NCBI RefSeq assembly: GCF_003345355.1
Contig: NZ_QQNB01000002.1
Location: forward strand, 124,001 to 188,000
DNA: 64,000 bases
Direction: 5' to 3'
From: Sphingomonas aracearum
Lineage (GTDB): Bacteria > Pseudomonadota > Alphaproteobacteria > Sphingomonadales > Sphingomonadaceae
This document shows, piece after piece, positions 1 to 64,000 of the stretch. Within the stretch, counting starts at the first letter, position 1. The number at the start of each line of letters is the position of its first letter. The translations under genes were made by a program, and so were the position numbers. The notes beneath the pieces are model-generated. The model was not told the origin of the DNA. It saw only the letters and a program-made list of their open reading frames with translations, and did not search any database.

Positions 1-462
1 CCTGAGGCCGAGCATGGTGAAGTAGCTGTCCCAGTAATAGAGCTCCCGGAATCGCCCGCCCGGAACGACGAACGGCTTCGGGAGCGGCAGGGCCGTGCCG
101 CCGTCCGGCACCTCCGTCACCCGGCGCGTCAGCTGCGGCCACAAGGCGGCGATATGTTGTGGTAGAGGCAGGCGACGAAGTTCCGGAGGCGGGGCGGACA
201 CGGATTGCGGCACGTCGAAGTTCGCCAGCACGAAGGCGCGCAGGCCTTGATCGGACCAGCTACGCCCGCGCCACTCGGCAAGGATCCTTGCCGCCGGCCC
301 CCGCGGCACCGCATCGGCAAAGGTCTTCGAATCGGGAAACAGCGCGCGCTCCTGCACGGCGGCGAACAGGCCGGGGAAGCGCTCGGAAGGGGGCAGCTCC
401 CGGGGCGGCAGATCGGCCGCAAGCAGGCCCGGCCATGCCACCGCCGCCGTCCATCGCCACAT
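1..462 (-). CDS. treA: alpha,alpha-trehalase, N-terminal 154 residues (cut by window edge)
   Basis: Hydrolyses trehalose to two glucoses (glycoside hydrolase 37), normally in the periplasm. The visible 154 residues carry two trehalase landmarks: DSKTFADAVP at residues 44-53 and the signature PGGRFRELYYWDSYF at 134-148, ending ..TMLGLR at the window edge. The reading frame is open from the edge to ATG 462, whose product begins MWRWTAAVAWPGLLAA, a short hydrophobic stretch that could be a weak signal peptide. It is divergent from the antiporter gene, with about 60 nt between. The C-terminal two thirds, including the catalytic acid and base, lie outside the window. Family assignment is firm; the exact start is less certain. 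Confidence 0.88.
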   Translation of the reverse strand, partial: MWRWTAAVAWPGLLAADLPPRELPPSERFPGLFAAVQERALFPDSKTFADAVPRGPAARILAEWRGRSWSDQGLRAFVLANFDVPQSVSAPPPELRRLPLPQHIAALWPQLTRRVTEVPDGGTALPLPKPFVVPGGRFRELYYWDSYFTMLGLR

Positions 463-526
463 CCGCCATTCTCCTCTGGCCCGCATCCTCTTGGGGAACG
501 CGCCGGCCTCTCCTAAGGTGCCGCGG

Positions 527-2068
527 GTGAGTTTCTTCGAAACCCTTCTCGCGCTGCTGCTGGTGGCCATTGTGCTGCTTCAGGTTTCGCGCCGGCTGTC
601 GCTGCCCTATCCGGCGATGCTTGCGGCGGCCGGCGTCGCCGTGGCGCTGGTGCCGGGCGTACCGACCATTGCCATCGATCCGCAGACCGCGCTGGCGCTG
701 TTCATCGCGCCCATCCTGCTGGACGCCGCCTTCGATTTCCCCGCCAGCGCCGTGGCGCACCTGTGGCGGCCGTTGTTCGCGCTCGCGGTGCTCGCGACCG
801 CCTTGACGGCGGGCTGCGTGGCTGTGCTCGGCTGGGCCGTCGCCGGGCTACCCTTTGCCGCAGCCCTCGCCCTGGGCGCAGTGGTCGCCCCGCCCGATGC
901 GGCAGCCGCGACGGCGGTGATCGCCAACCTCTCCCTGCCGCACCGAACCACCGCGGTGCTGAAGGGCGAAAGCCTGATGAACGATGCCATGGCGCTGCTG
1001 CTGTTCACGGCCGCCGTGGAGGTGCAGGGCCATGGCACGATCGACGGCAGGATCGCGCTGGAACTCGGGCTGGCGGCGCCGGGCGGCATTCTGCTCGGGC
1101 TCGGCCTTGCGCTGATCTACCGCCCGCTCAGCCGCTATGTTGCCGGAACTCTGGGCGGCAACCTCCTTCAGTTCGTCAATACCTTCTGGGTCTGGATCCT
1201 TGCCGAGCGCCTTCACCTCTCCGGGGTGCTCTGCGTGGTGGCGTTCGGGATGGCGATCGCCTGGCGACAGCCGGAGCAAGCGAACCCGCGCGACCGCGTG
1301 CATTCCTATGCGGTCTGGGAAACGGTGGTGTTCCTCCTCAACGTGCTCGCCTTCCTGCTGATGGGTTTGCAGGCGAAGGTCATCGTCTTTGCCATGCCGC
1401 CCTCACGCCTGTGGAACGCGGCGAGCTTCGCGGCCATGATCGTCCCGACCGTGATCGTCGTGCGGCTTGCCTGGGTGATGGCCTATAATCGCCTGTCCGC
1501 CCGCTTCGCCGTCCTGCGCGGCGACTACGAGCCCTCTTCCCTCGCGCAGGGTTTCCTTGTCGGCTGGAGCGGCATGCGCGGGCTGGTGACGGTGGCCACC
1601 GCGTTTGCCTTGCCGCAGGACTTCCCCCAGCGCGACCTGATCGTGCTCACCGCCTTTGCCGTCGTTCTGGCCACCCTGGTCCTGCAAGGGATCACCCTTG
1701 CGCCGCTGATCCGCTGGCTCCGGCTGGACCAGGCCGAGGACCGCGATCGTGAAATGGGCGAAGCGCGCCATGCGCTCGTCGCCGCCGCGCGATCCGCATT
1801 GCAGCCCGCGCAGGGCGAGCAGGCGGAAACGCTGCGCCGCTTCTATGCCGCCGAGGGAGCGGCGCTCGACAGGCAGGAGGATCGCGAAGCCCGGCAACGC
1901 TTTCGCGCGCTCGGCCGCGATGCCGTTCGCGCGCAACGGCGCCAGCTGGAGGAGCTGCGCCATCGCCACGCGATCGGCGAGGACACGTACGAGCAGTTGC
2001 AGGAGGAACTCGACTGGCGCGAACTGTCGCTGATGGACGCGCAGGACCGCCGCATCGAGGAGAACTGA
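527..2068 (+). CDS. CPA1-type Na+/H+ antiporter
   Basis: Inner-membrane cation/proton antiporter of the CPA1 (NhaP/NHE-like) family. About twelve hydrophobic segments fill residues 1-420. The conserved core motif is seen as APPDAAAATAVI followed by GESLMNDAMALLLF, where the Asp residues are expected to bind the cation. The last ~100 residues are a charged, probably cytosolic helical tail rich in Arg and Glu. I chose GTG 527 because AAGG (516-519) lies just upstream at good spacing; an in-frame TTG at 491 would add twelve residues with no clear ribosome site. Whether it moves Na+ or K+ cannot be read from the sequence. Confidence 0.85.
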   Translation: MSFFETLLALLLVAIVLLQVSRRLSLPYPAMLAAAGVAVALVPGVPTIAIDPQTALALFIAPILLDAAFDFPASAVAHLWRPLFALAVLATALTAGCVAVLGWAVAGLPFAAALALGAVVAPPDAAAATAVIANLSLPHRTTAVLKGESLMNDAMALLLFTAAVEVQGHGTIDGRIALELGLAAPGGILLGLGLALIYRPLSRYVAGTLGGNLLQFVNTFWVWILAERLHLSGVLCVVAFGMAIAWRQPEQANPRDRVHSYAVWETVVFLLNVLAFLLMGLQAKVIVFAMPPSRLWNAASFAAMIVPTVIVVRLAWVMAYNRLSARFAVLRGDYEPSSLAQGFLVGWSGMRGLVTVATAFALPQDFPQRDLIVLTAFAVVLATLVLQGITLAPLIRWLRLDQAEDRDREMGEARHALVAAARSALQPAQGEQAETLRRFYAAEGAALDRQEDREARQRFRALGRDAVRAQRRQLEELRHRHAIGEDTYEQLQEELDWRELSLMDAQDRRIEEN

Positions 2069-2078
2069 CGGTCGAGAC

Positions 2079-2153
2079 TGGCTGGGGCGGCAGGATTCGA
2101 ACCTGCGAATGGCGGCACCAAAAGCCGCTGCCTTACCACTTGGCGACGCCCCA
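2079..2153 (-). tRNA. tRNA-Gln (TTG anticodon)
   Basis: Read on the minus strand, the acceptor stem TGGGGCG pairs with CGCCCCA, followed by discriminator G and an encoded CCA (2079-2081). The anticodon stem GCGGC/GCCGC holds the loop TTTTGGT, anticodon TTG, so glutamine. The T arm contains GGTTCGAATCC. It sits between the antiporter stop and ilvE. Confidence 0.95.
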
Positions 2154-2200
2154 GCAGAACGCGCGGCTCTATCGCCGCCGCGCGCGAAAGAAAAGCCCGC

Positions 2201-3295
2201 TCAGTCCAGTGGCTGGCGCCAGCCGTGCGGATCGGGCGCGCGGCCGAACTGGATGTCGGTCAACCGCTGCTTGATGCGGCCGGTCAGCGGCCCCGCACCA
2301 CCGGAACCGATGGTGAAGCTGCCTTCCGGGCTGTTGACGGTGCCGATCGGCGTCACGACGGCAGCAGTGCCGCAGGCAAAGCTCTCGGCAAGGCGCCCGC
2401 TTTGCGCATCGTCGCGCCACTGGTCGAAGGCATAGGGCTCCTCGCGCACGGCAACGCCCTCGTCGCGCAGCAGCCGGAGGATCGAGTCGCGGGTGATGCC
2501 GGCCAGGATCGTGCCGCTCGTCGGCGGGGTCGACACCGAGCCGTCCGCGAACACGAAGAAGACGTTCATGCCGCCCAGTTCCTCGATCCAGCGACGCTCC
2601 ACCGCATCCAGGAACACCACCTGGTCGCAGCCGTGGCGGATCGCCTCGGACTGGGCGAGCAGGCTCGCCGCATAGTTGCCGCCGCATTTGGCCGCGCCGG
2701 TGCCGCCCGGCGCCGCGCGCGTATATTCCTGGCTCACCCACAGCGACACTGCCGGCGCGCCGCCCTTGAAGTAATTGCCAACGGACGAGGCGATGACCAT
2801 GTATAGATACTCGCTGGACGGCTTCACCCCCAGGAACACCTCGCTCGCGAACATGAACGGGCGTAGATAAAGCGCGCCGCCTTCGCTTTCCGGGATCCAG
2901 TCGCGATCGGCGCGAACCAGCGCGCGGCAGGATTCGACGAACAACTCCTCCGGCAGCTCGGGCATCGCGAGCCGCTGCGCCGAACGGTTGAAGCGGCGCG
3001 CGTTCTGCTCCGCGCGGAACAGCGCGGCACTGCCATCCGGCTGACGATACGCCTTCAGGCCTTCGAAGATCTCCTGCGCATAGTGCAGCACCGACGAGGC
3101 CGGATCCACCGTCAGCGTCGTGCGCGCAGTGATCCTGGCATCGTGCCACCCGCGCTCGTCGCTCCAGCGCGCCACCGCCATGTGATCGGTGAACACCCGG
3201 CCAAAACCCGGATCCACGAGCCGGGCCTGCCGCTCGCTGGCGGGCAAAGGCGTGGCGGTCGGCTCAAGCGCGAAGAGCTGCGGATCGGCGTTCAT
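2201..3295 (-). CDS. ilvE: branched-chain amino acid aminotransferase
   Basis: PLP-dependent transaminase interconverting Leu, Ile and Val with their 2-oxo acids, using glutamate/2-oxoglutarate. At 364 residues it has the length of the BCAT group of fold-type IV enzymes. The PLP-binding lysine is K203 in GTGAAKCGGNYAASL; EIFEGLKAYR (75-84) and EELGGMNVFFV are also conserved BCAT segments, as is the C-terminal GTAAVVTPIG. The ATG at 3295 gives MNADPQLFAL. It is divergent from a MarR-type regulator 62 nt away, an arrangement that suggests, but does not prove, regulation of ilvE by that protein. Confidence 0.93.
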   Translation of the reverse strand: MNADPQLFALEPTATPLPASERQARLVDPGFGRVFTDHMAVARWSDERGWHDARITARTTLTVDPASSVLHYAQEIFEGLKAYRQPDGSAALFRAEQNARRFNRSAQRLAMPELPEELFVESCRALVRADRDWIPESEGGALYLRPFMFASEVFLGVKPSSEYLYMVIASSVGNYFKGGAPAVSLWVSQEYTRAAPGGTGAAKCGGNYAASLLAQSEAIRHGCDQVVFLDAVERRWIEELGGMNVFFVFADGSVSTPPTSGTILAGITRDSILRLLRDEGVAVREEPYAFDQWRDDAQSGRLAESFACGTAAVVTPIGTVNSPEGSFTIGSGGAGPLTGRIKQRLTDIQFGRAPDPHGWRQPLD

Positions 3296-3357
3296 CGTTT
3301 CTCTCGTGGGAAGACGGACGTGGAAGCCGTCTGGTGGGTTGCAGCCGCCTAAGCCCG

Positions 3358-3864
3358 ATGGCAGAGGCGGTCAACATGGCCGCCACCGGAACGCCCGCCT
3401 CCCCGCTCTTCCTTCGCGAGTCCGAACTTCGACGCGGACTGGAACTGCTGTACTTCGGCAATTCCCACCTGACGCGAAGCATCGATCAGGGTCTCGCCGC
3501 GCAGGGCATGGGCCGGGCGCATCACCGTGCGCTCTACTTCATCTCGCGCCAGCCCGACCTGACGGTGAGCCAGTTGCTCGGCCATCTGTCGATCACCAAG
3601 CAGTCGCTGGGACGGGTGCTGACCGAACTCGTGGACCGCGGCCTGGTGGAAGTGCGCCAGGGCGAGCGCGACCGGCGCCAGCGGCTGCTGCGCCTCACGG
3701 ATGTGGGCCGGGATCTGGAGAACAACCTGTTCGATGCCCTGCGCGAACGGCTCTCCGCCGCTTATGCCAGTGCGGGCCAGCAGGCGGTGAGCGGGTTCTG
3801 GGCCGTGCTGGAGGGCCTTATCCCCGAGGGCGAGCGCCCCCGCATCGAGCAACTGCGCGACTGA
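3358..3864 (+). CDS. MarR-family transcriptional regulator
   Basis: About 168-residue winged-helix DNA-binding protein. The wHTH core runs from roughly residue 40 to 125: helices around HHRALYFISRQPDLTVSQLLGHL, the recognition helix near SITKQSLGRVLTELVDRGLVE, then the wing RQGERDRRQRLLRLT. MarR proteins act as dimers and usually respond to small ligands. Three starts are possible: GTG 3334, ATG 3358 and ATG 3376; the last has GAGG at 3364-3367 eight bases upstream and may be the true one. It is divergent from ilvE, the obvious candidate target. No ligand can be inferred. Confidence 0.85.
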   Translation: MAEAVNMAATGTPASPLFLRESELRRGLELLYFGNSHLTRSIDQGLAAQGMGRAHHRALYFISRQPDLTVSQLLGHLSITKQSLGRVLTELVDRGLVEVRQGERDRRQRLLRLTDVGRDLENNLFDALRERLSAAYASAGQQAVSGFWAVLEGLIPEGERPRIEQLRD

Positions 3865-3895
3865 ATCCCGAAACGCGGGCGGTGCCGCAAACGGC

Positions 3896-3924
3896 TTGAC
3901 TCCGTCACTCGCCTTCCGTTATTT
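3896..3924 (+). promoter_or_regulatory. sigma-70-type promoter of the GbsR-family gene
   Basis: TTGACT (3896-3901) as -35, a 17-bp spacer, and TTATTT (3919-3924) as -10. The -10 overlaps the left arm of the palindrome described next, which fits repression by a bound regulator. Confidence 0.6.
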
Positions 3925-3939
3925 CTGTTTTGACAGAAA
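3922..3939. promoter_or_regulatory. palindromic operator, TTTCTGT-4-ACAGAAA
   Basis: Perfect 7-bp inverted repeat TTTCTGT/ACAGAAA separated by TTTG. It overlaps the putative -10 and the start of the ribosome site AAAGGA (3937-3942) of the GbsR-type gene beginning at 3949. Position and symmetry point to autoregulation by the dimeric regulator encoded just downstream; this is inference. Confidence 0.6.
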
Positions 3940-3948
3940 GGACGGCAG

Positions 3949-4488
3949 ATGCGCACAGCCGATCACCCGGACGCCAAGGCTTTCATCCTGCACTGGGGCG
4001 AGATGGGCACGCACTGGGGCGTGAACCGGTCCGTCGCGCAGATCCATGCGCTGCTCTACCTTTCCGACCACCCCCTGACGGCGGACGAGATCGTCGAGGC
4101 GCTCGGGCTCGCCCGGTCCAACGTGTCCACCGCCCTGCGCGAGTTGCAGGGCTATGCCATCGTCCGCCGCGTGCATGTGGAAGGCGATCGCCGCGACCAT
4201 TTCGTCGCCGAAACGGACCTGTGGGAGATGCTGATGCGTATCGCGGCGGAGCGGAAGAAGCGCGAGATCGATCCCACCATTGCCATGCTCGGCGACCTTG
4301 CCGAACGGCTGCGCGGTGACAGCAGCGCACCGGCGCACCTGCGCGAGCGCGTTTCGCGGATGCATGAGTTCCTGGGCACGCTCGGCGACTGGTACGATCA
4401 GGTGCGCGTGCTGCCCAGGCCCACGCTTGTCGCCTTGATGAAGCTCGGCGGCAGGGTCGCCCGCTTTCTGCCTACCCGCAAGGATTGA
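3949..4488 (+). CDS. GbsR/MarR-family transcriptional regulator
   Basis: 179-residue winged-helix regulator of the GbsR/OpcR branch of the MarR superfamily. Family traits are HWGEMGTHWGVNRSVAQIHALLYL at the N-terminus (written here as two parts: HWGEMGTHWGV and NRSVAQIHALLYL), the HTH TADEIVEALGLARSNVSTAL, and a wing HVEGDRRDHFVAE. The C-terminal helices (100-179) are likely the dimer/ligand part. AAAGGA lies six bases before ATG 3949. Its promoter contains a 7-bp palindrome overlapping the -10. The next gene, a membrane SRPBCC protein, starts 54 nt downstream and is probably co-transcribed. In other bacteria GbsR relatives control osmolyte genes; no such gene is present here. Confidence 0.85.
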   Translation: MRTADHPDAKAFILHWGEMGTHWGVNRSVAQIHALLYLSDHPLTADEIVEALGLARSNVSTALRELQGYAIVRRVHVEGDRRDHFVAETDLWEMLMRIAAERKKREIDPTIAMLGDLAERLRGDSSAPAHLRERVSRMHEFLGTLGDWYDQVRVLPRPTLVALMKLGGRVARFLPTRKD

Positions 4489-4542
4489 CGATCAGCCCGG
4501 CCCTCGACGCACGCGCGGCGATTTCGCTCTTTCCGGAAAGGA

Positions 4543-5559
4543 ATGACAGCAGTGAACGATGAGTCTCCACGTCATCCGATCCGTCCCGCCCTCACCCGGA
4601 TCGGTGCGGCGATCGGCGCGGCGCTGATGTTCGCGCTGGGCTTCTACATGCTGATGGAGGCGGCGCGTCCGAACGACGGGCTGGTGAGCTTTTCCTTCCT
4701 GCTCGCCCTGCCCGCCGCGTTGTGCGCCTTTATCGCCTATGTCGCGGACCCCTGGAAGGAGCGCAGCCACCGCTTCTATCTGGCTGTGCCGCTGTGGCTG
4801 CTCGGCGCAGTCGTGGTCGCTTCCGTGTTCCTGCTGCACGAAGGCGTGATCTGCGTCGTGCTGCTCGCGCCCTTGTGGCTGGCGAGCGGGCTGATCGGCA
4901 CCGAACTCACCTGGCGCTTGCGCCGACGGACCGGCGAGGGCCGCACCTATTGCGTGGCGCTGATCGCCGTTCCGCTCGTTGCGATGCAGGTCGAGCCGGG
5001 CGTTCCCCTGCCCGTGGCGGAGCCGGTCGTGGCCCGGTCGATCGTGGTGAACGCGCCGCCGGCGGCACTCTGGCCGATGCTGCGCGGCATCCCCGATGTG
5101 CGGCCGGGCGAGGGACGCTGGAACCTCACCCAAAACGTAATCGGCGTTCCCCGTCCGGTCGCCGCGCGGCTGGTCGGTCGGGGGATCGGGGCGACCCGCT
5201 TCGCCGACTGGGGCGAGCACATCCGCTTTCGCGAGCAGATCACGGCCTGGGTACCCGGCCGGGAGATCGGCTGGCGCTTCGTGTTCGATGACATGGCCGG
5301 CTGGGGCTATACCGACCGCCATCTGATGCCGGACAGCCCATACTTCCGGGTGACCACCGGCGGCTACCGCCTGGAGCCGCTCGGGCCCAATCGCACCCGC
5401 GTTCTTCTGCATACCCGGTATCGCATCACCACGCCCGTCAACCTCTATGCGACGCTGTGGGGTGAGCTGTTTCTCGGCGATCTCGAGAACAACCTGCTGG
5501 CGATTATCAAGGCCCGTGCCGAGCGGCCTGCCGGCACGCACGTGGGAGACGCAGCATGA
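4543..5559 (+). CDS. membrane protein with C-terminal SRPBCC (START-like) domain
   Basis: 338-residue protein with two parts. Residues ~18-150 hold four or five hydrophobic segments (e.g. IGAAIGAALMFALGFYML, SFLLALPAALCAFIAYVA, LWLLGAVVVASVFLL). Residues ~165-330 resemble a polyketide-cyclase/SRPBCC fold: VARSIVVNAPPAALWPMLRGI opens the first strand-helix (VARSIVVNAPP is the typical start) and FRVTTGGYRLEPLGPNRTRV and the long C-terminal helix follow. SRPBCC domains bind hydrophobic ligands, so a lipid- or ligand-sensing role at the membrane is plausible but unproven. It lies behind the GbsR-type regulator and overlaps the next gene by ATGA. No enzymatic motif was recognised. Confidence 0.7.
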   Translation: MTAVNDESPRHPIRPALTRIGAAIGAALMFALGFYMLMEAARPNDGLVSFSFLLALPAALCAFIAYVADPWKERSHRFYLAVPLWLLGAVVVASVFLLHEGVICVVLLAPLWLASGLIGTELTWRLRRRTGEGRTYCVALIAVPLVAMQVEPGVPLPVAEPVVARSIVVNAPPAALWPMLRGIPDVRPGEGRWNLTQNVIGVPRPVAARLVGRGIGATRFADWGEHIRFREQITAWVPGREIGWRFVFDDMAGWGYTDRHLMPDSPYFRVTTGGYRLEPLGPNRTRVLLHTRYRITTPVNLYATLWGELFLGDLENNLLAIIKARAERPAGTHVGDAA

Positions 5560-6143
5560 CCATCGACGCCCAGATGCCGAGCCTGGCCGAGCGCCAGCGT
5601 GCCGATCTCTACCGGCAATGCCCGAGCGCGTTCTGGCTCGCGCCGGAAGCGGACTGGTTGCCGGACAGCGACGGCCCGATGCTGCCGGCCGTGCCGGACA
5701 TCGACAACGCGCCCGCCCCGAAGATCGTCGTCCATGCATTCCGGCACATGCTGCTGGCCTTGACGGCGGCGGGGCCGATCTTTTTTGCTGCGGCGATGGC
5801 GTGCGAGGGGCTGGCGGCGCACGGAACCACGGGCTCCGCAGTAGCGGGCCTGGCCGGCGCCGTCCTCCTGTCGGCCATCGTCGTGCCGTTCGGCGCGGTG
5901 CTGGCGTTGCTGCCGGTGCTGCTCGGCACGGTGGTGATGGGTTTCGCCAGCGAACGCTGGGAGAGGGCGCGCCACCCGCTTGCCTGGTCAGTCACGGGCG
6001 GGGCCATGGGCGTTGCCATTGCCGGCCTGTTCGATGCCGGCGCCTCGCCGACCATCGCGCTGCTGATCACGGGCCTGGCCTGCGCCGCCGTGGTCCGCTC
6101 GGGCGTCTGGTTCGAGGAGATCGTTGCCGTTCCGGCCGAATGA
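5556..6143 (+). CDS. hypothetical multi-pass membrane protein
   Basis: 195 residues, no family recognised. The first ~65 residues are soluble and acidic (RQCPSAFWLAPEADWLPD region); then four hydrophobic segments follow, around MLLALTAAGPIFFAAAMA, AVAGLAGAVLLSAIVV, FGAVLALLPVLLGTVVM and a final pair near GVAIAGLFDAG and IALLITGLACAAVV. The ATG overlaps the stop of the preceding SRPBCC gene (ATGA, 5556-5559), so the two are translationally coupled and probably act together. trmFO follows 15 nt later and may be read from the same transcript. Confidence 0.7.
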   Translation: MTIDAQMPSLAERQRADLYRQCPSAFWLAPEADWLPDSDGPMLPAVPDIDNAPAPKIVVHAFRHMLLALTAAGPIFFAAAMACEGLAAHGTTGSAVAGLAGAVLLSAIVVPFGAVLALLPVLLGTVVMGFASERWERARHPLAWSVTGGAMGVAIAGLFDAGASPTIALLITGLACAAVVRSGVWFEEIVAVPAE

Positions 6144-6158
6144 CGGCAAGGCGCACCG

Positions 6159-7475
6159 ATGACGCACGACATTCACATCATCGGCGGCGGGCTGGCCGGG
6201 TCCGAGGCCGCCTGGCAGCTCGCCGAGGCCGGGCACAAGGTAAAGCTTTCCGAAATGCGCGGGAGCGGCGACATGACCCCCGCCCACCAGACGGACGGCC
6301 TGGCCGAGCTCGTCTGCTCCAACAGCTTCCGCTCGGACGACGCGGAAAGCAACGCGGTTGGCCTTCTCCACCAGGAAATGCGTGCGCTGGGCTCGCTCAT
6401 CCTGCGCGAGGGGGACGCGCACCGCGTGCCCGCCGGATCGGCATTGGCGGTGGACCGTGACGGCTTTTCCGCCGCGGTAAGCGCGGCACTGGCGGCGCAC
6501 CCCAACATCACGGTCGTTCGCGAGCGGGTGGATGCCCTGCCGGCCGAAGGGCCGGCGATCGTCGCGACCGGCCCGCTGACCGCCCCGGGGCTGGCGGCGA
6601 GCATCGCCTCGTCCACCGGAAGCGACGCCCTCGCCTTTTTCGACGCCATTGCGCCCATCGTCTATCGCGACAGCATCGACATGGACGAGGCCTGGTTCCA
6701 GTCGCGCTGGAACAAGGGGGAAGGCTCCGACTACATCAACTGCGCGATGGACCGCGATCGATACCACGCCTTCGTCCAGGCGCTGGTGGATGGCGAGAAG
6801 ACCGAATTTCGCGAGTGGGAGAAGAACACGCCCTATTTTGAGGGCTGCATGCCGATCGAGGTGATGGCGGAGCGCGGGCCGGAAACCCTGCGGTTCGGGC
6901 CGATGAAGGGCGTCGGGCTGGACGATCCGCGCACCGGCCGCTGGCCCTATGCCGTGGTGCAGCTGCGGCAGGACAATGCCACGGGCACGCTGTGGAACAT
7001 GGTGGGCTTCCAGACCAAGCTGAAACATGCCGAGCAGGTGCGCCTGTTCCGCACCATTCCGGGCCTGGAAAACGCCGAGTTCGCGCGGCTGGGCGGGCTG
7101 CACCGCAACACGTTTCTCCGCTCGCCCGAGCTGCTGGATGCGACATTGCGGCTGAAGTTCCGCCCGAACATCCGCTTCGCGGGGCAGATCACCGGCTGCG
7201 AGGGCTATGTAGAAAGCGCCGCGATCGGCCTGCTCGCGGGCCGCTTCGCCGCCGCCGAGCTGGCCGGGCGCGAGATGACGCCGCCGCCGGTAGAGACGGC
7301 GCTGGGCGCCCTGCTCAGCCACATCACCGGCGGGGCGGAGGCGGACACCTATCAGCCGATGAACATCAATTTCGGCCTGATGCCCCCCATTCCCGGGCGC
7401 ACCAAGAAGGCCGACCGCAAGAAGATGTACACCGACCGTGCCCGCGCCGCCTTTGCCGGGTGGCAGGCGGCGTAG
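6159..7475 (+). CDS. trmFO: methylenetetrahydrofolate-tRNA-(uracil-5-)-methyltransferase
   Basis: Folate/FAD-dependent enzyme that forms 5-methyluridine at position 54 of tRNA T-loops. The 438 residues match the family length. The FAD-binding dinucleotide motif is [17 protein letters not shown] (5-21); other TrmFO landmarks are [37 protein letters not shown] (as [11 protein letters not shown]), [14 protein letters not shown], and the C-terminal [17 protein letters not shown] 6159 is 15 nt after the upstream membrane gene. It is convergent with the EF-hand gene, 22 nt apart. Confidence 0.95.
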
Positions 7476-7497
7476 GCGAATCGGTACGGGGCGAGGG

Positions 7498-7974
7498 TCA
7501 GTCCTCCGCCTCGTCCTTCTCCCTGGGCGCCGGCGCGCAGACGCATTTGGGCCTTGCCTTTCGCTTCGCCGCGGTTGTCGCGAATTCGGCCGGGTTCATC
7601 GCCCCCGAACGATCGCCGTCCGCGGTCGCGAACTTGGCGATCGTCTTGGCGGACCATTCCTCGAACGACAGCACGCCGTCGCGGTTGGTATCGAGCCGCG
7701 CATAGGCCTTGTGGCGCGAGGCCAGATATTCTTCCCGCGTGATGCTGCCGTCCTTGTTCTTGTCATAGCGGCCGAAGCGCTTCTCCTCGCGCGTCTTGGC
7801 GGTCGCCTCCGGCAGCGTATCAGGCAGGGCGGTCTCCTGCGCCTCGTCGGTAGTGGCCTTGGGCGGCGCGGCGGCCGGCAGGGGCGATGGCGGCCGCGCG
7901 CGCGAGTTGAACAGGATCACGCCCGCCCCCGCCAGCAGCAGCGCCGCTACCGCGCCCACCAGATAGCGCCACAT
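7498..7974 (-). CDS. EF-hand domain protein with N-terminal membrane anchor
   Basis: 158 residues. MWRYLVGAVAALLLAGAGVILF forms one N-terminal hydrophobic segment (a signal anchor; shown in part as VGAVAALLLAGAGVILF), then a Pro/Ala-rich linker. Two good calcium-binding EF loops follow: DKNKDGSITREE and DTNRDGVLSFEE; a third, DGDRSGAMNPAE, is degenerate. The C-terminus carries two Cys (KCVCAP). Likely a periplasmic or membrane-tethered calcium-binding protein. The ATG at 7974 was chosen because it directly precedes the hydrophobic segment; a longer open frame upstream overlaps the phytoene-synthase-like gene and is not credible. Confidence 0.8.
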   Translation of the reverse strand: MWRYLVGAVAALLLAGAGVILFNSRARPPSPLPAAAPPKATTDEAQETALPDTLPEATAKTREEKRFGRYDKNKDGSITREEYLASRHKAYARLDTNRDGVLSFEEWSAKTIAKFATADGDRSGAMNPAEFATTAAKRKARPKCVCAPAPREKDEAED

Positions 7975-8033
7975 CCTCGTTCTCCCCACCCCTGTCGCGT
8001 CCGAGACGCTCTTCCGCTGAACAAAGCCGAGGG

Positions 8034-8690
8034 TCAGCGTCCCGTCAATCGATGCCAGACGAGCTGCGCGACGTGGCGCATTCCCTGCCAGCCGCCTTCG
8101 CCTTGATGTTCGAGGTCGTGCGCAGCGATCCGCGCCATCGCGCCCAGCCCCCTGCCCGCCCGGCTCCAGCGATGGGTGCGGGCAGCGTCCAATGCGGGGA
8201 CGGCCATCGCCCGCGCCCGGGCGGCGACGTCGAGATCGGTGATGTGCGTGGCAAGGTCGGCGAGTGCCCAGCCCCGCCCTGCCGGCGCCACCGGATCGCT
8301 CCCGGCCGCCCCCGCCAGCCGGGCCATCAACCCAAACAGGCAAGCGCCGCGCCTGCTCGCATGCGTGTTCAAGGCAGCCTCGTCGAGGTCGTCCTCCAGC
8401 AGCGCTTCCCACCCCTCGACCAGTTGCGCGAGTTCCCGTCCGGTCACGCCCTCCGGCACGACATGGGCGGCCAGCGCCTGCAGCACCGGCTCGGCCGGCG
8501 GCGGCGCGGTGTCCAGCCGGGCCAGCGCATCGTGCCACCAGGTAAGCCGCATCTGCCCCACCAGCGGCTCGCCGGTGGCGCGCAGGATCGCGCCCAGTCG
8601 CGCGTCAAGGTCCAGCAGCGCCGAGAGGCCGGCGCGCGCGGCGGCGGGCGAATATGCGAGCGGCAAGGCGGACCGGGGATCAACCGTCAT
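8034..8690 (-). CDS. squalene/phytoene synthase-like protein
   Basis: 218-residue alpha-helical protein of the squalene/phytoene synthase superfamily; recognisable are the N-terminal LPLAYSPAAARAGLSALLDLD and GQMRLTWWHDAL (compare the RLQWWRD-type motif of the family). It is shorter than true synthases (about 280-350 residues) and I see neither of the two Asp-rich DxxxD substrate-binding motifs, so catalysis of prenyl condensation is unlikely. It resembles the catalytically silent group related to mitochondrial NDUFAF6. It is divergent from the tadG-like gene, 93 nt apart. Confidence 0.7.
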   Translation of the reverse strand: MTVDPRSALPLAYSPAAARAGLSALLDLDARLGAILRATGEPLVGQMRLTWWHDALARLDTAPPPAEPVLQALAAHVVPEGVTGRELAQLVEGWEALLEDDLDEAALNTHASRRGACLFGLMARLAGAAGSDPVAPAGRGWALADLATHITDLDVAARARAMAVPALDAARTHRWSRAGRGLGAMARIAAHDLEHQGEGGWQGMRHVAQLVWHRLTGR

Positions 8691-8783
8691 CGCCGGGGTA
8701 TGCGCCTTGTTAACCTCGGACTGTCAAGGAGGCTTAGGGGCCGTGGGTGCACGCGGCAGCTTGAAGACCGGTGGGGCAAGGGA

Positions 8784-10811
8784 ATGGACGAAACGCGGCA
8801 CGATATGGCTGGGGAGGACCGCTCCTTCATGGCGCGGCTTGCCCGCGATGTGCGCGGCAACACGCTGGCGATCGGCGCCGCCGCCATGATCCCGCTGATC
8901 GGCATGGTCGGCGGGGGCATCGATCTCAGCCGCATGTACATCGTCAAGACGCGCCTCCAGCATGCCTGCGACGCGGGCGCGCTGGCCGGGCGCAAGGCGA
9001 TGGGCGGCGGCACCTGGGCGCAGAGCAACTACGCCCCGCGTTTACAGGCGGAACGCTTCTTCAACGCCAACATCGCGCCCAACGCCTATGGCTCGAATTC
9101 GATCATCAAGGCCTATTCAGAGACGGCCGGCAAGGTTTCCGGCACGGCCTCTGCCGTCGTGCCGATGACGCTGATGCGGGTGCTGGGGCGGACGCAGGAG
9201 ACGGTCAGCGTCGCCTGCGACGCCGAGATGCGGCTGCCCAATACCGACATCATGTTCGTGCTCGATACCACCGGCTCGATGGCCCGCCCGATCCCCGGGG
9301 ACAGCGACATCAAGATCGATGCGCTCAAGAAATCGGTGAAATGCTTCTTCGAGATCGTCGCCCGGCTCGACACCGATGCGGAGTGCTCGGGCGGCGCGCC
9401 GAGCGGCGGCACGGGCGACCAGGTGCAGATCCGCTTCGGCTTCGTGCCCTATTCCACCAACGTGAACGTCGGCCGGCTGCTGAAACCGGAATGGATGGCG
9501 GACAACTGGTACTATCAGTCGCGCTGGCCGAGCTACACCACCAGCTACGGCTGGGTGCAGACCGGGCAGAAGCCCGACAACCAGAGCGCCAGCCGAACCA
9601 ACGTACCGGAGAACTATTGCACGAAGGCAAACGCGCAGGCGCTTTACGGACAGCCCTATCGCGAAACCGAGAGCGGCAACACCAAGACAGGAACGCAAAC
9701 GGAAGTCACCAACGTCACCTGGACGAACACGAATGGCGGCACCTGTTCGGGCGTCATCGTCACGACAACCACTACCTTCGAGAGGCGGCCAACAGGCCAG
9801 ACGTTCTCGACCTGGAACTATGGCGCGACGAGCGCCATGGATCCACAGGCGCCAGACCACCAGAATGCCAACCGGCTGCCGCTGAACGGCTGGACGCGGC
9901 TGGACGGCACCCGCGTGCCCGGCCTCAAGAACTCGGACGGCACTTGGGCGTCGGGCCTCGTCCTGCCGATCGGCAATGACGGCGCCGACCGCTTCCTCAC
10001 CTGGGACGGCTGCGTCGAGGAACGCCAGACGGTGCGCACGACCAGCTACACCCCGATCCCAACCGACGCCAAGGACCTGGACCTCGAGTTGACGCCGTCC
10101 AGCGCGGACGTGTCCACACAATGGGGTCCGGTGCTGCGCTATGCGATCTTCCAGCGCTCGTCCAGGAGCACCAGCCCCGCCATCACCAACACGAACAACT
10201 GGAGCCTCACGCCGCTGCAGACGAACGACAACGGCATCGCCAACGGCCCGAATTATTTCTGCCCGACGGCGGCGCGCAAGCTGCAGAGCTATGACAGCGC
10301 AACCGACTTCGACAATTATGTCGACAGCCTTCGCGCGACCGGCAACACCTATCACGATATCGGCTTGTTGTGGGGCGCTCGTCTGATGTGGCCGACCGGC
10401 CTGTTCCGCTCGGAAAACGAGTATACCGATCGCGGCGGCGAGATCGACCGGCACATCATCTTCATGACCGATGGCGAGACGGAAACCCAGGCTTACGACT
10501 ATACCGCTTACGGTCTCCCCTGGTTCGACCGGCGGCAGACGAGCACCAACTCGGCGCCCAACCAGACGACCCTGAACGATCAGGTGAACCGGCGTTTCGC
10601 GGCGCTGTGCACGGCGATCAAGAACAACCCCAAGGGTATCACCCTGTGGGTCATCAACTTCGGCAACGGCACGGGATCGGCCACCAAGACCCGGCTTCAG
10701 AACTGCGCCACCTCGCCCGACTACTTCTTCGATGCGAGTGACTCGGATGAACTCGAGGCGGCGTTCCGCAAGATCGCCGACGACATCAGCCAGCTGCGGT
10801 TGACGAAGTGA
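8784..10811 (+). CDS. TadG-like pilus-assembly protein with von Willebrand A domain
   Basis: 675 residues. The N-terminus has a TadE/G-type start: a basic stretch (RLARDVRGNTLAIGAAAM), then the hydrophobic helix AAAMIPLIGMVGGGIDLSRM. A vWA domain begins at TDIMFVLDTTGSM with the MIDAS-like DTTGS and continues to the C-terminal IIFMTDGE and GITLWVINFG; a long Thr/Asn/Ser-rich insertion (about 200-450) splits it. It probably sits in the envelope and takes part in Flp-type pilus or related assembly. ATG 8784 is used; 8805 and 8829 are alternatives. A reading frame open back to 8052 overlaps the gene on the other strand and was discarded. The downstream gene overlaps by GTGA. Confidence 0.82.
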   Translation: MDETRHDMAGEDRSFMARLARDVRGNTLAIGAAAMIPLIGMVGGGIDLSRMYIVKTRLQHACDAGALAGRKAMGGGTWAQSNYAPRLQAERFFNANIAPNAYGSNSIIKAYSETAGKVSGTASAVVPMTLMRVLGRTQETVSVACDAEMRLPNTDIMFVLDTTGSMARPIPGDSDIKIDALKKSVKCFFEIVARLDTDAECSGGAPSGGTGDQVQIRFGFVPYSTNVNVGRLLKPEWMADNWYYQSRWPSYTTSYGWVQTGQKPDNQSASRTNVPENYCTKANAQALYGQPYRETESGNTKTGTQTEVTNVTWTNTNGGTCSGVIVTTTTTFERRPTGQTFSTWNYGATSAMDPQAPDHQNANRLPLNGWTRLDGTRVPGLKNSDGTWASGLVLPIGNDGADRFLTWDGCVEERQTVRTTSYTPIPTDAKDLDLELTPSSADVSTQWGPVLRYAIFQRSSRSTSPAITNTNNWSLTPLQTNDNGIANGPNYFCPTAARKLQSYDSATDFDNYVDSLRATGNTYHDIGLLWGARLMWPTGLFRSENEYTDRGGEIDRHIIFMTDGETETQAYDYTAYGLPWFDRRQTSTNSAPNQTTLNDQVNRRFAALCTAIKNNPKGITLWVINFGNGTGSATKTRLQNCATSPDYFFDASDSDELEAAFRKIADDISQLRLTK

Positions 10812-11419
10812 GGAACGGCCTCCCCCGGCGGCTCCGCCGCGATCGGCGCGGCGTGACGGTGGTGGAATTCGCCATCGTCGCGCCGGTCCTGTGCCTGTTT
10901 CTCGTCGGCGCCTTCGACATCGCCCATACCCTGTATCTCCAAACGGCGCTGGAAGGCGTCGTCCAGAAGGCGGCGCGCGATGCCACGCTGGAGTCCGGCA
11001 ACACCGTCACGCAGCAGAACGTGATCGATGCCACGGTCACGCGGCAGGTCCGGGAGCTGGCGAGCAACGTCACGCCGCAGTTCAAGCGGCGCTTCTATCG
11101 CACCTTCTCGGAAGCGGCGGCCGCAACGCCGGAGGATTGGGACGACACCAACGGCAACGGCACGTGCGACGCGGGCGAGCGCTACGGCGACGCCAACGGC
11201 AACATGGTCTGGGACGCGGACGGCGGCAATGCCGGACAGGGCGGCGCCAAAGATGCCACGCTCTACACCGTCTCGCTGACGTTCACGCCCTTCTTTCCGC
11301 TGTGGAAGATGCTGAAGCGGGTCGGCTGGAAGAACTCGGTGTCCGCCACCACCATCCTGCGCAACCAGCCCTATAACGACCAGGACAGCTACGGCGCGAC
11401 GGTATGGAGGAATTGCTGA
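10808..11419 (+). CDS. TadE-family pseudopilin-like protein with calcium-loop insertion
   Basis: 203 residues. The N-terminus RDRRGVTVVEFAIVAPVLCLF is the TadE signature: Arg-rich end, Gly, then a hydrophobic helix with the conserved Glu (shown in pieces RRGVTVVEFAI and VAPVLCLFLVG). Start GTG 10808 overlaps the tadG-like stop (GTGA). Between residues 112 and 140 sits an acidic, Asn/Gly-rich insertion containing a textbook EF-hand loop, DTNGNGTCDAGE, and a second partial one, DANGNMVWDADG. Calcium binding by a TadE-like protein is unusual; see findings. The following gene's ATG overlaps this stop (TGATG). Confidence 0.82.
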   Translation: MRNGLPRRLRRDRRGVTVVEFAIVAPVLCLFLVGAFDIAHTLYLQTALEGVVQKAARDATLESGNTVTQQNVIDATVTRQVRELASNVTPQFKRRFYRTFSEAAAATPEDWDDTNGNGTCDAGERYGDANGNMVWDADGGNAGQGGAKDATLYTVSLTFTPFFPLWKMLKRVGWKNSVSATTILRNQPYNDQDSYGATVWRNC

Positions 11420-12081
11420 TGCGCCGCGGCAGGGCTCTTCTCTCCCGGCTGTATCGCGCGCGCCGCGGCGTGGCGCTGATCGAATTCGCCCTCGTATTGC
11501 CTATCTTGTTGACGCTCAGCCTGACGGGGGCGGAGTTGACCAACTACATCACCATCCGCATGCGGATCAGCCAGCTTGCGCTGCACCTGGCGGACAATGC
11601 GGCGCGCATCGGCGCCGGCACCCGGCGCGAGGCGAAGAAGATCTACGAATCCGACATCTACGATCTGGTGGACGGCGCGCAATTGCAGTCGGGCAAGCTC
11701 GATCTCCTGCGCAATGGCCGGATCATCGTGTCCAGCCTTGAATCCATGCCGGCCCCGAATACCGCGAACAAGTCGCGTATCCGGTGGCAGCGATGCGCCG
11801 GCTCCAAGACGTCGCATGCCTCCGCATGGGGCGTGGCCGGGGCCACCAATCTCGATGGCATGGGCCCCTCCGGCCGTCAGGCCGTGGCGCCGCAGGACGG
11901 CGTCACGATGTTCGTCGAGGTGTATTACGAGTACAAGCCGCTGATCAGTGCCACGCGCCTGCTGCTCGCCGACCAGAATATCACGGAGATCGCGTCGATG
12001 ATGGTCCGCGACCGGCGCGACACCGGCGGGGCGAACAGCGGCATCTATCCGGTCGCCGGCGTCACGCCCAAGACCTGCTGA
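11419..12081 (+). CDS. TadE-family protein
   Basis: 220 residues with the TadE signature RARRGVALIEFALVLPILL near residue 15-33, followed by a long envelope domain. Start ATG 11419 is well supported: GGAGG at 11406-11410 lies eight bases upstream, and the ATG overlaps the previous stop. An in-frame ATG at 11404 would remove that ribosome site. Third gene of a tadG-tadE-tadE operon; no tadA/B/C/Z or flp gene is visible in the window, so this trio is separate from a complete tad locus or serves another envelope function. It ends in a strong hairpin shared with the convergent pdhB. Confidence 0.8.
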   Translation: MRRGRALLSRLYRARRGVALIEFALVLPILLTLSLTGAELTNYITIRMRISQLALHLADNAARIGAGTRREAKKIYESDIYDLVDGAQLQSGKLDLLRNGRIIVSSLESMPAPNTANKSRIRWQRCAGSKTSHASAWGVAGATNLDGMGPSGRQAVAPQDGVTMFVEVYYEYKPLISATRLLLADQNITEIASMMVRDRRDTGGANSGIYPVAGVTPKTC

Positions 12082-12094
12082 GCGCGCCGGCGAG

Positions 12095-12125
12095 TTCTCG
12101 CCCGGGCACACGGCCCGGGCGAGAA
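12095..12125. terminator. bidirectional hairpin between the tadE operon and pdhB
   Basis: Perfect 13-bp stem, TTCTCGCCCGGGC paired with GCCCGGGCGAGAA, with the 5-nt loop acacg. It lies between two convergent stops (12081 and 12131). No T-run follows on either side, so it may act with Rho or as an mRNA 3'-end stabiliser. Confidence 0.55.
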
Positions 12126-12130
12126 GCGCC

Positions 12131-13549
12131 TCAGGCCTTGTACGTCACCTTCTTCACCGCCGCCACGATCTTGTCCGCGCTGATGAGCGCGAGCTTCTCG
12201 AGGTTGGCGGCATACGGCAGCGGCGTGTCCTCGTCGGTGACGCGGAGCACGGGCGCATCGAGATCGTCGAAGCCTTCCTCCATTACGAAAGCGGCGATTT
12301 CCGACGCGATCGAGCAGGTCGGCCAGCCTTCCTCTACCACCACCATGCGGTTGGTCTTCTTGAGGCTTTCGAGCACCGTCTTGCGATCGAGCGGGCGCAG
12401 CGTGCGCAGGTCGATCACTTCCGCGTCGATGCCCTCGCCCGCCAGCGTCTCGGCGGCCTCAAGCGCCAGGCCGACGCCAATCGAATAGGACACGACCGTC
12501 ACGTCCTTGCCCGGCTTCATGATGCGGGCCTTGCCGATCGGCAACACCCAGTCATCCAGCTTGGGGATCTCGAACGTGCGGCCGTAGAGCAGCTCGTTCT
12601 CCAGGAACACGACCGGGTCTTCCGAACGGATCGCGGCCTTGAGCAGGCCCTTGGCATCCTGCGCGTCGTACGGAGCGATGACAATCAGGCCGGGAACGCT
12701 CGCGTACCACGGACCGTAGTTCTGCGAATGCTGCGCGCCAACGCGGCTCGCCGCGCCGTTGGGGCCGCGGAACACGATCGGGCAGCGCATCTGGCCGCCG
12801 GACATGTAGTTCGTCTTGGCCGCCGAGTTGATGATGTGGTCGATCGCCTGCATGGCGAAGTTGAACGTCATGAACTCGACGATCGGCTTCAGGCCGCCCA
12901 TCGCCGCCCCGGTGCCGACGCCGGCAAAGCCGTATTCGGTGATCGGCGTGTCGATCACGCGGCGGTCGCCGAACTCGTCCAGCAGCCCCTGGGTCACCTT
13001 GTAGGCACCCTGATATTGCGCAACTTCCTCGCCCATCACGAAGATGCGGTCGTCGGCGCGCATTTCCTCGGCCATCGCGTCGCGCAATGCCTCGCGGACG
13101 GTGACGCGCACCATCTCGGTGCCCTCCGGCACTTCCGGGTCAGCGACCGTCGCGTCGTTCTTCGCCGCCTCGAACATCTGGCGCGCGCCGGTCTCGGCCT
13201 GCTTGGGCTCGGGCGTCGCTTCGGTCTTCTGGTCGGCCGCTTCGCCCTGCTCGATGCGCGGCGCTTCCATCTCGGACTTGCCCTCACCGGTCGCGACGGG
13301 TTCTTCGCCCTCGCCGGTCAGCTCGAGGATGACGGTGCCGACCTTCACGTTGTCGGTGCCCTCGGCGACGACGATCCGGGAGACGGTGCCTTCATCGACG
13401 GCCTCGAACTCCATGGTCGCCTTGTCGGTTTCGATCTCGGCCATGATGTCGCCGGACTTGACCTGGTCGCCTTCCTTCACGAGCCACTTGGCGAGCGTGC
13501 CCTCCTCCATCGTGGGGGAAAGGGCGGGCATCTTGATCTGGATCGCCAT
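12131..13549 (-). CDS. pdhB: pyruvate dehydrogenase E1 component, beta subunit, with lipoyl domain
   Basis: Second subunit of the thiamine-diphosphate E1 enzyme that decarboxylates pyruvate and acetylates lipoate. Residues 1-80 are a lipoyl domain with the modified lysine K43 in ETDKATME; residues ~80-135 form an Ala/Glu/Pro/Gln-rich hinge; the transketolase-like E1 beta part starts near [14 protein letters not shown] and includes [17 protein letters not shown] and [11 protein letters not shown] lipoyl domain on E1 beta rather than only on E2 is typical of many alphaproteobacteria. The gene follows pdhA with one base between stop and start, so one operon. E2 and E3 genes are not in this window. 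Confidence 0.95.
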
Positions 13550-13550
13550 C

Positions 13551-14594
13551 TCAGTAGCTCTCCACCAGAATGTCCGTGTACAATTCGCCCGCCTCGGGCT
13601 CCGGCGTCTGCTCGGCGAAGTCCGCCGCCTCGTTCACCTGCTTGCGGATGGCCTGTTCCACGCTCTTCAGCTCGTCTTCCTTGACGCCCTGCTCTTCCAG
13701 CAGGCGCTTCACATGTTCGATGGGGTCGGACTTGTCGCGCACCGCCTGCACTTCGTCGCGGCTGCGGTACTTGGCCGGGTCCGACATGGAGTGGCCGCGA
13801 TAGCGATAGGTCTTCATCTCGAGGATGATCGGACCCTTGCCCGCGCGCACCCAGGCGAGCGCCTCCTCGGCGGCACCGCGACAGGCCAGCACGTCCATGC
13901 CGTCCACCTGGATGCCGGGAATGCGGAAGCTCTCGCCGCGGCGGTAGAGCTGGTCTTCGGCCGACGCGCGGTTCACGCTGGTGCCCATGGCATATTGGTT
14001 GTTCTCGATCACGTAGATGATCGGAAGCTTCCAGAGCTCCGCCATGTTGAAGCTCTCGTACACCTGGCCCTGGTTGGCCGCGCCGTCGCCGAAATAAGCG
14101 AGGCACACGCCGCCGTCGTTCGAGTATTTGTGCTTGAAGGCAAGCCCGGTGCCCAGCGACACCTGCGCACCGACGATGCCGTGCCCGCCGTAGAACTTAT
14201 GCTCGGTCGAGAACATGTGCATCGACCCGCCCTTGCCCTTGGAGATGCCGGCGGCACGCCCCGTGAGCTCGGCCATGATGACCTTGGGATCGATGCCATA
14301 AGCCAGCATGTGGCCATGGTCGCGGTAGCCGGTGATCACCGAGTCCTTTTCGCCATCCAGCGCGGACTGGAGGCCCACCGCCACGGCTTCCTGGCCGATA
14401 TACAGGTGGCAGAAGCCGCCGATAAAGCCGAGGCCATAGAGCTGGCCGGCCTTTTCCTCGAAGCGGCGGATCAGCAGCATGTGCTGGTAGAAGTCGAGCA
14501 GCTCCTCCTTTGTCGCCTGAAACGGCGCCGGTTCGTTCGGCCGCTCGCGGTTCGGGACGGGAGGTGCGCTTGGACGCGCGGGGGCTTTTGCCAC
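13551..14594 (-). CDS. pdhA: pyruvate dehydrogenase E1 component, alpha subunit
   Basis: First subunit of the E1 enzyme; 347 residues. The thiamine-diphosphate motif is [17 protein letters not shown] through [10 protein letters not shown] (about 195-235), and [15 protein letters not shown] marks the conserved regulatory loop region. The N-terminal 30 residues are Pro/Ala-rich and probably flexible. The 144-nt gap upstream, shared with the divergent MFS gene, should hold the operon promoter; I saw no unambiguous -35/-10 pair there. Confidence 0.95.
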
Positions 14595-14738
14595 GGACGT
14601 GAACCCTTGTTCCTGGGGAAGGAACGCCGCCTATAAGCGCCAAGCGGCGGGTTCGGCAACGCCCCGAGCAAAGCTTTGTCGCGATGAGGGACAAGCACGG
14701 TTGCCGTTGCGGCAGCTTGGCCCCAAAGCAAGGGCCTG

Positions 14739-16034
14739 ATGGCCGACGCTCTCCACCCCCTTCGCCCCCATCCTTTTCGCATCGCCAATTTCCGCGCCTA
14801 CTGGCTGTCGCGCTTCACCGGCACCATCGCCACCTCGGCCATGTCCATCGTGATCGGCTGGCAGGTCTACAATCTGGCGCGCCAGACGATGGACGTGCGG
14901 GAAGCGGCGTTCCTGCTGGGCATGATCGGTTTCGCGCAGTTCGTGCCGCTGTTCCTGCTCACCCCGCTGACCGGGCTGGCGGCGGATACCTATGACCGGC
15001 GCTGGATCGTGCGCGCGACCACGGCGCTGCTGCTGGTGACGGCGGGCACGCTCGGCTATCTCACCTGGGTGGACCGGCTGACGCTGCCGGCCCTGTTCGG
15101 GGCGGCGGTGAGCTTCGGCGTGGCGCGCGCCTTTGCCGGGCCGGCTTATTCGGCGCTCGCGCCCAATCTGGTGCCGCGCGAAAGCCTGCCCACCGCGATC
15201 GCGGTAAGCTCGATCGCCTGGCAGGTGGGGACGATCGCGGGGCCGAGCGTGGGCGGATTGCTCTACGCGATCCATCCGGACGTGGCCTATGCCACCTCCA
15301 CCGCGCTGTTCGCCGTGGCGCTCGCTTTCATGTTCCTGATCGGACCGGTGCCGCAGCCGCCGGCGCAGACCGACCATCGCCCGCTGGCGCGCATTGCCGA
15401 GGGCTTCCGCTACGTGCGCAACAACCGGCTGGTACTGGCGGCGATCACGCTGGACCTGTTCGCGGTGCTGCTGGCCGGCGCGACCTCGCTGCTGCCGATC
15501 TACGCGCGCGACATCCTGCATGTCGGCTCGCAGGGGCTCGGGCTGCTGGCGGCCGGCATGGGCATCGGCTCGGCGGTGACGGCGGTGTTCTTCTCGGTGC
15601 GGCCGATGAAGTCCAACGTGGGCGTGAAGATGCTGATCTCGGTCGTTATCTTCGGTGTGGCGATCCTCACCTTCGGCGTGTCGACCTGGTTCCCGCTCAG
15701 CCTGGCCGCGCTCATCGTGGCGGGGGGTGCGGACATGGTGTCGGTCTATGTCCGGCAATCGCTGATCCAGCTCCATACGCCCGATGCCATGCGCGGGCGG
15801 GTGAGCGCCGTGTCGCAGCTGACGATCTCGGCCTCCAACGAACTGGGCGAGTTCGAGAGCGGCGTCATGGCTTCCTTCCTCGGCCCCGTCGGCGCGGTGG
15901 TGTTCGGCGGGGTGGGCGCGATCGCCATCACTCTCGTCTGGGCGCGCCTGTTCCCGGAACTGAAGCTTGCGCGAACCTTTGATCCGCCCGACATGCTGCA
16001 AACACAGCCCCAGCACGGAGAGCCCAAGCTATGA
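14739..16034 (+). CDS. MFS transporter (EntS-like)
   Basis: 431-residue major facilitator with about twelve TM segments. The motif between TM2 and TM3 appears as [16 protein letters not shown], and the overall pattern ([16 protein letters not shown] start, long C-terminal half with [10 protein letters not shown]) resembles the EntS/DUF894 exporter group. The substrate is unknown. The stop overlaps the cysK ATG (ATGA, 16031-16034), so the two are translationally coupled; export of a sulfur or amino-acid compound is conceivable but only from context. Confidence 0.82.
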
Positions 16035-16951
16035 AGGCCAACACCATCCTGGAGACGATCGGCAACACGCCGCACATCCGCCTGCAGCGGCTGTTTCCCG
16101 GCGCGGAGGTGTGGATCAAGTCCGAACGGTCCAATCCCGGCGGCTCGATCAAGGACCGCATCGCGCTCGCCATGGTCGAGGCGGCGGAAGCATCGGGCGA
16201 GCTGAAGCCCGGCGGCACCATCGTCGAGCCGACCAGCGGCAATACCGGCATCGGCCTTGCCATGGTGGCGGCGGTGAAGGGCTACAAGCTCATCCTCGTC
16301 ATGCCCGAGTCGATGTCGCTCGAGCGGCGGCGGCTGATGCTGGCTTACGGCGCCTCCTTCGACCTCACCCCGCGTGAAAAGGGCATGAAGGGCGCGATCG
16401 AGCGCGCGATGGAACTGGTGGAGCAGACCCCCGGCGCCTGGCTCGCGCAGCAGTTCGAGAACCCCGCCAATATCGACGTGCACGTGCGCACCACGGCGCA
16501 GGAGATCCTGAACGACTTCCGCGACCAGCCGATCGACGTCATCATCACCGGCGTCGGCACCGGCGGGCACATCACCGGCGTGGCGGAGACGCTGAAAAAG
16601 GAATGGCCGAACCTGAAGGTGTTCGCGGTGGAGCCCGCCGCCTCGCCGGTCATCGCCGGCGGCCAGCCGGGTCCGCACCCGATCCAGGGCATCGGCGCCG
16701 GCTTCGTCCCCGCCAATCTCCACACCCAGGCGCTGGATGGCGTGATCGAGGTGGACGCCAACGTCGCCAAGGACATGGCGCGCCGCTCGGCCCGGGAGGA
16801 AGGCATCCTCGTGGGCATCTCCTCGGGCGCAACGCTGGCGGCCATTCTCCAGAAGCTGCCGGACCTGCCGGACGACGTTCGCGTGCTCGGCTTCAACTAC
16901 GATACCGGCGAGCGCTACCTGTCGGTGCCGGACTTCCTGCCGGAAGGCTGA
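16031..16951 (+). CDS. cysK: cysteine synthase A
   Basis: O-acetylserine sulfhydrylase: O-acetylserine plus sulfide gives cysteine. PLP lysine K41 in [11 protein letters not shown], phosphate-binding [11 protein letters not shown] near residue 67, and [13 protein letters not shown] (as [10 protein letters not shown]) binding the cofactor phosphate. 306 residues, the usual length. Works with the sulfate-assimilation genes at 34.3-37.9 kb. Fourth base of the ATG overlaps the stop of the MFS gene. The next gene has no canonical start directly behind. Confidence 0.95.
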
Positions 16952-16956
16952 CGGTT

Positions 16957-18243
16957 CTGACGACCGTCGCTCCCGCCCGCACGGGCCTGACGCCGGGAGT
17001 AGCCGCGGCGCTGGGTGCAATCGCGCTCGGCGCCGTCGCGCTGCCCTCCTGGCTGGTGACGCATGCGCCGCCGATCCCCGTCAGGCCTCGCGCCAAGGTG
17101 AGGCTGCCGCGCCCGCGCGTCGTGCCGCCGGCCGAAGTTCCGGCGGTGGAGCCGGTCGACTTCGTGGCGCTCGATCCCGCGGAGGCGCGCGCGTTCAACG
17201 AAAGTGTGCCGTTCGTCACCGGCCCGAACCCGCCCGCGCGTCCGTTCCGGCTGGCCGCGACCGGCGAGGATCGCGCGCGGGCGATCGACTGCCTCGCCGC
17301 CGCGCAGCTCTACGAGGCGGGCGACGACACGACCGGCGAGCGCGCGGTGGCGCAGGTGGTGCTCAACCGGCTGCGCCATCCTGCCTTTCCGAAGACGGTA
17401 TGCGGCGTGGTGTTCCAGGGATCGGAACGGAGCACCGGCTGCCAGTTCACCTTCACCTGCGACGGTGCGCTGGCCGCGCATGGCTGGGCGGACGCCGCGT
17501 GGAAGCGCGCGCGGCAGGTGGCGGAGCTGATGCTGGGCGGACAGGTCTACAAGCAGGTCGGCTATGCGACGCACTACCATACCGATTGGGTGGTGCCGTA
17601 CTGGCAGTCGAGCCTCGACAAGGTTGCCGCGGTCGGCAGCCACCTGTTCTTCCGCTGGACCGGCTGGTGGGGCACGCCGCCGGCGTTCCGGCGCACCGTC
17701 TCCACCAGCGAGCCGGTGATCGCCGCGCTGGCGCCCTATTCCGATGCGCACCGCACCGGCGCGGCGCTGGACGAAGCGGAAGGCGCGCTGGCAGCCGCAG
17801 CCGTTCTCGGCACGGACACGCCCAGGCCGCAGCCCGACGACGAGAACAGCTTCGTGGTGACGCTGAACGCCAAGGCAGGCCCCGACAGCTTCGCCGCCCT
17901 GGCGCAGCGGCTGTGCGGGGCGCGGAGTTACTGCAAGGTGCTCGGCTGGACGGACAAGGCGAAGACGCCGCATTTCCTGCCGCTCAAGCCGGACCAGATC
18001 GCGTCCATGGGCTTCAGCTTCCTGCGCGATCGTGAACGGCAGCTGGAGAAAAGCCTCTGGAACTGCCGCCAGTTCCCGCGCAGCAATCCGCCGGAGTGCA
18101 TGAAGCAGCAGGTGTTCGTGCCGGCAAGCGAAGGGGAGCCGCTGAAGCCGGCGCCGGCCGCAGCGCCCGAGCCGCCGACGCTGTCCGGCGTGCGTCGGCG
18201 GGGCGAGCCGACGCCCGTCCCGGCACCCAGCGCGACGCCTTGA
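16957..18243 (+). CDS. cell wall hydrolase, SleB/Hydrolase_2 family, membrane-anchored
   Basis: About 428 residues. Residues ~10-35 are a hydrophobic anchor (GVAAALGAIALGAVALPSWL). A SleB-type catalytic domain follows: DCLAAAQLYEAGDD, with the catalytic Glu expected in AAQLYEAG, then GERAVAQVVLNRLRHPAFP, VCGVVFQGSE, CQFTFTCDG, and ATHYHTDWVVPYW. Such enzymes cleave peptidoglycan glycan strands. The C-terminus is Pro/Ala-rich. The start is a problem: no ATG, GTG or TTG occurs in frame between the cysK overlap and GTG 17056, which would delete the anchor. CTG 16957 has GGAAGG (16942-16947) nine bases upstream and is my best guess. Confidence 0.75.
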   Translation: MTTVAPARTGLTPGVAAALGAIALGAVALPSWLVTHAPPIPVRPRAKVRLPRPRVVPPAEVPAVEPVDFVALDPAEARAFNESVPFVTGPNPPARPFRLAATGEDRARAIDCLAAAQLYEAGDDTTGERAVAQVVLNRLRHPAFPKTVCGVVFQGSERSTGCQFTFTCDGALAAHGWADAAWKRARQVAELMLGGQVYKQVGYATHYHTDWVVPYWQSSLDKVAAVGSHLFFRWTGWWGTPPAFRRTVSTSEPVIAALAPYSDAHRTGAALDEAEGALAAAAVLGTDTPRPQPDDENSFVVTLNAKAGPDSFAALAQRLCGARSYCKVLGWTDKAKTPHFLPLKPDQIASMGFSFLRDRERQLEKSLWNCRQFPRSNPPECMKQQVFVPASEGEPLKPAPAAAPEPPTLSGVRRRGEPTPVPAPSATP

Positions 18244-18316
18244 CGCCCCCTCCGGCGTCGCTGGCGCGGCCGTCGGAAACGGGAAGGGACGCTTCCACTG
18301 GACGGTCCCTGCGGAA

Positions 18317-18375
18317 ACGCCCCTCCACCATGCTGCGCATGGTCCCCCTCCCCGCGCGGCGGGGAGGGTAGGAAC
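18317..18375. repeat. dispersed double-hairpin repeat, copy 1
   Basis: Two adjacent hairpins: ACCATGC-tgc-GCATGGT and CCCTCCCCGC-gcg-GCGGGGAGGG. The same arrangement recurs at 45860-45919 with a different but still complementary first stem. It lies between the hydrolase stop and the convergent acyl-CoA dehydrogenase stop. Confidence 0.75.
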
Positions 18376-18378
18376 GGT

Positions 18379-20181
18379 TTATGCCGCCAGGAACGCTTCC
18401 GGCTCCAGCGCCATCAGCGCGTCCGCACCGCCCTCGATCTTGCGACGCAGCGCGCCGGCCTCGGGCAGGATACGCTCGGCGAAATAGCGCGCGGTGACGA
18501 GCTTGGCGTCGAGGAACGCCTGATCGCCCTCGCCCGCCGCCTTCATCTTCTGCGCGGCGGTTGCCATGCGCAGCCACATCAGGCCGGTGGCGACCACGCC
18601 CATCAGCGTCATGTAGCTGTGCGCACCCGCACCGACATGGTTCGGGTTCTTCATGCCGTTCTGCAGGAACCACATAGTGGCCGCCTGCAGCTCGCCATTG
18701 GCCCGCTCCAGACGGGTCGCGAAGTCTGCCAGCGCCTCGTCCTGCTTGGCGGCGGCGATCTCCTCGCCGACGACTTTGAAGAGGAGCTGCACCGCACGGC
18801 CGCCATTGGCCGGCAGCTTGCGGCCGACCAGGTCCATTGCCTGCACGCCGTTGGTGCCCTCGTAGATCATCGCGATGCGGGCATCGCGGACATACTGCTC
18901 CATGCCCCATTCAGCGATGTAGCCGTGGCCGCCATAGACCTGCTGCGCGTTGGTCGCGACGTCATAGCCCTTGTCGGTGCCATAGCCCTTGATGACGGGG
19001 GTGAGCAGCCCGACGAGATCGGCCGCCGCCTGACGCTCCTCCTCCGTCGCGGCATGATGCTCCAGATCGACCTGCAGCGCCCCCCACAGGCACAGTGCGC
19101 GCAGACCTTCGGTGAGCGCCTTGCCCTCCATCAGCATGCGGCGCACGTCCGGGTGGACGAACAGCGTGTCGGCCTTTTCCGCGGGCTCGGCCGGGCCGGT
19201 CAGCGCGCGGCCCTGGCGGCGGTCCTGCGCGTACTGGACGGCGTTCTGGTAGGCGGTAACGGCCACGCCGAGACCCTGGAGGCCGACGCCGAGCCGCGCG
19301 GCGTTCATCATGATGAACATGGCCGCGAGCCCCTTCATCTCCTCGCCGACGAGCCAGCCCTTGGCCCCGTCATAGTTGAGCAGGCACGTCGAGTTACCGT
19401 GAATGCCCATCTTGTGCTCGATCGAGCCGCAGACCACGCCGTTGCGCTCGCCCAGCGAGCCGTCGTCATTGACCAGGAACTTCGGCACCACGAACAGCGA
19501 AATGCCCTTGGACGAGTCCGGCGCGCCCGGCGTCTTGGCGAGGACGAGGTGGATGATGTTGTCGGTCAGGTCATGCTCGCCGGCCGAGATGAAGATCTTG
19601 GTGCCGGTGATCGCATAGGAGCCATCCGGCTGCGGCTCGGCGCGGGTGCGGATCAGGCCCAGGTCGGTGCCGCACTGCGGCTCCGTCAGGTTCATGGTGC
19701 CGCCCCATTCGCCCGAGATCATCTTGGGCAGGTACTTCTGCTGCTGCTCCGGCGAGCCCTTGGCGATCAGCGCGGCGATCGCGCCATGCGTCAGGCCGGG
19801 ATACATGGCGAACGCCATGTTGGCGGAGATCATGTATTCCTGGAACGCCGTCGAGACGACGTGCGGCATGGCCTGCCCGCCGAACGCCTCAGGGGCCGAC
19901 AGCGTGCCCCAGCCGCCTTCCACGAACTGGCGGTAAGCCTCCTTGAAGCCTTCCGGCGTGGTGACGCTGCCGTCCTCGTGCCGGGTGCAGCCCTCCTGAT
20001 CGCCCGAAAGGTTGAGCGGGAACAGCACCTCGGCGACGAAGCGGCCGCCTTCTTCCAGCACCGCGTCCACCACGTCCGGCGTCGCATTGGCGAAGCCGGG
20101 CAGGTTGCTGTAGCCCTGAAGGTTGAGGACGTTCTCGAGAATGAAGCGGGTGTCGCGCACCGGCGGCGTATATTGGGGCAT
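18379..20181 (-). CDS. acyl-CoA dehydrogenase, C-terminal-extended type
   Basis: FAD-dependent acyl-CoA dehydrogenase of 600 residues, the long type used in fatty-acid oxidation (also the DmdC-like group), about 200 residues longer than classical enzymes. Core motifs: [18 protein letters not shown] in the flavin/substrate loop, [20 protein letters not shown] and the catalytic-region [19 protein letters not shown] (shown as [12 protein letters not shown]). The catalytic Glu is expected in YEGTNG. ATG 20181 follows the merR stop by 8 nt; a longer in-frame reading through merR is an artefact. Chain-length specificity cannot be told. Confidence 0.9.
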
Positions 20182-20189
20182 CGTTCTTC

Positions 20190-20615
20190 CTATTTGTCCT
20201 GAGAGCCCTGAACGAGCCCGATGAATTCGTTGAGTTCCTGGATTGCGGCGTCGATGTCGTGCTTCTGCCGTTCGAGGAGATCCACACGCGCGCGACAGCG
20301 TTCGATGGTGACCGCGCGCTGGGTCGAACGGCCGTCGCCGACGTCGTATAGGTCGATCATCTCGCGGATCTCGCTGAGCGAGAAACCCACCCGCTTGCCC
20401 CGCAGGATCCACGCCAGGCGGGCACGGTCCCGATGCGAGTAGATGCGCTGCGTTCCGCGCCGTTCGGGGGCGATCAGCCCCTCGTCCTCGTAGAAGCGCA
20501 GCGCCCGGGCGGTGACATCGAACTCGGACGACAGGTCCGAGATCGAGAACCATTCCCGGTCGGGCCGCGGTTCGATCGCGGCATAGGCAGCACCAGGGGC
20601 ACCGGCAGTCGACAT
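20190..20615 (-). CDS. MerR-family transcriptional regulator (LiuR-like)
   Basis: 141 residues: an N-terminal wHTH with [26 protein letters not shown] and the wing [16 protein letters not shown], followed by a long dimerisation helix ([16 protein letters not shown]). There is no metal-binding Cys pair. This form without metal ligands is typical of MerR proteins that control branched-chain or fatty acyl-CoA degradation (LiuR group). It is the first gene of a pair with the acyl-CoA dehydrogenase. A palindrome in front of it matches the expected operator. Confidence 0.88.
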
Positions 20616-20629
20616 GCCGCTGGAGGTAG

Positions 20630-20651
20630 TTGACGTTTACGGGAGCGTCAA
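20630..20651. promoter_or_regulatory. candidate MerR/LiuR-type operator
   Basis: TTGACG (20630-20635) and CGTCAA (20646-20651) form an inverted repeat around a 10-bp centre beginning TTTACG. The left half, TTGACGTTTACG, looks like half-sites I recall for LiuR-type MerR regulators. It lies 15 bp upstream of the merR start, suitable for autoregulation. Confidence 0.5.
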
Positions 20652-21133
20652 GACGCGCAGAGCAGCCGTCCGTCGCGGCTGCGCAACGTCGCGGCTTCCG
20701 AAGCAGAGGCGCTGAGCTGCTCCACCTCCAGCGCGGTCAGCGTCGCGCGGTCCGTGCAGAGCCGCGCGCAGCCGGCCGGCAGCGTGGCCGGAAAGAACAG
20801 CCGCTCGCCGTCGAACTCGGCCTCCACCGTGCAGTTCGGGAAAACGATCGTCAGCCGCTCGCCCGAGCGGGTGCCGGTGCCGGCCGCCGAACAACCCTGC
20901 CGCTCATCGAAGTCGACGGAAACGCCGACCCGCCACTTGTCGCCTTGCGGAACCACACACAGCCGGTCGGTGTCGCGGGCATAGAGGCCGGTCAACGACG
21001 CTTTCCGGGGATCGGCGACGATGCCGGCCGCAACCGCCGCCTCTTCCAGTCCCGGCGTCGCCGGCGTCGCCTGCGGCGTCGCTTCGCGCGAACAGGCGGC
21101 CAGCAGCAGCAAGGCGGCAGCCGCCCCTCTCAT
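20648..21133 (-). CDS. hypothetical lipoprotein
   Basis: 161 residues, no family recognised. [18 protein letters not shown] is a lipoprotein signal peptide with lipobox LAAC, Cys at residue 15. The mature part has six further Cys, some of which may form disulfides ([30 protein letters not shown]), suggesting a small periplasm-facing domain. The start codon at 21133 overlaps the hisI stop by ATGA, so expression is coupled to hisI, though a functional link to histidine synthesis is not evident. Confidence 0.75.
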
Positions 21134-21492
21134 TCGGCAGGCGCGAGACGGTCGCCGTCGATGCGGCGGAAAAAGCACGATCGCGCGCCGGTATGGCAGG
21201 CGGGGCCGACCGGATCGACCAGCAGCCACACCGCATCCTGATCGCAATCTATACGCGCCTCCGCCACGCGCAGCACGTTGCCGGACGTCTCGCCCTTCTT
21301 CCACAACCGGCCGCGGCTGCGCGACCAGAAGGTCGCCTCCCCGCTCGCCAGCGTCGCGGCAAGCGCCTCGGCGTTCATGTGCGCCACCATCAGCACCTCG
21401 CCGGTGCCGCGATCCGTCGCCACGGCGGTGACGAGGCCATTGGCGTCGTATCGGGGATTGAGGGTCAGGCCCTGGTCGCGTGCATCGGTCAC
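21130..21492 (-). CDS. hisI: phosphoribosyl-AMP cyclohydrolase
   Basis: Third step of histidine biosynthesis: opens the adenine ring of phosphoribosyl-AMP. 120 residues, the stand-alone HisI form without the HisE domain. Metal and active-site motifs are all visible: [44 protein letters not shown] and [14 protein letters not shown] with the zinc-binding Cys residues. The other his genes are not in this window. Confidence 0.95.
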
Positions 21493-21524
21493 CCGTGCCG
21501 TTTAGCGCCGGGTGGACGCCCGCG

Positions 21525-21776
21525 CTACTTGTGGTCGCGGATGGCGTGTTCGAGCTGCGCCTTGTTCATCCTGGAGCGGCCCTCGATGCCGATCTTCCTG
21601 GCTTCCTCGTACAGGTCCTGCCGGCTGCGATCCTCCAGATGGGTGGATCGGTGCTGCAACGAGCCGTTCGCCCTGGCATTGGCGATGCGGGCGGCCTTCT
21701 CCTTCGAATTACCCTGCTTGCGCAGGTCCTCGTAGAGCTTCTCGTCCTTGATCTGCGACCCGTGATCCCTCGCCAT
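21525..21776 (-). CDS. small Rho-N-terminal-like protein
   Basis: 83 residues, highly charged. The N-terminal half (DEKLYEDLRKQGNSKEKAARIANA) is a conserved bacterial motif of short proteins found in many alphaproteobacteria; the C-terminal half (TKxELYEEARKIGIEGRSRM-like, here DLYEEARKIGIEGRSRMNKA) resembles the Rho N-terminal/SAP-like helix-extended-helix fold that binds nucleic acid. Function unknown. It stands alone between hisI and the divergent purF. Confidence 0.7.
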   Translation of the reverse strand: MARDHGSQIKDEKLYEDLRKQGNSKEKAARIANARANGSLQHRSTHLEDRSRQDLYEEARKIGIEGRSRMNKAQLEHAIRDHK

Positions 21777-21901
21777 TCTCGCCTCCTGTTGGAGGCGCCG
21801 AACGCACCGATGCGGTCAATCGATCCCGATTGCGTTACAAACAGGCGACAAACGGACATCGCCTCCCTATATGCCCGCCAGCAACGCGAACCGAGGGCGC
21901 C

Positions 21902-23362
21902 ATGCTGACCACGAACCCGCTGGACGACGACAAGCTGCACGAGGAATGCGGCATTTTCGGAGTATATGGCTCCGATGGCGCCGCCGCGCTCGTGGCGCTG
22001 GGGCTGCACGCGCTGCAGCACCGCGGCCAGGAAGCCGCGGGGATCACCAGCTATGACGGGCATGATTTCCACACGCATCGTGCGACCGGCCATGTCGCGG
22101 GCAATTTCGACCGCGACGACGTGATCGGGTCGCTGCGCGGCCAGATCGCCTGCGGGCACGTCCGCTATGCCACCACCGGCGACACCGCGCTGCGCAACGT
22201 TCAGCCGCTCTATGCGGAGCTTGCCTCGGGCGGGTTCGCCATCGCGCACAACGGCAACCTGTCGAACGCGATGCGCCTGCGGCGTGACCTCGTGCGGCGC
22301 GGCTCAATCTTCCAGTCGACCAGCGACACCGAGACGATCATCCATCTCGTCGCGACCAGCAGCTACCGCACCTTCGTGGACAAGTTCATCGATGCGCTGA
22401 AGCAGGTCGAGGGCGCCTATTCGCTGATCGTGATGACGCCGGAAGGCATGATCGCCTGCCGCGATCCGCTGGGCATCCGGCCGCTGGTGATGGGCAAGCT
22501 GGGCGAGTCGATCATCTTCGCGTCGGAGACGGTGGCGCTGGACGTGGTCGGCGCAGAGTTCATCCGCTCGGTGGAGCCGGGCGAGCTGGTGATCGTGAAG
22601 GGCCTGGAGGACATCACCTCGCACCGCCCCTTTGCGCCTGTCGCGCCGCGGCCCTGCATCTTCGAATATGTCTATTTCTCGCGGCCGGACTCCATCTCGG
22701 AGGAGCGCAGCGTCTATTCGGTACGCAAGGAGATCGGCGCGCAGCTGGCGATCGAGGCGCCGGTGGACGCGGACCTCGTCATCCCCGTGCCCGATTCGGG
22801 CGTGCCGGCGGCAATCGGCTATGCTCAGCAATCGGGCATTCCGTTCGAGCTCGGCATCATCCGCTCGCATTATGTCGGCCGCACCTTCATCCAGCCGGGC
22901 GACAAGGTGCGCCATCTTGGCGTCAAGCTGAAGCACAATGCCAACCGCGCGCTCATCAAGGGCAAGCGGGTCGTGCTGATCGACGATTCGATCGTGCGCG
23001 GCACCACCTCGCTGAAGATCGTGCAGATGATGCGCGAAGCGGGCGCGGCCGAGGTGCACATGCGCATCGCCTCGCCCCCCACCCGCCATTCCTGCTTCTA
23101 CGGCGTCGACACGCCGGAGCGCGCCAAGCTGCTCGCCGCGAAGCTGGACGTGCCGGGGATGAGCGAGTTCATCCATGCCGACAGCCTGGCCTTCGTGTCG
23201 ATCGACGGGCTGTACAAGGCGCTGGGCGAGCCGCGCCGTGCGGACATCCGGCCGAGCCATTGCGACGCCTGCTTCACCGGCGATTACCCGACCACGCTGA
23301 CCGACCAGGACGAGGCGGTCTCGATCGACCAGTTCGCTATGCTGGCCGAACGGGTCGGCTGA
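21902..23362 (+). CDS. purF: amidophosphoribosyltransferase
   Basis: First committed step of purine synthesis: PRPP plus glutamine gives phosphoribosylamine. 486 residues. Glutaminase Cys16 becomes the N-terminal residue after cleavage of a short propeptide (LHEECGIFGVYG). The PRPP loop is VVLIDDSIVRGTTS. Cys residues near the C-terminus (SHCDACFTGDYP and the Cys in PPTRHSCFYG) match the Fe-S-containing/propeptide type. ATG 21902 gives MLTTNPLDDDK; the frame is open further upstream but that start would lack the propeptide pattern. Likely purine-regulated; no operator recognised. Confidence 0.95.
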   Translation: MLTTNPLDDDKLHEECGIFGVYGSDGAAALVALGLHALQHRGQEAAGITSYDGHDFHTHRATGHVAGNFDRDDVIGSLRGQIACGHVRYATTGDTALRNVQPLYAELASGGFAIAHNGNLSNAMRLRRDLVRRGSIFQSTSDTETIIHLVATSSYRTFVDKFIDALKQVEGAYSLIVMTPEGMIACRDPLGIRPLVMGKLGESIIFASETVALDVVGAEFIRSVEPGELVIVKGLEDITSHRPFAPVAPRPCIFEYVYFSRPDSISEERSVYSVRKEIGAQLAIEAPVDADLVIPVPDSGVPAAIGYAQQSGIPFELGIIRSHYVGRTFIQPGDKVRHLGVKLKHNANRALIKGKRVVLIDDSIVRGTTSLKIVQMMREAGAAEVHMRIASPPTRHSCFYGVDTPERAKLLAAKLDVPGMSEFIHADSLAFVSIDGLYKALGEPRRADIRPSHCDACFTGDYPTTLTDQDEAVSIDQFAMLAERVG

Positions 23363-23381
23363 GGCTTCTTTTTCCGCCATG

Positions 23382-23467
23382 CCGGACTTGTTCCGGCATC
23401 CACCGTGCGGCAAGCGCCGCGACGCCGGCCTTCGCGGCCAGGTGGACCACGGCACAAGGCCGGGGTG
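23382..23467. repeat. dispersed imperfect palindrome
   Basis: Left arm 23382-23404 (CCGGACTTGTTCCGGCATCCACC) is an imperfect reverse complement of the right arm 23441-23463, with about 19 of 23 matches. Together they enclose a GC-rich loop. Elements of this wording are scattered between genes in sphingomonad chromosomes; here it separates purF from the dehydrogenase. Confidence 0.6.
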
Positions 23468-23486
23468 ACGACAAGTGGACGTGACA

Positions 23487-24197
23487 ATGACCGATCTTCC
23501 CCTTTCGAACCAGCTCGCGCTCGTCACCGGCGCATCGCGCGGGATCGGCGCGGCGACCGCCCGCGCGCTGGCGGCGCAAGGCGCGCACGTGGTCCTCACC
23601 GCGCGCGACGCCAAGGCGCTGGAGGCGACCGAGGACGCGATCTTCTCGGCGGGCGGCAGCGCCACCATCGCGCCGCTGGACCTCACGGAAACCGACTCGA
23701 TCGCCCGCCTTGCCGCGGCGATCTCCGGCCGCTGGCAGGCACTCGACGTGCTGGTGTTGAACGCGGCCACGCTGGGCTCGCTTTCGGCCGTCCCGGCGAT
23801 CGACGCAAAGGAACTCGCCTCGGTGCTGACCCTCAACGTCAGCGCACAGGCGGCGCTGATCGCCGCGTTCGATCCGATGCTGCGCCAGTCCGCGAACGCC
23901 CGGTTGATCGGCATCACCTCCAGCGTCGGTCGCACGCCGCGTGCCTTTTGGGGCCTGTACGGCGCATCCAAGGCCGCGTTCGAGACGCTGGTCGGCGCTT
24001 ATGGCGACGAGATGGCGAGCATCAGCAAGGTTCGCACCGCGATCGTCGATCCCGGCGCCACGCGCACCAGGATGCGCGAGCGCGCTTTTCCAGGTGAGAA
24101 TCCCGCCGACGTGAAGGCGCCGGAAATCGTCGGCGATCGCATCGCCGCGCTGGTCGGCGAAGGCTTCGAAACCGGCCATTTCGAGCGGGTGGACTGA
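23487..24197 (+). CDS. short-chain dehydrogenase/reductase
   Basis: 236-residue classical SDR. Cofactor loop TGASRGIG at residue ~14, NAA (LNAATLGS) in strand 4, catalytic Ser in ITSSVGR and the YGASK pair (Tyr and Lys) are all present, so it should be an active NAD(P)(H)-dependent oxidoreductase of the kind often annotated as YciK/FabG-like. The substrate is unknown. ATG 23487 chosen over GTG 23475 because it gives the usual length before the Rossmann fold. Confidence 0.87.
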   Translation: MTDLPLSNQLALVTGASRGIGAATARALAAQGAHVVLTARDAKALEATEDAIFSAGGSATIAPLDLTETDSIARLAAAISGRWQALDVLVLNAATLGSLSAVPAIDAKELASVLTLNVSAQAALIAAFDPMLRQSANARLIGITSSVGRTPRAFWGLYGASKAAFETLVGAYGDEMASISKVRTAIVDPGATRTRMRERAFPGENPADVKAPEIVGDRIAALVGEGFETGHFERVD

Positions 24198-24221
24198 CGA
24201 ACGGGCCGGTTTGGCGCGGCG

Positions 24222-25448
24222 TCAGTCCTTGACCAACGTCACCTGCGCCACGTCGATCCCCCCGCCGCGAAAACCGCCCTCGCAATACATCAGGTAATAG
24301 CGCCAGAGCGCCACGAAGCGCGCGTCGAAGCCCGCGGGCAGCGCGCCGACCTCCACCGCCCGGTCGAACGAGACGCGCCAGCGTCGTAGGGTCTCGGCAT
24401 AATGCAGGCCGAAGCCTTCGCGGTCCTGCCAGCGCAGGCCATGCTCCGCCGCCATCGCCTGGAAACGCGCCTCCGACAGCAGCATGCCGCCGGGGAAGAC
24501 GTAGCGCTGGATGAAGTCCACCCCCTGCGCATAGGCGGGGAACAGTTCCTCGCGGATCGAGATCAGCTGGATCGCCGCGCGGCCGCCCGGCTTCAGCACG
24601 CGCGCGATCGTGGACAGGTAATCGGGCCAATAGGCCTGCCCCACCGCCTCCACCATCTCGATACTGGCCACCGCATCATATTGGCCATCGACGTCGCGAT
24701 AGTCGGTGAGGCCGAAACTGGCGTTCTGCGCATCGGCCAGCCGCGCTTCCGCATAGGCCTTCTGCTCCGTGGACAAGGTGATGCCATGCACCGCCACCCC
24801 GGAGCGCACGGCGGCTTCCGCGAACGATCCCCAGCCGCAACCGATCTCCAGGATCCGCTCGCCGGGCTTTGCGCCGGTGCGGTCCAGGATGGCCTGCAGC
24901 TTGCGGCCCTGCGCCGCTTCCAGCGGTTCGTCGGCCGACGCGAAGATCGCGCTGGAATAGGTCATGCCCGCGTCGAGCCAGAGCTCGTAGAACGCATTGC
25001 CGAGATCGTAATGCGCGTGGATGTTGTCCCGTGCGCCGGCCCGGTTGTTGCGGTGGCTCCAGTGGAGCAGGCGCTGCACGCCGCGCGCCAGCCCCTTGGC
25101 GCGGGCGACCTCCCCCAGGCTGACGCCGTTGCGCATGAACAGGTCGAACAAAGGCACCGGATCGGGGCTGGTCCAGTCCCCCGCCGCCCAGCCCTCGTAC
25201 CAGCCGACCGAGCCGCTCCGCGCCAGCCGTACCAGGGCGCGCCAGCGGACCACTTCCACCACCACAAGCGGCCCTTCGCCGCGGCCGCCCAGCATCCGGC
25301 GGCGGCCATCGGGCAGGATCGCCTCCAGCTCACCGGCTTCCAGCCCGCGGTCGATGCGGTCGAGCATGCGGTGGAACAGCGGCGCCAGCGCACGCAGCGG
25401 ATCGGCGCCGCGCGGCGAGGAGGACCGGACGGGCGCGGCTTCGTTCAT
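24222..25448 (-). CDS. cyclopropane-fatty-acyl-phospholipid synthase family methyltransferase
   Basis: SAM-dependent enzyme that methylenates unsaturated acyl chains of membrane lipids, 408 residues. N-terminal lipid-binding half, then the methyltransferase: NIHAHYDLGNAFYELWLDAGMTYSSA (in parts, AHYDLGNAFYELWLD), ILEIGCGWGSFAEAAVRSG for SAM, and CFA-type IEMVEAVGQAYW with the conserved Glu. The start ATG 25448 is 33 nt after the photolyase stop and both are probably in one transcript; a linkage of photolyase, CFA-like synthase and related genes recalls the ChrR/RpoE singlet-oxygen regulon of some alphaproteobacteria, but no sigma factor is seen here. Confidence 0.9.
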   Translation of the reverse strand: MNEAAPVRSSSPRGADPLRALAPLFHRMLDRIDRGLEAGELEAILPDGRRRMLGGRGEGPLVVVEVVRWRALVRLARSGSVGWYEGWAAGDWTSPDPVPLFDLFMRNGVSLGEVARAKGLARGVQRLLHWSHRNNRAGARDNIHAHYDLGNAFYELWLDAGMTYSSAIFASADEPLEAAQGRKLQAILDRTGAKPGERILEIGCGWGSFAEAAVRSGVAVHGITLSTEQKAYAEARLADAQNASFGLTDYRDVDGQYDAVASIEMVEAVGQAYWPDYLSTIARVLKPGGRAAIQLISIREELFPAYAQGVDFIQRYVFPGGMLLSEARFQAMAAEHGLRWQDREGFGLHYAETLRRWRVSFDRAVEVGALPAGFDARFVALWRYYLMYCEGGFRGGGIDVAQVTLVKD

Positions 25449-25480
25449 CCACGCCCGTTTACCGCGGGCGTCCGTCAAGT

Positions 25481-26839
25481 CTACCGGGCTTTGCGCCCTG
25501 CCTCCAAGGCGCGGGCACGAGCCTCGCGGTGGCCGATGATCTTGGGCGGGTAGTCGGCAGGGCGGCAGCCGGCCTCGTCCGGATCGTGGATCGCCGGGTC
25601 TGGCACGTTCGCCAGTTCGGGAACCCAGCGGCGGATATAGTCGCCGGCGCCGAACTTCTCCGACTGGGCCAGCGGGGCCATGATCCGTCCCCACATGTTC
25701 GCATCCACCCCGCTGCCGGCGATCCATTGCCAGTTGACCGCGTTGTTGCCGTAATCGGCATCGATCAACGTGTCCCAGAACCAGCGCTCGCCCTCGCGCC
25801 ACTCGATCAGCAGGTGCTTCACCAGGAACGAGGCGGCGATCATCCGCACGCGGTTGTGCATCCAGCCGCTGACCCATAGCTGGCGCATGCCGGCGTCGAC
25901 GATCGGGTAGCCGGTCCGACCCTGCTTCCACGCGGCAAGGTCCGCCTCCGCCGCCCGACCTGTCCGAAACGGGAAGTGCTCGAACCGGGCGCGGCCGGGC
26001 CTGGTGCCATAATCCGGCAGCGCGAGCACCAGCCCCTGCGTGAAGTCGCGCCAGGCCAGCTCCTTGCGGAACTTGTCGGCATCCGCCCGCCCCTCCACCG
26101 CGGCCCAGATCCGGCGCGGGGAGATCTCGCCGAAATGGAGGTGCGGCGAGAGGCGGGAGGTGCCTTGCCGGGCCGGCAGGTTGCGCTCCTTTTCATAGAC
26201 ATCCACCTGAAGCGCGAACGACTCGGCCTTGCGCAGCGCCTCTTCCTCGCCGGGCGTCCAATCCTCCCCGAACGCCGCGGCCCAGTTCGGCCGGGTGGGC
26301 AGCAGCCTCCATTCCTCCAGCGTGTCGCTTGCCGGCCATGTCTCAGGCGCGGGGACATGCTCCGGGGCGGCGTGCGGCGCTTCGGGCGGCAGATGGGCGG
26401 CCAGCGCCTTCCAGAAGCTGCCATAGATGCGGAACGGCGCGCCGGCCGCCGTTGTCACCCGCTCGGGCGGCGCGAGATGGTTGCCGTCGTGCAGGCACAG
26501 CCGGTCGCCCAGCGCACGCTCGGCATCGCGCCACCAGGGCTCGTAATGGCGCAGGGCATGGATAACCGTAGCGCCGGTCTCCGCCGCCAGGTCGCGCAGG
26601 ACCTGCGCGCAGGCACCACGCCGCAGGATCAGGCGGGACCCGCGCTCGCGCAGCCGCTCGTCCAGCGCGGCAAGGCTGCCATGCAGCCACCAGCGTTGCG
26701 CCCCGCCGATCCGCCACTCGCCCGGCGTCTCGTCGTCCAGAACATAAACGGGGATCACCGCCCCTTCCTCCACGGCAGCCAGCAAGGCCGGATGGTCGGA
26801 CAGGCGAAGGTCCTGGCGAAGCCACAGAAGCGAGGTCAT
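25481..26839 (-). CDS. phrB: deoxyribodipyrimidine photolyase
   Basis: Light-driven repair of cyclobutane pyrimidine dimers, cytosolic. 452 residues. The N-terminal antenna-binding domain starts LLWLRQDLRLSDHPAL; the FAD domain has TSRLSPHLHFGEISPR, ELAWRDFTQGL, GRTGYPIVDAGMRQLW, and the tryptophan-rich stretch AVNWQWIAGSGVDA. These match class I CPD photolyases. It is the first gene of the leftward pair with the CFA-synthase-like gene. Confidence 0.94.
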   Translation of the reverse strand: MTSLLWLRQDLRLSDHPALLAAVEEGAVIPVYVLDDETPGEWRIGGAQRWWLHGSLAALDERLRERGSRLILRRGACAQVLRDLAAETGATVIHALRHYEPWWRDAERALGDRLCLHDGNHLAPPERVTTAAGAPFRIYGSFWKALAAHLPPEAPHAAPEHVPAPETWPASDTLEEWRLLPTRPNWAAAFGEDWTPGEEEALRKAESFALQVDVYEKERNLPARQGTSRLSPHLHFGEISPRRIWAAVEGRADADKFRKELAWRDFTQGLVLALPDYGTRPGRARFEHFPFRTGRAAEADLAAWKQGRTGYPIVDAGMRQLWVSGWMHNRVRMIAASFLVKHLLIEWREGERWFWDTLIDADYGNNAVNWQWIAGSGVDANMWGRIMAPLAQSEKFGAGDYIRRWVPELANVPDPAIHDPDEAGCRPADYPPKIIGHREARARALEAGRKAR

Positions 26840-26955
26840 CGCGCCGACTACTCGCCAACCGCGCGCCGGTTCCTCCCTCCGCTCGCTTGCGCCGCAACCA
26901 TCGGCAAGTGGGCGGCTCCATCCTTCTCTCAGGAGGCGCGGCTAACCATAGGAAA

Positions 26956-27888
26956 TCACACGTTTGTCCCAAGCGGTTGCGACGATGTTGCGCCGGCAAA
27001 GCGCCGCGCGAGCGTGACGATCGTGGCGACGTGCCGCCGCGCCACCGGCTCCATGTCGGCGCCGTACCCGCCGCCCACCGTGCTCGCCAGCGGCACGCCG
27101 CGCGCAAGCGCCAGATCGGCAACCAGCATGTCGCGCCGCGCCAGCCCCGCTTCGCTCAGCGCAAGGCGGCCCAACCTGTCGCCGGCAAACGGATCGACCC
27201 CGGCCTGGTAGAGGATGAGATCGGGCGCGAACCGACCCAACAAAGGCTCCAGCGTCTCGCCCAGGATCGCGCAATAGCCATCATCCCCCACTCCGTCCGC
27301 CAGCGGCACGTCCAGCGTGGAGCGCGCTTTGCGGGCGGGGAAGTTCTTCTCGGCATGGATCGAATAGGTCGCGATCTCCGGTCGCCCCGCGGTCAGCGCG
27401 GCGGTTCCGTCGCCCTGGTGCACGTCGCAATCGACGATCAGCACGCGCCGTGCCGAGCCCTCCTCCACCAGCCGCACGGCCGCGGCGGCAAGGTCGTTGA
27501 ACACGCAAAAGCCCGCCCCGGTCTCGGCCAGCGCATGATGGCTGCCGCCCGCCGTGTTGGCCGCATAGCCATGTTCCAGCGCCTCGACCGCCGCGCGCCA
27601 GGTGCCGCCCGGCACCGCCTGGGCGCGTCGCGCGACCGCGGGCGTCACCGGAAAGCCGATGCGCCGCTCCTTGGCGCGGGGCACCCGTGCCTCCAGCACT
27701 TCGGCGACGTAATCGGGATCGTGCACCGCCTCCAGCCAGCGGACCGGCATCGGCTCCGGCACGATCCAGCGTGCCTCGGGCAGCGCCTCGCGCAGGAGGT
27801 CGCGGATCCAGCCGTTCTTGCTCTTGAGCTGCGCGGTGGCGCTGGCAACATCGGTGACGTAATCGGGATGATGGACGAGACGCGGCAT
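26956..27888 (-). CDS. histone-deacetylase-family amidohydrolase
   Basis: 310 residues, arginase/deacetylase fold, zinc-dependent removal of acyl or acetyl groups from amines. Visible catalytic elements: AGGSHHALAETGAGFCVFND (His-His dyad in GSHHA), zinc ligands Asp and His in LIVDCDVHQGDGT, the third Asp near YQAGVDPFAGD, and STVGGGYG at the C-terminus. It resembles the class IV-like acetylpolyamine/acetoin utilisation group; whether the substrate is a polyamine, a protein or another amide is open. Divergent from the esterase gene, 48 nt apart. Confidence 0.87.
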   Translation of the reverse strand: MPRLVHHPDYVTDVASATAQLKSKNGWIRDLLREALPEARWIVPEPMPVRWLEAVHDPDYVAEVLEARVPRAKERRIGFPVTPAVARRAQAVPGGTWRAAVEALEHGYAANTAGGSHHALAETGAGFCVFNDLAAAAVRLVEEGSARRVLIVDCDVHQGDGTAALTAGRPEIATYSIHAEKNFPARKARSTLDVPLADGVGDDGYCAILGETLEPLLGRFAPDLILYQAGVDPFAGDRLGRLALSEAGLARRDMLVADLALARGVPLASTVGGGYGADMEPVARRHVATIVTLARRFAGATSSQPLGTNV

Positions 27889-27936
27889 CGCCGCCTATCT
27901 AGGCGCGGCCAAGCCGACCTGCCAGGAGACCCGCCG

Positions 27937-28908
27937 ATGACCGAGCCTTATGTCCGCCCCGACGTGGCAGCGCTGCTTGCCAACATGGCGGCCTTGCAGG
28001 GGCCGAAGATGCACGAGATCGGCGCGCCGGCGGCACGGCAGCTCTATGCGGCCACCAAGGACCTGGTGGACCTGCCGATGGGCACGCTGGCGACCGTGCA
28101 GGACCTTGCCGTCCCCGGCCCCGCGGGCACCATCCCGGCAAAACTGTTCGACGTGCGCCCGCACCGCCAGCCGGGGCCGCTGGTCGTGTTCTATCATGGC
28201 GGCGGCTTCGTGATCGGCAATGTCGAGACGCATGCCAGCTTCTGCGCGGAGGTGAGCCGGCAGCTCGACCTGCCGGTCGTCTCGGTGGAGTACCGCCTCG
28301 CGCCCGAGCATCCCTGGCCCGCGGCACCCGACGATGCGGAAGCGGCCGCGCGCTGGCTGGCCGGCAGTCCGGCGGAGCTCGGCCGTGCGGTCACCTCGCT
28401 TGTGGTCATGGGGGACAGTGCGGGCGGCAATCTCGCGATCGTCACCGCTCTCGCCTTGCGCGACGCGCCCGCCGCGGTGCCGATCGTGGCGCAGATGCCG
28501 CTCTACCCGGCGACCGACTGGACGCGCGACTATCCCAGCTACGACCTGTTCCGCGACGGCTTCCTCCTGACCCACGATTCCATGCAGTGGTTCAGCACCT
28601 CCTATGCCTCCGATCCGCAGCACCCGCGCACCTCGCCGCTCGTCGCCGATCTCGCCGGACTGCCGCCCGCGGTGGTCGTCACCGCCAGCCTCGACCCGAT
28701 ACGCGACCAGGGCCGGGCCTATGCCGCCGGGCTGATCCGGGCCGGCGTCGCAACCGTCTACCGAGAGGCGCTGGGCAACATTCATGGCTTCATCACGCTG
28801 CGCCGGGCGATCCCGTCGGCCGCGGCCGATGTGTCGGTGGCACTCGCCGCGCTGAAGGACATGATCGTCGAGGCCGAGGGGCAGCGCGTGATGGAGCAGG
28901 CAGCATGA
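27937..28908 (+). CDS. alpha/beta hydrolase, hormone-sensitive-lipase family esterase
   Basis: 323 residues. HSL-family pattern: oxyanion motif FYHGGGFVIGN, nucleophile elbow GDSAGGN (Ser), acid expected in the DPIRDQG segment and catalytic His in GNIHGFITL. Probably cleaves short-chain esters; the natural substrate is unknown. ATG 27937 preceded by AGGAG (27924-27928). Its stop overlaps the rppH ATG (ATGA). Confidence 0.88.
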   Translation: MTEPYVRPDVAALLANMAALQGPKMHEIGAPAARQLYAATKDLVDLPMGTLATVQDLAVPGPAGTIPAKLFDVRPHRQPGPLVVFYHGGGFVIGNVETHASFCAEVSRQLDLPVVSVEYRLAPEHPWPAAPDDAEAAARWLAGSPAELGRAVTSLVVMGDSAGGNLAIVTALALRDAPAAVPIVAQMPLYPATDWTRDYPSYDLFRDGFLLTHDSMQWFSTSYASDPQHPRTSPLVADLAGLPPAVVVTASLDPIRDQGRAYAAGLIRAGVATVYREALGNIHGFITLRRAIPSAAADVSVALAALKDMIVEAEGQRVMEQAA

Positions 28909-29387
28909 CGAACCCGGCCGATCTCCCCTATCGCCCCTGCGCCGGCGTCATGCTGCTGAACCGCGAGGGACAGGTCTTCGTGGGACAGCGGCTCGATTCC
29001 ACGCTGGAGGCCTGGCAGATGCCGCAAGGTGGCATCGATCCCGGCGAGGACGCACGAACCGCCGCCCTTCGCGAGCTGGGCGAGGAGACGGGCATCGCTC
29101 CCGATCTGGTGGAGCTGATCGCCGAGGCGCCGGACGAGCTGTTCTACGACCTGCCCGACGAACTCGTCGGCAAGGTGTGGAAGGGCAAGTGGCGTGGCCA
29201 GCGGCAGCGCTGGTTCCTGTTCCGCTTTCACGGCGCGGACGGCGACGTGCGCATCGACACGCCGCATCCGGAGTTCCGCGCCTGGCGCTGGCTGGAGCCT
29301 TCGGCGCTGCCGGACGTGATCGTGCCGTTCAAGCGCAAGCTCTACCAGGATGTGCTGGCCGCCTTTGCCGCGCATCTGCCGGGGTGA
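28905..29387 (+). CDS. rppH: RNA pyrophosphohydrolase
   Basis: Nudix hydrolase that removes pyrophosphate from 5' ends of mRNA and so triggers decay. 160 residues, usual length. The Nudix box is complete from GGIDPGE to REL..EETGI (residues ~43-66), and the N-terminal PYRPCAGVMLLNREGQVFVGQR and C-terminal FRAWRWLEPSALPDVIVPFK (as FRAWRWLEPSALPD) match RppH/NudH. Start overlaps the esterase stop. Confidence 0.93.
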   Translation: MTNPADLPYRPCAGVMLLNREGQVFVGQRLDSTLEAWQMPQGGIDPGEDARTAALRELGEETGIAPDLVELIAEAPDELFYDLPDELVGKVWKGKWRGQRQRWFLFRFHGADGDVRIDTPHPEFRAWRWLEPSALPDVIVPFKRKLYQDVLAAFAAHLPG

Positions 29388-29460
29388 GCCAGCGGCGAAG
29401 CGATGGTGCGGCGCGGCGGGACGGGTTCAAAAAGCGGTGCGGCTGCGATATGTCGGCGGC

Positions 29461-30396
29461 ATGGGCAAGCTTCTGATCCTCGCGCTGGCGGTGCCGGCGC
29501 TGCTCGCCAATGCCGATCCCGTGACCCCGGCGCCCGCACCGGCCGCGGCGCAGGATGCGCCCGAGATCCCGACCACGATCCGCGCCATGCTCGACGCCGC
29601 GATCGCCGCCGGCAATGACGGCGAGGTCAGCACCATCGTCAAATATGCGCGGGTCGTCGATCCGGGCAGCGCGGACGAAGTCGCCAAGCTGGCCGATGCA
29701 TGGCGCAAGGAACGCCAGACCCGCCACGATTTCACCATCCGCGAGGCCGGCTTCTTCGACCTGTGGACCGGCAAGGTGGAGCTTGGCGGCTACATTACGA
29801 CCGGCAACACGGAGAACAAGGGCCTGACGGGTGTGCTCGCCCTGACGCGGGAGTCGGTGCGCTGGCGCCACAAGATCACCGCCCAGGCGGACTATCAGGA
29901 AAGCCTGGGTGTCACCAACCGCGAACATTACCTCGCTGCCTACGAGCCGAACTTCAAGTTCTCGCGGCTGGGCTACGTCTATGGCGCGGCGCAATATGAG
30001 AGCGACAAGTTCCTGGGCTATTACAACCGTTATTCGGCGTCGCTCGGCGCCGGATACAGCGCGATCAAGCAGCCGAACCTGACGCTGGACGTGGAGCTTG
30101 GGCCGGCGTTCCGTTCCACCGAGTTCACCGACGAAACCAGCGAAAGCAGCATCGCCGGGCGCGGATCGGTGAACATGAACTGGAAGCTGACGCCCTCCGT
30201 CTCCTTCGCGCAGAACGCCTCTGCCTATGTGCAGCAGTTCAATTCGACGGTGAGCAGCACCAGTTCGCTCAGCGCCAAGCTCTTCGGTCCGCTCGCCGCC
30301 CGGATTTCCTACGCCGTGCAATATGAAAGCGAGCCGCCGGAAGGGCGCCGCACCACCGACACGACCGGGCGCGCCTCGCTCGTCTACAGCTTCTAG
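29461..30396 (+). CDS. DUF481 family outer-membrane protein
   Basis: 311 residues. Signal peptide MGKLLILALAVPALLANA, a Pro/Ala segment, an alpha-helical part, then from about residue 105 a DUF481-type beta-rich region (GKVELGGYITTGNTENKGLTG, shown shortened as GGYITTGNTENKGL) ending in ASLVYSF with the C-terminal aromatic typical of outer-membrane barrels. YaiO/DUF481 proteins are salt-induced barrels in some bacteria; no function is established here. ATG 29461 starts the signal peptide; the open frame upstream is not used. Confidence 0.83.
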   Translation: MGKLLILALAVPALLANADPVTPAPAPAAAQDAPEIPTTIRAMLDAAIAAGNDGEVSTIVKYARVVDPGSADEVAKLADAWRKERQTRHDFTIREAGFFDLWTGKVELGGYITTGNTENKGLTGVLALTRESVRWRHKITAQADYQESLGVTNREHYLAAYEPNFKFSRLGYVYGAAQYESDKFLGYYNRYSASLGAGYSAIKQPNLTLDVELGPAFRSTEFTDETSESSIAGRGSVNMNWKLTPSVSFAQNASAYVQQFNSTVSSTSSLSAKLFGPLAARISYAVQYESEPPEGRRTTDTTGRASLVYSF

Positions 30397-30458
30397 CGGC
30401 CGATCCCGCGGGGAAGGACGGGGTTCACCCTTCCCGTCCGGCCCGCTAGGGTCGCGGC

Positions 30459-31664
30459 ATGGCCCTGACCTCGACCGAAGCCGCCGCCGCCGAGCACGCC
30501 TCCGCCGCCCCGATGCTCGCCCAGGTGCAGGAGTGGGTCGCCGTGAACTCCGGCACCGGCAATCTCGCGGGATTGGCGGCGATGGCCGAACTGCTGGCGG
30601 ACAGCTTTTCTCCCCTGCCCGGCGACCTCCACCTGCGCGACCCCGCCCCGGCATCGCAGGTCCGCGCCGATGGCGGGCTTGCGGAGGTGACGCACGGGCG
30701 GCATCTCCACCTGAAGGTGCGGCCGGAAGCGCCGGTGCAGGTGCTGCTGACCGGGCACATGGATACCGTGTACCCGGCGGACCATTTCTTTCAGGCCGCC
30801 CGGTGGCGCTCCGATGGCGCGCTGAACGCGCCGGGAGCGGCCGACATGAAGGGCGGCCTTGCGTTGATGCGCGCGGCGCTGGGCGCGGTGGAAGCGAGCC
30901 CTTTGGCGACGCGGATCGGGTATGAGGTGGTCCTCAACTCGGACGAGGAGACCGGCTCCTTCTCCTCCGCCGCGCTGCTGGCGGAGGCTGCGCGCGGCAA
31001 GGCGGCGGCGCTCACCTATGAGCCCGCGCTGGCGGACGGCACCCTGGCAGGGGCGCGCGGCGGCACCGGCAACTTCTCGCTGGTGGTGCGCGGGCGCAGC
31101 GCCCATGCCGGCCGCAATCCGGAAGACGGGCGCAACGCGATCGTCGCGGCCGCCGCGCTCGCGGTACGGCTCGCCGAGGCAGGCGGGCCGGACCTGTCGG
31201 TCAATCCCGCCCGCATCGAGGGCGGCGGTCCGAACAATGTGGTTCCTGACCTGGCCGTGCTGCGGGTCAACTTCCGCCCGCGAAGCGCCGCCGCCATCGC
31301 GCGGGCGGACGCACTGATCGATGCTCTCCTCAACGACGTTGCAAGCACTTACGAGGTGAAGGTGGAACGACACGGCAGCTTCAATCGACCGCCCAAGCCG
31401 ATCGACCCGGGCGCGGGCCGGTTGTTCGAGACCGTGCGTGCCGCCGGCGCCGACCTCGGCATCCCCATCGCCTGGAAGGATACGGGCGGCGTGTGTGACG
31501 GCAACAACATCGCTGCCTGCGGCGTGCCCGTGGTCGATACGATGGGCGCGCGCGGCGGGGCGATCCATTCGGTTGACGAGTTCCTGATCGTGGAAAGCCT
31601 GCCCGAGCGCGCGGCGCTCTCCGCCGTCACGTTGCTGCGCCTGGCAGCGGGAGCGGCGCTGTGA
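30459..31664 (+). CDS. M20-family metallohydrolase (AST-operon associated)
   Basis: 401 residues. Di-zinc peptidase M20 fold: zinc ligands expected in LTGHMDTVYP and NAPGAADMKGG, catalytic Glu in NSDEETGSFSS, and a further ligand His in GGAIHSVDEF near the end. M20 enzymes cleave amide bonds such as N-acyl amino acids. The gene overlaps astA by GTGA and so belongs to the arginine-succinyltransferase operon; no astE (M14 desuccinylase) is visible, so this may be a substitute that removes succinate from succinylglutamate. That role is inference from context. Confidence 0.8.
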   Translation: MALTSTEAAAAEHASAAPMLAQVQEWVAVNSGTGNLAGLAAMAELLADSFSPLPGDLHLRDPAPASQVRADGGLAEVTHGRHLHLKVRPEAPVQVLLTGHMDTVYPADHFFQAARWRSDGALNAPGAADMKGGLALMRAALGAVEASPLATRIGYEVVLNSDEETGSFSSAALLAEAARGKAAALTYEPALADGTLAGARGGTGNFSLVVRGRSAHAGRNPEDGRNAIVAAAALAVRLAEAGGPDLSVNPARIEGGGPNNVVPDLAVLRVNFRPRSAAAIARADALIDALLNDVASTYEVKVERHGSFNRPPKPIDPGAGRLFETVRAAGADLGIPIAWKDTGGVCDGNNIAACGVPVVDTMGARGGAIHSVDEFLIVESLPERAALSAVTLLRLAAGAAL

Positions 31665-32674
31665 CCTTCTGCATCCGCGCCGCAACCGATGCCGACCTGC
31701 CGTTCCTCTACGAGATGGCCAAGCTCACCGGCGGCGGGTTCACCAATCTTCCGCCCGACCGCAAGGCCTTGCGGGCAAAGCTTGACCGCAGCCATGAGGC
31801 CTTCGCGCGGACCGACGGGCCGATCACCGACGAGGCATTCGTGCTGGTGCTGGAGAACACCGCCACCGGCGAGGTGCGCGGCACCTGCCAGCTGTTCACC
31901 CAGGTCGGGCAGCGCCATCCCTTCTACAGCTATCGGCTGGGCACGCTGACCCAGCATTCCGCCGCGCTCAGCCGCACGTTTCGCGCCGAGATGCTGTCCC
32001 TGTGCACCGACCTGGAGGGATGCAGCGAGGTGGGCGGGCTTTTCCTCCATCCGGGCGAGCGCGCGGGCGGCCTCGGGCTGCTGCTGGCGCGCAGCCGCTA
32101 CCTCTTCATCCGCCAGCACCGGGCGCGCTTTGCCGATCGCATCCTGGCCGAGTTGCGCGGGGTGATCGACGAAAGCGGCGGCTCGCCGTTCTGGGACGGC
32201 CTGGCGGGGCGGTTCTTCGCGATGAATTTCCAGGAAGCCGACGAGTTCAACGCGATCAACGGCCACCAGTTCATCGCCGACCTCTTCCCCAAGCACCCGA
32301 TCTATACCGCAATGCTGACCGAAAGCGCCCGCGCGGTGATCGGCATGCCTCATCCCAGCGGGCGGGCGGCGATGCGAATGCTGGAAAACGAGGGTTTTGC
32401 CCACGATTCCTATGTCGACATCTTCGACGGCGGGCCGACCATGACGGCACGCACCAGCAGCGTGCGGACGATCCGCGAGGCGCAGACCGGCCCGCTGCTG
32501 CAACTCCACGAAGAAGGCGAGGAAGCGCTGATTGCCACCGGCGAGCTGGCCGGCTTCCGCTGCTGCCTCGGTCGGGCGCGCCCCTCCGCCGAGGGGGTGA
32601 CGATCGATGCCGCCTCCGCCGCGGCGCTGCAGGTCCAGACCGGCGCAACCGTCACGCATGTGGCGCGCGTCTGA
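31661..32674 (+). CDS. astA: arginine N-succinyltransferase
   Basis: First step of the AST route: arginine plus succinyl-CoA gives N2-succinylarginine. 337 residues, usual AstA length. Recognisable: IRAATDADLPFLYEMAKLTGGGFTNLP (start), SEVGGLFLHPGERAGGLGLLL, FWDGLAGRFFAMNFQEADEF, and GMPHPSGRAAMRMLENEGF (each shortened here). GNAT-like acyltransferase fold. Start GTG 31661 overlaps the M20 stop; the stop overlaps the astB ATG by one base (TGATG). Confidence 0.93.
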   Translation: MTFCIRAATDADLPFLYEMAKLTGGGFTNLPPDRKALRAKLDRSHEAFARTDGPITDEAFVLVLENTATGEVRGTCQLFTQVGQRHPFYSYRLGTLTQHSAALSRTFRAEMLSLCTDLEGCSEVGGLFLHPGERAGGLGLLLARSRYLFIRQHRARFADRILAELRGVIDESGGSPFWDGLAGRFFAMNFQEADEFNAINGHQFIADLFPKHPIYTAMLTESARAVIGMPHPSGRAAMRMLENEGFAHDSYVDIFDGGPTMTARTSSVRTIREAQTGPLLQLHEEGEEALIATGELAGFRCCLGRARPSAEGVTIDAASAAALQVQTGATVTHVARV

Positions 32675-33927
32675 TGCAGGAGGAGATCAACTTCGACGGC
32701 ATTGTCGGCCCGACGCACAATTTCGCCGGGCTGAGCCCGGGCAATCTCGCCGCCACCAGCAATGCCGGGCGCATCGCCTTTCCCCGAGCCGCGGCGCTGG
32801 AGGGGATTGCCAAGATGCGCGCCAACCTCGCGCTCGGCCTGCGGCAGGGGATCCTGCTGCCCCATCCGCGGCCGGACCATCGCTGGCTGGCGGCGCTCGG
32901 CACGGCGCACGACACTGCTCCGTCCCATCTGCGGGCACAGGCAATGTCCGCGTCCGCCATGTGGGCGGCGAATGCGGCGACCGTGTCGCCGGCGCCCGAC
33001 ACGGCCGATGGGCGTTGCCACCTGTCCGTTGCCAACCTCGTCACGCTTCCCCATCGCAGCCACGAATGGCCGGCCACTCTGGCGCAACTGCGCCTCGCCT
33101 TCGCCGATCCCGGCTTCGCGGTGCACGCGCCCGTGCCGGCCCCGTTCGGCGATGAAGGTGCCGCCAACCACATGCGGCTTTGCGCCGGGCATGAGGAGCC
33201 TGGCGTCGAGGTCTTCGTCTACGGCACGGCCGGCGGGCCTTACCCGGTGCGCCAGCATCGCGAGGCGAGCGCGGCGGTCGCGCGGCGGCACGGGCTCGAC
33301 CCTGCGCGCACCCTTTTCGCCGAGCAATCCGCAGCGGCGATCGCGGCGGGGGCGTTCCACAATGACGTGGTGGCGGTGGCGAACGAGCGGGTGCTGTTTG
33401 CCCACGAACAGGCCTTTGCCGACCGCGAGGACCTCCATGCGGCACTGCGCCGCCTGCTGCCCGAGGTGGAGATCATCGAAGTGCCGGCCGCCCGGGTGAG
33501 CCTGGCCGACGCGATCGCCTCCTACCTCTTCAACGCGCAACTCGTCTCGCTGCCGGGCGGCGGCATGGCGCTGGTTCTGCCCGGCGAGGCGAAGGACAAT
33601 CCGGCGGTATGGAGCTGGCTGGAGGAACTGGTGGCGGGCAACGGCCCGATCCGGCGGCTGGAGGTGGTCGACGTGCGCCAGTCCATGGCCAATGGCGGCG
33701 GCCCGGCCTGTCTGCGGCTGCGGGTGGTGTGCGATCCGGCGACGGTGGACCCGCGCTTCCTCGTGGACGAGGACAAGCTCGACGGGATCGCCGCGGTGAT
33801 TGCCGCCGAATGGCCGGAAAGCATCGCACCGGCGGATCTCTCCGACCCGCAGCTGATCGCGCGCGCCGAACGGGCACGAGCGGCCCTGCTGGAGACGATC
33901 GGCACTGTCGAGTTAATTGACAGTTAA
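32674..33927 (+). CDS. astB: N-succinylarginine dihydrolase
   Basis: Second AST step: succinylarginine to succinylornithine, two NH3 and CO2. 417 residues, slightly shorter than the ~445 typical. Landmarks: NFDGIVGPTHNFAGLSPGN, MWAANAATVSPAPDTADGR, AANHMRLC, FHNDVVAVANERVLF and SMANGGGPACLRLRV with the catalytic Cys (pentein fold). The remaining AST enzymes (AstC transaminase, AstD dehydrogenase) are not in the window. Confidence 0.93.
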   Translation: MQEEINFDGIVGPTHNFAGLSPGNLAATSNAGRIAFPRAAALEGIAKMRANLALGLRQGILLPHPRPDHRWLAALGTAHDTAPSHLRAQAMSASAMWAANAATVSPAPDTADGRCHLSVANLVTLPHRSHEWPATLAQLRLAFADPGFAVHAPVPAPFGDEGAANHMRLCAGHEEPGVEVFVYGTAGGPYPVRQHREASAAVARRHGLDPARTLFAEQSAAAIAAGAFHNDVVAVANERVLFAHEQAFADREDLHAALRRLLPEVEIIEVPAARVSLADAIASYLFNAQLVSLPGGGMALVLPGEAKDNPAVWSWLEELVAGNGPIRRLEVVDVRQSMANGGGPACLRLRVVCDPATVDPRFLVDEDKLDGIAAVIAAEWPESIAPADLSDPQLIARAERARAALLETIGTVELIDS

Positions 33928-33993
33928 CCACGGGAGCCGGGTGATGAGTGGCGGAAATCCGCCGATGGCCCGGCTCTTGCGTCGGACACGGGC

Positions 33994-34212
33994 ATGTGGA
34001 CCCGTTTCGCCCGCCTGTTCGTCATCAAGACCAAGTTCGAGGCTTTCCTCGTCATCTATGGCCTGGGCACCGGCGCCGTGGAGCGAGGCATTCATTACCT
34101 CCACCAATATCCGGGCTGGGGCGGCAAGATGCTGTTCGCGGTCACGCCGGTCGCCGTGTTCATGGCCGGCGCGCGCATTCTCGATTCGCTGGAGCGCGCG
34201 CGGGAGGAGTGA
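33994..34212 (+). CDS. small conserved membrane protein, unknown function
   Basis: 72 residues with two hydrophobic stretches (AFLVIYGLGTGAVERGIHYL and MLFAVTPVAVFMAGARIL) separated by a short polar turn. No family recognised, though proteins of this look are common in sphingomonads. It sits alone between astB and cysD, 66 nt after astB. Confidence 0.65.
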   Translation: MWTRFARLFVIKTKFEAFLVIYGLGTGAVERGIHYLHQYPGWGGKMLFAVTPVAVFMAGARILDSLERAREE

Positions 34213-34273
34213 GCTTTTGCGGGCAACAGGATAAGTTCGTCGCGCGCCGCCGCGGCATGCCTATCTGGGCAGC

Positions 34274-35170
34274 ATGAACCTTTCTCATCTCCAGCGGCTC
34301 GAGGCGGAGAGCATTCACATCCTGCGCGAGGTCGTCGCCGAGGCGGAGCGGCCGGTGATGCTCTATTCGATTGGCAAGGATTCGGCGGTGATGCTGCATC
34401 TTGCCCGCAAGGCCTTCTTCCCGGCCCCGCCGCCCTTCCCGCTCCTGCATGTCGACACGACATGGAAGTTCCGGGACATGTACGCCCTTCGCGAGCGGGC
34501 GGCGCGGCAGGCCGGCATGGAACTGATCGTGCACCGCAATCCGGAAGCGGAAGCGCAGGGGATCAACCCGTTCGACCATGGCTCGCTGCATACGGACATG
34601 TGGAAGACCGAGGGGCTGAAACAGGCGCTGGCGCTGCACGGCTTCGATGCCGCGTTCGGCGGCGCCCGGCGCGACGAGGAGAAGAGCCGGGCGAAGGAGC
34701 GGATCTTCTCCTTCCGCACCGCCGCGCAACGCTGGGACCCGAAGAACCAGCGGCCGGAGCTGTGGCGGCTCTACAATGCGCGCAAGGCCAAGGGCGAGAG
34801 CATGCGCGTGTTCCCCCTGTCGAACTGGACCGAACTCGACATCTGGCAATATATTTTGGCCGAGGGGATCGAGATCGTGCCGCTCTATCTCGCCGCGCCG
34901 CGCCCCACCGTGGAGCGCGACGGCATGCTGCTGATGGTGGACGACGACCGCTTCCGGCTGGAGCCCGGGGAGAAGCCGGTGGAACGCTCGATCCGCTTCC
35001 GCACGCTCGGCTGCTACCCGCTGACCGGCGCGGTGGAGAGCGAGGCGACCACGCTGCCGCAGGTGATCCAGGAGATGCTGCTGACCACCACCAGCGAGCG
35101 ACAGGGCCGCGCGATCGACCATGACCAGTCGGCCAGCATGGAGAAGAAGAAGGCGGAGGGATATTTCTGA
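34274..35170 (+). CDS. cysD: sulfate adenylyltransferase subunit 2
   Basis: With CysN activates sulfate to adenylyl sulfate (APS). 298 residues, PAPS-reductase-like ATP pyrophosphatase fold. The PP-loop is [16 protein letters not shown] (residues 29-44); [20 protein letters not shown] and [14 protein letters not shown] follow; C-terminal [10 protein letters not shown] is characteristic. Stop overlaps the start of cysNC by one base (TGATG). Confidence 0.95.
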
Positions 35171-37104
35171 TGGCACCCGAGCTTTCTGCCGCCCCCGCCT
35201 ACACGCCCGACGCGCTGATCGCCGAGGATATCGAGACCTATCTCGACCTGCATCAGCGCAAGACCATGCTGCGCTTCCTGACCTGCGGATCGGTGGACGA
35301 CGGCAAGTCCACGCTGATCGGGCGGCTGCTGTACGACACCAAGATGATCTTCGAGGATCAGCTTTCCGCGCTGGAGGCGGACAGCCGGCGCGTGGGCACG
35401 CAGGGCGGCGCCCTCGACTTCGCCCTGCTGGTGGACGGGCTTGCCGCCGAGCGCGAGCAGGGCATCACCATCGACGTCGCGTATCGCTTCTTCGCGACGG
35501 AGAAGCGCAAGTTCATCGTCGCCGACACGCCCGGCCACGAACAATATACCCGCAACATGGTGACCGGCGCGTCCACGGCGGATGCGGCGGTGATCCTGAT
35601 CGATGCGCGCAAGGGCGTGCTGACCCAGACGCGGCGGCATTCGTTCCTCGTCCACCTGCTCGGCATCCGGCACATCGTGCTGGCGGTGAACAAGATGGAC
35701 CTGGTCGGCTATGGCGAAGGCACCTTCGACGCGATCGTCGACGAGTACCGGGCGTTTGCGGACTCGATCGGGATCGAGCGCTTCCAGGCCATTCCGCTGT
35801 CCGGACTCGCCGGCGACAATATCGCGGGCCGTTCCGCGGCGATGGACTGGTATGCCGGCGCTGCCCTGCTGGAGCATCTGGAGCAGATCGATCTGGCACA
35901 GGACGGGCCGGCCGCGGAGCCGTTGCGCATGCCGGTGCAATGGGTGAACCGCCCGGACCTGAACTTCCGCGGCTTTGCCGGGCTGATCGCGCGCGGCACG
36001 GTGAGGCCGGGGGACGCGGTGCGCATCCTGCCATCGGGCCGCACCACCACCGTGTCGCGGATCGTGACGTTCGATGGCGACCTGCCGCGGGCGGGCGCGG
36101 GCCAGTCGGTGACGCTGACCCTGGCCGACGAGGTGGATTGCTCGCGCGGGGACGTGATCGCCGCCGCCGCCGCGCCGCCGCAGGCCGCCGAACAGTTCGA
36201 GGCGACGCTCGTCTGGATGGGCGAGGCCGAGATGCTGCCGGGCCGCGCCTATTGGCTGAAGCTCGGCACCCAGACGGTGAGCGCCACCGTGCAGCCGCCG
36301 GAATATGCGATCGACGTGAACACGCTGGCCGAGCTGTCGGTGAAGACGCTGGGGCTGAACGACATCGGCGTGGCACAGCTGTTCACCGACCGGCCGCTGG
36401 TGTTCGAACCCTATGCTATCTCGGCCGACCTCGGCGGGTTCATCCTGATCGACAAGGTGACCAACGCCACCGTCGCGGCGGGCATGCTGAAGGGCGCGCT
36501 GCGGCGGGCGCAGAACGTGCACTGGCAGGCGGTGGACATCACGCGCGAGGCGCATGCCGCGCAGAAGGGGCAGAAACCGAAGCTGCTGTGGTTCACCGGG
36601 CTTTCCGGATCGGGCAAGTCGACGGTCGCCAATCTCGTGGAGCAGAAGCTGCATGCCATGGGGCGGCATACCTTCCTGCTGGACGGCGATAACGTGCGCC
36701 ATGGCCTCAACAAGGATCTGGGCTTTACCGATGCCGACCGGATCGAGAATATCCGCCGGGTGGGCGAAGTCGCCCGGCTGATGACGGATGCGGGGCTGAT
36801 CGTGCTCACTGCCTTTATCTCGCCCTTCCACGCCGAGCGGGAGATGGTGCGCGCGATGCTGCCGGAAGGCGAGTTCGTGGAGATCTTCATCGACACGCCG
36901 CTGGAGGTGGCGGAGCGGCGCGACGTGAAGGGGCTCTACGCCAAGGCACGACGGGGCGAGATCGCCAACTTCACCGGCATCTCCAGCCCGTATGAGGCGC
37001 CCGAACGACCCGACATCCGCATCGACACCACGCGCGAAACGCCCGAGCAGGCGGCCGAGCGGATCGCCGAGCATATCCTGGGCGTGTGGAGCCCGGACCT
37101 GTGA
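35170..37104 (+). CDS. cysNC: bifunctional sulfate adenylyltransferase subunit 1 / adenylylsulfate kinase
   Basis: 644-residue fusion. Residues ~30-450 are the CysN GTPase (P-loop [17 protein letters not shown] near residue 40, [21 protein letters not shown]), which drives APS synthesis with CysD. Residues ~470-644 are the CysC kinase (P-loop GLSGSGKST near 477, [15 protein letters not shown]), which makes PAPS. The fusion couples the two reactions. Stop overlaps the cysQ GTG (GTGA). Followed by cysQ, so one operon: cysD-cysNC-cysQ. Confidence 0.96.
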
Positions 37105-37862
37105 CGCCGCTCGCCAATCCCGCGCTCAGCGATGCCGAGCTTGCCCGCGAAGTGGCGATCCAGGCGGCGCGGTTGCTCCGCGACCTGTGCGCCGGCGGAA
37201 CCTGCGACGGCAAGGAGCTGGGCGACCGCGGCGACAGCGAGGCCAATGCGCTGATCCTCGCCCTGCTGCACGAAGCGCGACCCGACGATTTCGTGCTGTC
37301 GGAGGAGGCCGCGGACGATCCGGCGCGTTGCGGCGCGCGGCGGGTGTGGATCGTCGATCCGCTGGACGGCACGCGCGAGTTCTGTGACCGGCGCGAGGAC
37401 TGGGCGGTGCATATCGGCCTGGCGATCGACGGCACGGCGGAGACGGGCGCGGTGGCATTGCCGGCGAGCGGCCAGGTGTTCGCCAGCGACGATGCCGCGG
37501 TGCCCCCGCCGCCCCTGCCCGAGCGGCCGCGCATCGTGGTCAGCCGCTCGCGCACCCCGCCGCTGGCGCTCGCGGTGGCGGAGGCGCTCGGCGGGGAGCT
37601 GGTGCCGATGGGCTCCGCAGGGGCCAAGGCGATGGCGGTGGTGGATGGCCAGGCGGAAATCTACCTGCACGCCGGCGGGCAGTACGAATGGGACAATTGC
37701 GCGCCCGTCGCCGTCGCCCGCGCTGCCGGGCTGCATTGCTCGCGCATCGACGGCGCGTCGCTGGTCTACAACCGTGCGGACCCGCTGCTGCCGGACCTGC
37801 TGATCTGCCGCCAGGAATATGCCGCGGCGGTGCTGGCGGCCGTGTCGCAGGTGGAACAATAA
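37101..37862 (+). CDS. cysQ: 3'(2'),5'-bisphosphate nucleotidase
   Basis: Removes the 3'-phosphate from PAP, the by-product of PAPS use. 253 residues of the inositol-monophosphatase superfamily: metal motifs [23 protein letters not shown] and the late [16 protein letters not shown]. Start chosen at GTG 37101, overlapping the cysNC stop (GTGA); an in-frame GTG at 37086 is less likely. Confidence 0.92.
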
Positions 37863-37889
37863 CCGGGCGGCGGCTATTCGGACGGAGCC

Positions 37890-38855
37890 ATGACCGTTGT
37901 TTCCGCATTCCTCTACCATGAAGGCCGCCGCGTCCGCGAAGTGGACATCCACGAGCCCCGGCCCACCGGGGATCGCGACGACTTCGTCTGGATCGGCCTG
38001 TTCGAGCCGGACGAGGCCGAACTGCGCATCCTGGAGGAACGCTACGACCTGCACCCGCTGGCGATCGAGGATGCGCTGAAAGCGCACCAGCTGCCCAAGG
38101 TGGACATCTATGGCAACCAGCTGTTCGTCGTCGCGCGCACCGCGGCGATGGTGGACGACCATATCGACTATGGCGAGACGGCGGTGTTCGTCGGGCCCAA
38201 CGCGATCATCACCGTGCGCCACGGATCGGCGCGCAGCCACCACGAGCTGCGCAAGCAGCTGGAGGCCGCGCCCGAGCTGCTGAAGCACGGCGTCGATTAT
38301 GTCCTGCACGGCATTCTCGACTTCATCGTCGACGGCTACCAGCCGATCATCGACGGGATCGAGGAGGCGGTCGCGGAGATGGAGGGCCACGCGATGAGCG
38401 AGCCGCTCGGCCCGGAGGAAACCCGGCGCATCTTCCGCCTGCGCCGCGGCGTGGCGACCTTTGTGCGCAAGGTGGGGCCGATGGGCGAGGTCGCGAACAA
38501 GCTGGTCAATCTCGACATGCCCTGCATCGACGTGGACACCCGGCCCTATTTCAAGGACGTGCACGACCATCATCGCCGCGTGGAAGCGATGGCCAACGGC
38601 GTGCGGGAGGCGCTGACCGGCGTGTTCGAGATGTCCAACCTGCTGGAGCAACAGCGCCAGAGCGAGATCACGCGGCAGCTGGCCGCCTGGGCGGCGATCC
38701 TTGCCGTCCCCACCGCGATCGCCGGCATCTACGGCATGAATTTCGAGCACATGCCCGAACTGCACTGGCGCTACGGCTATCCGGCGGTGCTCGCGGTCAT
38801 CGTGGTCATGTGCGTCGGCCTGTATGCCCGCTTCCGGCAGATGCGCTGGCTTTAG
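37890..38855 (+). CDS. corA: CorA-family magnesium/cobalt transporter
   Basis: 321 residues; large N-terminal cytosolic domain, then two C-terminal TM helices around residues 260-315. The signature YGMNFEHMPEL between them includes the ion-selecting GMN. Its last four bases overlap the end of the convergent amidotransferase gene. Confidence 0.94.
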   Translation: MTVVSAFLYHEGRRVREVDIHEPRPTGDRDDFVWIGLFEPDEAELRILEERYDLHPLAIEDALKAHQLPKVDIYGNQLFVVARTAAMVDDHIDYGETAVFVGPNAIITVRHGSARSHHELRKQLEAAPELLKHGVDYVLHGILDFIVDGYQPIIDGIEEAVAEMEGHAMSEPLGPEETRRIFRLRRGVATFVRKVGPMGEVANKLVNLDMPCIDVDTRPYFKDVHDHHRRVEAMANGVREALTGVFEMSNLLEQQRQSEITRQLAAWAAILAVPTAIAGIYGMNFEHMPELHWRYGYPAVLAVIVVMCVGLYARFRQMRWL

Positions 38856-39724
38856 CCCCGACCCCGGCGCGAGCGGGTCGGCAGGACGAGCCGGTCCACG
38901 AAGTTGCGGATCTCGATCGAGCGGCGCTCCGGTACCGTGACCTGTTCGTCGAGGCCGAGCTGCCAGGCAAGGTCGCGGCGATCCGGCGCATTGTGCAGCG
39001 CCTCGACCATGGCCGCATGCTTCTCCACGGCGTCGCCGTCGCGCGCCAGTTCGTGTTCGATCAGGTCGTCGGACTGGCGACGCAGCGCAGCAGCGACTTC
39101 GAACAGGCTGATCTCCGGATGATATTGCACGCCCCAGAACACGCCGTCGCCGCAGCGTATCTCCGCCGCCTGGATGCGGGTGACGGCATTGGAGGCGAGC
39201 AAGGTGGCGCCGTCCGGCAGCTCGGCGACCTCATCGGTATGGATGGCGGGCGCATCGAAGACCGGCGGGCGGCCGGCGAGAAGCGGGTGCCCGCTTCCCG
39301 GCCCCACGGGATGGAGGCGGCGCGCAAAACCCGCCTCGCGCCGCTCGCCCATCGGCCGCACCGAACCGCCCGCGGCGACCGCGGCCACCTGCAGCCCCGC
39401 GCAGGAGCCGAAGGCGGGCGTTCCGGCGGCGAACACGGCGCACATGAACTCGACTACGCGGCGCGTCTCGGGCGCCTCCTTGTAGAGGTGCAGCGGCGAG
39501 CCCGTCAGGAACACCGCATCATAGCCGGCCAGCTCCTGGCGCGGCGGCAGCTCGCTGGCGGTGTCGACCGGCTTGATCCGGGTCGTCCGCGCGCCGGGCG
39601 CGACCTTGGCCAGCAGCGCGTCGAAGGTTTCGCCGGAGCTGCGCCCGACACTGTCGCGGCGCTTGTTCCGCGCGTCGGCCGGTTCGCTCTCGGCGATGAG
39701 GATTTCGAGGGGTGTGGAGGGCAC
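38852..39724 (-). CDS. class I glutamine amidotransferase-like protein
   Basis: 290 residues. Triad residues are visible: Cys108 in FGSCAGLQVAA, His202 and Glu204 in GVQYHPEISLFE. Resembles GMP-synthase-type amidotransferase domains (GuaA_N-like proteins) that stand alone; substrate unknown. Convergent with corA (4-nt overlap). A tRNA and its terminator lie upstream. Confidence 0.85.
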   Translation of the reverse strand: MPSTPLEILIAESEPADARNKRRDSVGRSSGETFDALLAKVAPGARTTRIKPVDTASELPPRQELAGYDAVFLTGSPLHLYKEAPETRRVVEFMCAVFAAGTPAFGSCAGLQVAAVAAGGSVRPMGERREAGFARRLHPVGPGSGHPLLAGRPPVFDAPAIHTDEVAELPDGATLLASNAVTRIQAAEIRCGDGVFWGVQYHPEISLFEVAAALRRQSDDLIEHELARDGDAVEKHAAMVEALHNAPDRRDLAWQLGLDEQVTVPERRSIEIRNFVDRLVLPTRSRRGRG

Positions 39725-39807
39725 GAGCTGTTCTTTCGAGGGAGCGCGAAGAACGAGCGGGGTGCGGTTCCGGTCCCTGCCGAAGCGGGCGCAACCATCG
39801 GAAACAG

Positions 39808-39844
39808 AAAAGCCTCACTAAGCACGTGGCTCAGTGAGGCTTTT
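39808..39844 (-). terminator. Rho-independent terminator of tRNA-Arg
   Basis: AAAAGCCTCACT pairs with AGTGAGGCTTTT, 12-bp stem and 13-nt loop; read leftward the stem ends in a T-run (complement of the A's at 39808-39811). It lies just downstream of the leftward tRNA gene. Confidence 0.85.
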
Positions 39845-39846
39845 GT

Positions 39847-39923
39847 TGGCGCGCCCGGAACGATTCGAACGTCCGACCCTCAGATTCGTAGTCTGATGCT
39901 CTATCCAGCTGAGCTACGGGCGC
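39847..39923 (-). tRNA. tRNA-Arg (ACG anticodon)
   Basis: Minus strand: acceptor GCGCCCG pairs with CGGGCGC, discriminator G, encoded CCA (39847-39849). Anticodon stem TCAGA/TCTGA with loop CTACGAA, anticodon ACG (read as ICG). D arm AGCTCAGCTGGATAGAGC and T arm GTTCGAATC are canonical. Followed by a strong terminator. Confidence 0.96.
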
Positions 39924-40008
39924 GCAGTGGAGGGGCGCTGATAGAAGGGGTTTCCGAAGCTGGCAACCCCGTTGCGCAGGAAAATTTCACATGCCACATC
40001 GATGCGCG

Positions 40009-40530
40009 ATGAGCACCCGCCTTCTTTCCGCGAGCCCTGCCCTGCTGGGCGCCCTTGGCCTGTTGCTGGGCGGATGCGCCGCCGGTGCGGGGGGCGGCGA
40101 TGCGCCGTCGCTGCTGCCGCGGGCGATCGAGAGCCGGGGCGACGCGCTGCCGGCCTATACGCCGCCGCCGCTGGTCGCCGACCCGGAACTGGACGCCGCC
40201 ATCGCCCGCAATGCCGATGCGCGCGCTGCCGCGGCGCGGCGGCTGGAGCCGATCGCGCAGCGCGCGCAGGCGGCGGCCGCGGCGGCGCGCGGTGCGGCGG
40301 TGGGCAGCGAACGGTGGATCGCCGCGCAGAGCGCGCTGGCGGAGCTGGACGATCTGCGCGCGTCCGCCTCGGCAGCGGTGACGGACCTGGAGCAGCTGGC
40401 GATCGCGCGCGCGGCGCAGGGGCTGCCCGACTATCCCGCGCTGGAGCAGGCGCGACAGGCGGCGGCGGCGGAACTCGCCGCCCAGACGCAGCGTATCGAG
40501 CGGCTGGAGGCGACGGTGCCGCGCGCCTGA
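40009..40530 (+). CDS. hypothetical lipoprotein with helical body
   Basis: 173 residues. Signal peptide of lipoprotein type: SPALLGALGLLLGGCAAG with lipobox LGGC. The body is very Ala-rich with long stretches predicted as helix/coiled coil (RARAAAARRLEPIAQRAQAAA-type heptads, e.g. ARRLEPIAQRAQAAAAAAR). No family recognised. ATG 40009 fits the signal peptide; ATG 39991 would add six residues. Convergent with the fused synthase gene. Confidence 0.7.
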   Translation: MSTRLLSASPALLGALGLLLGGCAAGAGGGDAPSLLPRAIESRGDALPAYTPPPLVADPELDAAIARNADARAAAARRLEPIAQRAQAAAAAARGAAVGSERWIAAQSALAELDDLRASASAAVTDLEQLAIARAAQGLPDYPALEQARQAAAAELAAQTQRIERLEATVPRA

Positions 40531-40546
40531 GGCTTGATCCGGGCGT

Positions 40547-42748
40547 CTAGAATTTCAGCAGCGGCAGGATGGTCGCATAATCGTCTGTCCAGGCGGCAAG
40601 GCCGGCGCGCGGGTGCAAGCTCACCCACCGACCGCCGCCGGCGCGGAGCCGGGCGAGGGTCGCGGGGTCACGGCTGAGCGCGATCCAGTCGGACGCAGCC
40701 TGCCAGGACGTGCGCGGCGCGGGCGGGCGATAGGTGAGCATCGCCACCTGCCAGCCGCCGTCCCGCGCGGCGGCGGCGACCACCGGCGCGAGGTCCAGAA
40801 AGCGGTTTGACACATGGACGAGCAGCAGCCCGCGCGGCTGCAGCACGCGCGCATAGGTGGCAAAGGCTTCCCGCGTCATCAGGTGCATCGGCACCGCGTC
40901 CGACGAGAAGGCGTCGAGGGCCAGCAGGTCGAAGCGCTCGCGCGGCTCGGCGGCAAGGCTGAGGCGCGCGTCGCCGATCGCGACGCTGGCCCGCGGAGCG
41001 CAGTCGGAGAGGAAGGTGAAGCGGCTCCGCGCGATCCGCTCCATCAGCGGGTCGATCTCGAAAAAGCGCCAGTCCTGCCCCGGCCGGGCATAGCAGGCGA
41101 GCGTGCCGGTGCCGAGGCCGACGATGCCGATGCGCGCGGACGGGCCAAAGAGAGCAGGCGCCAGCCGCAGCGCCCGGCCGATGCCCGAATCCGGCACGTA
41201 ATAGGTGGTGGGCGTGCGCTCGCGCGCGGGGCTGCCGAGGAGCTGCGCGCCGTGCACGGTGGTGCCGTGGTTCAGCTGGCGCTCGCGCGGGCCCTGGCGG
41301 ATGGTGTAGACGCCGAAATAGCTGCGCATCCGCGCGCCGCCCGCCATCGTCATCTCCAGCGAGCGCCAGCCGCCGAAGATCAGGAGCGAGGCGGCCAGCA
41401 CCGGCACATAGGCGCGGCGGCTGCCGATGGCGAGAAGGCCGAGCAGGACCACGCCGACAAAGGCGAGCCCCTGGACCGGACCCGGCCGGTCGGCGGCCGG
41501 AAAGCGAATAACCAGCAGCAGCAGGAGGCCGAGCAACACCGCCAGCGCGGGCACCGCGGCGCGGCGGCGCCAGAGGCCGCGGAAAGCGTGGAGGAGAAAG
41601 TGCTGCGGCACCAGCGCGCCGGCAGCGAGGATCAGCAGCGGGAACTCGTAGGTGCCGTCGAACAGCAGGGGCGCGGCGATGCCCGCGAACACGCCGCCCA
41701 GCGCCCCGCCGATCGCGATGACGAGGTAGAAGCCGGTGAGCCGCTCCGCCCCCGGTCGCGCGCGGAACAGGGCGGTGTGGAGCGCGATGCACGCCACCGT
41801 CAGCAGCAGCAGGGCGACCGCCGCGTTGAGCCAGGAGGCGTCTCCGGCGCCGCTCACCAGCCCTCCCCCGAACAGCACCAGGGTGATCGGGGCGAAGCGG
41901 GTGACGAAATCGGCGACACCCCGGCGCGCGGCAAAGGCGACGGTGAAGCTGAGCAGATACAGGCCGAGCGGCAGCACCCACAGGAGCGGCATGGCGACGA
42001 GATCGGTGGTGAGGAAGGTGGAGGTCGCCAGCATCAGCCCGGAGGTGACGAACGACACCAGCAGCCAGAAGGCGATGCGCCGCCGCGTCGGCGCGCCGTG
42101 GAAGTCGAGCACGGGCTCCGCCGGCACCGCCGCCCGGCGCGGCAGGGTCAGGGCGCAGGCGGCGACAAGCAGCACGAGGAGCGCATAGCCGATGCTCCAC
42201 AGCACGCTCTGGCCGCGCAGCGCGAGGCCGGGCTCCACCAGCAGCGGATAGGCGACGAGCCCGGCAAAGCTGCCGAGGTTGGAGGCCGCATACAGGGCAT
42301 AAGGATCGACCTGGGGGCAGGAGATCGAGAACCAGCGCTGGAGCAGCGGCGCCTGCGCGGAAACGGCGAAGAACAGCGGGCCGATGCCCAGGCCGAGCAG
42401 CCAGGGCACCCACAGCGCCGGCTCGGCGCCGGGCGGCGGCACCAGCGCGCCGATACCGATCGGCAGCCACAAAGCCGCGGCCAGCAGCACGCCGAGATGC
42501 GCCAGCGCCTGCCGCCGCGGGGCGAGTCGCCCCAGCCCGTGCGCATAGGCGTAACCGCCGAGCAGCAGCGCCTGGTAGAGCACCATGGCCGAGTTCCACA
42601 CGGCAGGCGCGCCGCCCAGTCGCGGCAGGGCCATGCGCGCGACCATCGGCTGGACCAGGAACAGGAGGAACGATCCGGTGAGGATCGCCACCACGAACAG
42701 GAGGCGCGTGGGCAGGCCGCGCGGCGCCGTCTGATCGGGCTCGGTCAT
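40547..42748 (-). CDS. fused membrane / spermidine-synthase-like protein
   Basis: 733 residues. The first ~470 residues hold about twelve to fourteen hydrophobic segments; the last ~240 are a spermidine-synthase-like methyltransferase fold (IGIVGLGTGTLACYARPGQ, FFEIDPLMERIA, IGDARLSL, DLLALDAFSSDAVPMHLMT). The DAFSSDAVP motif stands where spermidine synthases have their catalytic Asp. These 'fused MFS/spermidine synthase' proteins are widespread but uncharacterised in most species. The gene is translationally coupled to the GNAT gene (ATGA at 42745-42748). Confidence 0.83.
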   Translation of the reverse strand: MTEPDQTAPRGLPTRLLFVVAILTGSFLLFLVQPMVARMALPRLGGAPAVWNSAMVLYQALLLGGYAYAHGLGRLAPRRQALAHLGVLLAAALWLPIGIGALVPPPGAEPALWVPWLLGLGIGPLFFAVSAQAPLLQRWFSISCPQVDPYALYAASNLGSFAGLVAYPLLVEPGLALRGQSVLWSIGYALLVLLVAACALTLPRRAAVPAEPVLDFHGAPTRRRIAFWLLVSFVTSGLMLATSTFLTTDLVAMPLLWVLPLGLYLLSFTVAFAARRGVADFVTRFAPITLVLFGGGLVSGAGDASWLNAAVALLLLTVACIALHTALFRARPGAERLTGFYLVIAIGGALGGVFAGIAAPLLFDGTYEFPLLILAAGALVPQHFLLHAFRGLWRRRAAVPALAVLLGLLLLLVIRFPAADRPGPVQGLAFVGVVLLGLLAIGSRRAYVPVLAASLLIFGGWRSLEMTMAGGARMRSYFGVYTIRQGPRERQLNHGTTVHGAQLLGSPARERTPTTYYVPDSGIGRALRLAPALFGPSARIGIVGLGTGTLACYARPGQDWRFFEIDPLMERIARSRFTFLSDCAPRASVAIGDARLSLAAEPRERFDLLALDAFSSDAVPMHLMTREAFATYARVLQPRGLLLVHVSNRFLDLAPVVAAAARDGGWQVAMLTYRPPAPRTSWQAASDWIALSRDPATLARLRAGGGRWVSLHPRAGLAAWTDDYATILPLLKF

Positions 42749-43296
42749 CCGGCGGCGCGAGGTGCCGGGCGGTCGATCGTGTAGACGATCATCGCGCCGA
42801 CCGGATCACCGGCGGCGAAGCGCGGGTGGCGGAAATCGAGATCGGCGCGGCGGCGCATGCCCAGCCGCTCCATGAGCCCCCGGCTGCGCGTGTTGGCGGC
42901 GGCCGTCCAGGCGGCGACGAGCGGCTCGTCGGTGTTGGCCCAGGCGAAGGCGAGGCTCGCCTCCGCGGCCTCCCGCGCGATGCCCTGCCCCCACCAGGCC
43001 TCGCCGATGCGCCAGCCGATCTCCAGCACGCGCGGCACCGGCGTTCCGGGATGGCCGCCGATGCGCAGGCCGCAGATGCCGGCGAGCACGCCCTCCGACT
43101 TCAGCTCCACCGCCCACATCGAATGGCCCTGCGCCGCCTGGCCGGCGATCTGGTCGTCGATCAGCCGGTGCAGGTCCGCTTCCGGCTGCACCCCGCCGAG
43201 ATGCGCGGTCATCGCCGGCGTGTTCACCAAGGCGGCAAAGGCGGGCTTGTCCTCCGCGCGCCACGGCCGGAGCAGGAGGCGGGCGGTTTCGATCAC
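42745..43296 (-). CDS. GNAT-family N-acetyltransferase (RimJ/RimL type)
   Basis: 183 residues: IETARLLLRPWRAEDKPAF start and GWRIGEAWWGQGIAREAAEASLAFA acetyl-CoA loop (as GEAWWGQGIAREA), then NTRSRGLMERLGMRRR near the end. Target unknown; relatives acetylate protein N-termini or small amines. Four-base overlaps join it to hemB upstream and the fused synthase downstream. Confidence 0.87.
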   Translation of the reverse strand: MIETARLLLRPWRAEDKPAFAALVNTPAMTAHLGGVQPEADLHRLIDDQIAGQAAQGHSMWAVELKSEGVLAGICGLRIGGHPGTPVPRVLEIGWRIGEAWWGQGIAREAAEASLAFAWANTDEPLVAAWTAAANTRSRGLMERLGMRRRADLDFRHPRFAAGDPVGAMIVYTIDRPAPRAAG

Positions 43297-44282
43297 CCGA
43301 GCAGGCGGGCGGCGTGGAGCGCGTGATAGGTCAGCACGCCCGAGCAGCCGGCGCGCTTGAAGGCGGTGAGCGTTTCCAGCACCACCGCGTCGCGATCGGC
43401 AACGCCGGCGGCGACCGCGGCCTCCAGCATCGCGTACTCGCCGGACACCTGATAGGCGAACACCGGCACCTCGAAGCGCTGCTTCACCCGGTGGATGATG
43501 TCGAGATAGGGCAGGCCCGGCTTGACCATCACGCTGTCCGCGCCCTCCGCAAGGTCCAGCGCGACCTCGCGCAGCGCCTCCTCGGCATTGGCATGGTCCA
43601 TCTGGTAGGTCTTCTTGTCGCCCTTGAGCAGCCCGCCCGAGCCGACCGCGTCGCGGAACGGGCCGTAGAAGCCGCTGGCATATTTGGCGGCATAGGACAT
43701 GATCTGGACGTTGTGGCGGCCGTCGCCCTCCAGCGCGTCGCGGATCAGGCCGACCCGGCCGTCCATCATGTCCGACGGCGCGATGATGTCGGCGCCGGCC
43801 GCGGCCTGGTTGAGCGCCTGGCCGACCAGCATGTCGGCGGTGGCGTCGTTGAGCACGTAGCCGGCCTCGTCCAGCAGGCCGTCATGGCCGTGGCTGGTAT
43901 AGGGATCGAGCGCCACGTCGGTCAGCACGCCGATCTCGGGCACCGCCTCCTTCAGCGCGCGGGTGGCGCGGCACATCAGGTTGTCGGGGTTGAGCGCCTC
44001 GCGGCCGTCCGCGGTGCGGCGCTCCGGCTGGGTGTAGGGGAACAGCGCAAGGCAGGCGATGCCGGCGTCCCGTGCCTCGCGGGCGCGCTCGACGATGCGG
44101 TCCACCGACCAGCGCGAAACGCCGGGCAGGCTGGCGATCGGCTGCTCCACGCCCTTCCCTTCCACCACGAACAGCGGCCAGATGAGATCGGCGGGCGTGA
44201 GCAATGTTTCGGCATGGAGCCGCCGGCTCCACGGCGTGGCGCGGGTGCGACGAAGACGGAGCTGCGGATAACGGGCGGACAT
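43293..44282 (-). CDS. hemB: delta-aminolevulinic acid dehydratase
   Basis: Porphobilinogen synthase, second common step of heme/tetrapyrrole synthesis. 329 residues. Schiff-base lysines sit in SYAAKYASGFYGPFRDA and SVMVKPGLPYLDII; DVALDPYTSHGHDGL marks the metal/allosteric region without the Cys triad of the zinc type, suggesting a Mg-dependent enzyme. ATG 44282 gives MSARYPQLRL; an in-frame ATG at 44318 overlaps the divergent gene's leader. Heads a leftward operon. Confidence 0.95.
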   Translation of the reverse strand: MSARYPQLRLRRTRATPWSRRLHAETLLTPADLIWPLFVVEGKGVEQPIASLPGVSRWSVDRIVERAREARDAGIACLALFPYTQPERRTADGREALNPDNLMCRATRALKEAVPEIGVLTDVALDPYTSHGHDGLLDEAGYVLNDATADMLVGQALNQAAAGADIIAPSDMMDGRVGLIRDALEGDGRHNVQIMSYAAKYASGFYGPFRDAVGSGGLLKGDKKTYQMDHANAEEALREVALDLAEGADSVMVKPGLPYLDIIHRVKQRFEVPVFAYQVSGEYAMLEAAVAAGVADRDAVVLETLTAFKRAGCSGVLTYHALHAARLLG

Positions 44283-44355
44283 GCGCGCCTCTCTGCGGGA
44301 TCGGGAAGCGATTGCCAAGCGTTACGCCCCCGTTCCTTTAGCCCCGGGAAAGCGC

Positions 44356-45243
44356 ATGGCCCAGTCTCGACCCGCGTTTCGATCCGCCGCGATGATCGTC
44401 AACGCCAAGTCGCGGAAAGGACAGCGCATGTTCCGCGAGGCCTGCGCGGCGATGGCGGGGCTGCCCTTTCCGGTCGACGCGCATGCGGTGGACGATCCGG
44501 ACGAGCTGGAGGCGACGGTGAAGGCTGCGCTGGCGAAGCAGCCGGACCTCGTCATCCTGGGCGGCGGCGACGGCACCATAAGCGGGCTCGTGGACCTGCT
44601 GGTCGGGCGCGGCGTGACGCTGGCCGTGCTGCCGCTGGGCACGGCGAACAGCTTCGCGCGCTCGCTGGGGCTGCCGCTGGACGTGGCCGGCGCGGTGGCG
44701 GCGATCGCGGGCGGGCGGACGAAGCGGATCGACCTGGGCAGGATCGACGACGACTATTTCGCCAATTGCGCGGCAATGGGGATTTCGCCCAAGATCGCGG
44801 AAACGGTGCCGCATGGCCTGAAGAAGGTGCTGGGCAAGCTCGGCTATCTCAGCTGGGCGGCGTGGCAATTCTCCAAGTTCCGCCCGTTCACGCTGATCGT
44901 CGGCGAAGGCGCGGCGGCCGAGCGGCTGCGGGTGGTGGAAGTGCGCATCTCCAACGGGCCGTACCATGGCGGCACCGAGCTGGTGCAGGAGGCGGACGTG
45001 GCGTCGGGCGAGATCGTGGTGCAGGCGGTGTGCGGGCATGTGAAGCGGCGGCTGATCAAGAACTGGGCGGCGAGCATCCTGCGGCTGGAGGCGCGGCACG
45101 AGGACACCCGGACGTTCCAGGGCAAGTCCCTGCGCATCGACACCGAGCCGCGGCTGCCGATCTCGATCGACGGCGAAGTGCTGGCGAAAACGCCGGTGAC
45201 CGCCAGCATCGCGGCGGGGGTGATCGAGGTGGTGGTGCCGTGA
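44356..45243 (+). CDS. diacylglycerol-kinase-family lipid kinase
   Basis: 295 residues of the YegS/BmrU/DAGK catalytic family. Nucleotide motif LGGGDGTISGLVDLL, then LPLGTANSFARSLGLP and the C-terminal beta-sandwich with IDGEVLAKTPV. Lipid substrate unknown. ATG 44356 has GGGAAAG seven bases upstream and gives a typical start; an earlier in-frame ATG (44281) overlaps the hemB start. Divergent from hemB. Confidence 0.85.
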   Translation: MAQSRPAFRSAAMIVNAKSRKGQRMFREACAAMAGLPFPVDAHAVDDPDELEATVKAALAKQPDLVILGGGDGTISGLVDLLVGRGVTLAVLPLGTANSFARSLGLPLDVAGAVAAIAGGRTKRIDLGRIDDDYFANCAAMGISPKIAETVPHGLKKVLGKLGYLSWAAWQFSKFRPFTLIVGEGAAAERLRVVEVRISNGPYHGGTELVQEADVASGEIVVQAVCGHVKRRLIKNWAASILRLEARHEDTRTFQGKSLRIDTEPRLPISIDGEVLAKTPVTASIAAGVIEVVVP

Positions 45244-45275
45244 GGGGGCAGCCTTCCTGGGCGCTCTTGCCGCAG

Positions 45276-45695
45276 TCAGAAGCCGAACAGCGCGACCTTT
45301 CCGGCAACGACCGCGATCCTGACCGGTGTCTTCTTGGTGTCGCCGGTGGCCATCGGACAGGACATGGTTCCTTCCACCCACCTGCCGCCGCCCGACTTCA
45401 CCGAAGAGAGACCCAGCAGGTTCGCGGCAACGGGCTCAGGGGAAAGCGCGAGCGCTCCAACCGAGCATTTCATCTGCGAGAACCGGACGAGGACTTCTTC
45501 CGCTTCGGCTATCGGACCGGCCACATCGCCGGCGGCGATCGCGGCATCGCCGGTGCGCAGACGGCGGGTCGCCACCACATCGCCGGCCATCACGGCCTTC
45601 AGAAAGGCCTCTGCCACGGCGACCGGTCCGGTCTGTGCCGCCAGCGGGGTCGCCCCTGTCAGAACGACAATCGCCGCGGCTGCGCGGAGGCGCAT
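45276..45695 (-). CDS. hypothetical secreted protein
   Basis: 139 residues. Signal peptide RAAAAIVVLTGATPLAAQ (cleavage after AAQ likely), then a small alpha/beta domain with two Cys (KCSVGAL, SCPMATG). The fold looks like a compact NTF2/SnoaL-like domain (AEAFLKAVMAGDVVATRRL start) but this is only an impression. Convergent with the lipid kinase gene. Confidence 0.65.
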   Translation of the reverse strand: MRLRAAAAIVVLTGATPLAAQTGPVAVAEAFLKAVMAGDVVATRRLRTGDAAIAAGDVAGPIAEAEEVLVRFSQMKCSVGALALSPEPVAANLLGLSSVKSGGGRWVEGTMSCPMATGDTKKTPVRIAVVAGKVALFGF

Positions 45696-45859
45696 CGTTT
45701 CCCTCTCCCTGTTGGCTGCAACCAGCAGCGTCCTTCGGGGCCCGCCAGGGGCGAGGCGTTCCGAACGGCAGGGCGGCAGACTATCATACCGCCGGGGGAT
45801 CGCAATCGGGCGGTAGCGGACGATGCCGTCGAAAACCTTGAGCGGGGTCGCTTGCGGGG

Positions 45860-45919
45860 ACGCCCCTCCACCAGCCTTGCGGCTGGTCCCCCTCCCCGCG
45901 GAGCGGGGAGGATCGGAAC
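45860..45919. repeat. dispersed double-hairpin repeat, copy 2
   Basis: Same layout as 18317-18375: ACCAGCC-ttgc-GGCTGGT, then CCTCCCCGC-gga-GCGGGGAGG, flanked by ACGCCCCTCC and CGGAAC. The first stem differs in sequence from copy 1 but stays fully paired. Confidence 0.75.
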
Positions 45920-46122
45920 GACGGAAAGCGGGCGCGCGCGTACGCGGCCCGTGAACACGAGGGAAAGGGATCGACCGGCGCGTCCTAGCCACGGTTTTGC
46001 ACCCGGGGCTCGACGACTTTTGAGACACTCGCTACACTACGAAGCGTCGAGACTTCTTGTGTCTGCCGGGTATCGGCGACGCCCCCGGTACTCTGCCGCA
46101 CCGGCTCTGGCATGGAGATTGA

Positions 46123-46316
46123 GTTGAACCGCTGTCACCGGTTCCTCTCGCCCTCCGGACGTCTTCAAACCTTCCCCGACCCTGATGAACGGACATCCGA
46201 CTTTAGTCCCGGATGGCTCCGCGCCGGTCGATCGCCGGGCATGGTGCTTGTGACGGCACCACCACCGGCTGCTTTCGTTCAAACCCGCCGCAGGCCCTTA
46301 CCGCGGTTCTGAACTG
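46123..46316 (-). ncRNA. candidate structured small RNA, class not identified
   Basis: Downstream of a near-consensus promoter, the leftward transcript would begin near 46316. Its 5' region GAACCGC (46309-46303) pairs with GCGGTTC (46132-46126), and inner TGAACG (46281-46276) pairs with CGTTCA (46191-46186). Between lie further hairpins such as GGTGC/GCACC and CATCCG/CGGATG. The end at 46123 is a guess; no U-run is seen. I checked for tmRNA (tag, T-loop), SRP and RNase P signatures and found none; a 6S-like rod is possible. Confidence 0.35.
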
Positions 46317-46322
46317 CTGCGG

Positions 46323-46351
46323 CTTATAGCCATATGGGTTCGCGTTGTCAA
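46323..46351 (-). promoter_or_regulatory. near-consensus sigma-70 promoter
   Basis: Read leftward: TTGACA (46351-46346), 17-bp spacer, TATAAG (46328-46323). It is one of the best promoters in the window yet no protein gene starts within 600 nt downstream, which is why an RNA gene is suspected. Confidence 0.65.
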
Positions 46352-46358
46352 GCCTCTT

Positions 46359-46461
46359 GTTCCCCGGCGGAGGCCGGGGTCCAGGTGGGGGCGGGGGGTT
46401 GGGGGTCGCCGTGCTGCAACCTGGGCCTTCCCAGCTGGGCCCCGGCCTTCGCCGGGGAACA
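46359..46461. repeat. long inverted repeat of TTCCCCGGCG-type
   Basis: Arms 46359-46389 and 46431-46461 are near-perfect reverse complements (about 28 of 31 bases), beginning GTTCCCCGGCGGAGGCCGGG on the left. Arms also fold on themselves (CCCCGGC/GCCGGGG). A type often scattered between sphingomonad genes. Confidence 0.75.
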
Positions 46462-46471
46462 GGGAGAAGGG

Positions 46472-46720
46472 TTGGGTTCACGCGAAGGCGCGAAGACGCG
46501 AAGAGAAGGGCAGAAGAAGAGGGTTCACGCGGAGGCGCGGAGGCGCGGAGGAGGGCAGGCTTGAGGAGGGCGGTGGCCGTCTGACGGGATTCCTGACGCG
46601 CTTTGCGCGTCGATCCTCTCTCTCCGCGCCTTCGCGCCTCTGCGCGAACCAACCTTCTTCTTCGCGTCTTCGCGTCTTCGCGCGAACGAACCTGCTGCGC
46701 ACCTTCGCGAGATCCCGCTC
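46472..46720. repeat. direct and inverted repeats of GGTTCACGCGAAGGCGCGAAG type
   Basis: Two direct copies on the left (GGTTCACGCGAAGGCG from 46474 and GGTTCACGCGGAGGCG near 46528), each followed by GCGAAG or GCGGAG heptamers, and inverted copies on the right (CGCGCCTTCGCG..GCGCGAACC and CTTCGCGTCTTCGCGCGAAC). The two halves could pair over about 240 bp at the 3' end of the MATE gene. Confidence 0.7.
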
Positions 46721-46753
46721 CTGCTTCCGACGCCGGCGAAGCACCGGCCATGC

Positions 46754-48181
46754 CTAGCCGGTCGGGTGCGCGCGGCCGACGGGTTCGCTTTGCGCGTGGG
46801 TCTGTTCGCGGGCTTCCTCGGGGACGACGAGCATTTCCGTGCGCCAGCGGCCGAGGCGGTAATAGGCCAGCGCCAGCGCCATGGACACGAGCGAGCCGAT
46901 CGGGAAGCTGAGCCAGATCGCGTCCGGCCCGAGCGCCGGGCGGAGCAGGGTCGCGAAGCCCAGCCGCACGGGGTAGAGCGACACGATCAGGATGAGGAGC
47001 GGCGGGATCGTCGCGCCGTTCGCGCGCACCGTGGAGAAGATCACGATGGTGACGCCGAATAGGATAAAGGTCCAGCTGGCGACGAGCTGGATATGGCGGG
47101 CGATCAGCAGCGCCTCCGCGCCGAGGTTGAACAGGCGCATGACCGGGCGATCGAAGGCGAGCATCGCGGCGATCATCACGCCGGTGAGCAGCAGGTTGAG
47201 GAGCACGCCCGAGCGGGTGATCCGCCCTACCCGCTCCCACCGGCCGGCGCCGATATTCTGCGCCGCCATCGCGCTGACCGCCGCACCGATGGCGAGCGCG
47301 GGCATCTGGAGGTAGGTCCACAGGTTCTGCGATACGCCATAGGCTGCGGCGGTATCCACGCCGAGCTTGTTGACGAGGCCGATCATCGACAGGCCGGCGG
47401 TGGACATGACCAGCATCTGCGCGCCCATCGGCAGCCCCTTGGCGAGCACCACGCGCATCAGCGCGGGCTCCGGCAGCAGGTAGCGCCATTCCGCCCCGCG
47501 CAGCCGGATCGGCAGGTCGCGGGCATAGATATAGGCAAGGAGCGCGGCACAGGAGAGCGTGTTGACGATCAGCGTCGCGGTGGCCGAGCCGGCGATGCCG
47601 AGCCGTGGCGCGGGGCCGAGCCCGGCGATCAAAACGGGGTTGAGCGCGCCGTCCAGCAGCACGCTGAGCCCCATGAACCACAGCGGCGTCAGGCTGTCGC
47701 CCGAGCCCCGCAGGCCCATCATCAGCAGGACCAGCAGCATGGAGGGAGGCATGCCGAGAAAGGTAACGCGCAGATACTCCTCCGCCAGCCCCTGCGCCTC
47801 GCCCGGCGTATCGAGCAGGCGCAGGATCGCACCGGAGGTCGCCCAGCCGACAAAGCCGATGATGCAGGCGCCGAGCAGGACGAGGCCGACAGCCGAGCCG
47901 AAGGCGCGCCGGGCGCCATCGAGGTCATGCCGCCCGAAGCTCTGCCCGACGAGGATGGTCGCGGCCATGCCGAAGCCGAAGACGAGGCCGAACATCAGGA
48001 ACATGACGATGTTGGCGTTGGACGTGGCGGCCAGCGCGCCCTCGCCGATGAACTTGCCGACCCAGATCGAATTGACCGAGCCGTTGAGCGACTGAAGGAC
48101 GTTGGAGGCGAGCGTGGGCAGCGCGAAGACGATCAGCGTGCGGGCGATGGGCCCGGTCGTGAGATCGCGCGTGCGGGGCAT
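46754..48181 (-). CDS. MATE-family efflux transporter
   Basis: 475 residues, about twelve TM helices in two repeats; the N-terminus TTGPIARTLIVFALPTLASN and the mid-protein GLRGSGDSLTPLWFMGLS with the partner segment in the second half (GLPMGAQMLVMSTAG) are MATE-like. Expected to export cationic drugs or metabolites with Na+ or H+ antiport. Stands alone, with repeats at both ends. Confidence 0.9.
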   Translation of the reverse strand: MPRTRDLTTGPIARTLIVFALPTLASNVLQSLNGSVNSIWVGKFIGEGALAATSNANIVMFLMFGLVFGFGMAATILVGQSFGRHDLDGARRAFGSAVGLVLLGACIIGFVGWATSGAILRLLDTPGEAQGLAEEYLRVTFLGMPPSMLLVLLMMGLRGSGDSLTPLWFMGLSVLLDGALNPVLIAGLGPAPRLGIAGSATATLIVNTLSCAALLAYIYARDLPIRLRGAEWRYLLPEPALMRVVLAKGLPMGAQMLVMSTAGLSMIGLVNKLGVDTAAAYGVSQNLWTYLQMPALAIGAAVSAMAAQNIGAGRWERVGRITRSGVLLNLLLTGVMIAAMLAFDRPVMRLFNLGAEALLIARHIQLVASWTFILFGVTIVIFSTVRANGATIPPLLILIVSLYPVRLGFATLLRPALGPDAIWLSFPIGSLVSMALALAYYRLGRWRTEMLVVPEEAREQTHAQSEPVGRAHPTG

Positions 48182-48205
48182 TCCGGCTCCCTCTCCCGAT
48201 GATCG

Positions 48206-48308
48206 CCGTGCTGAGTAGCGGCCAGGCGCTGCACCGAAGCACTGCTCGCGAGACAGTCCTTCGATACGAGCCTTCGCCAGCGCTCAGTCTCTACTCAGGA
48301 AGAACGGT
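48206..48308. repeat. dispersed repeat with CTGAGTAG/CTACTCAG ends
   Basis: CTGAGTAG near 48212 and CTACTCAG near 48290 form an inverted pair; inner GAAGCACTG and CAGTCCTTC are imperfectly complementary. The wording (..CCTTCGATACG..CTACTCAGGA.GAACGG) is that of repeats scattered in sphingomonad genomes. Fills the gap between the MATE start and the sodB terminator. Confidence 0.6.
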
Positions 48309-48311
48309 CAA

Positions 48312-48343
48312 GGGGAGGAGCCGAACTTGTCGCGCTCCTCCCC
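48312..48343 (-). terminator. terminator hairpin of sodB
   Basis: GGGGAGGAGC pairs with GCTCCTCCCC, 10-bp stem with a 12-nt loop, ten bases after the sodB stop. Read leftward it is followed by TTGACCGTTCTT, a weak T-rich tail. Confidence 0.7.
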
Positions 48344-48352
48344 GGCCGTCGA

Positions 48353-48964
48353 TCAGCGCGCGGCGGCGTCGAAGCGGCGGCCGACCTCGTCCCAGTTCAC
48401 CACGTCCCACCAGGCCTTGAGATAGCCGGGGCGGTCGTTCTTGTAGGTGAGGTAGTAGGCATGCTCCCACACGTCGTTGCCGAGGATGGGCGTGCCCTTG
48501 TCCTTGGCGTCGTCCATCAGCGGGTTGTCCTGATTCGGCGTGGAGGTGACCTTCAGCGCGCCACTGTCGTCCACGATCACCCAGGCCCAGCCGGAACCGA
48601 ACTGGCCGGCGCCCTTGGTGTTGAAATCCTCCTTCAGCTTGTCGAGCCCGCCATAGGTCTCGATTGCCTCGGCCAGCTTGCCGGACGGCTGGGTGGAGCC
48701 TTTCGGGCCCATGATCTTCCAGAAGAAATCGTGGTTCCAATAGCCGCCGCCATTGTTGCGCACGAGCGGCGGGAGCGAGGAGATACGCCCGAGGATCTGC
48801 TCGATGCTCTGCCCCTCCAGCGAGGGATCGGCGGCGACGCCTTCGTTCAGCTTGGCGGTATAGGCCGCATGGTGCTTGTCGTGATGGAAGGTCATGGTTT
48901 CCTTGGAAATGACCGGCTCCAGCGCGTCATAGTCGTACGGCAGCGGGGGGAGTTCGAAAGCCAT
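48353..48964 (-). CDS. sodB: superoxide dismutase, Fe/Mn type
   Basis: 203 residues; converts superoxide to H2O2 and O2. Metal ligands visible in MTFHHDKHHAAYTAKLN (His27), NHDFFWKIM, and the DVWEHAYYL pair (Asp and His). GGGYWNHDFFWKIM and GSGWAWV with the Gln nearby (GAGQFGSGW) suggest the Fe type, though metal use cannot be fixed from sequence. AAGGAGG lies seven bases before the ATG. Single-gene unit with its own hairpin terminator. Confidence 0.95.
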   Translation of the reverse strand: MAFELPPLPYDYDALEPVISKETMTFHHDKHHAAYTAKLNEGVAADPSLEGQSIEQILGRISSLPPLVRNNGGGYWNHDFFWKIMGPKGSTQPSGKLAEAIETYGGLDKLKEDFNTKGAGQFGSGWAWVIVDDSGALKVTSTPNQDNPLMDDAKDKGTPILGNDVWEHAYYLTYKNDRPGYLKAWWDVVNWDEVGRRFDAAAR

Positions 48965-49066
48965 GAGTCATCCTCCTTGGAAACGGGATAGGGGCGGAAC
49001 GCCCACGGAAGCGATTTGGGTCCGGCGCGATCGTTACGCAACCGATTCATGGCTGCCGATGAAAAG

Positions 49067-50098
<1,032 letters not shown>

Positions 50099-50143
50099 GG
50101 CCAAAGCTTGGTGCAATTTCCCAATCCGTGGCAAGCGCAAAGA

Positions 50144-50160
50144 TGGAGGATGTTCCTCCA
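50144..50160. promoter_or_regulatory. palindrome 1, probable PspF upstream site
   Basis: Perfect inverted repeat TGGAGGA-tgt-TCCTCCA, about 40 bp upstream of the sigma-54 -24 element. Together with the second palindrome it sits where the two PspF-binding sites would be expected. Confidence 0.6.
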
Positions 50161-50167
50161 GCAGCAA

Positions 50168-50184
50168 GGAAATGGCGGATTTCC
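50168..50184. promoter_or_regulatory. palindrome 2, probable PspF upstream site
   Basis: Perfect inverted repeat GGAAAT-ggcgg-ATTTCC, eight bases after the first. Centre-to-centre distance is 24 bp, slightly over two helical turns. Confidence 0.55.
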
Positions 50185-50198
50185 GCGCCTCTCGCGAC

Positions 50199-50215
50199 TT
50201 GGCACGCGCCGTGCA
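50199..50215 (+). promoter_or_regulatory. sigma-54 promoter of the psp operon
   Basis: TTGGCAC (50199-50205), five bases, GTGCA (50211-50215): the -24 GG and -12 GC are separated by exactly ten bases, as sigma-54 requires. It is 55 nt upstream of the first small gene and points away from pspF. Confidence 0.88.
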
Positions 50216-50269
50216 AAGCTTGGTGCATCCGCCGAACACGGCGCACAAAGGTTCAGGAAGGAAGACACC

Positions 50270-50407
50270 ATGACCAACATGAAAACCAGCATCGGCCAGA
50301 CGGTTCTGACCGCGATCGCCGCCCTGCTGGTGGGTGGCATGTTCGTCGGCGGCGCCGTGGCGCCCGCGATGAACGCCGCCGGGGTTGCCGTCACCCAGGT
50401 CGCGTGA
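50270..50407 (+). CDS. 45-residue membrane peptide, first gene of the psp operon
   Basis: Short protein with one hydrophobic helix (TVLTAIAALLVGGMFVGGAV). AGGAAGGA lies just upstream of ATG 50270, a strong ribosome site, and the gene is directly behind the sigma-54 promoter, so it is probably real and abundantly made under stress. No homologue known to me; it may help anchor PspA or be a leader peptide. Confidence 0.65.
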   Translation: MTNMKTSIGQTVLTAIAALLVGGMFVGGAVAPAMNAAGVAVTQVA

Positions 50408-50484
50408 CGGCATGGCCGGGGCGGGCCTTATACCCCTCGCCCGCCCCGGTTCATCCTTCCGTTCAAGTATCCAAGGAGCACCCG

Positions 50485-51153
50485 ATGGGCATTTTCTCCC
50501 GCACCCGAGACATCATCGCCGCCAACTTCACCGACCTGCTCGACAAGGCGGAGGACCCGTCCAAGATGATCCGCATGATCATCCTGGAGATGGAGGAAAC
50601 GCTGGTGGAGGTCCGCGCCTCCGCCGCCCGCACCATCGCCGACCAGAAGGAAATGCGCCGGCACATCGCCAAGCTGGAAAAGCTGCAGGAAAGCTGGACG
50701 GAGAAGGCCGAGCTGGCGCTCTCCAAGGACCGCGAGGACCTGGCCAAGGCGGCGCTTGTCGAGCGGCAGAAGGCGTTCGACATGGCCGAGCAGCTGGGCA
50801 TCGAGGTGTCCGTGCTGGACGACGCGCTGCGCGCCTCGGAAGAGGATATCGCCAAGCTGCAGAACAAGCTGCGCGACGCCCGTGCCCGGCAGAACGTGAT
50901 CCAGACGCGCCTCGAAAGTGCGCAGAACCGCTTCAAGCTGCGCGAGGCCTATGCCGGATCGAAGGTGCAGGAAGCGTTCAGCCGCTTCGACGTGATGGAG
51001 CGCCGCGCCGACATGGCCGAAGGCCGCGCCGACGCGCTGGGCCTGGGGGCACCGGCCAAGACGCTGGAGGAGGAGATCGCCGAGCTCCAGTCGAGCGACA
51101 AGGTGGACGCCGAACTCGCCGCCCTGAAGGCGCGCCTGAACAAGGAGGGCTGA
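50485..51153 (+). CDS. pspA: phage shock protein A
   Basis: 222-residue PspA/IM30/Vipp1 family (ESCRT-III-like). N-terminal amphipathic MGIFSRTRDIIAANFTDLLDKAEDP and long coiled coil to the end (KTLEEEIAELQSSDKVDAEL at the C-terminus). In enterobacteria it supports the damaged inner membrane and inhibits PspF. AAGGAG (50473-50478) before the ATG. Followed by pspB one base after its stop. Confidence 0.95.
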   Translation: MGIFSRTRDIIAANFTDLLDKAEDPSKMIRMIILEMEETLVEVRASAARTIADQKEMRRHIAKLEKLQESWTEKAELALSKDREDLAKAALVERQKAFDMAEQLGIEVSVLDDALRASEEDIAKLQNKLRDARARQNVIQTRLESAQNRFKLREAYAGSKVQEAFSRFDVMERRADMAEGRADALGLGAPAKTLEEEIAELQSSDKVDAELAALKARLNKEG

Positions 51154-51154
51154 G

Positions 51155-51439
51155 ATGGACGAGGTCATCGTTCCGATCTTCGTCTGCGGCATCCTGTTCC
51201 TGGGCCTGCCGTGGATGATCCTCCACTATGTGACGAAGTGGAAGGGCACGCCGAAGATCACCGCCGAGGACGAGAACCTGCTGGACGAGATGTTCAATCT
51301 CGCCCGCCGGCTGGAGGATCGCATGAACACCGTCGAGCGGATCGTCGCCGCCGACAATCCCGACTGGAAGCCGAGCATCACGCAATCGCAGCAGGGCTCG
51401 CTGCCCCAGTCCAACTATGAAATCAGCCGGAGGAACTGA
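51155..51439 (+). CDS. pspB: phage shock protein B
   Basis: 94 residues: N-terminal TM helix (IVPIFVCGILFLGLPWMIL), then a coiled coil RRLEDRMNTVERIVAADN, the LERI-type motif of PspB, and a longer than usual polar tail. In other bacteria PspB and PspC sense membrane damage and draw PspA off PspF. Start one base after the pspA stop. Confidence 0.93.
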   Translation: MDEVIVPIFVCGILFLGLPWMILHYVTKWKGTPKITAEDENLLDEMFNLARRLEDRMNTVERIVAADNPDWKPSITQSQQGSLPQSNYEISRRN

Positions 51440-51440
51440 G

Positions 51441-51818
51441 ATGTCGAGCCGCACCAAATTCTACCTCGATCCGCAGGATGGGAAGTGGAAGGGCGTCTGC
51501 GCCGGGATCGCCGATTATACCGGGGTGGATGCGCTCTGGGTCCGCCTGGGGGTCGCCGGGCTCACCGTGATCGCCCAGCAATGGTGGATCGTGGTCGCCT
51601 ACATGATCGTCGCCTGGGTCGCCGAGAAGAAGCCCTACGGCCTCTACGAAGGCGCCGAGGACCAGAAGTTCTGGCAGGGCGTGCGCTCCAATCCGAAGCG
51701 CTCCACCGCCGAGGTCCGCTCCAAGTTCCGCGACATCGATCGCCGGCTGGCGGACATCGAGACCTTTTACACCAGCCGCAACACGCGCCTGGCGGACGAA
51801 ATCGAGAGCCTGCGCTAG
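51441..51818 (+). CDS. pspC: phage shock protein C with coiled-coil tail
   Basis: 125 residues. The PspC domain (residues 1-60) includes FYLDPQDGKWKGVCAGIADYTGVDALWVRL (shortened: GKWKGVCAGIADYTGVD) and a TM segment VIAQQWWIVVAYMIVAWVA. The tail, FRDIDRRLADIETFYTSRN then ADEIESLR at the very C-terminus, resembles the small downstream proteins. GGAGG (51429-51433) seven bases before ATG 51441. Confidence 0.92.
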   Translation: MSSRTKFYLDPQDGKWKGVCAGIADYTGVDALWVRLGVAGLTVIAQQWWIVVAYMIVAWVAEKKPYGLYEGAEDQKFWQGVRSNPKRSTAEVRSKFRDIDRRLADIETFYTSRNTRLADEIESLR

Positions 51819-51850
51819 TCGCCAGGGCTTCAACAGGGGAAAACGGGAAA

Positions 51851-52204
51851 ATGGAACCGGGTCAGGTCTTTGTTCTGCTGATCATCGCGATGACCATGTT
51901 CGCCGGCATCGTCCGTACCGCGATCAAGGCGCGTCACGGCTATCCGATCGAGGAAGGGCGCCGCGCACGCCGGGCGATGCGCCGCCCCTTCGGACCGATC
52001 GGCCGGGGCATGGCCGCCCGCTACGATGACGGCGAGGACGAGCTGCAATCGCAGCGCAAGATCGAACTGCTGTCGAGCGAGAACGAGCGGCTGACCGGCC
52101 AGATCGGCCGGCTGGAGGAGCGGCTGCGGGTGCTGGAGCGGATCGCCACCGATCCCGCCGAGCGCACCGCGCGCGAGATCGAGGCGCTGCGCGACACGCA
52201 CTGA
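51851..52204 (+). CDS. PspB-like small membrane protein, 117 aa
   Basis: N-terminal TM segment VFVLLIIAMTMFAGIVRTAI, then a basic/polar stretch, then a coiled coil with GRLEERLRVLERIATDPAE and the end REIEALRDTH. The same LERI-x-TD and EIExLRD blocks recur in two later genes of this operon. 32 nt after pspC. Likely inner membrane, coiled coil in the cytosol. No established name. Confidence 0.82.
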   Translation: MEPGQVFVLLIIAMTMFAGIVRTAIKARHGYPIEEGRRARRAMRRPFGPIGRGMAARYDDGEDELQSQRKIELLSSENERLTGQIGRLEERLRVLERIATDPAERTAREIEALRDTH

Positions 52205-52211
52205 GCGGACC

Positions 52212-52234
52212 GGCCGGGCGGCAATCGCCCGGCC
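52212..52234. other. intercistronic hairpin in the psp operon
   Basis: Perfect 9-bp stem GGCCGGGCG/CGCCCGGCC with loop gcaat, eight bases after the 117-aa gene. It may lower expression of the genes behind it or protect the upstream mRNA; no T-run follows. Confidence 0.6.
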
Positions 52235-52256
52235 CCAGAACCAAGGACACACAGCG

Positions 52257-52379
52257 ATGGCACTTGTGATTTTCGCGGCCGTGCTGGCCGTGCCGACGGC
52301 GGCTGCCGTCTACTTCATCGAACGGGTCGACCGGGTCCGCCGCCGCGAGGCGCGCGCCCAGGCCCAGCCCGCCGAATAG
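52257..52379 (+). CDS. 40-residue membrane peptide in the psp operon
   Basis: Sequence begins MALVIFAAVLAVPTAAAVYF, a TM helix, then an Arg-rich tail ERVDRVRRREARAQAQPAE. AAGGA (52242-52246) lies ten bases upstream of the ATG, and the stop is 11 nt before the next gene. A single short TM helix with a basic tail fits the pattern of the operon, but it lacks the coiled-coil block. Confidence 0.65.
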   Translation: MALVIFAAVLAVPTAAAVYFIERVDRVRRREARAQAQPAE

Positions 52380-52390
52380 GAGCAAGAGCG

Positions 52391-52672
52391 ATGAACGGAT
52401 TCACCGTCTTCATGCTGGTGTTCGTGGTGATCGGCCTCCCCGTGATCCTGGGCATCGGCAGCAGCATCTTTTCCGACTGGCTGAAGCACAAGGAGAAGAT
52501 GGCGGCGGCGTTGAACGCGCAAACCGCCGAAAAGGCCGCGCAATATGCCGCCCATACCGAGCGGCTGGAGCAGCGGGTGCGCGTACTGGAACGGATCGTG
52601 ACGGACAAGGGGATCGACCTAGCCGACGAGATCGAGCGGCTGCGCGACGATCGCCCCGCCCCGCTGAACTGA
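52391..52672 (+). CDS. PspB-like small membrane protein, 93 aa
   Basis: TM helix FMLVFVVIGLPVILGIGSSI, then coiled coil ERLEQRVRVLERIVTDKG and DEIERLRDDR near the end. Very close in form to PspB (single N-terminal TM, LERI motif) and to the 117- and 85-aa proteins. GGAGCAAGAG precedes the ATG. Confidence 0.82.
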   Translation: MNGFTVFMLVFVVIGLPVILGIGSSIFSDWLKHKEKMAAALNAQTAEKAAQYAAHTERLEQRVRVLERIVTDKGIDLADEIERLRDDRPAPLN

Positions 52673-52684
52673 GGAGAGAGAGGC

Positions 52685-52942
52685 ATGAACCCGTTCGAGA
52701 TGGTGGTCCTGATCGTGCTGATCGTCACCGTGGGCGCGGTGCTGAAAACGCGGGCGAACGCCGCCCGCCACCGCGAGGCGGCAATCGAGCCGACCGACGT
52801 GGAACAGGAGAACCGCGAGCTGCGCCGCGAACTGCGCGCCATGCAGGAGCGCCTGGCCGTGCTGGAACGGCTCGCCACCGACAACAACGACAGCAGCGCC
52901 CGTCTCGACCGCGAGATCGAGCGGCTGCGCGACAAGCATTGA
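52685..52942 (+). CDS. PspB-like small membrane protein, 85 aa
   Basis: TM helix MVVLIVLIVTVGAVLKT, then a Glu/Arg-rich coiled coil ending RAMQERLAVLERLATDNN and REIERLRDKH. GAGGAGAGAGAGG precedes the ATG, an extended ribosome site. Third member of the LERI-x-TD set. Confidence 0.8.
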   Translation: MNPFEMVVLIVLIVTVGAVLKTRANAARHREAAIEPTDVEQENRELRRELRAMQERLAVLERLATDNNDSSARLDREIERLRDKH

Positions 52943-52955
52943 GGAGGCATTTCCC

Positions 52956-53198
52956 ATGTCCGACCCGAACCTGTACCTCACCGCCGCGGCGAGCGGCTTG
53001 CTGGGCCTGGCGATCGTCACGGTGGCGGCGCTTGCCGGATGGCGCGGCTGGCTGTCGCTGAAGCAGCAGGAACTGCAGCATCACTTCGTTCACGCGCAGG
53101 GCCCCGGCGTGCCGACCGCGTCGGCCCGGATCGAGATCGCCGACCTGAAGGAACGCATCCGCAAGCTGGAGGCGATCGCCGCCGGGGTGGACCTGTGA
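52956..53198 (+). CDS. small membrane protein with coiled-coil end, 80 aa
   Basis: TM helix AASGLLGLAIVTVAALAGWRG, then a polar linker and IADLKERIRKLEAIAAGVDL, a shorter, diverged version of the tail. GAGGAGG lies before the ATG (52940-52946). Last small gene of the run; sufE follows 24 nt later. Confidence 0.78.
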   Translation: MSDPNLYLTAAASGLLGLAIVTVAALAGWRGWLSLKQQELQHHFVHAQGPGVPTASARIEIADLKERIRKLEAIAAGVDL

Positions 53199-53222
53199 CG
53201 CGCCCGCGGGTAGCGGCGGGCC

Positions 53223-53630
53223 ATGGCCGAACTTGCTGACATCCGCGACGAATACGAATTCCTCGACGCCGATGACCGTTACCGCCTGTTGATCGATCTG
53301 GGCCGCGCGCTGGAGCCGATGCCCGAGCCGCTGAAGACCGAGACGACGCTGGTGCGCGGCTGCTCCGCCTCCGTCTGGGTCTATCCCACCGCGCGGGGGG
53401 ACGGCACCCTGCACTTCCTGGCGGATTCCAACGCCGCCATCACGAAGGGGATCATCGCCCTGGTGCTGCTGACCGTGCAGGACCGGCCGGCGGCCGAGAT
53501 CGCCACGGCGGATATCGAGGGGGCGCTGGCGCCGTTCGACCTGCGCAACCAGCTGAGTTCCAACCGCACGCAGGGTGTCCCGAACATGATCGCGCTGATC
53601 CGCGAAACGGCCGGGCGGCTGGCCGGCTGA
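53223..53630 (+). CDS. sufE: SufE-family sulfur acceptor protein
   Basis: 135 residues. Accepts persulfide sulfur from the cysteine desulfurase SufS for Fe-S cluster assembly. Active Cys in VRGCSASVWVYP; RNQLSSNRTQGVPNMIALI is the characteristic C-terminal motif. It directly follows the psp run (24 nt), so may be co-expressed, or has its own promoter. No sufS or sufBCD here. Confidence 0.92.
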   Translation: MAELADIRDEYEFLDADDRYRLLIDLGRALEPMPEPLKTETTLVRGCSASVWVYPTARGDGTLHFLADSNAAITKGIIALVLLTVQDRPAAEIATADIEGALAPFDLRNQLSSNRTQGVPNMIALIRETAGRLAG

Positions 53631-53718
53631 TCCTCCCACGGACCGCTATGTAATTGGCGGGTCCGGGCGCGGCGGGGGCTTCAGCGGCGCGCAACATCCG
53701 GTGCGCTACCCTGGCGCC

Positions 53719-53904
53719 ATGTCCCGCTTCCACTCCGCCACGAGCACCACGCTGGACGAGTTGCAGTTGCTGAGCGACCTGCACGCCGCGCTGGACGCGG
53801 CGGATACGCTGGGATTGTCGCTGGTCGGCATGCGGCTGGAACAGGCGATCGCCGCCATCGGCGAGGATCAGCGCTCGCCGAGCCCGAGCGACGAGGCGAC
53901 CTGA
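53719..53904 (+). CDS. hypothetical small protein
   Basis: 61 residues, predominantly helical (LDELQLLSDLHAALDAADTLGLSLVGMRL), no TM, Ser-rich ends. No family recognised. It overlaps the end of the convergent ferredoxin-like gene by 37 nt. ATG 53719 preferred to GTG 53701. Confidence 0.5.
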   Translation: MSRFHSATSTTLDELQLLSDLHAALDAADTLGLSLVGMRLEQAIAAIGEDQRSPSPSDEAT

Positions 53905-54173
53905 TCGAGGTCGGCGCCGCAGCGCACCAGCGACCATTCGCCGGGCCGCGCGCCATTCACCACGGTGACGGCGTCGCGCGGGCAGATGCCGAGGCATTTC
54001 ACCTCCACCACGCCGGCCCGCCCCTTGCGCCCCTTCTTGAGGCCGAGATGCGCGCGCAGTGCCTTGGCCAGCGATCGGCGGCCTTTCTCACCGAAGCCGC
54101 CGTCCATCTTCTTGGAACATTTGCCGCAGACCAGGACCACCCGGTCCCAGTCGGCGCGCACGGTTTCCTTCAT
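53868..54173 (-). CDS. (2Fe-2S) ferredoxin-domain protein, thioredoxin-like
   Basis: 101 residues. Four Cys expected to hold a [2Fe-2S] cluster: VCGKCSKKMDGG and VKCLGICPRDAV, the pattern of thioredoxin-like ferredoxins. Between lies a Lys/Arg-rich segment. Role unknown. Close to the DnaJ gene (13 nt apart) and in the same direction. Confidence 0.78.
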   Translation of the reverse strand: MKETVRADWDRVVLVCGKCSKKMDGGFGEKGRRSLAKALRAHLGLKKGRKGRAGVVEVKCLGICPRDAVTVVNGARPGEWSLVRCGADLDQVASSLGLGER

Positions 54174-54186
54174 GCAGGGCGCTGCT

Positions 54187-54726
54187 TCATGCAGGGGGGC
54201 GCCATTGCCGGCGTTCCTCGGCCGTGCGCAGCACGTCATAGGCGGCCTGGATCGCCTGAAAGCGCTGGGCGGCATCGGCGTCGCCGGGCTTCACGTCCGG
54301 GTGGTTGCTCTTGGCGAGGCGGCGCCAGGCGGTGCGCACTTCCTCGAACTCGGCATCCGCTTCCAGCCCGAGCACCTCCAGCGCGCGCATCTCGTCGCGC
54401 GAGCGGGTGCCGTCGCCGGGACCGGCCCAGGCGTTGTGCTTGCTTTGCGAGAAGCCGGAGGCGTCACGCCGCTCGTTGGCCTCGCGCTGTGCCGCTTCCT
54501 CGGCGGACAGGCCCTCGAAATAGTTCCAGTTGCGATTGTACTCGCCGGCATGCTCCTGGCAGAAATACCAGCGTTCCGGGCTGTTGGGGGATTTGGGCGC
54601 GGGGCGGTCGCCGGGCTGGTCGCAGCCTTCGCGGTCGCACAGGCGCACGGTCACGGCCTCCCGCTCGGCGCCGTAGCTGCGCCAGCGGGGAAAGCCCCAG
54701 TCGACCGATCGGGAGGAACGCGCCAT
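54187..54726 (-). CDS. J-domain protein
   Basis: 179 residues. The C-terminal part is a DnaJ domain (residues ~115-175): RALEVLGLEADAEFEEVRTAW, the HPD motif in AKSNHPDVKPGDADAA and FQAIQAAYDVL. The N-terminal part has a Cys-rich tract (RLCDREGCDQPGDR with WYFCQEHAGEYN), possibly a zinc site. A J-domain of this sort stimulates an Hsp70; partner unknown. ATG 54726. Confidence 0.85.
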   Translation of the reverse strand: MARSSRSVDWGFPRWRSYGAEREAVTVRLCDREGCDQPGDRPAPKSPNSPERWYFCQEHAGEYNRNWNYFEGLSAEEAAQREANERRDASGFSQSKHNAWAGPGDGTRSRDEMRALEVLGLEADAEFEEVRTAWRRLAKSNHPDVKPGDADAAQRFQAIQAAYDVLRTAEERRQWRPPA

Positions 54727-54839
54727 CCGCCCAATGTAGGCGGACCGGCGGGAGGTCGCAACGCGGTTGCGGTGTTTACCGCGGGGTCCGGTCGCCCCCA
54801 CCGCCCGCCCATATCGGCGGACGTCCGCGAAACTGAAAC

Positions 54840-55209
54840 GCCAGAGGGCCTGTAAGCCGGGTTCTGTCCACCCCGCGAACGGGGATAGGCGACCATTCCT
54901 CTTGGCCGACGATTGCTCGCCGGCTCCAGCAACCAACCCGGGCGACGGGCGGGAACACGCCCCTGTGCCGCCCCTATTCGGTTTTGCTCCCGGTGGGGTT
55001 TACCATGCCGCCTGCCGTTGCCGGAGGCGCGGTGCGCTCTTGCCGCACCCTTTCACCGTGGCGTCGTCGAAACGGTCGCCGTCTTCTCTCTGTGGCACTT
55101 TCCCTGGGGTTGCCCCCGCCGGGCGTTACCCGGCACCGTTGTTCCGTGGAGCCCGGACTTTCCTCGGCATGTTCGACACATGACGCGGCCGCCCGGCCCT
55201 CTGGCGAAA
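54840..55209 (-). ncRNA. rnpB: RNase P RNA
   Basis: Minus strand. The 5' end GCCAGAGGGCC pairs with the 3' GGCCCTCTGGC (P1). The universal core is present: GAGGAAAGTCCGGGCTCC near the 5' side (P4/CR I) and ACAGAACCCGGCTTACAG near the 3' end. About 370 nt. Fills the gap between the J-domain gene and the amidase; nothing else in this stretch. Confidence 0.95.
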
Positions 55210-55215
55210 CCGGCC

Positions 55216-55905
55216 TTACTCGTCCCCTTGCGGCTTTGGCAACAGCAGCGCGAGCAGCAGGCAGCGGCATTCCATGTCGATCACGCCGTCGATCAGCTCG
55301 GGGCGGAAGCGGCGCTGGAAAGCGACCACGGCGGCGAGCTTGTCGGAAACCTCGTAGCCGAACCGTTCGAGCGCCAGCAGGAAGCCCGCGTCGGTCCAGT
55401 TCGGGTCCATCAGGTTCCGGGTCGGCCGCGGCAAGGCGAGGCGCACGCGGGCAAGCCGGTGCCAGGGGAACAGCTCGCCCGGATCCTGCTTGCGGGTGGG
55501 CGCGATGTCCGAATGGCCGACCACGTTGCCGCGGGTGATGCCGTGGCGCTCCTTGATCTCGGCGACCAGCGGGATCAGCGCGTCGATCTGCGCATCGGGA
55601 AAGGCGCGGTAGCCGTGTTCGTGGCCCGGATTGCACAGCTCGATGCCGATCGAGGCGGAGTTCACGTCGGCAATGCCGCGCCAGTGCGACTTGCCCGCAT
55701 GCCAGGCGCGGTGCGGCTCGGCGACCAGGCGGTGCACCCGGCCGTCCTGGTGGACGAAATAGTGCGCGGACACCTTGGCTTCGGGGTCGCAGAGACGCTC
55801 CAGCGCGGCTTCCGGGCTGGTCATGCCGGTATAGTGCAGCACCAGCATGGACACGCCCAGCGTGCGATTGTCGTGGTTCGGTGACGGCGTTTCGATAATC
55901 AACAC
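55216..55905 (-). CDS. N-acetylmuramoyl-L-alanine amidase (AmpD/Amidase_2)
   Basis: 229 residues; cleaves the amide between MurNAc and L-Ala in muropeptides. Zinc ligands expected in VLHYTGM (His), and in VVGHSDIAPTRKQDPGELFPW (His and Asp); SVGIEL-like IGIELCNPG also fits. After the enzyme domain there is a peptidoglycan-binding-like helix region (FLLALERFGYEVSD). No signal peptide seen, so cytosolic recycling is likely. The start is GTG 55905 (VLIIETPSPNH); TTG 55902 is an alternative. Confidence 0.88.
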   Translation of the reverse strand: MLIIETPSPNHDNRTLGVSMLVLHYTGMTSPEAALERLCDPEAKVSAHYFVHQDGRVHRLVAEPHRAWHAGKSHWRGIADVNSASIGIELCNPGHEHGYRAFPDAQIDALIPLVAEIKERHGITRGNVVGHSDIAPTRKQDPGELFPWHRLARVRLALPRPTRNLMDPNWTDAGFLLALERFGYEVSDKLAAVVAFQRRFRPELIDGVIDMECRCLLLALLLPKPQGDE

Positions 55906-55951
55906 AGGAGGTCCCCCCGCCAGCGCCACCGCGCCGGCCCTCTCCCCCGCT

Positions 55952-56797
55952 CTACCGTGCCAAGCGCCCGAGCGGAATAGGGTGTGCAAGGCTCGGCTCG
56001 TAGAGCCCGCGCCAGCGCGCCGAGGGACGGAAGGCCTCGGTCTGGCCGATCACCGTTTCGCCCGCGCCCAGCACCAGCAGTCCGCCGGGACGCAGGCTGA
56101 GCGCCAGGCGATCGAGCACCGTGCGCCGCAGCGACGGGCTGAGATAAAGCAGCACGTTGCGACAGAGGATCACGTCGAAGCGGCCGAAGGGCAGCGGATC
56201 GCCGACCAGGTTGAGCCGGCGGAACTGGATGCGGCGGACCAGATCGGGACTGGCGACCCAGTCACCGCCGTCGCTCTCGAACCAGGATACCATGCGGCGG
56301 ACCGGCAGGCCGCGCTGGATCTCGAACTGCGAGAAGCGGCCGGCGCGCGCGCGGACGAGCGCGGCTTCGGACACGTCGGTGGCGATGATCTCCGCGCGCA
56401 CCTGCCGCTCGTCCAGCGCCATGGCGAGCGACAGCGGTTCCTGCCCGGTCGAGCAGGCGGCCGACCAGATGCGCGGGCGGCGGGAGATCGCGCTTTCGTC
56501 GCTGATCGACTTCACGGCGTCCGCGACCATGTCGAGCACGCCCGCATCGCGGAAGAACGAGGTTTCCTGGTTCAGGAGGGCATCCACCACCTGCTCCGCC
56601 AGCGCCGGCTCAGCGCCGCCCACCAGCGCCGCGACCAGCGCGTCGAGCGACGCCAGCCCCCGCGCGCGCATCAGCGGCTTGAGCGCGGTTTCCACCAGCC
56701 ACTCGCGGTTGGCGGCGATCTGTTGCCCGGTGCGCTGTTCGAGCAGCGCGGCGAAGACGTTGATCGCGCCGCGCCGTGGCGCCGTGGGCGTCAACAT
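55952..56797 (-). CDS. cheR: chemotaxis protein methyltransferase
   Basis: 281 residues. Transfers methyl from SAM to receptor glutamates. N-terminal helical domain, then SAM fold: QETSFFRDAGVLDMV, WSAACSTGQEPLSLAMAL (SAM loop), ATDVSEAALVRARAG, and FDVILCRNVLLYL. Last gene of the leftward che operon; overlaps cheB by 7 nt. Confidence 0.93.
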   Translation of the reverse strand: MLTPTAPRRGAINVFAALLEQRTGQQIAANREWLVETALKPLMRARGLASLDALVAALVGGAEPALAEQVVDALLNQETSFFRDAGVLDMVADAVKSISDESAISRRPRIWSAACSTGQEPLSLAMALDERQVRAEIIATDVSEAALVRARAGRFSQFEIQRGLPVRRMVSWFESDGGDWVASPDLVRRIQFRRLNLVGDPLPFGRFDVILCRNVLLYLSPSLRRTVLDRLALSLRPGGLLVLGAGETVIGQTEAFRPSARWRGLYEPSLAHPIPLGRLAR

Positions 56798-57867
56798 GCC
56801 GGCCGCCGTCCCGACGCGATCAGCGCGCCGATGCGGTCGGGCGGCAGCACCGCGGCGGCGTGGCCGTTGGTCGCCACCGTGCCGGGCATGCCCCAGACGA
56901 CCGAGCTCTGGCGATCCTGCACCACCACGCAGCCGCCGGCACGCGCGACCAGCCCTGCGCCCTCGCTGCCGTCGCGCCCCATGCCGCTGAGCACCACCGC
57001 CAGCGCACGCGGGCCGAACACTTCGGCGATGCTGGCGAACATCGGGTCGACCGAGGGCGTACAGCCGCTGCGAACCGCGCCGCGCAGCAGGCGGACGGAG
57101 GCGCTGCCGTCGCCAAGCGACACCACCCGGACATGCGCATCCCCCGGCGCGACGATCACCCGGCCCGGGCGGATGCGCAGGTGATCGGTGGCAACATCGC
57201 ACGGCCGCCCCGCGAGCACCGCCACCTGCGCGGCGAAATAGGGCGTGAAGGAGGCCGGCAGATGCTGCGTTACCAGGATGGGCACGGTGCATTCCGCCGG
57301 CAGCTGGCGCAGCACCTGGCCAAGCGCATGGATGCCTCCGGTGGACGCGCCGATCGCGACGATGTCGAACCCGGTCCCCGTGGTCGCCACCGGCGCGCGG
57401 ACCGGCAGCGCGGGCAGGTCGTCGCTGCCGAGGAGGCGGTCGAGCTTGTCGCACAGCGCCTCGGAGAAGCGGCCGGCGAGCGCGCCGGTACCCGGCTTCA
57501 CCAGCGTGTCGGCCGCGCCCAGCGCCAGCGCCTGGACGGTTGCCGCCGCGCCCTCGTCCACCGAGGAGGACACGACAAGGAAGCGCGCGCCGCGGCCATG
57601 CGCGATGAGATCGGGCAAGGCGGTGAGCCCGTCCATGCCCGGCATCTCGATGTCGAGCAGCACGGCGTCCACCCGCGCGGTGCGCAGGAACGCGAGCGCA
57701 GCACCGGCGCCCGAGACGGCGGCGGCGACGAGGTAGCGGCCGGTGCCGTCGATCAGGCGCGCGATGATCGTGCGGGCGACCACCGAATCGTCGACGATGA
57801 GGATGCGCGGCAGGTCCGCCGCCGCCGTCGGTTCGGACCGCGGCGCCGGGGCTGGCTTCAGCGGCAC
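56791..57867 (-). CDS. cheB: chemotaxis response regulator protein-glutamate methylesterase
   Basis: 358 residues: receiver domain (Asp in DAVLLDIEMPGMDG; DDS at ILIVDDSVV) and C-terminal methylesterase (GASTGGIHAL with the catalytic Ser, TQHLPASFT with His, SGMGRDGSEG with Asp). Removes receptor methyl groups when phosphorylated by CheA. No MCP gene is in the window. Confidence 0.94.
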   Translation of the reverse strand: MPLKPAPAPRSEPTAAADLPRILIVDDSVVARTIIARLIDGTGRYLVAAAVSGAGAALAFLRTARVDAVLLDIEMPGMDGLTALPDLIAHGRGARFLVVSSSVDEGAAATVQALALGAADTLVKPGTGALAGRFSEALCDKLDRLLGSDDLPALPVRAPVATTGTGFDIVAIGASTGGIHALGQVLRQLPAECTVPILVTQHLPASFTPYFAAQVAVLAGRPCDVATDHLRIRPGRVIVAPGDAHVRVVSLGDGSASVRLLRGAVRSGCTPSVDPMFASIAEVFGPRALAVVLSGMGRDGSEGAGLVARAGGCVVVQDRQSSVVWGMPGTVATNGHAAAVLPPDRIGALIASGRRPAC

Positions 57868-57877
57868 GGGCAGGGGA

Positions 57878-58243
57878 TCAGGCCAGGCCGACGATCTGGA
57901 GCTTGCTTTCCAGCGTCTCGCGGTCGAACGGCTTCATCACATATTCGTCGGCCCCCGCCTCGATGGCGGCGCGGATATGGCCCATGCCGTTCTCCGTGGT
58001 GCAGAACACCACCTTGGGCCGGCTGGCCACGTTGCTGTCGCGCAGCGCACGCAGGAAATCCATGCCGCTCATCACCGGCATGTTCCAGTCGAGCAGGATG
58101 ACATCGGGAGCGGAGGCCATGCAGCTGTCCAGCGCCTCGCGGCCGTCGCCGGCCTCCGACACGGAGAAGTTGAGCGTCTCCAGGATATGGCGGGCGACCT
58201 TGCGAATCACCTTCGAGTCATCGACCACCAGGCACGTTTTCAT
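57878..58243 (-). CDS. cheY: chemotaxis response regulator CheY-like
   Basis: 121-residue single receiver domain. Acid pocket VVDDSK, phospho-Asp in VILLDWNMPVMSG, Thr/Lys signature VFCTTENG and MKPFD. Target may be the flagellar motor or another output; CheY of this type need not bind the motor. Start ATG 58243 (58252 possible). Ten nt behind cheB start. Confidence 0.92.
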   Translation of the reverse strand: MKTCLVVDDSKVIRKVARHILETLNFSVSEAGDGREALDSCMASAPDVILLDWNMPVMSGMDFLRALRDSNVASRPKVVFCTTENGMGHIRAAIEAGADEYVMKPFDRETLESKLQIVGLA

Positions 58244-58326
58244 CGATACCATCCGTTGTTTTGCGACCTTGTTTCGCATGGCTTGCACCAAAAGGCGTAA
58301 GCGGCTCGTTAATCTCGAACCGGAAA

Positions 58327-58755
58327 TCAGGCCGCCACGGCTGTTTGCGGGATCAGCGAACGCAATTCGATCGCCAGGATCGGCTCGCCTTCCCGCTCCA
58401 CGATGCCGCAGCCCGCCAGCCGCCAGCCATGGTCCAGCGCGATGCCCGGCGACAGCGGCTCCAGGGTGAAGGGGGCAACGTCGTCCAGCGCATCGACCAG
58501 CACCGCATAATGATGTCCGTCCACCGCGGTGATGACCGCGCGCCCGCCGGCATCGGCAAGCGGCGGCAGCCCGAGCGCGACCCGCGCGTCGATCACGGTG
58601 ACCACGCGGCTGCGCAGCGCGGCGAGCCCGCGCACTTCGGCCTGCGCCCCGGGAACGGGCACCACCGCGCCGATGTCCACCACCGATTCGACCTGCGCCG
58701 ATTCGATCGCAACGTTGCGGCCGCCCAGCCGGGCGATCAGGAAAAGTGCGTTCAT
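58327..58755 (-). CDS. cheW: CheW-domain coupling protein
   Basis: 142 residues, SH3-like CheW fold: LIARLGGRNVAIESAQVESVV start, RGLAALRSRVVTVIDARVALG in the middle. Bridges receptors and CheA. Start overlaps the cheA stop by ATGA (58752-58755). Confidence 0.9.
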   Translation of the reverse strand: MNALFLIARLGGRNVAIESAQVESVVDIGAVVPVPGAQAEVRGLAALRSRVVTVIDARVALGLPPLADAGGRAVITAVDGHHYAVLVDALDDVAPFTLEPLSPGIALDHGWRLAGCGIVEREGEPILAIELRSLIPQTAVAA

Positions 58756-61058
58756 GCCCGCCTCCCCGCGGCGCCTGCCAGTGCGCCGAGCAACGCGGCG
58801 CGATCATAGCGGTAGATCGAGTCGGCGCTTGCCCCCTCGCGTTGGGTGCGCAGGCGCACGACGGGTACGCTGGTTGGTGCGGCCATGACGGTTTCCTCCA
58901 TGGCGAGCACCACCGCCGCCTTCTCCCCGGCGGCGAGGCGGGTGACGGCGCGGTAGCCCGCCGCCTCGATCGCGGGTTTCAGGAAGGTGCGCATCCAGTC
59001 GCTCCCCTCGCCTTCCAGCAGGCAGACCGGGGCCGCAGCCGGCGTGGCATCCTCCGCATGGTTGGCGAAGAGCCAGTGGAGATCGAGCACCTCGATCTGC
59101 TCGCCCTCGACCGCGACCACGCCGGCAACGGGGCCTTCCTCCGCGGCGGGCACGAGCTCCTCGGGCAGGTGCACGATGTCGAGCGCCTCGGCGATGAGAT
59201 AACCGACTTCCTGCGCGCCGTCATGGAGACGGAGCACGGAGAGGTGCGCGCGTTCCTCCCAGCGGCCCTGCGCCGCCAGCGGCACGATGCGTCCGTCGAT
59301 CGACAGGCGCAGGCGGCCGGCGGAGAAGCGGATCGCTTCGGCCGCAATCGGCTCGATGCGGTCGATCGCGGCCAAGGGGGCCAGACGCCGGGCACCGTCC
59401 AGATCGTGGAACAGCAGTGCCTGGACGCCCTCAGAGACGCCGCCGTGAACTTCCTCCTCCTCCGCCGCCGCGCGGTCGAAGCGGAGCCCGGCCTTCGCGG
59501 CGATGCCGGCGCAGTCGAGGAGCAGCATCGGCAGGCCGCTGTCGGGCAGTGTCTGGCCGGCATAGGTGCCCACCGCCATCACCGCCGGCGCCGCCGGCTT
59601 GATGACCAGTTCCTCGCTGTCGAGCACGGCATCCACCGCCAGCGCATAGCTGCCCCCCGCCACGCCGACGATCGCGAGCATGTCCGGATGGCGCTCCTCG
59701 TCCCCAGCGTTCAGTCCGAGCAGGCGGCCGAGATCGACCAGCGGCATGCGACGCTCGCGCACGGTGGCCGCCGGCGTGTCGCCGATCATGTCCACCCGGA
59801 TCGCCTCGGCATGGGCCGACACGATCTCCTCGATCCCCTGCCGCGGGATGGCGAAGCGCTGCCCGGCGACCCCGACGCCGATGGTGGAGATGATCGACAG
59901 CGTGAGCGGGACGTGGATGGCGAGGCAAAGGCCGCCCCCCGGGGTGTTCAGCAGCTCGATGCGGCCGCCGATCTGCTCGATGTTGGCGCGCACCACGTCC
60001 ATGCCCACGCCGCGGCCGGAAATGGCGGAAACGTCGTCCTTGGTGGTGAGGCCGGGCTCGAACACCAGGTTCAGCCTGGCCTTGTCGCTGAGCGCGCGCA
60101 GTTCGTGTTCGGCGCGGCCGGTGCGGGCGAGCTTGGCGATGACCCGGTCCACGTCGATGCCGCGGCCGTCGTCGGAAATCTCGACGATGATCTGGTTGCC
60201 CGACTGGCGCGCGCTGACCGTCAACCGGCCGTTCTCGCGCTTGCCGGCGCGGCGGCGTTCGGCCGGCGCCTCGATGCCGTGGTCGATCGCGTTGCGGACG
60301 ATGTGCACGAGCGGATCGCGCATCATCTCGATCATCTCGCGATCGAGCTCCACGTCCGCGCCTTCGATGGCGAGCGTCACCGACTTGCCCAGTTCGGCCG
60401 CGGTGTCGCGCACCATGCGCGGCAGGGCGGAGAACAGTGCCTCGATCTTCTGCATGCGCGTGCGCGTCACCGTGTCGCGCATTTCGGCGACGGTGAGCGA
60501 CAGGCGTTCCAGCGCGGCCTCCACCACCGGATCGGCGCCGTCGTCGCGCAGGCGGCGGGCGAGCTCGTTGCGGGCGAGCACCATGTCCGACATGCCGCTC
60601 ATCATGCGATCGAGCAGGTCGACGCTGAGCCGCACGGAGCGGGTGGGTGCGCGCTGAACAACGGGTGCGTTGGCGTGGACGGTGGCTGCGGAGCCCTCGT
60701 CCAGCGCGGCGATCAGCAGGTCCTCGCCGGAATCATCGAGCGAGGCGCCGGCATCGATCGCCTCCACCAGCTCGCCGATGCGATCAACAATGGCGAGCAC
60801 GGCGTTGACCAGGCTCGTGTCCGGCGCCCGCTCCCCCGAGCGGACGGCGGCGAGCACGTCTTCGGCGGCATGCGACAGGCGCGACAGGCGCGGCAGGTCG
60901 AGAAAGCCGCAGCTTCCCTTCACCGTGTGCACGAAGCGAAAGATCGCATCCAGCCGCTGCCGGTCGCCGGGCGCGGCCTCCCACGCGACGATCTCGCCGG
61001 AAAGCGCCTCCAGCGTTTCGCGCGTCTCGGCGATGAACTCCTGCAGCAGATCGTCCAT
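58752..61058 (-). CDS. cheA: chemotaxis histidine kinase CheA with extended C-terminus
   Basis: 768 residues. HPt domain with FRFVHTVKGSCGFLDLPRL (phospho-His about residue 43), dimerisation helices (RLSVDLLDRMMSGMSDM), HATPase (VHIVRNAIDHGIEAPAERR, ISDDGRGIDVDRVI, GRGVGMDVV), CheW-like regulatory domain (GQRFAIPRQGIEEIVSAH). After it comes an extra ~270 residues: a second CheW-like segment and a C-terminal domain with receiver-like layout but no phosphoacceptor Asp. ATG 61058 gives MDDLLQEFI; ATG 61079 is seven codons earlier. Confidence 0.93.
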   Translation of the reverse strand: MDDLLQEFIAETRETLEALSGEIVAWEAAPGDRQRLDAIFRFVHTVKGSCGFLDLPRLSRLSHAAEDVLAAVRSGERAPDTSLVNAVLAIVDRIGELVEAIDAGASLDDSGEDLLIAALDEGSAATVHANAPVVQRAPTRSVRLSVDLLDRMMSGMSDMVLARNELARRLRDDGADPVVEAALERLSLTVAEMRDTVTRTRMQKIEALFSALPRMVRDTAAELGKSVTLAIEGADVELDREMIEMMRDPLVHIVRNAIDHGIEAPAERRRAGKRENGRLTVSARQSGNQIIVEISDDGRGIDVDRVIAKLARTGRAEHELRALSDKARLNLVFEPGLTTKDDVSAISGRGVGMDVVRANIEQIGGRIELLNTPGGGLCLAIHVPLTLSIISTIGVGVAGQRFAIPRQGIEEIVSAHAEAIRVDMIGDTPAATVRERRMPLVDLGRLLGLNAGDEERHPDMLAIVGVAGGSYALAVDAVLDSEELVIKPAAPAVMAVGTYAGQTLPDSGLPMLLLDCAGIAAKAGLRFDRAAAEEEEVHGGVSEGVQALLFHDLDGARRLAPLAAIDRIEPIAAEAIRFSAGRLRLSIDGRIVPLAAQGRWEERAHLSVLRLHDGAQEVGYLIAEALDIVHLPEELVPAAEEGPVAGVVAVEGEQIEVLDLHWLFANHAEDATPAAAPVCLLEGEGSDWMRTFLKPAIEAAGYRAVTRLAAGEKAAVVLAMEETVMAAPTSVPVVRLRTQREGASADSIYRYDRAALLGALAGAAGRRA

Positions 61059-61114
61059 GGGACCCCTTGGCTCTTCCACCCGGGAGCCTTGGACGAGATC
61101 GGTTAAAAGCGGGT

Positions 61115-61756
61115 TTACCCGGCGAAGGTGGCGCCGAAGAGCAGCACGGGCGAATCCGGCGGGGACACCTGCAATTCGCCGCCACCTTCCTGGAGCAGCA
61201 GGTCCACCAGGTGCGCGGCGGCCGCGCGCGGGGTGATCGCATCCCGGCTGACGCCGGTGAGGGCATGGCGCAGCTCGTCGTCCAGCACGATGCGCGGGCC
61301 TTCGGCGCGGATCACGATCTCCACCTGCGTGCCGTTGTCCTCCGCCCCGATATCGAGCTGCCCCCCGCGCACCAGCGCGTCACCGGCGATCAGCGCGAGG
61401 TTGAGCAGCACCTTGATCGCCGCCTTGGGCAAGGTGGGGTTTTCGACCAGCCAGTTCACGGCCAGCCGCTTGTTGTCGGTGAACAGGCCCTCCAGCGCGC
61501 CCTGCGCCTCGCGCGTGTCGATCACCTCGCCGAAGCCGCCGGCCGCCCCGAAGGCGAGGCGGAAGAACTTCAGCTTGTTGGCCGACGCCCGCGCACTGTC
61601 CGCCAGCAGCGCCATGCAGCGCGCGCGCATGTCCGCATCCTGTTCGTCCGCCAGCAGTTCCAGCCCGTTGTTCAGCGCGCCGACGGGCGACAGCAGATCG
61701 TGGCACAGGCGCGAGCAGAGCAGGCTGGCGAAGTCGACGGCGCTGGTGGGCAACAT
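61115..61756 (-). CDS. chpT: histidine phosphotransferase ChpT
   Basis: 213 residues with a DHp-like first part, FASLLCSRLCHDLLSPVGAL, where His in LCHDLLSP is the phosphorylated residue, and a degenerate ATPase-like second part without the nucleotide motifs. In Caulobacter ChpT passes phosphate from CckA to CtrA and CpdR. Its place directly in front of cheA (56 nt) links cell-cycle and chemosensory signalling in position only. Confidence 0.9.
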   Translation of the reverse strand: MLPTSAVDFASLLCSRLCHDLLSPVGALNNGLELLADEQDADMRARCMALLADSARASANKLKFFRLAFGAAGGFGEVIDTREAQGALEGLFTDNKRLAVNWLVENPTLPKAAIKVLLNLALIAGDALVRGGQLDIGAEDNGTQVEIVIRAEGPRIVLDDELRHALTGVSRDAITPRAAAAHLVDLLLQEGGGELQVSPPDSPVLLFGATFAG

Positions 61757-61831
61757 ACTCTCCCTTGGGTTGCCGCTGTTGTGGCGATGCGGACCCCTGC
61801 GCGCAACCCGTCCGCGCGGGATCGGCGGCGG

Positions 61832-62557
61832 TCAGAAGGAGAGGCGTGCCCGGGCGAGCACGCGGTCGCCGCTGTTGCGCGGGTCTCCGATCGGGGCGGG
61901 CCGGCGTTCCGATCGATCGGTGCCGACATAATCCAGCCCCAGCGTCAGCGGAAAGATCGTGCGCTCGATGCCGACGCGCCAATCGGTATAGTCGCCGCCG
62001 GGGCGCAGACGGTCGGAATAGAGCCTGTCTTCGCTGCCGCTGGTGTGGCCGACCGCGGCGCTGAGCGTGACCGGCGTGGCGGGGATGCCTGCGCTCGCAC
62101 CGGCATAGACGTAGAGGTTGGACCCGCCGATCGCGCGCTGCGCCGGGGCGATGCTGGCGCCCGCTTCCACCTGCAACGGCCCGAGCGAGTAGCTGGCGTC
62201 GGCGCCGGCCTCCCAGTAATCCATGCGATCGGCGGCATCGACGAAGAAGTGGCCGGTTGCGGAGGCACGCAGGCGGAAGGCCGACAGGTCGATGCTTTTC
62301 GCCAGCGTGAGGTCCGCCACCGCCTCCGCGCCCCGGTGGCGCGGCGACCCGCGCAACGCCACGGCGCGGGCGCTGGCCTGAAGGCTCCAGACATCCGCCT
62401 GCACGTCGGCGGAGACGGAGGGGTCGCCGTCGCTCCAGCTCAAGCCGCGGCGCCGCTCGTCGGTGGTTGCCTCCACCCCCGCGCTGACCTGGGCGTGGGC
62501 AGCGACGGGGAGCAGGCCGAGGATCAGGGCCAGCGTGGCCGGACGGGGAACGCTCAT
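61832..62557 (-). CDS. TorF-family putative outer-membrane protein
   Basis: 241 residues. Signal peptide TLALILGLLPVAAHAQ, then VSAGVEATTDERRRGLSWSDGDPS, the Gcw_chp/TorF start, and beta-rich strands ending in LARARLSF with a terminal Phe. Proposed porin-like barrel. ATG overlaps the stop of the next upstream gene (62554-62557), so expressed together. Confidence 0.8.
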   Translation of the reverse strand: MSVPRPATLALILGLLPVAAHAQVSAGVEATTDERRRGLSWSDGDPSVSADVQADVWSLQASARAVALRGSPRHRGAEAVADLTLAKSIDLSAFRLRASATGHFFVDAADRMDYWEAGADASYSLGPLQVEAGASIAPAQRAIGGSNLYVYAGASAGIPATPVTLSAAVGHTSGSEDRLYSDRLRPGGDYTDWRVGIERTIFPLTLGLDYVGTDRSERRPAPIGDPRNSGDRVLARARLSF

Positions 62558-63000
62558 CCGGTGCGGCTCGCCTCGTGCAGGCGGTCGAGTTCGGCGTGCA
62601 GCACGGCGCTGTCCTCCGCGGCGAGGCTGACGAGATGGCCGCGCAGCTCGCCGGATCGCTGCGCAACCTCCTGGCGGATAGCCGCGCGCTGGGTATCGCA
62701 CCAGCCCGGACGGCGGCCTTCGAGCACCTCGGCCCGCTCGAAACTGCGGTGAAGCGCCGCGCCGGTCGCGTGGCGTGCCTCCCGCCGCACGGTGAGGCGC
62801 GCGCTCCACCTGCACGACAGGGTGGACATGCGCCCGCCGGGCGCCGCGCTGCCGACCTGACGATGCTCGATGGCAAGGTCGCCGCGATACCGCGCGTGCG
62901 CGACGCCGGACGGGTGATCCGCCCGGCTGCTGTGTTCCAACGGCGTTGCGGCGGGATCGGAAGCGAGGCTCGCGAGCGTGAGCAGGGCAAGGGTCAACAT
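62554..63000 (-). CDS. hypothetical secreted protein
   Basis: 148 residues. A short hydrophobic N-terminus (MLTLALLTLASLAS) acts as likely signal peptide; the rest is charged and helical (ERAEVLEGRRPGWCDTQRAAI) with few Cys. No family recognised. The ATGA overlap with the TorF-like gene suggests joint function. Confidence 0.65.
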   Translation of the reverse strand: MLTLALLTLASLASDPAATPLEHSSRADHPSGVAHARYRGDLAIEHRQVGSAAPGGRMSTLSCRWSARLTVRREARHATGAALHRSFERAEVLEGRRPGWCDTQRAAIRQEVAQRSGELRGHLVSLAAEDSAVLHAELDRLHEASRTG

Positions 63001-63108
63001 CCATGGTCTCCTGTGCGAAGCGCCCCGGCTCTTGGCGGGCGGGATCGACCCTGTGCATCTAGGAGAACGGGCGCTGCGTTCCGCTGCCGCACTGAAACAA
63101 AGCGTTGC

Positions 63109-63507
63109 TCAGGCGACGACCAGTTCCTCCGGGTCGAACCGGCCCGGCGCGACCACCCGCCACCCGCAAAGCCGGCAACCGTCGGTGATAATCCACAAGG
63201 CGCCCACGTCCAGCGCGTGGGCGGCGTCGCAGGCGGACGGCTCGGGCTTGCCGGAGGGATGCGAATGGTAGTGACCGAGCAGCGCCGGGCCGCTGCCTCT
63301 GGCGGCGCGGTGCGCGGCAAGGAGCGCGGCGGGATCGATCTCGAAGCGGCGGGCAGGATCGTCGGCGATGTTGCGGCAGGGGCGTGCCTCGGCGATCCTG
63401 CCGCCCTGCCCGAGCAGCAGTCCGCAGACTTCGGCCAGGGGTGAAGCCGCCGCTTCGCGCAGGATCGTTTCGGCAGCGTACCTTGAAATTTCCGTCTTCA
63501 TCCCCAT
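63109..63507 (-). CDS. JAMM/MPN metallopeptidase (M67 family)
   Basis: About 130 residues. Zinc-peptidase JAMM motif complete: Glu in EVCGLLLG and the block [16 protein letters not shown] (HxHP..S..D). Related bacterial enzymes trim sulfur-carrier proteins or cleave isopeptides. Nothing in the neighbourhood points to a carrier protein. Start ATG 63507 or 63501. Divergent from the rluD-type gene, 12 nt apart. Confidence 0.85.
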
Positions 63508-63519
63508 CTTCGTTACGCA

Positions 63520-64000
63520 ATGGACCGGGGGGTTTCCATCATCACCGCGACGATTTCGGAGGCTGCCGGCGGGTGGCGTCTGGACCGTGCGCTGGCCGAC
63601 GCGGTGCCGACCCTGTCGCGCGAACGGCTGAAGGTGCTGATCGCCGCCGGTGCGGTGAGCGATGCGGTGGGCGCGCTTGCCCGCGACCCTGCGCGCAAGG
63701 CGGAAGCGGGTGCCGAGTTCCGCGTGGCGGTGCCCGAACCGGCGCCGGCGCACAACGAGGCGCAGGACATTCCGCTGCACATCGTGTTCGAGGACGAACA
63801 TTTGATCGTGCTCGACAAGCCGGCGGGGCTGGTGGTGCATCCGGCGGCGGGCAATCTCGACGGCACGCTGGTGAACGCGCTGCTGCACCATTGCCAGGGC
63901 TCGCTGTCGGGCATCGGCGGGGTGGCGCGGCCGGGCATCGTCCACCGCATCGACAAGGACACGTCCGGCCTGATGGTGGCGGCCAAGACCGACCGCGCGC
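63520..64000 (+). CDS. rluD: RluA-family pseudouridine synthase, N-terminal part (cut by window edge)
   Basis: The first 160 residues: S4 RNA-binding domain ([20 protein letters not shown]), then the catalytic domain: [24 protein letters not shown] and [13 protein letters not shown], where the Asp of HRIDKDTSG is the catalytic residue. Family member of the RluC/RluD type, modifying 23S rRNA; the symbol is assigned by S4 + motif similarity. Continues beyond 64000. Its start overlaps the promoter region of the JAMM gene. Confidence 0.88.

Follow-up and report, generated by a model that had tools for sequence, protein, structure and literature searches.

By sequence comparison, the expanded gene set of this Sphingomonas aracearum locus is a phage-shock operon with an enlarged PspB component. 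The set is conserved across about 200 genomes, and a well-known membrane-stress switch may therefore be wired differently in the Sphingomonadaceae. The window, by which we mean the whole 64,000-nucleotide stretch of DNA analysed, contains the following features of the locus.

49067..50098, minus strand: pspF, 343 aa, divergent sigma-54 enhancer-binding activator (NCBIfam TIGR02974, 471.3 bits, cut-off 443.6)
50200..50215, plus strand: sigma-54 (-24/-12) promoter-like site TGGCACGCGCCGTGCA, the sole match in the window
50270..50407, plus strand: leading gene of the operon, for a single-TM peptide of 45 aa
50408..50484, plus strand: GC-rich stem-loop in the gap between the first peptide gene and pspA (z-score -3.45)
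50485..51153, plus strand: pspA, 222 aa (TIGR02977, 272.8 bits, cut-off 243)
51155..51439, plus strand: pspB, 94 aa (PF06667, 83 bits; TIGR02976, 79.1 bits, cut-off 51.7)
51441..51818, plus strand: pspC, 125 aa, with a tail ending in EIESLR (TIGR02978, 118.8 bits, cut-off 104)
51851..52204, plus strand: S117, 117 aa, PspB-like paralogue with a TM helix, a coiled-coil tail and EIEALRD
52205..52256, plus strand: stem-loop in the gap between S117 and S40 (z-score -2.84)
52257..52379, plus strand: S40, 40 aa, N-out TM peptide lacking a coiled coil, with a basic tail in the cytoplasm
52391..52672, plus strand: S93, 93 aa, PspB-like paralogue (PspB profile match 94%)
52685..52942, plus strand: S85, 85 aa, PspB-like paralogue (98-99% profile match to S93 and S117)
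52956..53198, plus strand: S80, 80-aa TM protein with the near-invariant C-terminus RIEIADLKERIRKLEAIAAGVDL
53223..53630, plus strand: sufE, the 3' neighbour after a gap of 24 bp (Pfam PF02657)

The ORF calls place every gene of the original prediction at its coordinates and uphold the order, with TM proteins downstream of pspABC. An independent codon-usage gene caller, trained only on pspA, pspB, pspC and sufE of relatives and on this locus, recovered pspA through pspC, the five genes that follow and sufE, all at the same coordinates; the 45-aa peptide was not called separately in the window but forms the last part of an ORF that was extended too far. This codon-model caller was used instead of a stop-to-stop ORF homology screen, which was dropped because of its many false alternate-frame matches in GC-rich DNA. 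The sigma-54 pattern TGGCACGCGCCGTGCA has one match in the 64,000-nt window, against 0.11 expected. Its position at 50200-50215 bears out the claim that the operon lies behind a sigma-54 promoter, as does its recurrence: 146 of 152 loci have a match ahead of pspA. The stem-loop before pspA recurs as well, with a median z of -2.2 across 57 loci.

The LExR..EIExLRD tail said to be shared by the 117-, 93- and 85-residue proteins is present, as LEERLRVLERIATD..REIEALRD in S117, LEQRVRVLERIVTD..DEIERLRD in S93 and MQERLAVLERLATD..REIERLRD in S85, the last differing at its start (M-Q-E-R in place of L-E-x-R). Profile-profile comparison, which had been proposed as a check, finds these tails to be related: the three proteins match one another at 98-99% and match PspB at 95.8% (S117), 94% (S93) and 67% (S85), while reversed-profile controls fail, reaching no more than 25%. 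The similarity among the paralogues takes in both the TM helix and the tail, so the duplication involved entire genes and was not confined to a coiled-coil module. The earlier claim of duplication is thus supported by both the profiles and the gene tree described below, with the whole PspB-like gene, and not the coiled-coil module alone, as its unit; judged by their profiles, the three are full-length paralogues of one another. Against PF06667 and TIGR02976, S93 scores 14.7 and 21.5 bits and S85 scores 10.2 and 17.1 bits, below the respective cut-offs of 25.6 and 51.7, and no match is listed for S117; the sub-cut-off matches of S93 have E-values of 2e-4 (TIGR02976) and 7e-4 (TIGR02978). Because homology to PspB by profile is combined with scores below cut-off, S117, S93 and S85 are best classed as relatives of PspB, not PspB proper.

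The paralogues resemble PspB in having one N-terminal TM helix, a predicted N-out/C-in orientation, and a leucine-zipper tail, L-x3-[VIM]-x2-[LV]-E-x-[IV]. All three paralogues differ from PspB in lacking its conserved HYxTxWK segment and in having a second tail segment, EIxxLR, that is missing from PspB. By positive-inside counts, N-out/C-in is predicted for 97-100% of members, as it is for PspB; S117, S93, S85 and S80 are accordingly all predicted to be inner-membrane proteins whose helical tail lies in the cytoplasm. Single-chain AlphaFold models S93 as one continuous helix, residues 3-86 (pLDDT 79), and the tail of PspC as a helix at residues 89-124. The paralogue profile yields only weak coiled-coil matches among solved structures, and a sequence search of solved structures gave none for PspB or PspC. 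The juxtamembrane region differs from one subfamily to the next; that of S117, for instance, contains HGYPL..WG.

The C-terminal tail of PspC is bipartite, like that of the paralogues, and its IExxYTS...EIxSLR aligns to LERIxTD...EIExLR; the paralogues differ from PspC in having no PspC domain, and the match to the PspC tail is weak (45-79%). In the description of Ravi et al. 2024 (PMC11237479), this tail is a divergent PspB that has been fused to PspC. An EIxxLR end is found in 134 of 135 PspC proteins of the family, compared with one of eight in other families of the order. Because this end is common to the family's PspC and the paralogues, it suggests a shared binding partner. Gene conversion or convergence could also produce the likeness.

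The original prediction extended the tail module in part to the 80-residue protein. This is borne out for S85 and S93, which the tail profile of S80 matches at 76-79%; the match to S117 is 55%, and that to PspB is weak, at 0.6%. S80 is probably a fourth, more distant relative. Five split loci have the arrangement pspA2-pspC2-S80 with no pspB, and because some genera have such an operon, S80 is apparently able to take the place of PspB.

Within Sphingomonadaceae, one gene order is near-universal: pspF, small TM peptide, pspABC, two to seven PspB-like genes, 80-aa gene and sufE. It is kept in all congeners with contiguous sequence and in about 40 other genera; the small genes, whose conservation in relatives had been named as a check, are conserved there. 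Family percentages refer to 125 operons in which pspA through sufE are contiguous; S117 is present in 82% of these, S93 in 92%, S85 in 94% and S80 in 99%. S80 occurs in 204 of 214 family genomes, versus three of 84 genomes, with weak matches, from elsewhere in the order. In a gene tree four subfamilies separate, all of them spanning many genera; support is 0.99 for one and 0.81 for another, and two are coherent but weakly supported. The duplication is old and family-wide. Values of dN/dS are 0.18-0.27 for S117, S117b, S93, S85 and S80 (0.18 for S117), compared with 0.19-0.25 for pspA through pspC, and the set is maintained by purifying selection across the family. The adjacency of sufE predates the expansion, because sufE also adjoins pspC at four loci from families of the order that lack the expansion. 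A search of plasmid records gave no match. Of 289 genomes of the class, 274 have no match to the paralogue profile, though coiled coils are everywhere. Other Proteobacteria have orphan relatives that lie away from any psp operon. They score below all curated models and therefore would not be named by those models; no sigma-54 site upstream of them was convincing when compared with shuffles.

Each of the small proteins has one TM helix, as originally described, but the 45-aa peptide departs from the rest of the set. It is predicted to be N-in/C-out, the reverse of the other small proteins (0 of 87 have a C-side positive excess), and has neither a coiled-coil tail nor the N-out/C-in orientation of a PspB-type protein. 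Because of this opposite predicted topology and the lack of a tail, it is not another PspB-type anchor, and it is possibly a signal peptide plus a short periplasmic tail. Homologues are found in 20 congeners as a gene of 35-51 aa, and a small ORF fills this slot in 88% of the 125 family operons (70% by HMM). S40 has homologues in 31% of the same operons. The dN/dS values of the two peptides are about 0.45 (45-aa peptide) and 0.46 (S40).

We favor, with a probability of about 0.55, the reading that several N-out/C-in anchors each offer PspC and/or PspA a leucine-zipper helix of PspB/PspC type, making up a multi-subunit sensor that replaces the PspB-PspC pair. In E. coli, PspB associates with itself and with PspC through membrane regions, and PspA binding requires the leucine zipper of PspC (PMC3068692); in Yersinia, the C-terminal cytoplasmic domain of PspC binds PspA in the on-state (PMC5596341). 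The partnership of the small proteins with PspA or PspC, put forward in the original prediction, may reasonably be extrapolated from these studies of tails of this type. Activation of PspF would lead sigma-54 RNA polymerase to transcribe the entire operon, and the anchors would assemble with each other and with PspB and PspC through their TM helices and leucine-zipper tails. By analogy with the PspC tail in Yersinia and the PspC leucine zipper in E. coli, the anchor tails could then act as alternative docking sites for the PspC tail and/or PspA, and the array would set both the threshold for PspF release and the number of sites that hold PspA at the membrane. A broader version, which we offer tentatively, is that the tail-bearing small proteins are a distinct, widespread adaptor family, related to PspB yet separate, that stands alone as orphans in many Proteobacteria and was recruited into the sphingomonad psp operon for a graded, multi-input sensor in place of the two-protein PspB-PspC switch.

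PspG and PspD are thought to be membrane-stabilizing effectors, and the paralogues could be effectors of this sort, acting outside the PspF switch as stress-induced stabilizers of membranes or complexes that are merely co-expressed with pspABC. The orphans sit away from psp operons, with no obvious sigma-54 site, so the paralogue family can work away from pspA, and the distinct juxtamembrane regions (HGYPL..WG in S117) point to separate targets. However, constraint on the paralogues is strongest in the PspB/PspC-type tail and weaker in the TM and juxtamembrane regions, and gene number and order track pspABC in nearly every family genome; we regard the effector role as possible but doubtful. 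It is quite unlikely that the genes are redundant tandem copies that gained no new role and persist through dosage or drift. Copy number does vary from two to seven, with recent local copies in three genomes, but subfamilies with members in many genera persist at a dN/dS of about 0.2, and S93, S85 and S80 are each present in more than 90% of operons.

Least probable is a reading in which the likeness reflects only a generic TM segment plus coiled coil and the proteins are members of some other group, such as FtsL/DivIC-type division proteins, TatA or the Rz/LysB spanins of phages. LysB, DivIC, FtsL and TatA did turn up as single library matches, at E = 1e-3 to 1e-4, but the commonest NCBIfam matches of 32 members are to PspC (12) and PspB (10), with all others at three or fewer, no phage or division genes are adjacent, and reversed-profile controls fail. 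The LysB, DivIC, FtsL and TatA identities were rejected for their low frequency over members and on topology. The coiled coils of FtsL and DivIC face the periplasm, the opposite side from the predicted cytoplasmic tail, and an identity of FtsL/DivIC type was rejected for this reason.

A literature search found no functional study of the expanded psp set, in keeping with the original prediction. The observation itself has a forerunner in the record AOL22920.1, which we take to be from Erythrobacter litoralis, a sphingomonad. In the main text of Ravi et al. 2024 (PMC11237479), one line on this entry mentions 'PspB duplicates' in a psp operon; it is the same kind of observation, with no account there of subfamilies, range of copy number, topology, distribution or the accompanying small genes. 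Most work on the Psp response comes from enterobacteria, in which PspA receives its signal from a single PspB and a single PspC. This textbook circuit is probably incomplete for Sphingomonadaceae, where strong constraint preserves between two and seven further PspB-like anchors throughout the family. Operons that naturally differ in their anchor sets, including loci with S80, pspA and pspC but no pspB, amount to ready-made genetics for separating the stress-sensing from the PspA-holding part of PspB/PspC, and the orphan relatives in other Proteobacteria open a way into a group of small membrane proteins.

The operon has the defining content of pspFABC: PspA, PspB and PspC are contiguous and score above curated cut-offs, and the divergent PspF and the -24/-12 site that membership requires are present. 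No PspD, PspE or PspG gene was found in the operon, and neither the PspD nor the PspG family is among the library matches of any operon gene; PspD and PspG of Enterobacteria are small membrane proteins co-regulated with pspA, as the S proteins would be. The divergent PspF, the sigma-54 site and the order pspA-pspB-pspC are shared with the canonical pspF/pspABC locus of E. coli and Yersinia. Unlike that locus, the operon described here adds a leading TM peptide, two to seven PspB-like genes, the 80-aa gene and, in this position, sufE.

Every small gene that the original prediction had placed around pspABC was found at its claimed coordinates: a 45-aa gene 5' of pspA and, 3' of pspC, the PspB-like paralogues S117, S93 and S85 (117, 93 and 85 aa) together with S80 (80 aa) and S40 (40 aa). 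The tail motif is also as described, except that in the 85-aa protein it starts with MQER and not LExR. PspA, PspB and PspC score above curated NCBIfam cut-offs, and NCBIfam identifies the divergent gene as PspF. A codon-usage gene caller, trained on pspA, pspB, pspC and sufE, independently recovered pspA-C, the five small genes 3' of pspC, and sufE; it fused the 45-aa gene into a longer spurious ORF in the window. A gene of 35-51 aa is called in that slot in 20 congeners. Noncoding features and the 3' neighbour are as follows.

50200-50215: the predicted sigma-54 promoter site, the sole such match within 64 kb
50408-50484: strong GC-rich stem-loop lacking a T run, between the 45-aa gene and pspA
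52205-52256: strong GC-rich stem-loop lacking a T run, between S117 and S40
53223-53630: sufE

Relatives tend to have the stem-loop 5' of pspA as well (median z -2.2); it possibly sets the relative expression of the first peptide.

Profile-profile comparisons used genus-level alignments, with reversed profiles, which retain composition and heptad-like character, as controls. The 93-, 85- and 117-aa families matched each other at 98-99% across some 75 columns, TM helix included, and matched PspB at 94% (S93), 67% (S85) and 96% (S117). The PspC tail matched the paralogues at 45-79%. The 80-aa family matched S93 (79%) and S85 (76%), with no match to PspB in this comparison; reversed-profile controls reached 25% at most. 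As a second control, a mixed paralogue profile found no match in 274 of 289 alphaproteobacterial genomes, and therefore does not merely detect a TM segment plus coiled coil. Among 32 paralogue members searched against NCBIfam, PspC (12) and PspB (10) were the commonest matches, all weak. Taken together, these sequence comparisons identify the paralogues as PspB relatives that miss the curated PspB thresholds.

Searches of the open literature yielded no functional work on the expanded set. Relative to the main text of Ravi et al. 2024 (PMC11237479), which mentions "PspB duplicates" in one line, what is new comprises the division into subfamilies, their copy range, constraint and topology, and the near-universal presence of the set in the Sphingomonadaceae. 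Also new are the accompanying 80-aa and 45-aa genes, the loci that lack pspB, and the orphan relatives found away from psp operons in other Proteobacteria.

The set is present in all 24 congener genomes with a match, where sequence is contiguous. Among 298 genomes of the Sphingomonadales, the 80-aa profile finds 204 of 214 in the family (a tally derived from the list of misses) and 3 of 84 others, those weakly. The S93 profile finds 211/214 family genomes, usually with several matches each, and 57/84 outside, usually with one, where a single match may be either PspB itself or an orphan relative. Named loci include Sphingomonas, Sphingobium, Stakelama, Rhizorhabdus and Hephaestia, and gene order is identical in about 40 further family genera. 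In 125 operons contiguous from pspA to sufE, S80 occurs in 99%, S85 in 94%, S93 in 92%, S117 in 82%, S117b (a further PspB-like subfamily, missing from the window) in 62% and S40 in 31%; pspA is preceded by a small ORF in 88%, with recognition by the 45-aa HMM in 70%. PspB-like paralogues, S80 not counted, number 2 to 7 per operon (mode 3).

In four loci from other families of the order (L034, L039, L060, L065), the TM peptide between the sigma-54 site and pspA is replaced by a different ORF, small and basic, with 48-58 aa (for example MNxLxxL..ESxxxLGxFG..AYSxFSRRR). In another such locus, L037 (genome G037, 2936-3509), pspABC is followed by an 84-aa PspC-like gene that lacks the tail and a single 90-aa PspB-like gene, an arrangement that may represent the expansion at an early point. 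Orphan PspB-like relatives (64-135 aa) are encoded away from any psp operon; their best NCBIfam matches are mostly PspB or PspC, all under cut-off.

L247-L258, L265, L266: orphan relatives, other classes of the phylum
L259, L260: orphan relatives, same order
L225, L261-L263: orphan relatives, same class; L225 has two in tandem, adjoining dut-like and coaBC-like genes

In a tree of 168 paralogues and PspBs, S117b grouped completely (support 0.99), as did most S117 (0.81); the groups of S93, S85 and PspB were coherent but weakly supported, which is to be expected of 82 columns. Every group spans many genera, so the duplications are most simply read as older than the family, with local copies later. 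In moderately diverged pairs, picked by nucleotide identity so that values are comparative only, dN/dS is 0.18-0.27 for S117, S117b, S93, S85 and S80, and 0.19-0.25 for pspA, pspB and pspC; the 45-aa and 40-aa genes lie at about 0.45. In some genera (L181, L184, L192, L204), an additional C-terminal segment, for example DSGVPLNIARKEKA, is found in several paralogues from a single operon, which points to recent copying, to gene conversion or to a short linear motif that they have in common.

K/R counts on the two sides of the most hydrophobic segment predict N-out/C-in topology for 97-100% of PspB, S117, S117b, S93, S85, S80 and S40 members. The 45-aa peptide has the opposite predicted orientation in 87/87. 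It is not a further tail-bearing anchor, and is possibly a signal peptide followed by a short stretch left in the periplasm. In the AlphaFold models S93 is a single helix (residues 3-86, pLDDT 79), and the tail of PspC is helical over 89-124 (whole-model mean pLDDT 66). A sequence-based search found no solved PspB or PspC structure.

An EIxxLR end like that of the paralogues closes 134 of 135 PspCs in the family vs 1 of 8 in other families of the order. Either a partner common to both and co-adapted with them, or gene conversion, would account for the pattern. In two genera, several genomes carry a second locus of a 45-aa-like peptide, pspA2, pspC2 and S80, without pspB, and have pspABC and the other paralogues at a separate location; S80 therefore accompanies a PspC that has no PspB.

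L190, L199, L268, L270: second psp locus without pspB, with a 45-aa-like first peptide
L267: second psp locus without pspB, first peptide not called

In E. coli, PspB interacts with itself and with PspC via membrane regions, and PspA binding needs the PspC leucine zipper (PMC3068692). In Yersinia, PspA is bound in the on-state by the cytoplasmic C-terminal domain of PspC (PMC5596341). The part duplicated here is the same tail type, on an N-out anchor. From that likeness we give a probability of roughly 0.55 to a reading in which the paralogues would assemble with PspB and PspC and present extra docking sites to the PspC tail, PspA or both, which would tune the switch as well as PspA recruitment to the membrane. 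The main alternative, that the paralogues are effectors independent of the switch, is possible and seems rather unlikely. Next to the operon, sufE follows in nearly all family genomes, an adjacency that predates the PspB-like expansion. The last gene of the E. coli psp operon is pspE, a rhodanese, so that a sulfur-handling protein stands at the end of both.
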